Below are positions 1 through 43,023 of a stretch of 43,023 nucleotides of DNA, one piece after another. This DNA comes from a bacterium (lineage in GTDB: Bacteria; Patescibacteriota; Gracilibacteria; Absconditabacterales; Absconditicoccaceae): assembly GCA_020631605.1 (NCBI GenBank), contig JAHDGZ010000008.1, positions 1-43,023 on the forward strand. Reading direction: 5' to 3'. Every line of letters begins with the position of its first letter. Positions within the stretch are counted from its first letter, which is position 1. The translations under genes were made by a program, and so were the position numbers. The notes under the pieces were generated by a model. That model searched no databases. It worked only from the letters and a program-made list of their open reading frames with translations, and was not told the DNA's origin.

Positions 1-20
1 TTCTTTTTCCTAGTTAGGCT

Positions 21-389
21 TTAGCGGCCACTTAGGTAAGCTTGTGGTCCCAACCAAGGTTTGCCATAGTGTAGAAATGCACCTTGTTGGATAATAAGTC
101 GTACTCTGTCTTCTTGGACGAAAAAGATGTGAGTGAAATCTTTTTTCCTCCGGTTCAAGGCTGTAAGCAATACCGTCTTATCAAACTTCCTTGCAGATGA
201 ATTGATAGTAATTTTGATAATAAATTCTGGTTTCAGCAACTTATTACCAGTAATGCTCAATCCTTGATTCTTGCAGATTGAAGTGTTCTCTTCTTCTACT
301 GTACTTTCTGTTCCTGAGAAGACTTCTCGTAAAATCTTGAGCAACAATTCTGATGCCAATGGAGTCTTATGCTGAATTCCCATTGACAT
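21..389 (-). CDS. Hypothetical protein, 122 aa
   Basis: I do not recognise this protein. It is a soluble-looking, mixed alpha/beta sequence without signal peptide or membrane segment, with a basic stretch (NRRKKDF) near residue 80. It starts at an ATG that shares one base with the TAA of the gene upstream (TAATG overlap), so the two are almost certainly translated as one unit. It ends in TAA. All eight glycines use GGN codons; UGA is absent, unlike most genes further along. No neighbour gives a clue to function. Confidence 0.7.
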   Translation of the reverse strand: MSMGIQHKTPLASELLLKILREVFSGTESTVEEENTSICKNQGLSITGNKLLKPEFIIKITINSSARKFDKTVLLTALNRRKKDFTHIFFVQEDRVRLIIQQGAFLHYGKPWLGPQAYLSGR

Positions 390-742
390 TACTTAATCAG
401 AATTTTATCTGGCATGACTTTCGTACCAACAGTATGTTTCAAGACCAGAGTATCTTTTGCTTTTAGCACTTTTTGAAAAGTCTCTGTCATGTTTTCAACT
501 GCCTTTGTCGTCATATTCACTAAATCAGCTGATGTTCCGTTTTTGAATGGCAAACGAATTTCAAATCGATCAACTGCAGTCTGTTTATCTGCATCAAATC
601 CCACAAACTTTGTTACTCCTGGCACAACTAAGTGACCACTTGGAGTCAAAGAGTTTGGATCTACAGAATGTAATACTTGTTTTAATAAGCCGTTAAGCTG
701 TTTTTTTCTTCTTTTTCCTTTCGTAAGGGCATGGTCTTCCAT
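389..742 (-). CDS. Hypothetical basic protein, 117 aa
   Basis: Not recognised. The N-terminus is strongly basic (KGKRRKKQ at residues 8-15), which would suit nucleic-acid binding, followed by a beta-rich middle (residues 38-66) and a helical then beta C-terminus. The ATG at 742 is the only good start: an in-frame TAG lies about 13 codons upstream. It is first in a two-gene unit, overlapping the start of the next gene by one base. No UGA glycine codons are present. It could be a small DNA- or RNA-binding protein, but that rests only on charge. Confidence 0.7.
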   Translation of the reverse strand: MEDHALTKGKRRKKQLNGLLKQVLHSVDPNSLTPSGHLVVPGVTKFVGFDADKQTAVDRFEIRLPFKNGTSADLVNMTTKAVENMTETFQKVLKAKDTLVLKHTVGTKVMPDKILIK

Positions 743-922
743 GGTGTTATTCAGTTTTAATATATTGTAATTGCTGTCCTAGTTGCGCAGAGAGGACTGC
801 TTTTCATTTTTCTCTATCTATTTCTATTAAATAGCCCGCAACTATTGACATTCTAACATATCTATATTTTAAATCAAGAGGAAGAGATTGAAGTAGCTGT
901 TGTCACTAAGTTACAACACATA

Positions 923-950
923 TTGACTTAATCTTTTTCTTATTTATTAT
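923..950 (+). promoter_or_regulatory. Predicted sigma-70 promoter
   Basis: TTGACT at 923-928, a 16-nt spacer and TATTAT at 945-950, ending 26 nt before the ATG of the membrane protein at 977. The rest of the 234-bp divergent gap (743-976) holds nothing else I can name. Confidence 0.5.
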
Positions 951-976
951 CAAAACCTAAACCAAACTGCTTCATT

Positions 977-1390
977 ATGAATTTAACAAACGCAATTATT
1001 GTTGCTTTGTTGTTCGCTACGTGGCCATTGTTGTTAGGTAAACATGAATTACCTAAGCCATATCCCATGATTATTGTTATGGTGATCACATTAGCTCCTT
1101 ACTTCTTTCAGGAATTTACTCCTATCAATGAGTTTAAGGTTCCAATTGCTACGGTGATCCTCATATCAATCATGGCTGGGATGTGCAACTCTGTTGGTCT
1201 GGTTATGTACAGTCAGTTTTTCGGCAAAGATAACGCAAAAATATTGATTGTAACCACTACATCACTCATACCAGTCTTTGCGATGATCGTAGGATCTATC
1301 ATGGAAAAACAATTCCCTACTATGAGAGAATGCGTTGGTGTGACTCTTGTAATGATAGGCATATGGATTATGGCTAGTGAACAGCAGTAA
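977..1390 (+). CDS. Half-size DMT/EamA-type membrane protein, 137 aa
   Basis: A four-helix integral membrane protein. Hydrophobic segments lie near residues 3-20, 28-46, 55-75 and 88-108, with a fifth at 115-134 that pairs with the fourth. The C-terminal half (a segment with Pro in the middle of a helix, then ME near 108-109, then a V/I-G-rich last helix) matches the EamA half of the drug/metabolite transporter superfamily; full-size members carry two such halves, so this would act as a homo- or heterodimer like small DMT proteins. The substrate cannot be read. It has its own promoter and a hairpin just after the stop, so it is probably monocistronic. All seven glycines are GGN codons. Confidence 0.65.
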   Translation: MNLTNAIIVALLFATWPLLLGKHELPKPYPMIIVMVITLAPYFFQEFTPINEFKVPIATVILISIMAGMCNSVGLVMYSQFFGKDNAKILIVTTTSLIPVFAMIVGSIMEKQFPTMRECVGVTLVMIGIWIMASEQQ

Positions 1391-1393
1391 GAT

Positions 1394-1421
1394 GGGACGG
1401 AATGTATTGCACTTCCGTCTC
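1394..1421 (+). terminator. Hairpin after the membrane-protein gene
   Basis: GGGACGGAA (1394-1402) pairs with TTCCGTCTC (1413-1421) with one G-U wobble, a few bases after the TAA at 1388-1390. The following tract (TTCTC) is a weak U-run, so termination may be inefficient. It also separates this gene from the convergent sigma-like gene. Confidence 0.5.
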
Positions 1422-1438
1422 TTCTCATATACAGAAAA

Positions 1439-3580
1439 TTATTCTCTCCTACTAAACTCTTGTATCAGATCATTGTCACTATGATGCTTTTGAAGGTAGA
1501 TCTTGAGTGTCTCTTTTGCACGTTTGAGTCTCATTTTTACTGCTGACTCGGTGATATCATACTCTTCTGCTATTTCCAGAATACTCTTGCCTCTTTGTTG
1601 CAGCACAAAAACGGTTTTCAGCTTTGCTGGTAGCTGTTTGATAGCATGCTTCAATATACCTGCTAGGCTTGTTATCTGTGTCTCTCCATAGTGAATATCA
1701 TGCTCTTGTTCAGTGTACAAGTCATTTTTTGTTCCGTATACTTCATCAATATCTACTGTGTTTATCTTCTGCTGTTTGATAGTCGATAAAAAATAGTTTT
1801 TCAATGCTCTAAACAAATAACTACGAAGTGTTGCAGTCGCTTTGTATCATGTCCAACGATAGAGTCAGTAACTATTCTTGCCAGCAATATTTGCAAAAAA
1901 ATCATGCAACAGATCCTCAGCTTTGTTCTTATCAAACTTACAATATTTCATCGCTCCTCTCATATAGTAGTCATAGTTTTCTTTGTTCTGGAGATGACGA
2001 TCAAAATCTGCTTTTCCAAACAGTCGATCTGCCGATCCTTGTCAATTTTTGACTGTCGCAAGCAATATATCTTTGACACTATCACTATCTCCGAGTATTT
2101 GTGAAAACACTAGCTGAGACTGAGTAATGCGATTTACAAAATTGAGTAAGAGTAAATACAGTGTCTTGTCATCTAAGTAAGTACTAATATGTTTTCACCA
2201 CACCTTGAGTGGCATATTCTTTACCGCTGATCTAACAAAATTAAGATCTTTGTTCTCCAACATCTCTACTACTCTCTCTGAGTTCATCTCCTGCTGGGCA
2301 TCATCAAATGAAAGAATATGTCTCACAAAAAAATCTGGATACAATCGAATACCAAACCTGATGTATTGGTCTAATCCATTTTTTTTCCCAATACTCTTAC
2401 CTAGAATCAATCATCCATAAAGCCTTATCTGGGAGAGCGACTTTTCTGATCACCTCGCGAGAAACTTGATAAATCAGTTTCTATGCGGTGTATCTGGCAC
2501 TGCTAGACTTCTATACTCCTCTAGGAGATAATCTACGACATCTGATTCCATCTCCTGATTCAATGCTGCTCTTATCTGATTGAAGACAGGTATCACTTTC
2601 TTGTTTGAGAGATTCTGTTTGAATACTTGGGCAATTGGAGTACCTTGATTTGATGCCTTTTGACATAATAAAAAAATCTCTTTCTCTAGATCCCATCATA
2701 ACTTCTTAGCTATTGCTTCTCTATGTTTGAAAGACAAGTAGGTGTCATCAGTTTCTAGCATCATTTTGAGTCCTCATCGCTTGTGTCAGCTATACTTGAT
2801 GGTATCTTGATGTGCATTCATCAGTTCCAAAGCACTGGTGATTCAGATTTTTTCAAATTCATTTCTGTAGTCTTCCTCCAAACTCCACCCTAATGCTTGA
2901 GCAAACTTATAGACCTGGCTTCTCTTCAGCCTTGTTTCTGTTCTCACCACATAATTGACTATCGCAGAGCCAAATTGTTGTAGGATGTTTGCATTTCACA
3001 ACTCCAAAAGATCTGTACAAGATGTTACTCATCACTCTTTCAACAATTCTCTAATATCCTCTAGATAATCTCGTCAGAGAGCATAGCCAATCTCTTTGAG
3101 GTCATCTACGCTAATTTCACGACAATAGTAACCTAGCAAAGCTGAGACATAGGGAGATGGAAGCTGTCTCGCTTTTCTAGTTCATAGTCTCATAAGCTCG
3201 AGACCATTGGTGACTCAGAGACCTTGCAGTTGGGATCTAATCACATCAGGAGCTTCTGGCGCAAGAGCTTCTCTCTTGTTACGTAAGATTTCCTGGTTGT
3301 GTTCAGCCTTGATGTTTTTGATTAGCTCAAAGCGAAGACTAGATAGATGCTCACTACTCTCTTCTGTATCGGTCAATGACATTGAAAATAGTTTTGCTAT
3401 CTCTATCTCCTTTCTCTTTCTTTTGTATCTGGAGCGCTTGAACTGATAATAATCACTAACAGTAGCAAAAAATGACAACATCTCATACTGCTCACCCGCA
3501 TAGGTCAGCTCTCCTTGTGACTCCAGATTTGAGATTGTAGGATCTGATTCTTTCTTTGCTAAAACATAGGTATTTTTCAT
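1439..3580 (-). CDS. Sigma-70-like factor fused to N-terminal 62-aa repeats, 713 aa
   Basis: Read with UGA as Gly this is one open frame of 713 codons with 17 in-frame UGAs; under the standard code it shatters into pieces. The C-terminal ~190 residues look like an ECF-type sigma factor: a region-2 core around AEDLLHDFFANI (residues 554-565), followed by an aromatic W-containing helix and LRSYLFRALKNY (about 584-595), then a region-4 helix-turn-helix (about 638-698) with LPAKLKTVFVLQQRGKSILE and ITESAVKMRLKRAKE. Upstream, residues about 120-300 hold tandem units with a period of exactly 62 residues (GVT at 123-125, GVT at 185-187, GIT at 247-249), each followed by a hydrophobic DL/EL helix; the unit LG-W/R-xxLE precedes each. 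Residues 300-520 are helical and unassigned. ECF factors are normally near 200 residues, so the long N-terminus is the odd part. It may sense a signal or hold the sigma module inactive. Confidence 0.75.
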
Positions 3581-3720
3581 CTATTGACATTCTACTAAAC
3601 AAACGTATTTGTGTTTTTACTTACCAGAAAATCAACGCAACAAATGACTTATGTGTTGTCAAAAAATACTAACAAAAAAATCTCAATCTCTCAATCAATT
3701 TACTATTTTTTTAATCAAAA

Positions 3721-3770
3721 AATCTCACAACGAGATCCCGTTGCGAGATTATAGAATCAACACAACGGGT
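3721..3770 (-). terminator. Terminator repeat, copy 1 (overlapping palindromes)
   Basis: On the minus strand a 10-bp stem (3721-3730 with 3741-3750, one G-U) is followed by a run of U, the form of an intrinsic terminator, 55 nt after the stop at 3826. A second possible stem, CCCGTTG (3737-3743) with CAACGGG (3763-3769), shares bases with the first, so only one can form at a time. Copies 2 and 3 lie at 4506 and 5268; this copy is the most diverged. The rest of the gap 3581-3825 is AT-rich with no other feature seen. Confidence 0.65.
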
Positions 3771-3825
3771 TTATATCGCTGTATCGATTTTTTGTTGTCT
3801 GGCTGATGACTTACCTTGTTTCTTA

Positions 3826-4395
3826 TTACAAAGCTGTCATTTTGAAACAATTTTTCCTACCTGCTTCAGCTAGGTACTTTGCATGTGGTGTATAGCCAAG
3901 TGTATCAACTCTCAGCTCCTTTACCTCTCCTCTATAATTTTTCATCTTTACTATATAGTGAGGTTTTGGAAAAGCTTTTGATGAAATAGACTTTGCCGGA
4001 ATCTGATTAGACGTTGGGAACCAAATGACTAACTTGTTCTCTCGACCAAAACCTCTTTCTTCACAAAGTGTATAAAGGCCTCCATGGTGCATAGATCTAA
4101 TTCTTAACTCATCAGTTTTTCCTCTTTCTTTTACTTCTTTCTTGATAGAGTTATACTTCTTCTTTTCCATCACTACCTTGTACATTACTCTTTCTACAGT
4201 AGTGGATGATGTTGGCTCTACTCTAAAAGTAGCTACGGTGACGTATTGTCCCTGTTCAGAAATGAACTCATTTCCTACATACTTTACTTTCAAATAGTCT
4301 TCATGTAATTCCTGATTGCACGAAGTCAGTCCACATGTTAAGATTAGTACGCAAGCTGCCAAAAGGCTCACTCGACTTGTTTTTTTAAATACCAT
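3826..4395 (-). CDS. Putative lipoprotein, 189 aa
   Basis: The N-terminus has the form of a lipoprotein signal peptide: basic residues (FKKTSR, 3-8), a hydrophobic stretch to residue 22, and the lipobox LTSC with Cys26 as the predicted lipidated residue. The mature part is charged, beta-rich and not recognised. It is the third and last of three gene cassettes on this strand, each with its own TTGACA promoter and terminator repeat. All 11 glycine codons are GGN with no UGA, which contrasts with the adjacent sigma-like gene (17 UGAs). Likely anchored in the cytoplasmic membrane facing outward. Function unknown. Confidence 0.75.
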   Translation of the reverse strand: MVFKKTSRVSLLAACVLILTCGLTSCNQELHEDYLKVKYVGNEFISEQGQYVTVATFRVEPTSSTTVERVMYKVVMEKKKYNSIKKEVKERGKTDELRIRSMHHGGLYTLCEERGFGRENKLVIWFPTSNQIPAKSISSKAFPKPHYIVKMKNYRGEVKELRVDTLGYTPHAKYLAEAGRKNCFKMTAL

Positions 4396-4450
4396 ATTCT
4401 GTTTGTTGTTTTTTTAGTTATTTTTTAATTAGCATTTTTTTTATCAATTT

Positions 4451-4478
4451 TTTATACCTTATTTCTTCTTTATGTCAA
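4451..4478 (-). promoter_or_regulatory. Predicted promoter of the lipoprotein gene
   Basis: On the minus strand TTGACA (4478-4473), a 16-nt spacer and TATAAA (4456-4451). The -35 box starts 28 nt from the edge of terminator copy 2, the same distance as in the next cassette. Confidence 0.6.
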
Positions 4479-4505
4479 CCCATTAGGTTTTTCTCTTTAT
4501 TGAAA

Positions 4506-4556
4506 AATCTCACAAGGAGATCCCGTTGTGAGATTTGATAACCAGCACAACGGGAT
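4506..4556 (-). terminator. Terminator repeat, copy 2 (overlapping palindromes)
   Basis: Two perfect, mutually exclusive stems overlap. AATCTCACAA (4506-4515) with TTGTGAGATT (4526-4535), followed on the minus strand by a U-run, is an intrinsic terminator. ATCCCGTTGTG (4520-4530) with CACAACGGGAT (4546-4556) is an 11-bp alternative that uses part of the terminator stem. It lies 21 nt after the stop codon at 4578. Confidence 0.7.
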
Positions 4557-4577
4557 ATGTTTCCATTGTGATAGGCA

Positions 4578-5186
4578 TTACAGAGACTCAAATTTTTCTA
4601 CAAATGGTCTTTTGTTTTTTTGAAACTCTACTTCTGTGTGATCTTGTAATTCATTCCTGACTAACACATAGATCTGATCTTTATCAGGTTTGCGATCATA
4701 GGTTTGTACTTGAATAGTTTCACCTGTAAATGAGACAAAGTCTGCATAGTACGGTATTCTTTTAGACAAAACACTACCTGTACCAGTAATTCTACCATTC
4801 TTGATTTTACCTAACATGATCTGATCCCAAGTCACTATACCACTTGCTTTTACTCTTGTATAGAAGTTTCGATAGCCTGTGTTGCTGATACGTAACGATC
4901 CAGTTTTACTCAAAGGGTACTCATCCTTTGGAACTATGACTCTAATCTCTGGTACATCAACCGATGTTCCTTCTTTCTTAAATCCTTGTACGAGTACAAA
5001 AGCGTTGTTCTCTGACAACTTTTTCTGTTGAGCATTGATGTATCCTCTTTCTTGATTGCTTGGTACATTCAAGACAACCAACAATATTAACATTACGCCA
5101 ACTGCACAGAGTCCAGCTAGATAAAAACTTAACTTTGAGGCATACTTGTAATTACCAACTGCATTGTTTTTTTCTTGTGTTTCCAT
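4578..5186 (-). CDS. Membrane-anchored hypothetical protein, 202 aa
   Basis: A short cytoplasmic N-terminus (residues 1-18) is followed by one strong hydrophobic helix at about residues 20-42 (YLAGLCAVGVMLILLVVLNV), then an external, largely beta-strand domain of about 155 residues. No signal peptidase site is evident, so it should stay attached as a type II anchored protein. I do not recognise the domain. It is the middle of three cassettes with matching promoter and terminator. None of its 14 glycines uses UGA. Confidence 0.7.
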   Translation of the reverse strand: METQEKNNAVGNYKYASKLSFYLAGLCAVGVMLILLVVLNVPSNQERGYINAQQKKLSENNAFVLVQGFKKEGTSVDVPEIRVIVPKDEYPLSKTGSLRISNTGYRNFYTRVKASGIVTWDQIMLGKIKNGRITGTGSVLSKRIPYYADFVSFTGETIQVQTYDRKPDKDQIYVLVRNELQDHTEVEFQKNKRPFVEKFESL

Positions 5187-5212
5187 TCCTATTTTTATTT
5201 GCGTGAGCCCAT

Positions 5213-5240
5213 TTTATATATATTTCTTTCTTTTTGTCAA
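5213..5240 (-). promoter_or_regulatory. Predicted promoter of the anchored-protein gene
   Basis: On the minus strand TTGACA (5240-5235), 16-nt spacer, TATAAA (5218-5213). It begins 28 nt beyond terminator copy 3, repeating the arrangement at 4451-4506. Confidence 0.6.
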
Positions 5241-5267
5241 CTACTATATGATTTTCTTTTATTTAAA

Positions 5268-5318
5268 AATCTCACAAGGAGATCCCGTTGTGAGATTAGA
5301 TAACCAACACAACGGGAT
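5268..5318 (-). terminator. Terminator repeat, copy 3 (overlapping palindromes)
   Basis: Nearly the same sequence as copy 2. The terminator stem is 5268-5277 with 5288-5297, with a U-run on the minus strand; the alternative 11-bp stem is 5282-5292 with 5308-5318. It follows the small gene ending at 5365 by 46 nt. Confidence 0.7.
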
Positions 5319-5364
5319 ATACTTCCATGGTGAAGGTATTCTGTTCTTTCGTAGCTTTACTATC

Positions 5365-5508
5365 CTAAAAGATAGCACCACTAATAAACCAGTTTTTCAA
5401 TGCAATTGTGAACCATACTAGCAACAATGAACAGAAAGTTGGCTCTAATTGTTTTCTTTCGTCAAGATCTTCTTGAGTTGTTTCTTGTTGTCTTTCCATA
5501 CTACTCAT
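5365..5508 (-). CDS. Small single-span membrane protein, 47 aa
   Basis: A 47-codon frame from ATG 5508 to TAG 5365: a charged N-terminus rich in Gln and Glu (residues 1-22), then a hydrophobic helix (about 25-46, with FCSLLLVWFTIAL). It was accepted as a gene because it sits between a good promoter (5538-5565) and terminator copy 3, exactly as the two larger cassette genes do. A second ATG three codons in is possible. Function unknown; it may be a small membrane regulator or toxin-like peptide, but nothing in the sequence decides this. Confidence 0.55.
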   Translation of the reverse strand: MSSMERQQETTQEDLDERKQLEPTFCSLLLVWFTIALKNWFISGAIF

Positions 5509-5537
5509 TATTTTGATTTTTTTGATTTTGAATTTTT

Positions 5538-5565
5538 CTTATATATTTTTAGATGATATTGTCAA
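5538..5565 (-). promoter_or_regulatory. Predicted promoter of the 47-aa gene
   Basis: On the minus strand TTGACA (5565-5560), 16-nt spacer, TATAAG (5543-5538). This is the third promoter of the same architecture in 1.1 kb. Confidence 0.55.
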
Positions 5566-5588
5566 CCATTCTTGTTTTGGGTTAGTTT

Positions 5589-5694
5589 AAGTTTCTCTTA
5601 AGGTGATTAGTTATCATCCTCCTTGCTCGATCAGCAGTCGCTTTCGCAGGGTACAGTACTCACTCGACTACTTCTTACCCTGTTAGAGCTATAT
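5589..5694. repeat. Tandem non-coding element, copy 1
   Basis: A roughly 105-nt element repeated 140 bp downstream at 5729. The most conserved part is a 34-nt block (5651-5684) identical in both copies; the first 16 bases and a CTCCTTGCTC segment are also shared. In this copy CAGGGTA and TACCCTG (about 5648-5682) can form the base of a hairpin. No reading frame is conserved between the copies. Confidence 0.65.
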
Positions 5695-5728
5695 TATAAG
5701 ACTATCTATAGTGACTAGACAAGAGATT

Positions 5729-5838
5729 AAGTTTCTCTTAAGGTACATAACTATACTCCTCCTTGCTCATCAGCAGTTACCTCTTGCGGAGTACAGTACT
5801 CACTCGACTACTTCTTACCCTGTTGGAACTATAATACT
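5729..5838. repeat. Tandem non-coding element, copy 2
   Basis: Second copy, offset by 140 bp; the identical 34-nt block is at 5791-5824. It is followed at once by TATAAT (5830-5835), 45 nt before the ATG at 5881, and copy 1 has a similar CTATATTAT at the same place. The element may therefore be a duplicated promoter/operator or 5' leader module. No clear -35 box lies at the usual distance, so recognition might need an activator bound to the conserved block. Confidence 0.6.
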
Positions 5839-5880
5839 GTATAGATGAATTCAACCCTTTATTCTTTGTTACTTACTATT

Positions 5881-6612
5881 ATGAATACTTTACAAAAATC
5901 GTTGATTATAGCTGCAGGTGCAGTGTTATGAGGTTCTGTTATGGGAACTATGTATGCATTTCCTTCAGCAGAAAAGACTGAAGTTAGATCAGCTATAGAA
6001 GCTAGTGACTACTCTCTTCTTTCTGACGAATCACAAACTAAAATTTCTGAAGAGAAATTTGAACAAATGATAGAAAGAAAAGCTACACATCAAGCAGTAA
6101 GAGATGCTATAGATGCTGGAGACTACTCTCTCGTACCAACAGCTGCACAAGAAAAAATTTCTGAAGAGAAATTTAATGAGATGCTGGAACGCAACGCACA
6201 AAAAGATGCTGTACAATCAGCTATAGAAGCTGGTGACTACGAAGCATTTAAAAATGCTGCTGGAGATAAGAAGCTGGAAAAAGTTTCTACCGAAGAAGAA
6301 TTTAATGCGCTTGTAGAGAGAAAACAAACTCTAGACGTATTGAAAGAGAAAATGGAGGTTGCAGTCCAGAACAATGACTTCGCAAGCTTCCAAAGTATCA
6401 TCTCTGAAAAACAAGAGACTATGGAATCTTTCAGATCTGATGATAGATCTAACAAAAAAGTAAGAACTGAGCCTACTACTGAACAACTTCAAGAAAGATT
6501 TGATAGTGCTGTTCAATACTATGCTGAAAATGGTGAACTACCTCAAAAACGCAACAAATGAAAAAAAGGTAAAAGAGGTCAAAACCAAGGATTTGGTTGA
6601 AATAGAAAGTAG
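5881..6612 (+). CDS. Exported repeat protein with Gly/Asn/Lys-rich tail, 243 aa
   Basis: The gene starts at ATG 5881; one UGA lies in the signal segment and two in the tail, which a standard-code reading would cut off. Residues 5-29 form a hydrophobic signal/anchor. Residues about 34-165 hold three copies of a 40-odd residue unit of the form AI(E/D)AGDY followed by ISEEKF and an (M/L)(I/L)ER helix; the third copy is diverged (STEEEFNALVER). The C-terminus (about 200-243) is basic and low-complexity, rich in Lys, Gly, Gln and Asn. Such AxxAGDY repeats with basic tails occur in CPR exported proteins of unknown role. A strong hairpin terminator follows at 6645. Function unknown; a cell-surface or nucleic-acid-binding role would suit the charge pattern. 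Confidence 0.75.
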
Positions 6613-6644
6613 TCACTGACTACCCTCACATATGCTTACTCATG

Positions 6645-6676
6645 AGACTCTCCACTACAGGAGAGTCTTCTTTTCT
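6645..6676 (+). terminator. Intrinsic terminator
   Basis: AGACTCTCC (6645-6653) pairs perfectly with GGAGAGTCT (6660-6668) around a 6-nt loop, followed by TCTTTTCT. It ends the unit of the repeat protein. Confidence 0.8.
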
Positions 6677-6739
6677 ATTGACTTTTTTCTTTTTTAGTTT
6701 ATTGATAATTCACTATTTTTTGATTCCTTTACTCAATCT

Positions 6740-7912
6740 ATGAATCTACAACAAGCACTAGAATCTCAAGACCTACTGGAATCCGTAGTCAAAAAAATAC
6801 CTGTACTTCATGGAAAATCGCTTCTTGTAGATTTCACATGATTGAAACATGGTCTTTCGAAAGCTTTTGAGCCACAGATCGCAGAACAGCTATTCACTTA
6901 CCATGCTGGTTATGATTTTCTCAAAGACAAAACTGCTCCTTATGATATCGCACGTATCTTTTTGACGATAGAACCTAAGCTCTACAAAAGCAATACGTTT
7001 GCCCATCTGATCAACCGTTCAAGAGAGAACTATAGTGAGAACCCTCACAATGACTATATGATGGCACTCTACTATTTTACTGCTATGAAAGCTGGTGAGC
7101 TCACTGAACCCCAAGAGTCGCAGATACTAGAACACTTAGAAAAGGCTCTTATGACTATTGAACCTCATGATCAAGATAGCGTCAACAAAATTTTGCCTAT
7201 TGATCAAAGCCTATGTGTGTGTCGTTGCTATGCATTGATGGGAGACTATTATTTTGAAAAGCAAGATCGAAAACAAGCTGCAGGTGCATACTGACTTGCC
7301 CTGAGCACACAACATACCAGTACTATTGATAAAAACCGAGAAGAGTCGGAGAAATGGATGTATTTTGAAGGTATGTCGCAGCGATACGCAGGAGATCACA
7401 ATGAGGCTTTTGCAGCTATGAATACGATCATTACTAATATCTGATTTGAAGAGCTCTACGCTATCAATCCTGATGAAGATTTTGAAGATATTGATATCAT
7501 TGATAGTGTGGCCCACAACTTGCAGGCTATCATGATTTGTTTAGATTGTGAAACTGCCAATCTTGAAATTATTGATGAAGAACTATTCAAAATTAGAAAA
7601 TTGATTGATAAATTTGATCTTCCAGAAACACTATCAAATTTATACTATTTTTGTCTTGGACGATACTATGCACTTTCACCTGAAGAATCATGACATGAGT
7701 TTGCTTTAGACTGTTTTCAACACATCCCAGTCTATCCTGAAACTGGCTTAACGAAGGAAATATGGGAACATATCAATTACTATCTACAGACTCGTGAGAT
7801 GAAAGTAGTACCTTGATCAAAAAAAACGGACAGCCTTCCTCCTACTTCTAATACAAACAACTCAGAAGGTAAAATTGTACACATACACAATTACAAGAAG
7901 AATAACAAGTAA
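6740..7912 (+). CDS. Hypothetical helical (TPR-like) protein, 390 aa
   Basis: One frame with several in-frame UGAs, ATG 6740 to TAA 7910-7912. The sequence is rich in amphipathic helices with small residues at turn positions (for example MALYYFTAMKAGE around residue 114, and CRCYALMGDYYFEKQDRKQA near 157-176, a typical TPR unit), so it probably forms a tetratricopeptide-like superhelix for protein binding. There is no signal peptide or membrane segment, so it should be cytoplasmic. The last 30 residues are polar and end in a Lys/Asn-rich stretch. I do not recognise a specific family. Confidence 0.7.
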
Positions 7913-7917
7913 TCTGA

Positions 7918-7945
7918 TTGCCTTTCTGTGCTAGAATGATATTCT
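7918..7945 (+). promoter_or_regulatory. Possible promoter of the secreted-protein gene
   Basis: TTGCCT (7918-7923), 16-nt spacer and TATTCT (7940-7945), 28 nt before the ATG at 7973. A second AT-rich -10-like run (TATACT) lies nearer the start, so the exact site is uncertain. Confidence 0.35.
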
Positions 7946-7972
7946 TTTGGGTATATATACTATAACATATCA

Positions 7973-8467
7973 ATGAATAAATCTACAGCTATCACCTTAG
8001 TTGCTGCATGACTCAATATGAGTGTATCGGCTCAAACAGATACTATTAGTTTAGACCTCGCACTCTCTATGCAAAAACCTTCACTACTACAAATTAGAGA
8101 TAGCTTGTGTACTGTAGCCGACACATTCTCTTTTGATCGTGAAACAGATGAACGCAGTGATACTATTCAACTCAATGAGTACTATAGCTTTCGAGTAGAC
8201 AAAAAGTGATTTCATATCAAACAAGCATGAAGTGATGAACTCTACTATCGTGTTGAATGATATAAACTCCTCACATGGCGAGATCTAGAAATTGAGTCAC
8301 TTGCAAAAGTTGACCCTAACACACGAACTATCAAAATGAACCGCGCTGACGCTGACGATCTCTCTGTAGATGATTTTAGCGACATCATTTTGGATGCTCT
8401 CTCTGGCGTTGATGCTTTTTTTAGAGAAGCTAAAGGTAACAAATTGAAATTTAGCAAAGTAGACTAA
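7973..8467 (+). CDS. Small secreted protein, 164 aa
   Basis: ATG 7973 opens a signal peptide (residues 1-20, MNKSTAITLVAAGLNMSVSA, one Gly encoded by UGA) with a predicted signal peptidase I site before Gln21. The mature part of about 144 residues is acidic, rich in Asp and Ser, with no cysteine pair pattern or family motif that I know. The stop lies 2 nt from the stop of the convergent recX gene with no terminator between them. Function unknown. Confidence 0.7.
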
Positions 8468-8469
8468 GG

Positions 8470-8937
8470 CTAATCTAGCAATCATGCCGCTCTATCTTCA
8501 ATAGTCTTCTTGATCAGATTGAAGTGGTATCATTGACGTTGCAACTTTTGGATGATTTCAACGGGATCCTCTCCCCTTTTTTTGCGTTTATCAATTTGTT
8601 TGATAATTCATTGTTGCATCCCTTTGGCGATATCTGATTCGTTTTCTTCTATTACTTCCTCAAGCGCTTCCTCTCTTATATGCTTGCTATAGAGTTTTGC
8701 TTTGACTGACTGTAATGGTTTTCATTTTTTGATCACTTCACTGTAGATGTAAGCGTCAGCAAAATGTTTATCATCGAGATAATTATTGGTTTTGAGATAC
8801 TCCATACTCTCTGCTATCTCCTCTTCCGGATATCATTTTTCTAATAATTTGAGACCCATCTCCCACTCAGTCTTTGGGTAACGACTGAGATAGTGCATTG
8901 CATATTGTATACAGGTTTTCTGTTTGGTTTTTGCCAT
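8470..8937 (-). CDS. recX: RecX family regulatory protein, 155 aa
   Basis: RecX proteins bind RecA filaments and modulate recombination. The frame (UGA read as Gly) has the family layout of three-helix repeats: an N-terminal unit with A-x-x-YLSRYPKTEWEM, an L-LEKGYPEEEI turn, then YLKTNNYLDDKHFADAYIYSE (about residues 47-67), which matches the RecX signature of a YLDD-x-x-FA core, then KKGKPLQSVKAKLYSKHI, and a last repeat ending in LQRQGYHFNLIKKTIE. The length of 155 residues is usual. It lies 25 nt downstream of the delta'-like gene on the same strand and is probably cotranscribed. recA itself is not in the window. Confidence 0.8.
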
Positions 8938-8962
8938 CTTGGCTTGTGTAGAAGTGGTAAAT

Positions 8963-9832
8963 TTATTGTCTCATACATGCTAAGGAAAAAAGCAGCGTAT
9001 CTATTGCTACATTTGATTGTCTCATACGAAGTGTTTTGATCACCTGGTCAGCACTTGAAAAATCTTTTTTCTGCTGCAGCCATATGAGTAGGGCATCTAT
9101 CACTCGCTGTGTTTGTCATGATTTTTCTACCTGTTGTAGTTGCTTGTAGAGTTTTACAGGTTCCTTTTTTGTCCAGTATTGTTGTATCTTGAGATAGTGG
9201 GATTGCATATCTACTCGCTTGTCAGGATTAGTGAGAAACTCCTCTACCACACCTGGTCTCCCTCATGCAAACTGCAACAATTCCTCGGTCATCTCATCTC
9301 AGTGAGAAGCAAAACAAGTACGTATTGTCTCATCTGGGACTAACACAAAAGGGATGAGTGTTGCTCTGGAGAGAATAGTCTTGAGTAGAGAGTCTTTGTT
9401 TTGGGTTGTTGCGATTATTTTTCTTCCTGGAAGAGGTTCTTCCATCGCTTTGAGTAATGCATTGATTGCTCACAATGACATTCTCTCAATATCTTCTATC
9501 AGTACATACTTGGTTCATCATGCTGGAGACTTGATCAACCGATGCACCAACTGTCTTGCTCACGCATCATGATATTTTAATCCATTGGGTAGGTCAATAT
9601 AGTCCGAATTATTTACCTTAATGGTATGTTTCTTCCCTAATTCTTCTGAACAATTCCTCATATGAAAAAAGTCTTGTGAGTATCATCCTATTTTCTTTTT
9701 GATTTCCTCAAGCGCTGCTTGTCTTTTTCACAATTTATTTGGTCCATGGATCAGCAAAAAAGGGAAATCGTCTCCTCTCTCCAAATTTTCTTGTAGTCTT
9801 TTCATCGCTTTTTGGTTTCCACAGTAGACCAT
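8963..9832 (-). CDS. holB: DNA polymerase III delta'/gamma-like clamp-loader subunit, 289 aa
   Basis: The clamp loader places the sliding clamp on DNA. Seen here: an N-terminal segment MVYCGNQKAMKRLQENLERG like the start of clamp-loader AAA+ domains; a P-loop-like IHGPNKLGKRQAAL (about residues 28-41) in which the Gly before Lys is UGA; a Walker-B-like KYVLIEDIERM followed by AINALLKAMEEP; then IIATTQNKDSLLKTILSRATLIPF, corresponding to the SRC region but with Ala in place of Cys; and GGRPG, the sensor-2-like motif. The C-terminal collar is short. The altered P-loop and SRC motif favour delta' (HolB) over the ATP-hydrolysing gamma/tau subunit. It is first in a unit with recX and divergent from the gene at 9892. 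Confidence 0.7.
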
Positions 9833-9891
9833 TTCTCTTGACTTAATTAATAATATATGTATCACGTTATCTTCTTTACTGTAGCAATTAT

Positions 9892-11310
9892 ATGGATCCT
9901 TTGCAACGCAAGTTTAGTCCTAACGACTGAGATGGAACTCAGTGGTTTGATAAGAATAAAATCGAAGCAAAACTACATGATCATATTGGCATACCACTAC
10001 AGATCATTAGTTGATATATAGACGCCCTATCTCTAGCGCTCATAGACTGATGAGAACATCTTTTTGCTGTTGGGGAAAATACTTCTCAGCAACTTTTCTC
10101 TTTGACAAAAGGATATGCGACAAATACCACCATCAGATCTCATCTTCATGAAGAACTATGATCTGCCATCCGAGACCTAAGAATTAATGCTACTACAAAA
10201 CTCCATAAAACTATTGAACATGGTGAACAACTATGAGCGTTGATTGCTGATACACGAGCACTCTATGAACAACACATAGAAGACTATATGACTGACTCTC
10301 ACAAGAGATATGATATTAATCGATATCTTAGAGCACTGACACAAACTAAGGTCATTAATCCTGTACTTAATGCCCCGAATAAAGCACTCACACTGGCAGC
10401 TGATTCTGTTATGTATCGCAAAGAACTGTGGGACTTATTTCGAGCTCTGGATAGAAAAGATCAACTAGTCCTTGTCACGAGAGCACTCAATGCTGCTCCT
10501 GTATGAATGGGCTCGTCTAAGATGCTTTCTGAGGCGATACTATGATCTCAATGGATTTCTGGGAAACCTGTAGACCTGAAAACACGTTGATGAAAAGCAC
10601 ACCTCTACTCTGGCATCATAGGCGTTACATGAGGAGCATTGATGTTGAGTTCTTTATATGATATCTTTCTCACCACTGGTGAAGTCAATCTTGATGCCAA
10701 ATCAACACTCACCTGACTACTTTGATTTCTGATACTCAAAGCAGGCATACCTCCACACCTAGTGAGCTTGTATGATGAGCTAAAAGAACGACCTATCTCT
10801 ATAGAAAAAGCTGCTGCTCTATACCGTGACAAATATGATCAAGACCCTACACTACGAATCAGCAAAATGAAAAAAGAAAGAGATGCATTCTATAAGTATA
10901 GGAATCAAAAAATCTGATTGGACTCATGACAAAAGTTGATGAGCAAAGAGTGATTTCAAGCAATTTGGAATATTGAAAACAAAGAGTGATGGAGTCTGTT
11001 GTGAGATATGGCGCCCTTACTATCTGGCTTCAAGCAAATTCTACAATCAGTGCTACAACAAGATATCCCTACCAAGAGGAAACTTAGTCGTGAAGTTGCT
11101 GATATACAATGACTAGCGTGAGCATCCCGATTGTTTGCAATCTTCCGATGAATAAGTACTACGGTATGATGAGATGAACAATGAGTAGACTTAGGACCTG
11201 CGTTCGAGTCTTCCCTTGCAACTTTCTTTTGGTTCTTGGGTCACTTCCTGTATCTGAAACAGCATGCTATGCAGATGAAAGATATGAAGAACACCAAAGA
11301 TAAGGACTAG
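9892..11310 (+). CDS. Hypothetical protein with one or two membrane segments, 472 aa
   Basis: A long UGA-rich frame (more than 20 in-frame UGAs), so it is invisible under the standard code. The N-terminal half is charged and helical. A hydrophobic stretch at about residues 240-265 (SGIIGVTGGALMLSSLYDIF) and another near the C-terminus (SSLATFFWFLGHFLYL, about 444-459) may be membrane helices. The middle has a Lys/Arg-rich region. No family recognised. It is first in an apparent operon with elp3 (27-nt gap) and the GH73 gene. A structural or anchoring role is possible but not shown. Confidence 0.65.
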
Positions 11311-11337
11311 CATTTATACAAATCATGATCGTTCTCT

Positions 11338-13197
11338 ATGTTCGAATCGCTTATACATTCCATCAATAGTTCGAAACTCACCAACAAAGATGATCTTGTT
11401 CACCTCAAGAGACAATTTGCTCGTGAGATGAAGTTACAAGATATTCCGTCAAATATACAGTTGATTGCAACCTACAACCAGATGGTCAAAGATAGTGAAA
11501 TAGAGCCTCAAGAATCAATTGAGAAACTACTCACCAAAAGTCCCATTAGAAGTCAGTCAGGTATTGTTTCTGTACAAGTACTCACCAAACCTTTTTGGTG
11601 TCCAGGAAAGTGTATTTTCTGTCCCAATGACTTCACTATGCCCAAGAGTTATATCAATACAGAACCTGGTGCCATGAGAGCTTTGCTCAACAATTTTGAT
11701 CCCATCAAACAGGTCTATAACAGGCTATTGAGTCTCACTATGACAGGACATAAAATTGATAAAATAGAGATGATTATCTTATGATGAACACGAGATGTGT
11801 ATCCAGAAGAATACAAAGAGATTTTCGTAAAAAGCTTGTATGATGCCTGTAATACTTTCCCAGAATTTTATACACATGTCTCACTCAAGAGTGATCAAAA
11901 AAAAGCACTAAGCTATACCGTGGAAGATTACGAAATCGAGTATCCAGAAACTATCGAAGAATCTCAGAAAATTAATGAGACGTGATCAAGTAGAATTATA
12001 TGACTTACTGTTGAAACAAGACCAGAATATGTAACGGACGAGAACTGTCGCTTTTGGAGAAAACTATGAGTGACTAGACTAGAGATGGGGATTCAAAGTT
12101 CTGATGATGCAGTACTCAAGGCCAACAAAAGATGACATGATCATGAGTGTAGTAGACAGGCAGTTCATAAACTCAGACAATATGGATTTAAAATGTCCGT
12201 ACATTTGATGCCTGGCTTATACACATCTACATATGAAAAAGATATCAAAACATTTCATGATGTGTATGATGATCCTTTTGTGAAGCCTGATGAAATTAAA
12301 TTTTACCCCACCTCAGTCATTCCCAATACCGAACTACATGATTTGTACAAAGCTGGTACATACAAACCACTAGAAACTTGAGTTATCAAAAAAATCATAT
12401 CGGAGACATTTCAACATATCATCCCGCCTTATACAAGAATCAAAAGACTTATCAGAGATATTCCATCTACTGAAATTGTTGCGTGAAGTAGTGTCACCAA
12501 CTTAAGTCAACTCACAAGAAAAGAAATTAGAGAAAAAATAGTGGAAACTGAAGAGTCAGCACACCTCTACTCAAAACTCTATGCAAATTATCATTTGTTT
12601 GAGTCTTTTGATAACTGGCTAAAGGCATATTCGCTGACTGCATTGTGACCACAAGAGATGCAGACATCTATTGTATGACATGATCCAGATATCGTTAGCT
12701 ACAGAAACTTTGTTGCATTAGATACTAGGTCTAGAGAGATCAAGCATAGATCTATCCGCTACAAAGGCATGCCAGCAGTACTAGAAGAAAGTAATCAAAA
12801 CAATCTTGTCATAAGAGAATATGTCTCGTCTGTATGACGTGAGTTCTTTATCAGTTTTGAAGATTCATTAGGTTACTTATATGGATTTACCAGACTCCTC
12901 TTGCCAGATCCAGAGCAAACAGTAGAACGAGAAGCGCTATGACCAACATCAGCTATGATTAGAGAACTTCATGTGTACGGAAAACTTGCGTGACTTTCAC
13001 CTCTCTCCTCTCTAGAAACAACATCTATCCAACATACGGGTCTTGGTAGTCAGCTGATGACTATAGCAGAGCATATTGCTCAAAAATCATGATTTGAAAA
13101 ATTAGTTGTCATCTCTTGAGTATGAGTACGTTGATTCTATCACAAAATCTGATATGTGTCAGATGGTACGTATGTGAGTAGAAGATTGACAGAATAG
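11338..13197 (+). CDS. elp3: Elongator protein 3-like tRNA U34 acetyltransferase, 619 aa
   Basis: Elp3 uses a radical SAM domain and an acetyl-CoA domain to start carboxymethyl-type modification of U34 in tRNA anticodons. Both domains are visible. The radical SAM cluster motif is CPGKCIFCP (about residues 97-105, CxxxCxxC spacing as in Elp3), then a TRPEYV segment, the MGIQSSDDAVL stretch and MPGLYTSTYEKD. The C-terminal GNAT domain has HVYGKLAGLSPL, QHTGLGSQLM (the acetyl-CoA loop) and VVISGVGVRGFYHKIGY. Length and order match single-subunit Elp3 of archaea and some bacteria. Several family-conserved glycines are UGA (for example the GG after MIIL). No other Elongator subunit is seen, as expected for stand-alone Elp3. 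It lies in an operon with the genes on either side. Confidence 0.93.
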
Positions 13198-13239
13198 GCA
13201 TCTAGGAGTATACTTAGACTGTTAGATTTACTTCTACAC

Positions 13240-14940
13240 ATGTCTACTATGATTATGTATTCTTGAGTAGCATTTGCTCCAGAGAGCAAATCAAAATATA
13301 CTGAGATAAATGAACTACATGACCTCATCACTAGACAAGAAGAACCTTCTGCAGAAGACGTATGAGCATATTTTTCATCTTGGGGAATAAGTGTTTCTCC
13401 TATCGTCAGTCGAGAAAATAATGATTTGGTTATCCTGATCCATGCACTGAATGATATTTCAAAACAATATCAAAACCATGACAACTATGATAGTGCATAT
13501 ATCAAAGGCTTGGATGATATACAACTCTACGAAGAGAACCGATGATGGATAGGCGCTGAGCTCATCAGAACTATAACCAAGATTGAAGAACTCTCATGGG
13601 AGGCGACTGCGAAAGAAATCGAAGAAATTACCGCGAGTAATAGTGAAGATGAGATAAAAACCAAAAAGTTGCTCCCTCTATTGCAACGTGCCATGAACGC
13701 TGGATATGACAAACTAGTCGATGTCCTTCCCCACATACAGCAACATATAGCTACTGAGAGCCAAGAGTTGGCTCAGTTGCTCAAAAATGGTGTCAAACAA
13801 CTTGAACCTCATGCAAAAAATGCTGCTCTGATTGGTATAGCTTGATTACTACTCACTCTTGGATCAAAGAAGAAAACAGGAAGTCAGATGAGCATATCAG
13901 CTCAGGCATCCTCAGATACAAGTAGCTATGTTGAAACTTTTGATACTGCTGAACAGATCTTTCCACTGGATTCAATTGCTTCTGCAACTGATAATTCTGT
14001 GAGCCATGTACCAGAGATAGAAAACGTAAGAGTTATACAACCATCTGATATAACCCCCAAATTAGCTGCAAGTGAGGTAGTAGCAGATACTGCTCATCAG
14101 TCTGATTCAGATCAACTCATCGATAATAACCTGGAAAGTAATAATGAAGGCATCACTACAGTTACTATTAAATCATGACAAACGCCCTACTCACAGATCA
14201 AAAAAGAAATCTATGAGGGGCATGATGTTGATACTATCATCTCTGAACACTATCCCGAACTAAATACAGAAGAAAGTCGCTATAACCTCTTTCTCACTAT
14301 CGTGAAACACTTTCACCATAACTTCTTTTTTCTGCCCAATGGATATCCTAAAACTCAGTTTCATGCTGGAGACACATTAGATCTATCTTTTGATAAAATA
14401 GTAGCATCATCACAAACGAACACTACATTTTGGTTAAAAGAAATGACTCTATCTTTTTGAAAAGAATATGAAAAAAAAGAAGCACATAAAGAAAGAATGG
14501 CCTTTGTTCAAAAATACTCTCGTGCTGCTATTGATGATATGCGCTCGTCATGAGTACCTGCTAGCATTACCTTAGCACAATCTATGCTTGAGTCAGACGA
14601 AGGTAAATCGTCACTCTCTAAAGGTCATAATAATTTTTTTGGTATCAAATGTCGATGAAGAAATTGTGCTCCTGGGCATTGCGTCAAGTATCATGATAGC
14701 ATGGAAAATTCTAATGATAGATACAAGACTTACCCTTCAGCGTTAGCCTCTTTCTCTGATCATAGCAGATTCTTAAAAAAAGACAACTATGCTGCTCTGT
14801 GGGAATTAGAAAGCACAGACTATAAATGACGAGCTAAGTGACTCAAAAAAGCGTGATACGCTACTGACCCCAACTATGCGAATCTGCTCATCCGAATCAT
14901 AGAACGTTATGACTTACATAACTTCGACAACTGATCATAA
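13240..14940 (+). CDS. GH73/FlgJ-type endo-beta-N-acetylglucosaminidase, 566 aa
   Basis: The last ~150 residues are a peptidoglycan glucosaminidase of the FlgJ/GH73 type: IDDMRSSGVPASITLAQSMLESDEGKS with Glu451 in the catalytic acid position, then NNFFGIKC, the YKTYPSALASFSDHSRFLKK strand typical of the family, and YATDPNYANLLIRIIERYDL. Before it come a Ser/Asp/Thr-rich linker (about residues 210-310) and a region like a LysM-type beta/alpha segment. A hydrophobic helix near residues 200-210 (AALIGIAGLLLTLG) may be a membrane anchor. The start is uncertain: ATG 13240 is used, but the frame is open to the elp3 stop, with AGGAG at 13204-13208 and a CTG nearby. The gene is convergent with the SLT-like gene, the stop codons being 3 nt apart. 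Confidence 0.8.
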
Positions 14941-14943
14941 CTA

Positions 14944-15774
14944 TTATTGAGTACTTATTGCTCTCAACATTGATGTAACAATACCGTTTCTTGATGCTCA
15001 TGAGAAATTGTCTCCAAAATTATCATACACATATGATGGTGCAGCAGGTCGTATTTCTCACCAGATGTTTCATCATCATAATCAGTTGTATAGTGCTGAG
15101 TGATATATCACTCCTGACATAGATCGATTGTCGTATCATAATTCTACCACTAATCCTTCAGACCTGTTTGCGTTTGCATATCGATCATGTTTTTCTTTGC
15201 TAAATGCGAGATAATCCTCTACTGCACCAAAAAACTCACCGAGAGATAAATCGTTTGTTCCATAATCCTTACTGATGATTTGGAATGGTCACCATCAGTT
15301 ATTTGTACCTGATTGGCGACAATCTGACTCTCTGTACCAAACTGCCTGTAACAAACTAGTAGGATGATCATACAATCGACTTAGTGTATCTACGTAGTCA
15401 TAAAGAGCAAAACATGCATCTGGCAACGATACTAAACCATTCATCTGCGAGCTATATTCATCAAAAAATGTAGTAGACATAGCTTGTACTTCATTTTCCT
15501 GTCTAGCTTTTTTGTCTAGTAATGGTTGGTGCATTGTTGCAGCTAGTGATCACAAGAGGTACTTGAGACGTTCATTTGATGAGTAAGTTTCTTCTAGAGT
15601 CAGTAGCTGTTTGAGAAAATTTCGACGGAGCATATCATTGTTCGCTGCATATTGATTAAGCTTTTCTTCTACTGCTTGCATCAGCTCTTCATCTTGTGTG
15701 GTTGCTTCATAGCTATAGACTGGTGAGACCATTCAGACAAGTAGCAGCATAATGAGTAGGAACCTCATGAACAT
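14944..15774 (-). CDS. Putative secreted lytic transglycosylase, 276 aa
   Basis: A signal peptide (MFMRFLLIMLLLVGMVSPVYS, ATG 15774; a second ATG is at 15768) is followed by a helical region. The segment LLQAVWYRESDCRQSGTNNG (about residues 141-160) and GPFQI (about 163-167) match the SLT/lysozyme-like pattern in which a Glu (here Glu149) is the catalytic acid and a G-x-FQI/MQI motif lines the cleft. The C-terminal half has many glycines, most encoded by UGA, including a run of four Gly. It would cleave the glycan backbone of peptidoglycan outside the membrane. The match is by motif only, so other lysozyme-fold enzymes are possible. Confidence 0.6.
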
Positions 15775-15885
15775 ATCTAGTAGTACTATCAGATAAACAA
15801 TATGAATCTACTGATGATGTTTTTTCTTGCAAGCATCTTCAACAAATCTACAATTTCTCATACTCTTTAGCAGTATATGCATGCT

Positions 15886-16182
15886 ATGACACTACTTGGA
15901 AAAGAAGACTTACAAAAACTTATGAAACTAACGAACATCAATCTCACTGAAGATGATAATGAATGACTACAGAAAAACTTAGATAGTATCATTTGATTTT
16001 TGGAACAATTGAATGCCATTGATACAACAGACATAGAACCACTGACTCACCCCATTTCTGGTCATACTTTGACCTTAGAAGAACAAGTCCCTACTAACTG
16101 TGATGATCCTGCTGCCTATTTAGAAAACATAAAGCATCGTATGGTCAACAATGCCATCAAAATAAAATCTATGTTATCGTAG
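15886..16182 (+). CDS. gatC: Asp/Glu-tRNA amidotransferase subunit C, 98 aa
   Basis: GatC is the small subunit that wraps GatA and GatB in the amidotransferase that makes Gln-tRNA(Gln) and Asn-tRNA(Asn). The family layout is clear: an N-terminal helix EDLQKLMKLTNINLTEDD, a second helix LQKNLDSIIGFLEQLNAIDTTDI (two UGA glycines), EPLTHP, then a loop and the C-terminal KIKSMLS. The length is as expected. An in-frame ATG three codons upstream (15877) is an alternative start. gatA and gatB are not in the window, so the complex is encoded in several places. Confidence 0.88.
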
Positions 16183-16302
16183 AGCTATCAGCTGCTAAAT
16201 AACGTTTTTTTTGCTTGTAACCATAGCTTAGTTTGGTATATACATGACTAGTATAGACCTTCAAGGTCGAATTTTTATATTTGCGTAACATAAGAACAAC
16301 AA

Positions 16303-18420
16303 ATGGCTAATGAAAACACACCACTCGACAGAGTGAGAAATGTCGGTATCATCGCTCATATCGATGCAGGAAAAACTACTACTACAGAAAGAATTTTGTA
16401 CTATACTGGTAAAAAACATAAGATCGGTGAAGTACATGATGGAGCTGCAGAAATGGATTGGATGGAGCAAGAACAAGAAAGAGGTATTACTATCACCTCT
16501 GCTGCTACCACATGTTTCTGGAATAACCATCACATCAATATTATTGATACTCCAGGTCACGTAGACTTTACTATTGAAGTAGAAAGATCTCTCAAAGTTC
16601 TTGATGGTGCTGTTGTTGTTTTCTCATCATCTGATGGAGTACAGCCTCAAACAGAAACTGTTCGAAGACAAGCTGACAAATATGGAGTACCAAGAATGTG
16701 TTTCGTAAACAAGATGGATAAAATTGGTGCTGACTACAATATGTGTCTCGAATCAATCAAAGAAAGATTATCAAATAAATGAGTTGCTATACAAATGCCA
16801 GTTGGTCAAGCTGACGAATTCGCAGGAATCATTAGTCTCATTACTATGAAATACTATACTTTTGAAGGTGCTAATGGAGAACAACAGGTAGAACGTGACA
16901 TACCAGCTGATATGCTAGATAAAGCAAACGCTGCGAGAGAAAGTATGTTGGATACAATATCTGCTTTCGATGATGATTTGGCTATGAAATTCTTAGAAGG
17001 AGAAGAAATCTCACAAGAATTAGTAATCAAAGCTATCAGAACATGAGTGCTAAAGGATGAGTTATACCCAGTACTATGTGGTAGTGCTCTAAAAAATGCT
17101 GGAGTACAAATGATGCTAGACGCATGTGTAAACTTTCTTCCTTCTCCGCTAGATATTGGTTGAGTAAATGGAAGCAACCCAGACAACACAGAAGAAGGGA
17201 TGTTTAGAAAAGCTGACAATAGTGAACCTGCAGCTGCACTAGCATTTAAGGTTATGACAGATCCTTTTGTTGGAACACTTACATTTGTAAGAGTCTACTC
17301 AGGAATAATCAAATCTGGAGATGCTTTATTGAATCCTATTACAGGTCAAAAAGAAAGAGTTGGACGTCTCTTGTTGATGCACTCTAACAAAAGAGAAGAA
17401 ATATCAGAGATTGGTGCTGGACATATTGCAGCATTTCTTGGACTAAAAGATACTTTTACTGGACATACTCTTTGTGATATCAAAGATCCTATACTTCTAG
17501 AAAGTATGGACTTCCCTGATCCAGTGATTTCAATTGCTATTGAACCAAATAGTAAAAAAGATCAAGAAAAAATGTGACTGGCTCTTTCTAAATTGATGAA
17601 AGAAGATCCATCATTCAAAGCTCACACAGACGAAGAGTCATGACAAACAATTATTGCTGGTATGGGAGAACTGCACTTAGAAATTATTGTTGATAGACTT
17701 AAGAGAGAAAATAAAGTAGAAGTAACAACTGGTAAACCTCAAGTTGCCTTTAGAGAAGCAATCTCATGAACTGCTGAGGGAGAGGGAGTTTTCAAAAGAC
17801 AAACTGGTGGACGTGGACAATTTGGTCACTGTGAAATCAGAATTGAAAATATTCGTGGAAATGAAGATGGAAATAACTTTGAATTTATTGATGAGATCAA
17901 AGGAGGTTCTGTTCCTAAGGAATTTATCCCTGCTGTTAGAAAGGGAGCTGAAGAAACAATGAAACAAGGTATTCTAGCTGGATATCCAATCATTGGAGTA
18001 AGTGTTGCTCTCTTTGATGGTAGTTACCATGATGTAGATTCATCTGAAGTTGCCTTTAAGGTTGCTACTAGAATAGCTTTCAAAAATGCTTTCATGAAAG
18101 CAGGTCCAACACTATTGGAACCAGTGATGAAAGTTGAAGTAGTTACTCCTGATGATTACGTTGGAGATGTAATGGGAGATATCAGTAGTAGACGTGGAAT
18201 GATCCAAGGACAAGAGCAAAGATGAACAGCTACTGTAATATTGGCTAAGGTACCATTGGCAGAGATGTTCGGATATGCTACTACTCTTAGATCTGCAACA
18301 CAAGGAAGAGCTAGTTATAGTATGGAATTTACAGATTATGAACCAGTACCAAAAAATGTTGCTGATGAAGTAATCAAGGAGAGATCAGGACAAGTCCAAG
18401 CTTTGGATGAAGTTGAATAA
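16303..18420 (+). CDS. fusA: Elongation factor G, 705 aa
   Basis: EF-G drives translocation of tRNA and mRNA on the ribosome at the cost of GTP. All G motifs are present: [13 protein letters not shown] (G1), RGITITSA (G2), DTPGHVD (G3), NKMD (G4) and CGSALKN (G5), followed by domains II-V with [20 protein letters not shown] and [12 protein letters not shown]. The length of 705 is normal. Seven glycines are encoded by UGA, at positions that are Gly across the family (for example [23 protein letters not shown] and EQRGTA); this is the clearest proof in the window of UGA = Gly. The low UGA share here compared with neighbouring genes fits a highly expressed gene. A terminator follows. Confidence 0.97.
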
Positions 18421-18450
18421 GAACTCACGTATATACTTACTTGCCTTAAA

Positions 18451-18478
18451 AGATTCCCCACTCTGGGGAGTCTTTTTA
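18451..18478 (+). terminator. Intrinsic terminator of fusA
   Basis: AGATTCCCCA (18451-18460) pairs with TGGGGAGTCT (18464-18473) with one wobble and a 3-nt loop, then a run of T. It lies 31 nt after the fusA stop. Confidence 0.85.
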
Positions 18479-18544
18479 TATTCTGTAATATTATATATAT
18501 ATTTTCTTTTTTGTAATCATGTCAGTACTATTTCTGCCACATAT

Positions 18545-18573
18545 TTGACAAGAAAAGGCTGAGTGTTTATAAT
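18545..18573 (+). promoter_or_regulatory. Consensus sigma-70 promoter
   Basis: TTGACA (18545-18550), exactly 17 nt, TATAAT (18568-18573): a perfect match to the housekeeping consensus, 33 nt before the ATG at 18607. It shows that this genome uses a classical primary sigma factor. Confidence 0.75.
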
Positions 18574-18606
18574 GTGAGTATAAGATTTATCTACTCTGTA
18601 CTAGCA

Positions 18607-19338
18607 ATGCATACTCTAAAACACTTTCTTGTTATTCTTTCATGAGTTATATGACTTTCACTCTTTGTGCCAATCCTTGCGCATCATGAACATAGCAATT
18701 TAGTCGCAGGCACTGATGAAACAACATTTAGTACTGCATCTACAGATTTAGAAGATCGTGAGATTTTGTATGTCACTTCACCTAATCCATACTATAGGTC
18801 TAATCAAAGAGACTGATTTATTGAACCCAGGTATGTATACAAAAATGAGCGTGAAGAAGAAGTGGAGGTAGACATCATTACGACACCTTATGGTATGTTG
18901 GATGAATTTGTTGATCAATACGAAGCATACTATGATAGATGTGGTAACCCGGAAATACTTAGAGGTAATGAAAGATTTGAATGTCTTTTTTCCATACCTG
19001 AAAGTACAGGTACGGAGTTAGGTATGATGATACAAGCATCTGAAGAAAACTTGAGCTATATGAAATGGTTAAAAAATAAACTACGAAGAGTATGAACTAC
19101 TGATGAACAGTTAGAGATTTTGAAAAATCTTCGTTACAAACTTTGGATGATCAATCCAGAATTTGCATATAACTACTGAGTAGATGTACGAGAAATGGAT
19201 ATGATTATAAGTTATGCTATGTGAGAACTAAATCATCATACCATCACTGCCCCTGGACCATATCCTATGCCATACCCTATGCCTTATCCTCCTATGATTG
19301 AAGACATCGTTGAAGTAGAATATAATATGGATGAATAA
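18607..19338 (+). CDS. Secreted hypothetical protein, 243 aa
   Basis: A signal peptide (residues 1-26, MHTLKHFLVILSGVIGLSLF then VPILA, two UGA glycines) leads an acidic, Tyr-rich mature protein. The last 30 residues hold a Pro-Tyr-Met repeat (PYPMPYPMPYPPM) and an acidic tail. Cysteines at about residues 112 and 124 could form one disulphide. No family recognised. A consensus promoter drives it, and the PrgI-like gene follows at 30 nt, so the two are likely cotranscribed and may share a function in the envelope. Confidence 0.7.
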
Positions 19339-19368
19339 TTTTGTTCACTAATCTCCTATCCAACAGCT

Positions 19369-19815
19369 ATGAAAGTACTCTTCCCAAGAGATATTCCTAA
19401 AGGTATATTTAGTATGCACCTTACTATTGGGCCACTCACTATTACCTTGGTTCAAATGTTTATCATGGCAATAGGTATTTCTATCGCTTTGGTTGTCTTC
19501 AATAGTACATGATGATGAGAAGATTGAAACAAAGTTGTTGCAGCTCTTATTGCACTACCTGTTTTTCTCTTATTTGTTTTTATTGCCTTTTTCAAAGTCT
19601 CCGAACTGTGATTGCTCGCATTTGGGGCCAAATTATTGAGAACCAACTTTTTTGATGCTACCAAGAAGTTCCAAACCAACTACAAAAGATTTGATCCATA
19701 TATCATTCTCCAAAAGAAATTTCATAATATGTGATGAGACGAAATCATTGAATCAAAAACACTAGACTTGGACAAAAAGACACTTGATCAAATTGAAAAC
19801 TGAGGTCTTTTGTAG
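19369..19815 (+). CDS. PrgI-like two-helix membrane protein, 148 aa
   Basis: PrgI-family proteins are small membrane parts of type IV secretion-like systems in Gram-positive and CPR bacteria. Here the N-terminus FPRDIPKGIFSMHLTIGPLT is followed by two membrane helices (about residues 27-47 and 60-80) joined by a Gly-rich loop with four UGA glycines, then FKVSELGLLAFGAKLLRTNF, which resembles the FKV...P/FL segment that follows the second helix in that family. The C-terminal 45 residues are charged. No VirB4-type ATPase is adjacent, which weakens the assignment. Convergent with the GT4 gene, 7 nt between stops. Confidence 0.45.
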
Positions 19816-19822
19816 CAATATG

Positions 19823-20953
19823 TTACTTTTGATTATATACCTTCTCTAACTCCTCTACTGAGGTATCCCATGAGTATTTCTTCATTGGCTCTTTCTTGGT
19901 AGAATTTTTTCTTGTATAGGTATCTACTACGGCTTGTACTAATCAAGGAGTATCAGATGGAGGAACATATGTTACCTGACCCCGAGAGGCTTCTGGAATT
20001 GCTCCTGCAAAGGTTGTTACTAATGGTTTTCATAATGTAGATACTTCGCTCACTACTGATCCAAATCACTCTACCAATGATGGCACTACTATTAAATCTG
20101 ACCTAAGAATTAATCTTTGTAAGTCATTGATCGGCAATTCTTGACTAATAGTGAGAGATGAAACACCTATTTTCTTGATCCTCTTGATGATAGATGATGT
20201 CCTCTTGGAGGCAATAAAGTTAAAAGTGAAATGAGCATGAGGGATACGCTCTTGTATAGCAAGAAGTCCGTTAATGAAAAAATCTACTCACTTTGAGTAA
20301 CCTGCATGACCATAGTAGAGTATGTTATATTCTTCTGCATGAGTTACACCTTGCTCCTCACTTTTCCTATTCTTATTAGCTAGCAGTTTTGTCTGACTCC
20401 ATGACTGATCTACACCATTGTGGATCACATAGAGTTTTTCATCATCTATTCAGTAAAGCAACCTTAGTGCATTGTATGTGTAGTATGAGACACAGTGATA
20501 GACATCTGCTTTCTTCCAAAATAAAGATCTCTCAAAGAATCTATAGAGAAATCATGTTCCTCCTTTCCAACGATTTCGTAACTTACCAAAGACTTCATGT
20601 ACGGTAACAACTGATCTTTTCTTAAACTTATGAGCAAGCAAGACAGTTGGCCGCACACCACTATAGCTACTTCCGTGTATGATGTCTATTGATGGATTTT
20701 CTCAGAGAATTTGCTTACCTAAGTGATATGCCTTTCTCATAAAGGTGATTCTACCTGATCCTGTCCTGTGTATGGTTAGACTTCCTTCAATTTCCTTTAT
20801 TGGTAAAGCGCTATCATAACGCGATGTGATAACTGTTATCGTGTATCACTTTTTTAATAATCTTTTGATGATGTTAGAAAAAACCGTCTCTACTCCTCAC
20901 TTATGAGGTGCATAGAAGTCTACAATATAGAGAATATGGCCGACATTTGACAT
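19823..20953 (-). CDS. GT4-family glycosyltransferase, 376 aa
   Basis: Group 1 (GT4) transferases move sugars from nucleotide donors with retention of configuration. The two Rossmann halves are visible: ILYIVDFYAPHKGGVETVFSN at the start, the classic PxxGG acceptor-side loop with one UGA Gly, then VTVHEVFGK and YVIHNGVDQ, and in the C-terminal half LYYGHAGYSKGVD, VVPSLVEGFGSVVSE (the ExFG(x)4E motif binding the donor, first Gly is UGA) and GKPLVTTFAGAIPE. The length of 376 is normal. It probably builds a surface polysaccharide or glycolipid; donor and acceptor cannot be told. Its start codon overlaps the -35 box of the divergent promoter at 20947. Confidence 0.9.
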
Positions 20954-20974
20954 TTTTGATTTTCTGTTTATAAT
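20947..20974 (+). promoter_or_regulatory. Consensus sigma-70 promoter for the M23 gene
   Basis: TTGACA (20947-20952), 16 nt, TATAAT (20969-20974). The -35 box lies over the start codon of the divergent GT4 gene, so expression of the two may be linked. Confidence 0.65.
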
Positions 20975-21044
20975 TACTTTATGTATCTACATAATGATAG
21001 ATGTACTCAAAACAAAATCAAGCTTTAAGTCATACGACTCATCC

Positions 21045-22262
21045 ATGAAAAAGATCACCCGATTGTTATTAGTCTCACTATCATTCCCTTTTGTTTCTCT
21101 AGCCTATTCTTGGCCTCTGGAGACGATTAGCACCTACGAATGCAGCAAACAACACTTCTCTACATTAGATGATTCTTGCCTTCAAACTATCACAAAACTA
21201 CATCCAGATATGTATCATACACACCGTGACACTCTTCCTTTGAGACAAACATTCAGCGTGCTGTGGTGATGAACATATCAATGGTGAGCTTGATGGGATC
21301 ACCAAGAATGATGACATACCTGAGTAGATGTTGTCACTGCACAGTGAACTCCAGTCTATGCGATTGCGGATGGAACTGTAGTAGAAGCTACTCGTAGCAA
21401 TGTTGGATATGGAAATGTTATCAAAATCAAACATACTTCTCCTACCGGAGATATCTTTTATTCGATTTCTGCCCATTTAGAAAAACTCTATGTCACTAAG
21501 GGAGCTCATGTCTCTCAATGAAGCGAGATTGGAACAGTATGAAACTCTGGAAACTCTACGACAGCACATCTGCATTTTGAAATTCAAACTACCACTAGAT
21601 ACAATAAACCACGGTATCCTTATGTTGATTGTCCTGTTACTGATCGAAATGACCAGATGAATCATGGTGCTTGTAGACAATACTTGTTTGAACACAGTAT
21701 GGATCCACTTGTCCTACTTTTGGATAGTAGTCATTCACCTCTACCATCTACTCCCAAGACTGAAGAAAGAACTCCAACAAGATCCTCGTGAGCACTACCA
21801 CCTTCTGATACGCGACATCGTGAACAAGCAGCACATACACATGAACACTCTGGAGATGCAGAGAAAATAAAAGCACTAGAAACCTATGATGCTATTCAGA
21901 GTATCCTCAACGACAAGATACCTGCGTTTGATACTAGCAAACTACCCAAAACATATCAAAAATTTTTCTCTGATTATGATCTTATTGTGGATTGACCTGA
22001 ACATCTACTTTTTGATTGAGAGAGAGATAAGATGAGTCTCCGTCTCTCATGGGTACACAAAAAAACTCAAGCACACTACTCTAGCAAGCTACCATTTGAG
22101 ATGAAACTTATCACACTCAAAGAAAGATTATGGCTAGAAGAAGCTCAAGCGAGTGATGGTTCACAACTTCTCTTTCTCACTAAACGTAGCGATTGATTGA
22201 ATCTACTCATTCGATCGGTAGAAGGTCAGATTATTTTTGCTAAACCTGTATTGAGCATCTAA
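21045..22262 (+). CDS. Secreted M23 (LytM-type) metallopeptidase, 405 aa
   Basis: M23 enzymes are zinc peptidases that cut peptidoglycan cross-bridges. A signal peptide (MKKITRLLLVSLSFPFVSLA) starts at 21045; an in-frame ATG at 20994 would add 17 residues and lies close to the predicted transcript start. The catalytic domain shows GGHTGVDVVT with the HxxxD zinc ligands (the Gly of HTG is UGA), AIADGTVVEA, GYGNVIKIKH, YSISAHLEKL, GTVGNSGNSTTAHLHFEI with the HxH motif, all in the family order. Residues about 190-270 are a linker rich in Ser, Pro and His, and the C-terminal 130 residues are an unassigned domain. Full catalytic residues suggest an active enzyme. An intrinsic terminator follows. 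Confidence 0.9.
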
Positions 22263-22280
22263 ATGTTACAAAAACACAAA

Positions 22281-22308
22281 AAAAACTCTACCTAGGTAGA
22301 GTTTTTTT
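22281..22308. terminator. Bidirectional intrinsic terminator
   Basis: AACTCTACC and GGTAGAGTT form a perfect stem around TA, flanked by A on one side and T on the other, so it can stop transcripts from both sides. It lies between the convergent M23 gene and the secreted-protein gene ending at 22328. Confidence 0.85.
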
Positions 22309-22327
22309 GTTCAGTAAGAATTTTTTT

Positions 22328-23038
22328 CTAGAGATCATACATAATGATCTTACGTTTCTGTGTATTATCAGGTGCGCTTATAGTCATACATCCCATATAT
22401 GACTGACTATTTTCAACAGTGAAATAGAAGTCCTGTGAGATATTTCATTGTACAAGCACATTCATACTAGTCTCGTTGAGAATTTGTGCCGCTTGTGTAG
22501 ATGTATCTATTGAACAAATTGGCTTTCCATTGAAATCTATCGTATCGACTGCCGTAATCATTACTTCATTTGTCTCAGTATTGTTGTTAGTCACTCTCAC
22601 ACATATTTCTCATGTAGCACTATCACATAATGCTATCTCCAGACCATCTACATCTGTAATATAAGAAACATTGTTTTTTTGTGCTAGTTCTGGCAACCAC
22701 TGTTCACGAACTGTTCGTTCTACTGATTCTATTATCCATTTTGTTGTTGTGTTACTCGCATTGTCTTTGATGCTATCTATTTTGTCTAATAATGACTGCA
22801 GTACCACTTGCTTTTTTTGAATTTCACTGGCTGTTTGATTTCATCATGCAAATGAGTTCCAAAATCCTTGCAACTTAGTATCTACTGTCTCTCGCATACT
22901 ATCAAAAGGAGCATCACAGACCAAATCTGATCACACCGTACATTGAGATGATAGTGTAGGATAGTTTGCTGCACTAACTCCTAAGGGAAGGAGTCATACT
23001 AGCATCAATCAGGTTACCATTCGTAGATTTTTTTTCAT
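22328..23038 (-). CDS. Secreted hypothetical protein, 236 aa
   Basis: A signal peptide (MKKNLRMVTGLMLVGLLPLG then VSA, ATG 23038) precedes an unrecognised mature protein of about 212 residues. The region after the signal has a CxxxxxxxC pair (residues about 34 and 42) and a helical stretch (about 75-130); the rest is beta-rich, with further cysteines in pairs (IALCD, GEICVRV, KPICSID, MGCMTI), as expected for disulphides formed outside the cytoplasm. It follows the M42 gene by 32 nt on the same strand. Several UGA glycines. Function unknown. Confidence 0.7.
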
Positions 23039-23070
23039 GTGTTTGAGAGAATTATAAAGATTATTGTTTG

Positions 23071-24192
23071 TTATTTTTTATGTGGGAAGTATGAAAATTG
23101 TTGACCATCTTTGATTGTTAATATCATTTCATACATCAGCTGAATCGTGTTTTCAACATCATCACGATGCACCATTTCTACTGTAGTATGCATATAACGC
23201 AATGGTAGTGAGATCAATGCAGATGGCCTTCATCATCATACATAGGCAAACATATCTGTATCGGTACCGGTTCGTCTTGATGAAGCACCTAGCTGATAAG
23301 GAATTTTCTTCTTGTCAGCAACCTCTAGTATTTGGTCCATGAGTTTGTTGTGGATCGATGGTGCGCGCGATAGCAATGGTCAATCACCACATTTACTGAG
23401 TCATTCTTTTTTTGCATCTATCATTGGTGTTGTCGTGTCATGTCGAACATCCGTCACTATTGCCACATCAGGTTTGATTTGGTATGCCATCATTTCTGCT
23501 CCCTTGAGACCAATCTCTTCCTGTACAGAATTGACAATATAGAGACCAAATGGGATTTTTTTCTTATTTTTGTGAAGGAGTCTTGCGACTTCGGCAATCA
23601 TAAATCATCAGGCACGATTATCAAAAGCACGTCCTACAAAATAACGATCATTGAGCGTCATGAATTCATCTTCATAGGTAATCACGTCTCCTACTTTGAT
23701 TCACATCTTTTCTACTTCCTTCTTATCTTTGGCTCATACATCAAGAGTGATATTCTCCACCTTGGGTGCTTCTTCCTTTCCATATGGACGTGTATGAATT
23801 GCTGGCCATCCAAAAACAGCCTTAATAGGTCACTTTTTAGTCCAAATATCAACACGCTTCGATGGAGCGATCATATGATCAGAGCCACCATTACGTATTA
23901 CGTGGATAAGACCATTTTCTGTTATATAGTTTACGAATCGAGATATTTCATCACAGTGAGCTTCTATCACTACTTTGTACTTGGCATCAGGATTGATTAT
24001 CGCCATTGCAGAACCATAGCTATCTGTACGAATTTCGTCTACATACGGCTTGATATAATCCATCCAAACTTGCTGTCCTTTGTATTCAAACCCTGTTGGT
24101 GATGGTGTATTAATAAGTGTTTCTAAGAACTCTAATGATTTTTTTGTCAGTAATGATTTTTTTGACTTTTTTGTCGATTTTTTTGCCGGCAT
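23071..24192 (-). CDS. M42-family metallo-aminopeptidase, 373 aa
   Basis: M42 enzymes (FrvX/glutamyl aminopeptidase group) are cytoplasmic dodecameric peptidases that trim peptides. The fingerprint is complete: NTPSPTGFE, EAHCDEISRFV (first zinc His), GRAFDNRAG (bridging Asp), NSVQEEIGLKGA (catalytic Glu pair), VTDVRHD (Asp ligand) and LPLRYMHTTVEM (last His ligand). The N-terminal 15 residues are an extra Lys/Ser-rich stretch (AKKSTKKSKKS). Length is usual. Glycines in the Gly-rich loop before RPSALIS are UGA. It likely recycles amino acids from proteins or imported peptides. Probably cotranscribed with the secreted-protein gene downstream. Confidence 0.9.
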
Positions 24193-24265
24193 CTACGAGG
24201 TATCACATTTCTAAAACAATAGCTAACTATATAGTCTGATAGCGCTCAATTGCAAGTTTTCATAT

Positions 24266-24293
24266 TTGCAAAATCTGCTTCTCTATATATAAT
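24266..24293 (+). promoter_or_regulatory. Predicted promoter of the exported amidase
   Basis: TTGCAA (24266-24271), 16 nt, TATAAT (24288-24293), 29 nt before ATG 24322. The -10 region sits in an alternating AT run, which is also easily melted. Confidence 0.5.
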
Positions 24294-24321
24294 ATATGTA
24301 TAGTTATTTGACTCTTTTTAG

Positions 24322-27093
24322 ATGCCCATGAAACGTAGAGATTTTATCAAAAAAAGTGGGATAGTCACTTGATGAGCAATAATGCTTTGATGAGGCGCTA
24401 TACTTACATCTAAGGGTTGTTTTTCAGGTAGTGACTACTCAAAAATCAACTTAGCCAAGTTTCTTGATTTGCACATTGAATGAGAAAATGATGCATTCTA
24501 TGATCAAAGAGAGGTCTGATCATTTCAAAAAATACTCTCTTCGTATGAGATATATCAAGATCTGGTTAACCAAGAAGAAGAAATACAGCAAATTTGATTA
24601 GATGAGATCCTTCCTTTGCGGATCAAAGAATCTAGGCTTTCTTTTGGAGCGAAGAATTCGTGATCATGAGTTGATGGTATTGGGCAGTTATGACGTTTGG
24701 CAAAGACAGATGTGTATAACAAAAGAGTTTCCCGCAAAAATCTTCAAACACATGCAAAAACATATATCAATGAAAACGAAAAGCTCTCAACGTTAGCTCA
24801 ATCAGAAAGAGATCAACTGACCAAAGAAGCAGAAGAAACTAGTCTTTCCATACTGTATTATGACATCATTAAGCATGATTATTTAAAAAAATACTTTGAT
24901 CAATTTGGATGATGGGATAGTGTCTCGGAATCGGATAAAATCAGTTTTGCATCAGCAACATACAATCTTTGATACTGATCGTTCAAAGCTGTTCACAAAG
25001 AACTTGGATCCCCTACTGAATGGAGCGATTTCACCAAAGCATTCAAAAATCACTTTTTTCGAAAAAAATGGTCTAGGTTGAATCCAACGAAAGAATTTGA
25101 TGAATCTTATGGTGTACCTGATTATAACAACTTTTTCACCAATGAAAAATACGATGATATACTTTGAGAAAACTTCATTTCTACCCCTGTTGTAACTTAC
25201 AAAAAGATGAAAGAAGTGATCAGGTATGTTGAATTGACTTGATCCATGAGAGATTTTCTTGATTCGAAACCAGATATCGCACAAACTCTTTCTGATTCCT
25301 CAGAAGAAACAATCTACTCTCAAATTCAGTCATATATACAGAAATTACGTTCGCAATGACTTATACAGCTTTGATGCGAACAAGAACTAAGGAAAAGAAT
25401 ACTACTAGATAACCAAATCAACCCTCAAACTGATGGACATATCTCCTTTGCTCAAGATGAAGTTCATACTATGGTTGTCAATAAAGAGCTTGTTGACTCT
25501 TTTCTTATACCAGAAGACTATCAATGATATGATCACACAAGCATAACTTTCTCATCATGATACTATTTTTGGTCTATTCTCAATGACATAATCCACGGTA
25601 ACGCCATCCAGTGACAAGAGAATATGGTGAATATTCAGAAACTGAGGAAAATCGTAGATTCGTTTCATACTCACAATGATCACTTTCATGAAGATGAAGC
25701 GCTGATGGAACTCAGAACCTGATTAGAACAAGCAATATTTCATTATAATAACAATGTTATCTATTGATGACGAGATCCTACACAAACAAATAACGTACTG
25801 ATACCTCCAACCAAATTTTTAGAGAGATTTCTCAAAGAGACAATCACCGTTGACCCAAAAGCTATTACTCAGACTAAACCTGTTGTTGACCCAGGAGATA
25901 TTCCAACTATAGAGACAGAAAGAATAGGAAACTTATATATCAATCCTGAAGATGACGCACGTTGACTAACAGTCTTATCAAGGCCAAGGTCTCTCAAGCC
26001 TGTGGAGAGAATTAGCAACAAACATATCAGAGGTAAGCCCAAAATGTCTCATCCCTCTCACATTATTCTCCATGGGACTGCATGATGACGCATAAGCAAC
26101 TGAGCTCTTTCTAGCACTATTTGTCACTTTTTGGTTAGAAAAAATGGGGATCTAGTTCAAATGGTTAATGGAAAAAATTGAACTACCGAAAAAAAGATTG
26201 ATCGAGATTCGTTGACTCAACTTGATCATGCCTGAAAGATGAGCAATAACAGAAGTGCCGCTATTCGAGATGGAGATGGAAACATTACGTTCAAGTCTAT
26301 TGGAATTGAAATCGAAACATGGGAAAATGAAGATTTTGACATTAATGATAGTCAATACAAGACTACTGCAAACCTTCTTGAGCAGCTTTGTTCTCATCTC
26401 AATATTCCAGCCAAAAACATTCTTTCACACCAACACGTATGATTGTGAAAAAGGTTTAATACTAGAGGAAGGAAAACTGATCCTCAATGATTTGATACAA
26501 GCAAACTTAACAATCATATGCAAAAGAAAATTCCTGATATATGGGATCGTCTTGATCCTGATGTATTGAAAAAAAAGGTCAGCCCAAACATATCTGCTAT
26601 CAAGTGAGTACTCAGAGACCAGTGACAATCAAGAAGTGAGATCACTAATCAGATCAACTATCTAACTCATAGCACCGAAAGAGCAAGCCCAGAAGTAATG
26701 CAGATGTCTATCTGATGAAGTTTATTTGATCTCTTTTCTACTAAGGCTATTGTATTGTCTGTAAGTAATAGATCTGGATGAAATACGCTCTTGTATCAAA
26801 AAAGCAAGAAGGAAATTTGCTTTGAACGTTGAAAAAAAGAAAAAGCAGAAACTTTTACTGTCAAAAAGCTTGCTGACAATAAGATCTCGTTACAGATTTG
26901 AAAAGAACTCACATATATCTCTGGATGGGATAGAAAAAACAACAAGTGAATATGAACACAATCTGACTCCACCTATATGAGACTCGTAACAGATGCACTC
27001 AATAGGAACAATTCGATACAAAGAGAAGATAGAGGTAATCTCTATAACGAGTTTGACAAAATCTATGATTTACTAAAACTTTCTACAAACTAG
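24322..27093 (+). CDS. Tat-exported N-acetylmuramoyl-L-alanine amidase (amidase_2), 923 aa
   Basis: The N-terminus carries a twin-arginine motif (MKRRDFIKKSG, with a second ATG at 24328), a Gly-rich hydrophobic stretch (four UGA glycines) and a Cys (SKGC, about residue 36) that may be lipidated. Residues about 575-735 form an amidase_2/PGRP-like zinc amidase: HPSHIILHGTAGG with His584, FLVRKNGDLVQMV, QLDHAGKM, SIGIEIE (as in the family) and ILSHQHV with His703 and His705. These enzymes cut the bond between MurNAc and the stem peptide. Residues 40-570 are helical and acidic, of unknown function, and the C-terminal 190 residues are basic and unassigned. Tat export suggests folding in the cytoplasm before secretion. 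The last 11 bp overlap the convergent proS. Confidence 0.8.
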
Positions 27094-28792
27094 AGATATA
27101 TTCTTCAATTTTTTTCATATTTTTTTCTCCTGTTTTTCTCTCAATCACTTCACACATATCTCCTTGTTCTAGTGTTTTATTTCAGATTACAATTTGAGTT
27201 GGATAACCTATAAGTTCAGCATCTTTGAACTTAAATCCTGGTCATACATTTCTATCATCTAGACAAACGTCTATATTTTTTTTCTGTAATTCTTGATACA
27301 CCTCCTCAGCCCTCTCTCCTCATTTATCTCCTATAGCGATGATGACATGAGTAAACGGTGCAACATTTTCTGGCCATGTAATTCATTTGTTGTCATGATA
27401 TTTTTCTACTAATACTCACATCACACGTGATGGACCAATTCCATAACTTCACATAACTACCTTCTGATGCTTATTCTCTGAGTCTGTAAACGTGAAACCA
27501 AACGAATCAGGGAAACGTGTTTCTAGTGGAAAAATATTCCCTACTTCGCAAGCACTCTCTACTCCATATTCCTCTCCTGTTTGAGGTTCCCTATCTCCTG
27601 CCTTTGCATCTTTAATATCATAGAATTCTTCTGGTCTTGGGAGATCTCTTTCTCGATTCACATTGATAGTATGATAGTGAGTTTTGTTTGTCCCAGTTTC
27701 CATATTGACCATAGATTCTAGTGCATCATCGTATACTGGGGTGATCGTATCTGGCAGGTTCACAATTCATGCATATCCACGCTCTGCTCATGTATACGAA
27801 AGTATTTCTTCATCATTGAGCAATTCAAGAGATGCTACACCAAGGACTTTTTTCAATTTTAGTTCGTTGACCGCATAGTCTCCTCTCACTGCTGCTGCGT
27901 ATACTTTTCCATCCTGATCTTTGTATAACATTGTTTTTACTGTTTGTTGAACTGGTAGATCTAGAAATTTACATAGTTTTTCAACACTGACAACATTTTC
28001 TCCATAGATATCTTCAAGCACTCATTGATCTTTTCCATATTCGTACGCAGAAGCCAATGCTGGTGCGACCTCCTGATTGTATGCTACATTTGATTTCTTA
28101 TCTATGTAAATAACATCTTCACCCGCATCACAGACTGTCTGGAACTCATGCGAATGTTTTTCAGTGAAATCTCACCCACTAGCTATAGTCAAATAGGTAT
28201 CATCTCCTAATCCTAACTCTTTGAATATGTCACTGTATACTACTTTCGCTTTTTCATAATACGCATCAAAATCTTCATCAGATGCATGAAAACTATAGAG
28301 GTCTTTCATGCGAAACTCACGACCTCTCAGCAATCAACTCTTAGCTCTCGCTTCATTCCTAAACTTAGATTGTATCTGGTACACAGCAACAGGCAGATCC
28401 TTGTATGATGCAGTATACTGTTGAACTAATGGCGTTACGACATCCTCATGAGTGGGATTGAGGATATATTCATTGGTGCACTTATTATATGACACGCTAT
28501 TTGCACCTGATGTTTTCATCAGAACGTCTACTGAGTCTATTCTTTTAGTTTTTTCTCGGTTCTCTCTTGGTGACAAACAGGGCATATATATTTCTGTCCC
28601 AATAGTATCCATATGCTTACGAATGATATTTTCAATCTTATTCAGAACACGCAGTCAAAGGGGCAAAAAACTATAGACTCATGCCATTTCCTTGTGAATA
28701 AATCATCATCTGATGAGCAACTGAGCATTGATACTTACTTCTCATGCTGGCGCTTCTTTCATTGTCTTCACAAATAGCTGACTTAATCTCAT
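27083..28792 (-). CDS. proS: Prolyl-tRNA synthetase, 569 aa
   Basis: ProRS charges tRNA(Pro). It is the bacterial type with an inserted editing domain: start MRLSQLFVKTMKEAP, then LLIRGGFIHKEMAGVYSFLPLGLRV (motif 1 region, five UGA glycines in a short span), RGREFRMKDLYSFH (motif 2), GGDFTEKHSHEF, the INS/YbaK-like editing insert (about residues 230-370, with VRGDYAVNELKLKK carrying the conserved Lys), MGSYGIGPSRVMGVLVEKY (motif 3), and the anticodon-binding domain to the end. The length of 569 is normal. Start at ATG 28792 fits the family. Its stop at 27083 overlaps the convergent amidase by 11 bp. Confidence 0.95.
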
Positions 28793-28938
28793 TTTCCCTT
28801 ATTTTCAATAGTAAACTCAAGTGTTGTAGACATCGCTCTCTCAATTGCAAGATATCCAGCATACTCTAGCGCTAAAACCCATGCCAGATCACATTTTTGT
28901 GGTATTGCAATTTTTTGAGTAGTTCAGTGACTCATTTT

Positions 28939-28967
28939 TTGGCTTACTACGAATCTACGACTATAAT
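28939..28967 (+). promoter_or_regulatory. Predicted promoter of the giant-protein operon
   Basis: TTGGCT (28939-28944), 17 nt, TATAAT (28962-28967), 28 nt before ATG 28996. It lies in the 203-bp divergent gap with proS; I see nothing else in that gap. Confidence 0.55.
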
Positions 28968-28995
28968 CAAGCTGTTATTTGTGATACTATCCTCT

Positions 28996-31900
28996 ATGCG
29001 AAAAAATCTCTGACAGCGAATCAATGCCCATAAGGCAGGTATCTCTTTGGTACTAACTGTTTTCGTTGTTTCATATATTCTCCAGGCAATTAATCCTTGG
29101 ATTGATAGTCTTCAAGCAGAAGACCCTATCACGAACACTAATCTGGTTGCTATTATTGTAGATGAAGCGATCTATGATGACATTCAAGATGATATTGAAT
29201 GGTATAGTACAAACTATATTCAGGAAAAACTTAGCGATACCAAAGCGGTAGTACTACCTATCAATACTACTACATACAAAGCTCGAGATGTTGTTACTCT
29301 CTTGGATAATCTCTATTTTGCATGAATAGAGGAAGAGACCTCTACTCTCTTGGGAACTATTCTCATAGGAGATATTCCATTGCCTGTCATACATGAGCAG
29401 TGAATTGTTTTTGATAGTGTTTACCCATATACTGATTTCGAAGATCCTCAATATATCTTTTTTTCTGATACTAATACTTTTGAACCCAACCCAGTACCTC
29501 AAAGCAATCCTCAACCAGAGATCTGGCACTCCTTGATCCCATTTTGAACTGATATTGATGCATACACTCACTTCTTTGCCAAGATCAGAACATATCATGC
29601 AGATCCAAGCTGATTTGTAGACAAAAAAATCTGGTATGATGATTTCATCCAGATGAAGGAAACATTTCTCGCCAACAACTTAGGATACTATGCGAACAAT
29701 TTTCTCTACGCAGAAGATCTGTGATATCACAGACTCACTACTCTCCTTTTGGATCTCATGAAACAATGACACCATGATGTCGTCAGTAGCGCCTTAGGTG
29801 ATTTGGAAGATTCGATTGCGGATGAAGATTTTGAACCAAATAGTGATTTTGAGGAATTTGATCAAGCTCTTAGTGACTACCAGGAGCTCTTGTGATGACA
29901 TTTAGAGTGAACTGATGATGCGCTTGCTGCTAGTGAATCAACGCAAACACCTACTCTCTTTCTCTCCCAGGCACTCAAAGAGTTGATGCTTCCGTACGCT
30001 GAACTGTTTGCTCCATCATATCGTAGCACTATGGCTGATAGATTAGAAGCTACTTGAAGATGGTCTATTGATGAGAATGAAGTACATTCTCATGATCGTA
30101 TGACCACCATCATTGATGATAGAGTTATCAACAACCTCAATGTCAACCGTTCACCCATTTTGATAGATTTTAATAATCTTTTGGAAGATGCTCTCCTAGA
30201 GAAAGTAAATGACTCTGAATATGCTATGCGTGTACCACTATTGGTACGTTATGAAGAACATGAAAAGTCAATCGACAATAGTCTCGTTAAACTTCGTTGT
30301 GGACCTATTGATGTACAAAAATGGAGAGATAATGACTGGCGAGGAACAATGAATCATATGTTTGAAAACTTCTATCGAGGGACTAATGCTCAGTATATTT
30401 CTGGAACAGATCAACTGAGTATCTACAGATGAACATATCTCAATCTGACATGAATCTGACCTCTTACGTGATTGGCCTATCAGGACATTAATCTCATGAC
30501 TGATATTACCAACAAATCTATCGGATGAACATATTGATTCAACGATAGACAAGTCATCGCATCTAGATGATACAATAGTATGAATGTGGAAGGTGACTTA
30601 GAAAAATTTGATGAACGTGGTGATGTTATGGACTGATGTGACGAAGATGACATCGATATGCAGGAATTTATTCGTTACTACCGATGAGGTCATAGTGCAC
30701 TCAACCTTGAAGCTGATGACAATGGAAATCTGACTCTCAAAGAATCGCTTCCTGAGCTTGCGTGGAATCCAGCATGGAGTAACAATCCAGATCTTTCACC
30801 TCATAGTATTGGTGGATCACTTTTTGATATTGGATGATCTCGTTTGACACAAGAAGAAATCCCACTCACAAATTCTATTCTTCGTATAGAAGATGGATCT
30901 GTGCAAAGAACTATGTACTCCAACTGATCAATATTCAACTGGTTCAAAGGTGAATTTGGAAAAACTGATCACTGATTCCCTTTCAAGAAGAAAGTGTACC
31001 CAGTGAGATACTGTAAAGAAGATGAAAGACGTGTGTTCACTGGTTCGCTTTCATTTTTTGATGTGTTTGAGCCTGATCAAGTTGACAATCGACTACAATC
31101 AACACACTATGTACCTCAACAAGAAGACTGGCTTTGTGGAAAAAAACCTAGTGGTGACCCTTACTACTTCTATTTTAAAATACTAGACAGTATAGTAGAC
31201 AACAGCTCCCCAACAACCTGAGATATCTCATGATTTTCTGTTACTACTCCGGATAGACCTGTGACTAGTATCAGAAATATGACATTTATGTGAGTAGGTG
31301 GAGAAGTCGTCACACTGCCCTATCCTAATCTCTACCACGCTAATATCTACAACGAAATACAAGGAAAACAAGTACTCAAGAGTCCTGTGGAGATTGAGCA
31401 ATCACTACGTGACTACCTAAGCTCTACTGTCACATATTACAACGAACAACTTTCTTCTCAACTCAGTGGTAGTTCACTTTACTATGCATCTCAAAGTGCA
31501 TGATTTGACTTTTTATGAACAGTTGATCCAAGAGCTACGCCACAACGTTCATATGAATTACTGGACACTAACTTTTTTGTTGATCTCATACCACAAGATG
31601 CCCTCACTATGTTGTCAGAACAACTGTATCGACAGAATCTTTCATGGGAACAAAAGCGTCCAGGAAACAATGTGATGCAGGATATTCAGTTCGCTTTAGA
31701 TGCCACTAACATTAACCCCAAAGTCTCTCACGTATTGACTGAATACCTTGTCCAATGAAATGAAGAACAACCACTGTATCGCCCTGATTATAGTGAAAAA
31801 TGATATGAAGTTGCTTATATCAATTCTGATGGACAAGACTACTTACTTGATCCAGAAGCTACACCAAGTATTGTGAGTGACATCCAACAGTATGGTCTCA

Positions 31901-34900
31901 CGCTTCCGTGATGAGCTCGTGATCCCCAGCAAACAACGACTGCAGTTTCCACTATTTGTGATTATACTATAGGAGAATGACTACTAATTTATGATATTAA
32001 GTCATGAGATTCTCCTTGGCGAGAAGCGATCAAATGCTGGATGAAAGAGATTAAAAAACCTATTGAAATAAAACTTATTTTTGATGGTGATGGCCCGCTT
32101 TTCTTCCCAGAAAGTCGACTAGGTATTGTGAGCACAGGAGATGACAACAGTCAGAATGGTTTTGGACAACGACGAGATCAGACTAGTGATCAGTATTCCT
32201 CTCAATGGAGCGACTATAGTGAACAATGGCGTACTCTCTTAGAGAGAGATAATGACAATGATGAAACATTAGAAAACAGCTCTGAAGAAGATCAACAATT
32301 TTTCAAACGAATGTTGGAATATATTGATCTTGATATGAGCACTCACCGTATTGGTGTAGAAGATGATTTGACTACCCGTATCTACTCGAGCAAAGATCTA
32401 GGTGACATCACTGTTACTATTGAAGCCACTGGAGCAAATTGTTTCTGAGCTGTTGGTGCCTCACCAGATATGTGTTCTCAACCTTTGATCCTAGGTCCAA
32501 GTAATTTCTATGAGACACCAGTAGAATTAACACTATTCCCTACAGATACCACTATTGGTACGACACAGTTACTTGTAGATATTTGTAAAGATGGTCTATG
32601 TGCAAAAAATAATTTTAGTATCGATGTCATTCCTGGTGGAGTTGATCGTGTAGATATCATTACACCTTCCGATACTGCTATCCGTGGTTCATCTATGCCG
32701 CTGGTACTTGAAGCATGGGATTCATATGATAATCCAGTAGAATATGACTTTCGTTCTTATGTACTCACTACAGATACAGGATGATTTTGAGATAGTTATT
32801 CATCTTCTGTCACGTTGCGTGATTTCAAAAATGCGCATTTCATGTATCGTGCTGGTGATGACGCACTTCAAGACACTATCAATCTCTATCAACTATCTAG
32901 CACATGATCTCAAACTCTCATTAGCAACAAACCACTGAGTGTCGCAGAGGGATTGGTTGTTGTAAAAGACGACACAACTACTGTATCTACTCTTGATTAT
33001 CAACTACCCTCACAACAACAAGATCTCTTCACGGTAAACTCAAAAGGAATCGTACAATCCAACAAAGATACTCTCCTCTGACTTACTGTACAGCTTCAAA
33101 GTCCAAACGGACAACCGCTAGCTGGAATGGTTTCTATAGAGAGTCAAAACAAACTCATGGACATATGAGTTATTACCGACAATGTCATCAATGCTAGCTG
33201 AGACATACAATCAGTCTTTGAGCAACAAGATATGTTTATCATAGGAGAAGATGGCTCTATAGATATTTTCCTCTCACCTCGTTGACCATCTGGAGATGAT
33301 ATACTCAGTATTGCTATTGAATGACTGGAAGCGCAAGAGTTCCCATTGACTGTTAAAGCTGGAGCAGCCAAAAAGGTAGAAATATCCGCTCAAACGACTC
33401 AGCTCTCAGCTGGTCAGACATTATCTTGATCTATTGCAGTGACTGATGTATGGGGTAATGCCATAACACAACCTACCTCTCTAACTATAGGAACTTTTTG
33501 ACCAATCTCTTTTTTAGACTGATCATTTCAACAAACAGTCACAACACAATGAGAATACAATCGATCAATTCTCTCTGATGCTGATAAATGATGAAGTGCA
33601 TACCTTTATGCGCAACTTACAGATCTTCCGCTTGAAGAACAAGACGCTGACTATACTGTCTTGAGTATCCAGCACACATCTATTCCACTCACAGGATTGA
33701 ATGCCATGTACTTAAATCTCTGGTGACAAGATTGGACTTCTTATTCTGATACACAGTGAGTGTCTGTCTCCGATATTTTTTCTAGCTCAGAGAAACTCCT
33801 CTGACGAACAACACAACTACATAACCATGAGGAAATGATGTTTGTTACCATTCAAGCAAAAGATGGAATACTTATCAACCATACTGACACACAAGCACTT
33901 CTCTACTTTGGAGATAACAATCCACGTATCACTATTGCATGACAAGCTAGCATTCCATTGCCTGCAAGTAATCAACGACAGGCTCTGTGATCTTGGGATG
34001 ATCTAGGAAACTATCAATCATCTCAGTCTAACAATGTCTACTACATTTCTGAATCAGATGATGATCCTCTGCTTCAGTCACTGTGATCACCATGAACACT
34101 ACCGGCACCTATCAGGAGGTCACTCTTTGACCCTCAACAAGCTATTCATGATCCAAGTGTTGTTATTACTACCACTGACAGACTCTATGGAGATACTATG
34201 ATCTGGGACGTCACTTATAATCATAGACATATTGGTTCACTACTTTTTGATTGGGATGCCCAAAGCATTGATAGCACTACTATTGATGTCACCAATCCTC
34301 TCTTTACGATAGAGAGTATTCCAGAATCAGGATCGACTAATGCCGATACTAGCATCGCTCTTACTCAGCGCATTTCTTACCCATCTTCTGCTGTCTATGA
34401 GTCTATCCAAGATAGCTCTGATGCTGACAATAATGTTTGATTTCTCTGAGATTTTGAAAATATATCACAGTTTGCTCAAGGCATCTACCTTGGAGAATCT
34501 ACTAGGCCAAACGCATCTGCTTTTGTGATCAACTATGGTGACCCCTTACTCACTCGTACTACTACCAATGAGGTAATTGGGAAAAGTAATTTTGATGATG
34601 GAAGATGACATACTGTCTATAGTGATAATGAAAAAGATATTCATCAAGTCATAGATCGTGATATGAACAACGACTGACTTATTGATATGATTATTGTTCA
34701 CACGGATGGAACTATTCGTGTACTGAAAAACTATGGATGAGTAGACAATTTTGTTCCTTTGTGAGACCTTATTCTTATATGACCTGGGGTTAAAGATGTT
34801 TTCGTCTGAGATACTGACTGAAATGGGTACGACGACATTATTGTCTATACAAACAACAATAGACTCAGAGTGTATACCAATACTGAAGGAATCATTGATG

Positions 34901-37900
34901 TCGACTGATATCCTCTTTGTTTGGATGTGTACTGAGGGCCAGATTTGTTTGATAAGGTATGACAACTTTTTGTTCATGATATGGACAACGACTCTATCGT
35001 AGATATTGTTACCAATTCACAAGATGGAAGAATTCAAGTATCTTGGTGATGAGCTAGTGCCCTATGAGGGAACTATATATCTACTGATAGATATACATGT
35101 GATGATGGATGGACAAATAGACAAGATTCTCAAACACTGAAACACTTGTGATTAGAATTGGACCCAACGAGAGCTATATCAGACGCTAGTTTGGTGCATT
35201 GGAATTGACTCCGTTATGATCCATTTGCGTACAATGATGATGCAGACAATCCATTGGAAGGTATGCTTGATTGGTATGACCAAGATCCACCAACCATAGA
35301 TATTGATGATCCTGATGCGATTGATGATTTGATCAACATGGATGATCTTTTAGGACAGATCGGTGATGCGCCACTGGATGATTTAGTAGGAGAGACACTT
35401 GGAGATCAGTACAGATTTAGACTTTCTCCTCTTCAATATATGCCGATATATGAGGACGATCTGAGCATGAAAGAACTCTACTATGTTCCTTTGTATTGAT
35501 TACGTGAAACTGACCCAGTACTAGTTGAAAAATACTATACAGATATAGATGGAGGGACACTCCTCCCTGAAGACACTGTGAGAGTAGATATTGTTATCCA
35601 GTGATTAAGTTCTGGTACGTTTACCTATATTGATAAGCTCTCTTGACCACGAAATGTTCGCTACTCTAATGGGCTTCCACAAAGCTTTGATTATGGAACT
35701 CTACCAGATGGACTTTTTGCTCAGCCGGTCAATGGGGACTGATATCCTTATGTGATAGATGGCATACCTATAGCTGCTGGTCAGGAGTACTCGTTTAGTT
35801 ATGAATTAGAATATCGTTGAGTAGAAATGTGAACTATTATACTCAATGATGAAGATGAAAATGATTTTACTGATGTACTGCTGTATCCAGCAAATAGTTG
35901 TATCAAGGCTCGTTGGGATATCATGAATCTTGGACAAAGAGCATTTGATGAAATATTTAACAATCTTCAAGAAGTCATCGATGACTATGTAGAGGAAGCT
36001 CAAGATAACCAGTCTGGTATGGCTGAGCAATTTTCATGAATGGATATACTTACCAACAACATCATGGAAATCTGGGAATGATGATCTCTTGATCGAAATG
36101 CTCTACAAAGCTGGGTTAACGATTGATGATTGCCAGATGATTTTACTATAGATCTTCCTGATGAAGTTGGTGACTACTATAGTCAGGTAACTGATGGTTT
36201 GTGTAGTTGATTCAATCCAGAAAGTAGTTGTAAGTGACTTCCGATGCCTTTCAATATGGCTTTTCTTTCCCCATGAGTCTACAATGTTATGTGATGTAGA
36301 TTGATGAAAGATAAATGACTTCCCATCTTTCACTTCCCAGGAACATTACAAACACCTGTATGACCTGTACCTTTCCCTTGGTGACAAAAATGACCTGGTG
36401 ATGGTTTCTATTGGGCTGGTGGTGGTGTCTATCCATCTCAAATCAGAGTATACCTATCACCTACACTCACTATGCAACTTTGATTAGCTGTTTGTTTTGG
36501 ACCATACGGAGTATGAGCAAATATCCCTAAACCATTTAGTCATGTTGCAGGTAACTGTATTGTTACAAAAATACCTCTCAACTTCTGTTGAGGTGATAGT
36601 GATGAAGATACAGATCATATACCAATATCAGATGAGTTGTTAGCTCTGGCTGGTCAATGAACATGTTCTGATCCTGGAATGCTTGCTACAGCATGAAATA
36701 CAACACAACGTTTTGGTGCACCTATTATCACTTCACCATTCGGTTATATCAATGTAGATGTTAACTGAGTCACGAACTGATCGGCAGTCCCAGGTGGTGG
36801 TTTCGGTCAATGACTGATTAGTTTTGATACAGAGCCAGTATGATTTATCGATGATGCTAATCTCTTGGAAGAAGAAAGTGTTCTCTTGAAATGAGGGCAA
36901 TCATTCAATCTAAAAGTACAGGGTTGAACTATGAAATGATTAGCTCAATGTGTTGTACAAACATGGCTAGATCAACAGATCAAGTATATGATCAACAATC
37001 TCACTACCATGACTGTTGCTCTCTACTTGCCTCAGTTTGACAATCTAACGCAATGATTTGATACACTAGACTTCAACTTCAAAGATCTCTGGAATCAAGA
37101 TAGACAAAAACTTGGCACAGGACATACTGCTTATAATCCTGAAAATGGTACTAGTGTCCAAGAATGACAAGCCAGCATCATGAGGGACTACAAACTCTCT
37201 CAATCTGCACTTTCAAATGCTTCTCAACAAGCTTTCGTCAATCCTTTTGAATCAATTTCAAAGATGTTTGAGGAAGTGCCACTCGTAAATGTACACACAC
37301 AACATGTCAATATACAAGTACCTATGGTCTATACGGAAGACTTACTCAGATATACCGCAACACTAGAAACCTGGATTGCTAGAAACAGTGCTACTGCCAA
37401 AGATTGGAAAGATATTGCCCAATGAGTCTTGGGCACTTGTGCCAATACTGCATGAGTTGATCCATGACTTGGTGATTTAGAAAAAGCAGCCGCAATTCAA
37501 TCATCCCTGAGTTCTCAACGTGCTCAAAAAATGCAAGCGTTGGACTCTTTGAGAGCAACTGATGTAGATGGTAGCAATGCATGACAAATAGCATCATTGA
37601 GATCAGAGATCAATACCATTGATTCTTGCTTGGATCAAACTCAAGCAGAAAAAATTGATCAACTCATCAATTTCTCTGTAAGTGCAGAGAATCTTATCAC
37701 TAGCGTGAGACAAAACATCAATACACTACAACAATACAAACGTTTTCCTCGTGATCTTTCATCGTGGATGCAATCAGTAAACACCTATATCCTTGATATT
37801 GCTCAGCTTGTAGAAGGGACGATGTGACAGCTTACTGATTGGCTAGATACCAATAGCAGAATTTTTGATCAGTATGTAAATGCTGTGATACTTATTATTA

Positions 37901-40900
37901 GTGTTATGAAGTCTTGGCAATTACTGATCGACCTCTCGGTCAACTGGAAGAAGAAATGTGCTACATGTACCAATGACAACTACGACTATTTTTCTTGTAG
38001 CTTGAGCTTCTTATGTCCAAAGCTACCTGTACTTCCTATCCCTCCTTTCAAAATACCAAACATCTACATCGATGCATCTCATATCGATTTGGGAATAGAT
38101 GTGACACTACCTACGATCAACATGGTACCTACAGCTCTACCAATGCCTGAACTACCAGATATTCCACCACCACCTAGTATCACAATAGATATTCCTTCAC
38201 TGACACTACCGTCTATTCCAGTTATCCCATGACCACCACAGCTCCCTCCATTACCTGACTTTATACCTCGTGTGGAGATGACATTACCAACATTACCTCC
38301 TGCACCAAAAATACCTCAACTAGGAAATAGAATCAAAAAAATCCTCACTATTGGTGAAAACATCTGAACACTTTTCTGTATCATGAAATGATGAATAGGT
38401 CTTGTTGGTGAAGCTAGTGTGAAAAGCAAAATTGAACAACTAACTCAAAGAACATGGCAAGTACCTATTTTTGATTACTTTGATATGACCCAGGTATTTG
38501 GTCAGACTCCCCTCCAATGATTTGACTATCAAATTGATTCATATGTCGATTTTAATGTTAACTTTGATCAAGCGTTCCAAGTAGTTGATGGTGTTGCAGA
38601 AAAGAGTAATGAACTCGTCAACAAAGCGATTAGTGATGTACAAACGAGTATGACAGAATTTAATGGACAAATAAATAATCCATACTTGCAAATCCCAGAT
38701 ATAGATATCTCTATAGATGAAGATCTCTTTGGGCGATACGATTGATATGACAAAGCTCATAACGATCTAACAGAAACACTTCTCGCACTAGAGAATGCAG
38801 ATATCGGCAACAATAAATCTCAAGAAATTCAGGAAATACGTTCACTTCTTGATTCACGTAAGAATTCTATCACTAACCAGTACCATGAAGAGTTAAACAT
38901 AGCTGAATCTAGTATCAGTACACTTATTACATCTTACCAGGAACAACGAAACACCAACTACTCGTTCTTTGGTGAAGAAGACTCTCATGATAGACTCATA
39001 GCTACATTAGAAAACAACTCTGTGATTGATCTCGTTGATGGATGAACATATACTGAAAAACCATCTATTTCTGCCACATTGTTTGCTATAGATACTGATA
39101 CTCAGGAGCTACTTGAACAACAAGAAAGCCCATTACTCACCTACCTCAACACACAACAACAAGTCGCAGATTGATATGCTCAAGCTCTCGCTCGCCACGA
39201 CCCTTCTACTCTTGGTATATCACCACAAAGTCATGAGCAGGCTATTGCAAGCCTACAACATGTTTCCGAGCAATTTAGTAGTAATGCTACTACAACAGAG
39301 AAAAGAATTTCTCCTAGCAAGACTTTGATAACTCAGACTGGCACTCCATCAATCAACGCGCAACTCTTTGATATATCAAGCTACGTACAATGAGTTTTTG
39401 TTCCAGTTGCTAGTGGAAATGTCTCCGTGGTAAACGCAAATCAGTTGGTCAATGACATCAATGAGAATTACTATATGAGTGATATCAACAACGATTGATG
39501 AGAAGATATTATCTTATGGACAGACAGCAAGGTTTCTATCAAATACCATGATCAATCTAGTCACTTTGATAATGGGAATTCGCAATACTATGATAGGTTC
39601 TATGTCTATGATATTCCTTCAGATCCTTTAGGTCGATGAGATGATACCACTCGTACTCGTTCTTGAATGACTCTTGTCTTATGGAACAAGTATCATAGCA
39701 CAAAAAATCTCTCTATTCAATGACAAGATTTTGATAGTATGGTTGTATCTTGGTCATATGACAGCTACTTTGATCGCCATGTTGATGGGTATCTGATGAG
39801 ACTATCTAGTAGATTTGATCAATGGAAGGATAAACAACAAGATAAATGAATTGGTGTAGATACTTTTGATAAATATATGATTTGGCTGCCTGAATGAACA
39901 TCACTTGAAGAAACATTTGTACAACTACCTGAATATAACAATGAGAGAAGTATAGCATCACTTAGTGGAGACTTGATTCATAAGGTACTCTATTATAACC
40001 CAAGCATATTAAGCCATACTTTGACTACTACTCTCTCTGATTTACCGAGACATTGGTGGTATGTACAGGTAGCAGCACTCACTAGTGATGATTCAGAACT
40101 CTCTTTTGTAGGACCATGGAGTAATCAAGTGGTAGCTGGTCAACAGATACTCTCTGATGATCGTGCTCCAGAAGGGATTGCGACACTTGAAAGAATTCAG
40201 ACTGATACCACTGTCTCAACTGGGACACAGCTTTTCGGGTATGTAGGGACTTACTATACCCTTCATTCAAACTGGGAAGATGATATACAGGTTGTTGAGA
40301 GTTGGATAGAACAAGATGGAGAACAACTTGTCTATTCATGATCAGGTTCTAGCAGCCTTACTGGATTGTATTTTACTGGTGTTTGAACTCATGATTATCT
40401 GATTGGAGGTATTGATAGCATGGGGAATCAATGAACGCAGACTATTACTGTAACTATTAACTCACCACAAATTGAGATCAGTCGTGTAGACAAGATTACT
40501 GATGATTTAGGTACTGTAACTGCTATCTTGGACCAAGATATAGATGAATGAATAGTCCAATTTGATCGTAATATAGTATGAGATTGGCAGTTGCTTGCTA
40601 ACGACCCTGACGAACAAACAGATTGGCCTGTTTCTGTTGGCGATACGATTATTACTGGTTGATTGTATACAATTGGTAACGATCTAGGACTGTATAATAG
40701 TAGTGAAGAGCTTGTCGGGACACTTGATCCTGTTACAGGGGAAATTATTCCACAAGGATCTACTTTGGATGTTCTCTTTCCTGGTGGTCAGCCTACGATT
40801 ATTGTTAGTCAATGATCGGATGCACTCTTCAGAATCTCGTTCCCCCCACAAGATGTTGTTGAAGATGATATAACCACCTTTGGCACAACACTCGAAGATT

Positions 40901-41136
40901 TAGTATGAACCAACTTTGGAATCTATAATAACTGATGGTGTGTTAGCAATTGATCTGAGTGTTTAGTGTATATAAGTTCATTCTGACATATCTATGTTGA
41001 TACACTATTACAACAGAGTATGACTGCGGAATATAGCTATAACGAGTGACTCTCTGCGGTAGTATATACTATTCTTTATAATGGCTCACCTATCGTGGAG
41101 GTACCTGTTATTATTCAACCTCTTTTAGATTGATAA
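28996..41136 (+). CDS. Giant surface protein with Ca-loop repeats, 4046 aa
   Basis: A single 12.1-kb frame with UGA as Gly; all its standard-code fragments lie in one frame. One membrane helix/signal anchor at about residues 13-36 puts the rest outside. Parts seen: charged N-terminal domain (to ~1000); two Ig-like units with Big_1/invasin features (about 1217-1253 and 1450-1505, with VxxAWDSYDNPV and VTDVWGNAI); FG-GAP/VCBS-like repeats with Dx(D/N)xDGxxD calcium loops at about 1887-1898, 1939-1949 and 1994-2004, and one far away at about 3496-3505; an acidic Asp/Ile run (about 2095-2125); a Cys-containing region (2400-2560); a coiled, Gln-rich stretch (2730-2960); a Pro-rich region (about 3007-3112, many PxLP); then a C-terminal half with fibronectin-like strands to the end. 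Probable role: attachment or contact with other cells. Cotranscribed with two or three genes downstream. Confidence 0.85.
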
Positions 41137-41144
41137 TGTGAAAA

Positions 41145-42119
41145 ATGATGAAAAAACATCTCACTATACTGATTAGTGCATTGTGATGTATCATGCTGTG
41201 ATTGTGACAATCTCACGCACAGAGTGTCTCCAGCAACGATTGTTCACTGGCCCAAGCATATAGATCAATCCTTTCAGATTCAGAAGATACACTTCTGAGT
41301 GAAAGAGAACTAATTAAGGGCATCAATGAAAGTTGATACTATCCTGTAGAGGCAGTAACTCTAGCTTTGGATAACCTGAGTTCCTATTGTTGTTTCTGAG
41401 TAAAACAGATACCTAACTCGCTTTGTGGCAATGTCAAAAAAAATCTAGAAAACATTCCCACTAGTCCTTTTTTATTTGATCATTTGATAGATATTTGACT
41501 CAGGAGATTGGATGGAGATCCAGACAACATCTACGGAAATGAAGGGATCTTGGATAAACAATGAGTTGCACGAAGAGAAACCATTAGGGAAGAAGCAACC
41601 AATATCGCATGAGTACCATCACAAGCAATCTATAGCAAATACATTGAGACTCGAGGGAAAGATAATTCCAAATGACTCTATAAGTATAGTGCCTGGGACA
41701 ATGATAATGCGTGTAAGCTTTTTACAGAGCCACTCTCTGCTTCATTCAATCTCACTGACAAATATACTCTGCAATGTGACATAGCCCTTTGCATCTATCG
41801 TGATATCACACAAAACAATGCATTGGGTAGTAGCAATAGTCCTTACCTTGTTAGTGACGTCACTTATAAATTGGAAAATGGTTATGCCAACTGCAAAGAT
41901 ATGACTCATACGAGAGTCCTCAGTGAACTTGAGTATGTCAAAGCTACTATGATTAGTCAATGAAACCAGTTTGTGTTGAATCATACCGAAGCACATACCA
42001 ATCAATACTTTGTATGATCTAGACTCAATAGACTCATGACCAAACGACTCAAACAACTCACTTGGCGAGAAATAATCAATAGAAAAGTGGTTGAGTGAAC
42101 GAAACAATGCAGTATTTAA
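41145..42119 (+). CDS. Secreted cysteine-rich protein, 324 aa
   Basis: Starts 8 nt after the giant gene, so translation is likely coupled. A signal peptide (MMKKHLTILISALGCIMLGLGQSHA, three UGA glycines) with cleavage predicted before Gln26. The mature part has about eleven cysteines (DCSLA, SYCCFG, SLCGN, NACKLF, LQCDIALCIY, NCKDM, KQCSI), enough for several disulphides. The order of short segments is not one I recognise. Because it is tied to the giant gene it may assemble with it at the surface or aid its folding. Confidence 0.75.
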
Positions 42120-42131
42120 TCATTACCTATC

Positions 42132-42941
42132 ATGCATAGACATCTTCTCAGCTATCTCCTTTTTTTGATACAAAGTCTGTGACTTATTCTCCTTATCATG
42201 GGAAATGTACGACGACCTTTTTTCCTTCTTGCATGTTTTTTTCTACTTAATCTGATCGTTATTAAAAATCCAGACCGCATCGATCAATTGATCTGATTTA
42301 GCCTATCACTTCTAGTCAGTCTCTTGTTTGTAGTATTCTGGTGACAATGATGGATTGCACTTATGGTATGGCATATCTGAATATTTTTTGTCTATAGCAT
42401 GATATGGTGGTACTTTGGGAACACAGTGAACGTGTGACCACTCAGTTTGACGGTCAGAGCATCTTGATGGATGACACTCAGCTTTGTGTCAATTCTCCTC
42501 AGCTTTCTTACCTTGCACTATTCTATACAGGATATCTATTGTGATGATCTTACTCAACTAGTTGAACAAAACAGCCCTAGTATAGATCAGCGATTGTGAG
42601 ACAATCAATCTACGTTTCCCACACTTGATCTCTCTGAATCAGCACCCACATGGCAGCTACTGGCAAATAACTATTTAGCTCAGATTGGTGAAACTTGGGA
42701 ACAGAAGAAAACTATCGATAGCAAAATTTGTACACTCTTTGTCGAGAGTATACATAGCTTTGCTAACCAAACATGAGTCCAAGTAACAAGCTTGGTCTTA
42801 CTCTTTGCTCTCTTGTATACACTCTCCTATATCCCTCTCTTTTTTCTTAGCTATTTGTTTGCCTGAGTGCTCTACCTACTCATTTCTTTATGAATGATCA
42901 AAAAGAGTGAACGTGAGATTACTAAAAAAATACTTTCTTAA
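42132..42941 (+). CDS. Multi-pass membrane protein, 269 aa
   Basis: Starts 12 nt after the previous stop. Hydrophobic helices lie near residues 5-23, 28-44, 54-72, 74-98 and 106-128, then an external or loop domain (about 130-210, acidic, no helices), and two more helices near 215-260. The C-terminus is basic (KKSEREITKK), which by the positive-inside rule is cytoplasmic. UGA codons are frequent in the helices. No family recognised; a transport or assembly role for the surface proteins encoded upstream is a guess from context. Confidence 0.7.
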
Positions 42942-42965
42942 ACTAATAGATAGAAATCCTGTCTA

Positions 42966-43023
42966 ATGATTAATCTCGAGAAAAAGATTCTGATATCATA
43001 CTATCCGTGTCACACAGCACCTT
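42966..43023 (+). CDS. Possible start of a further gene (cut by window end)
   Basis: ATG 42966, 24 nt after the previous stop, opens a frame with no stop to the window edge (MINLEKKILISYYPCHTAP). Its position in a tight plus-strand operon makes it likely to be real, but 19 codons are too few to say more. Confidence 0.35.
   Translation, partial: MINLEKKILISYYPCHTAP

Follow-up and report, generated by a model that had tools for sequence, protein, structure and literature searches.

A predicted ECF-type sigma factor joined to an N-terminal array of tandem repeats in a code-25 member of the Gracilibacteria

The DNA analysed, referred to here as the window, is a stretch of 43,023 nucleotides from a bacterium of the family Absconditicoccaceae, the source assembly of which comprises 1.10 Mb in 51 contigs and is 86.8% complete. 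Positions 1439-3580 were found to form a continuous frame with code 25 only, and translation with table 11 yields short pieces. UGA is used for 17 of the 41 glycine codons (41%) in the resulting ORF of 713 residues, the share in the long ORFs of the window being 44%. Frame 0 is free of stops from end to end and has mostly the top coding score, with the linker (residues 421-540) included. The continuous frame and the matching share of UGA-coded glycines indicate that the 713-residue ORF belongs, as a resident gene, to a genome that uses code 25. The window also contains, at 28996-41136, a single ORF of 4046 residues with 140 UGA-coded glycines.

The features of the ORF and of its upstream region are the following (G numbers denote genomes):
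1439-3580, minus strand: whole ORF, 713 residues, code 25, 17 UGA codons read as glycine, TAA stop
2303-3580, minus strand: N-terminal module, residues 1-426, with a 394-residue homologue in G001 and relatives in G062 and G029
3065-3253, minus strand: repeat R1, about residues 110-172
2876-3064, minus strand: repeat R2, about residues 173-235, AlphaFold2 pLDDT 63-82
2672-2875, minus strand: repeat R3, about residues 236-303
2294-2671, minus strand: segment of residues 304-429, conserved with G001 and G062, basic (pI 9.5)
1982-2293, minus strand: linker, residues 430-533, predicted helical with low confidence
1475-1981, minus strand: ECF-type sigma module, about residues 534-702, from TIGR02937, PF08281 and PHROG matches
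1505-1657, minus strand: sigma region 4 (PF08281), residues 642-692
3666-3694, minus strand: candidate sigma-70-like promoter upstream of the sigma gene, weak match (9/12)
3721-3750, minus strand: intrinsic-terminator-like hairpin between the 3826-4395 gene and the sigma gene
3826-4395, minus strand: upstream gene with a lipoprotein-like signal, no Pfam match
4578-5186, minus strand: second upstream gene with one transmembrane segment and a short cytoplasmic tail, no Pfam match

The terminator-like hairpin suggests that the sigma gene is transcribed separately, and the genes at 3826-4395 and 4578-5186 are probably not its operon partners. None of the 25 glycines encoded by these two genes uses UGA, compared with 44% in the window, and the same holds for the 22 glycines of three further genes located at 21-389, 389-742 and 977-1390. 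Because UGA is absent from these glycines, a recent arrival from a standard-code donor is suggested for the two upstream genes, and all five UGA-free genes are likely to be recent standard-code imports. A previous sequence-only reading of this DNA had placed the sigma gene beside UGA-free cassettes, which is right as to location; the sigma gene itself is not UGA-free.

The C-terminal module was matched by TIGR02937 with 51.9 bits (cut-off 42.9) over about residues 534-695, by TIGR02985 with an E-value of 2.8e-17, by PHROG 1740 (phrog_1740) at 8e-14 and, in region 4, by PF08281 with 40.8 bits (cut-off 25.7). The region 2 model PF04542 had no match in the gene, and region 2 was detected only through the full-length models TIGR02937, TIGR02985 and phrog_1740, which cover it. 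From these profile matches the module is assigned as an ECF-type sigma-70 factor with a divergent region 2. As in other ECF (group 4) factors, the full-length match covers one module of about 165 residues, with region 4 and a region 2 seen through the full-length models; the difference lies in an N-terminal extension of 530 residues. The same genome encodes a primary sigma factor of 408 residues, two ordinary ECF factors of 190-200 residues and a weak further sigma candidate of 194 residues. Close relatives of the sigma module are lacking in 353 genomes of the class, where the nearest ones are ordinary ECF factors in open frames of 184-236 residues with about 30% identity.

Three repeats of 62-65 residues are present within residues 110-303. 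Their GV/IT motif starts at G122, G184 and G246, all of them UGA-coded; the spacing of exactly 62 given in the sequence-only reading is confirmed, and its positions 123, 185 and 247 have been corrected accordingly. In a self-comparison, the off-diagonals 62 and 124 scored 42-43, with a shuffled maximum of 35, and the pairs R1/R2, R1/R3 and R2/R3 were 5-6 standard deviations over shuffled segments (p <= 0.002). With the TIGR02937 score and repeats above the shuffles, the original proposal of a sigma factor fused to N-terminal tandem repeats was upheld. No repeat was detectable past residue 303 when residues 300-429 and 430-535 were compared with shuffles, an additional repeat at residues 430-533 was rejected, and no homologue of this linker was found. 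Repeats R1-R3 are slightly acidic (pI 6.0). Searches against Pfam, NCBIfam and PHROGs gave nothing credible on the N-terminal module or on its code-25 homologues; on these searches the module is unrelated to any known enzyme, a match to which would have spoken against the sequence-only reading. The 713-residue protein had no PADLOC match, and its peptide patterns did not match the genome contigs or the viral contigs searched.

The N-terminal module is present in 4 of the 49 genomes of the family, and one of these carries the sigma fusion. In G001, which belongs to another genus, a complete protein of 394 residues aligns across residues 1-425 (27% identical, MAFFT) and stops exactly at the module end, the next gene being unrelated. 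A protein of 665 residues in G062 consists of the module and a lysine-rich N-terminal part, and two tandem paralogues of 275-278 residues, with two repeats each, are found in G029. None of the homologues in these three genomes carries a sigma module or adjoins a sigma gene, so that two adjacent proteins with a stop between them were not encountered; the same architecture had been looked for in other code-25 genomes, and sigma with the full module was recovered from one genome only. Since three other genera have the module as a protein of its own, the 713-residue protein is, on this distribution, a predicted fusion of a mobile module with a sigma factor, known from one genome.

In two genera (G001 and G062) the module gene adjoins a large family of Cys-rich proteins (580-700 residues), with three tandem copies in G062; one copy was scanned and had no Pfam or NCBIfam match. 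The loci of module gene and Cys-rich family are the following:
L002:1583-2839, plus strand: G001
L016:3-2117, 4260-6002 and 6092-7843: G062

A TIGR02937 scan of all 49 family genomes, after which 20 unusual matches were read with code 25, has revealed two further extended sigma factors. The first, in G025 (G025:C54, L068:4001-5422, minus strand), has 474 residues with an ECF module at 283-461 and an N-terminus of 270 residues, in which the stretch 216-253 is similar to the initial half of a single repeat (none of 300 shuffles did as well). The second, in G062 (G062:C75, L067:11239-14607, minus strand), is a code-25 ORF of 1123 residues with four tandem sigma-like units, matched by TIGR02937 with 81.9 bits in three stretches; in a tree its units are internal duplicates. 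A resemblance of its N-terminus to the repeat was not significant, with 6% of shuffles as good. The genome G062 thus holds both this four-unit protein and a sigma-free repeat module. The three extended sigma factors (the 713-residue, G025 and G062 proteins) formed no resolved clade in the tree and had long branches. Long extensions on predicted ECF-like proteins therefore recur in the family, and the extensions differ.

A profile built from five sequences found a protein of 688 residues in G347 (E 6.8e-6) with five clear repeats. The consensus of the repeat is (A/K)HGITDRxSLLxxGxxxFxxxDFPPYGKGxAFAxxILGxxVxxLSxxHLxRIADxLGxPE. When single-unit profiles were compared, the code-25 repeats matched 81 units of other origin (HHalign 96.4%, E 1.2e-9), and an hmmsearch with the code-25 unit model gave E-values of 1.6e-24 in G099 and 1.9e-16 in G347, the best of 400 shuffled decoys being 0.057. 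A broad repeat profile located the repeat in 15 of the 353 class genomes (Gracilibacteria/Peregrinibacteria), and among 380 genomes sampled evenly from the phylum it was found in class members only. From these comparisons the repeats apparently belong to an undescribed family of about 63 residues and five helices that has no Pfam or NCBIfam model. The FPPYGKG hairpin and the DR after GI have diverged in the 713-residue protein (R1 LPSPYVS, R2 QQFGSAI, R3 GHKRGG), and its repeats are assigned to a divergent branch of the family.

Stand-alone repeat arrays of 430-1030 residues also occur in the class. In Candidatus Peregrinibacteria fen_1329 (G338), at least five genes in tandem each encode 4-8 repeats; these genes (L032/L070, PMDG01000063.1) mostly overlap, and the proteins share an N-terminal domain of about 120 residues (YPIAPEILETRDRELQSRL...). 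A Peregrinibacteria repeat protein had no match in viral contigs.

Structure prediction with AlphaFold2 for three G347 repeats, using 21 aligned repeat windows, gave a pLDDT of 84.4 and five helices per unit. For the 713-residue protein aligned to seven repeat proteins, the model was usable only at residues 110-300 (pLDDT mostly 70-82), where it shows the same helix order as the G347 repeats; the sigma part had a pLDDT below 50. A Foldseek search of the repeat model against the PDB gave no match at E <= 0.001 (best E 3.1), and RadA, the N-terminal domain of which is a helix-hairpin-helix, appeared at E 7.6, which is noise. Sequence searches of the PDB with the alignments A3, A4 and A5 found nothing significant. 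The repeats share GI-T-xxxL with helix-hairpin-helix domains such as the RNAP alpha-CTD and the RadA/Rad51 N-terminal domain, and those of Peregrinibacteria also share PxhGxGxA; they differ in that HHalign against the alpha-CTD gave 2.4%, the level of column-shuffled controls. The helix-hairpin-helix identity put forward in the sequence-only reading was not supported by these profile and fold comparisons. A Cro/C1-type HTH was also considered and gave 15-21% in HHalign over the last helix only, which is not significant; both comparison sets, alpha-CTD and Cro/C1 HTH, were drawn from relatives. HTH_26 was above its cut-off in G347, yet over only 23 residues of the last helix of the repeat.

The repeats were found as C-terminal parts of helicases. 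Tails of 4-5 repeats follow the SF2 (ResIII/DEAD) helicases of G099 (ResIII 53.9 bits), the frame of which needs UGA read as glycine, and G249 (ResIII 63.6 bits); one repeat ends the G334 helicase, and two C-terminal repeats are present in a helicase-like protein of G319, in which ResIII scored 21.9 bits, just below the cut-off of 22.5. The loci are the following:
L153:681-3434, minus strand: helicase and repeats, G099
L154:2012-4711, minus strand: helicase and repeats, G249
L156:60-3113, minus strand: helicase and repeat, G334
L082:187-2301, minus strand: helicase-like protein and repeats, G319

Weak HTH_8-like segments (E 0.007-0.04) flank the arrays at one or both ends in G227 and G207, and in G227 an SF2 helicase gene is overlapped by the gene for a protein with six repeats and HTH-like ends. 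The G347 repeat protein has, by eye, an HTH-like N-terminus; the gene upstream of its array was considered as a helicase and dropped, having no Pfam match. Mainly because the repeats accompany SF2 helicases and HTH-like segments, we infer that the array may be nucleic-acid-associated.

In PADLOC, PbeA and restriction enzyme models matched the helicase part only of the G099 and G249 proteins. Proteins of 650 residues in G285 (L086) and G286 (L087) have one partial repeat near the C-terminus, preceded, by eye, by a SAM-binding-like segment.

The reading preferred here, held tentatively and at slightly less than an even balance, is that of a one-protein regulator in which an ECF sigma factor is combined with an N-terminal array that docks on nucleic acid or nucleoprotein. 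The array would keep the holoenzyme at certain sites on the DNA or at a partner bound to nucleic acid, the sigma factor would come into use only at places suited to docking of the array, and the role of an anti-sigma factor or of an activator would be filled within the same chain. This docking is supported by the sigma matches above cut-off, the homology of the repeats, their helicase and HTH company, the five-helix unit and the literature on ECF extensions. According to the latter, such extensions commonly replace anti-sigma factors, with at least 26 groups having N- or C-terminal ones, and work through changes in conformation, contacts with proteins or proteolysis (PMC8999054); for ECF regulation via N-terminal extensions there are no mechanistic data at all (PMC8103513). 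Counted against docking on nucleic acid were the slightly acidic character of R1-R3, the lack of a fold match, the non-significant HhH and Xre comparisons, the occurrence of the fusion in a single genome and the long stand-alone arrays, which also fit protein-protein scaffolds. A regulatory or nucleic-acid role, as proposed in the sequence-only reading, was judged plausible. It seems unlikely that the repeats are a class-wide modular nucleic-acid reader that targets helicases, HTH proteins and, in the present protein, RNA polymerase via sigma, in which case promoter choice would be set largely by the array, as a separate and evolvable element, and not by -10/-35 alone.

Tandem helical repeats generally bind proteins, and the array could instead be a protein-protein or self-inhibiting domain, with partner binding freeing the sigma factor and no contact with DNA, a possibility that we regard as real although on the doubtful side. 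The TPR extension of ECF42 and the WD40-like one of ECF57 have been so interpreted (PMC8999054), the array region of the 713-residue protein is near neutral or acidic, and stand-alone arrays exist without any enzyme, whereas the recurrent fusion to SF2 helicases and the HTH-like neighbours point to nucleic acid, yet would also allow a protein adaptor. Two products might be made from the one ORF, the full-length protein and a free sigma factor from ATG432 or ATG440, so that array and sigma act separately. ATG432 follows directly after CAGGAG and sits just past the end of the N-terminal module, itself a complete protein in G001; this scenario is nevertheless quite unlikely, as the AGGAG-like stretch touches ATG432 directly, the site shows no evident promoter or terminator and the frame is unbroken.

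That the sigma part is no longer a sigma factor and has been co-opted as a DNA- or RNAP-binding domain, as may likewise be the case for the four-unit protein of G062, we consider very unlikely. The divergence of region 2 puts it beyond PF04542, and the 1123-residue protein of G062, with its four units, is difficult to interpret as an ordinary sigma factor, but the full-length ECF models match above cut-off with little truncation. An assembly or sequencing artefact joining two genes is exceedingly improbable: the fusion comes from a single assembly of metagenome type, with 51 contigs and a completeness of 86.8%, and is not found in a second genome, yet the coding signal and UGA-coded glycines (residues 462 and 513) cross the junction, and a separate sigma gene would have no obvious upstream start.

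The preferred reading, a sigma factor with a docking array, has partial counterparts among known systems. The former ECF87-89 (Planctomycetes) and ECF36 also have a regulatory-looking N-terminal extension. No anti-sigma gene has been recognised near them, and of the neighbours here the genes at 3826-4395 and 4578-5186 gave no Pfam match. ECF36 carries DUF2275 and transmembrane helices, whereas the present extension is made of class-specific helical repeats, without transmembrane helices or DUF2275. A repeat module is likewise carried by ECF42 (TPR) and ECF57 (WD40-like), at the C-terminus in both; here the repeat is N-terminal and, by Pfam, unrelated to TPR or WD40. Helicase-associated (HA, PF03457) repeats are tandem helical repeats of about 65 residues located C-terminal to SF2 helicases. 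The present family shares with them tandem helical repeats behind SF2 helicases and differs in its conserved HGITDR, FPPYGKG, ILG and IADxLG, and PF03457 had no match in any repeat protein scanned.

Regulation in code-25 Gracilibacteria is almost unstudied, and none of the papers searched names Gracilibacteria together with ECF sigma factors. N-terminally extended ECF factors are already known, and the repeat family is of more interest than the length of the sigma factor as such, the new element being a class-specific repeat array as the extension. The protein provides a small and bounded system, as its extension belongs to a family that lends itself to expression on its own, has natural sigma-free homologues and is found on helicases as well. 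Should the array turn out to read nucleic acid, it would represent a new route for targeting RNA polymerase in code-25 Gracilibacteria.
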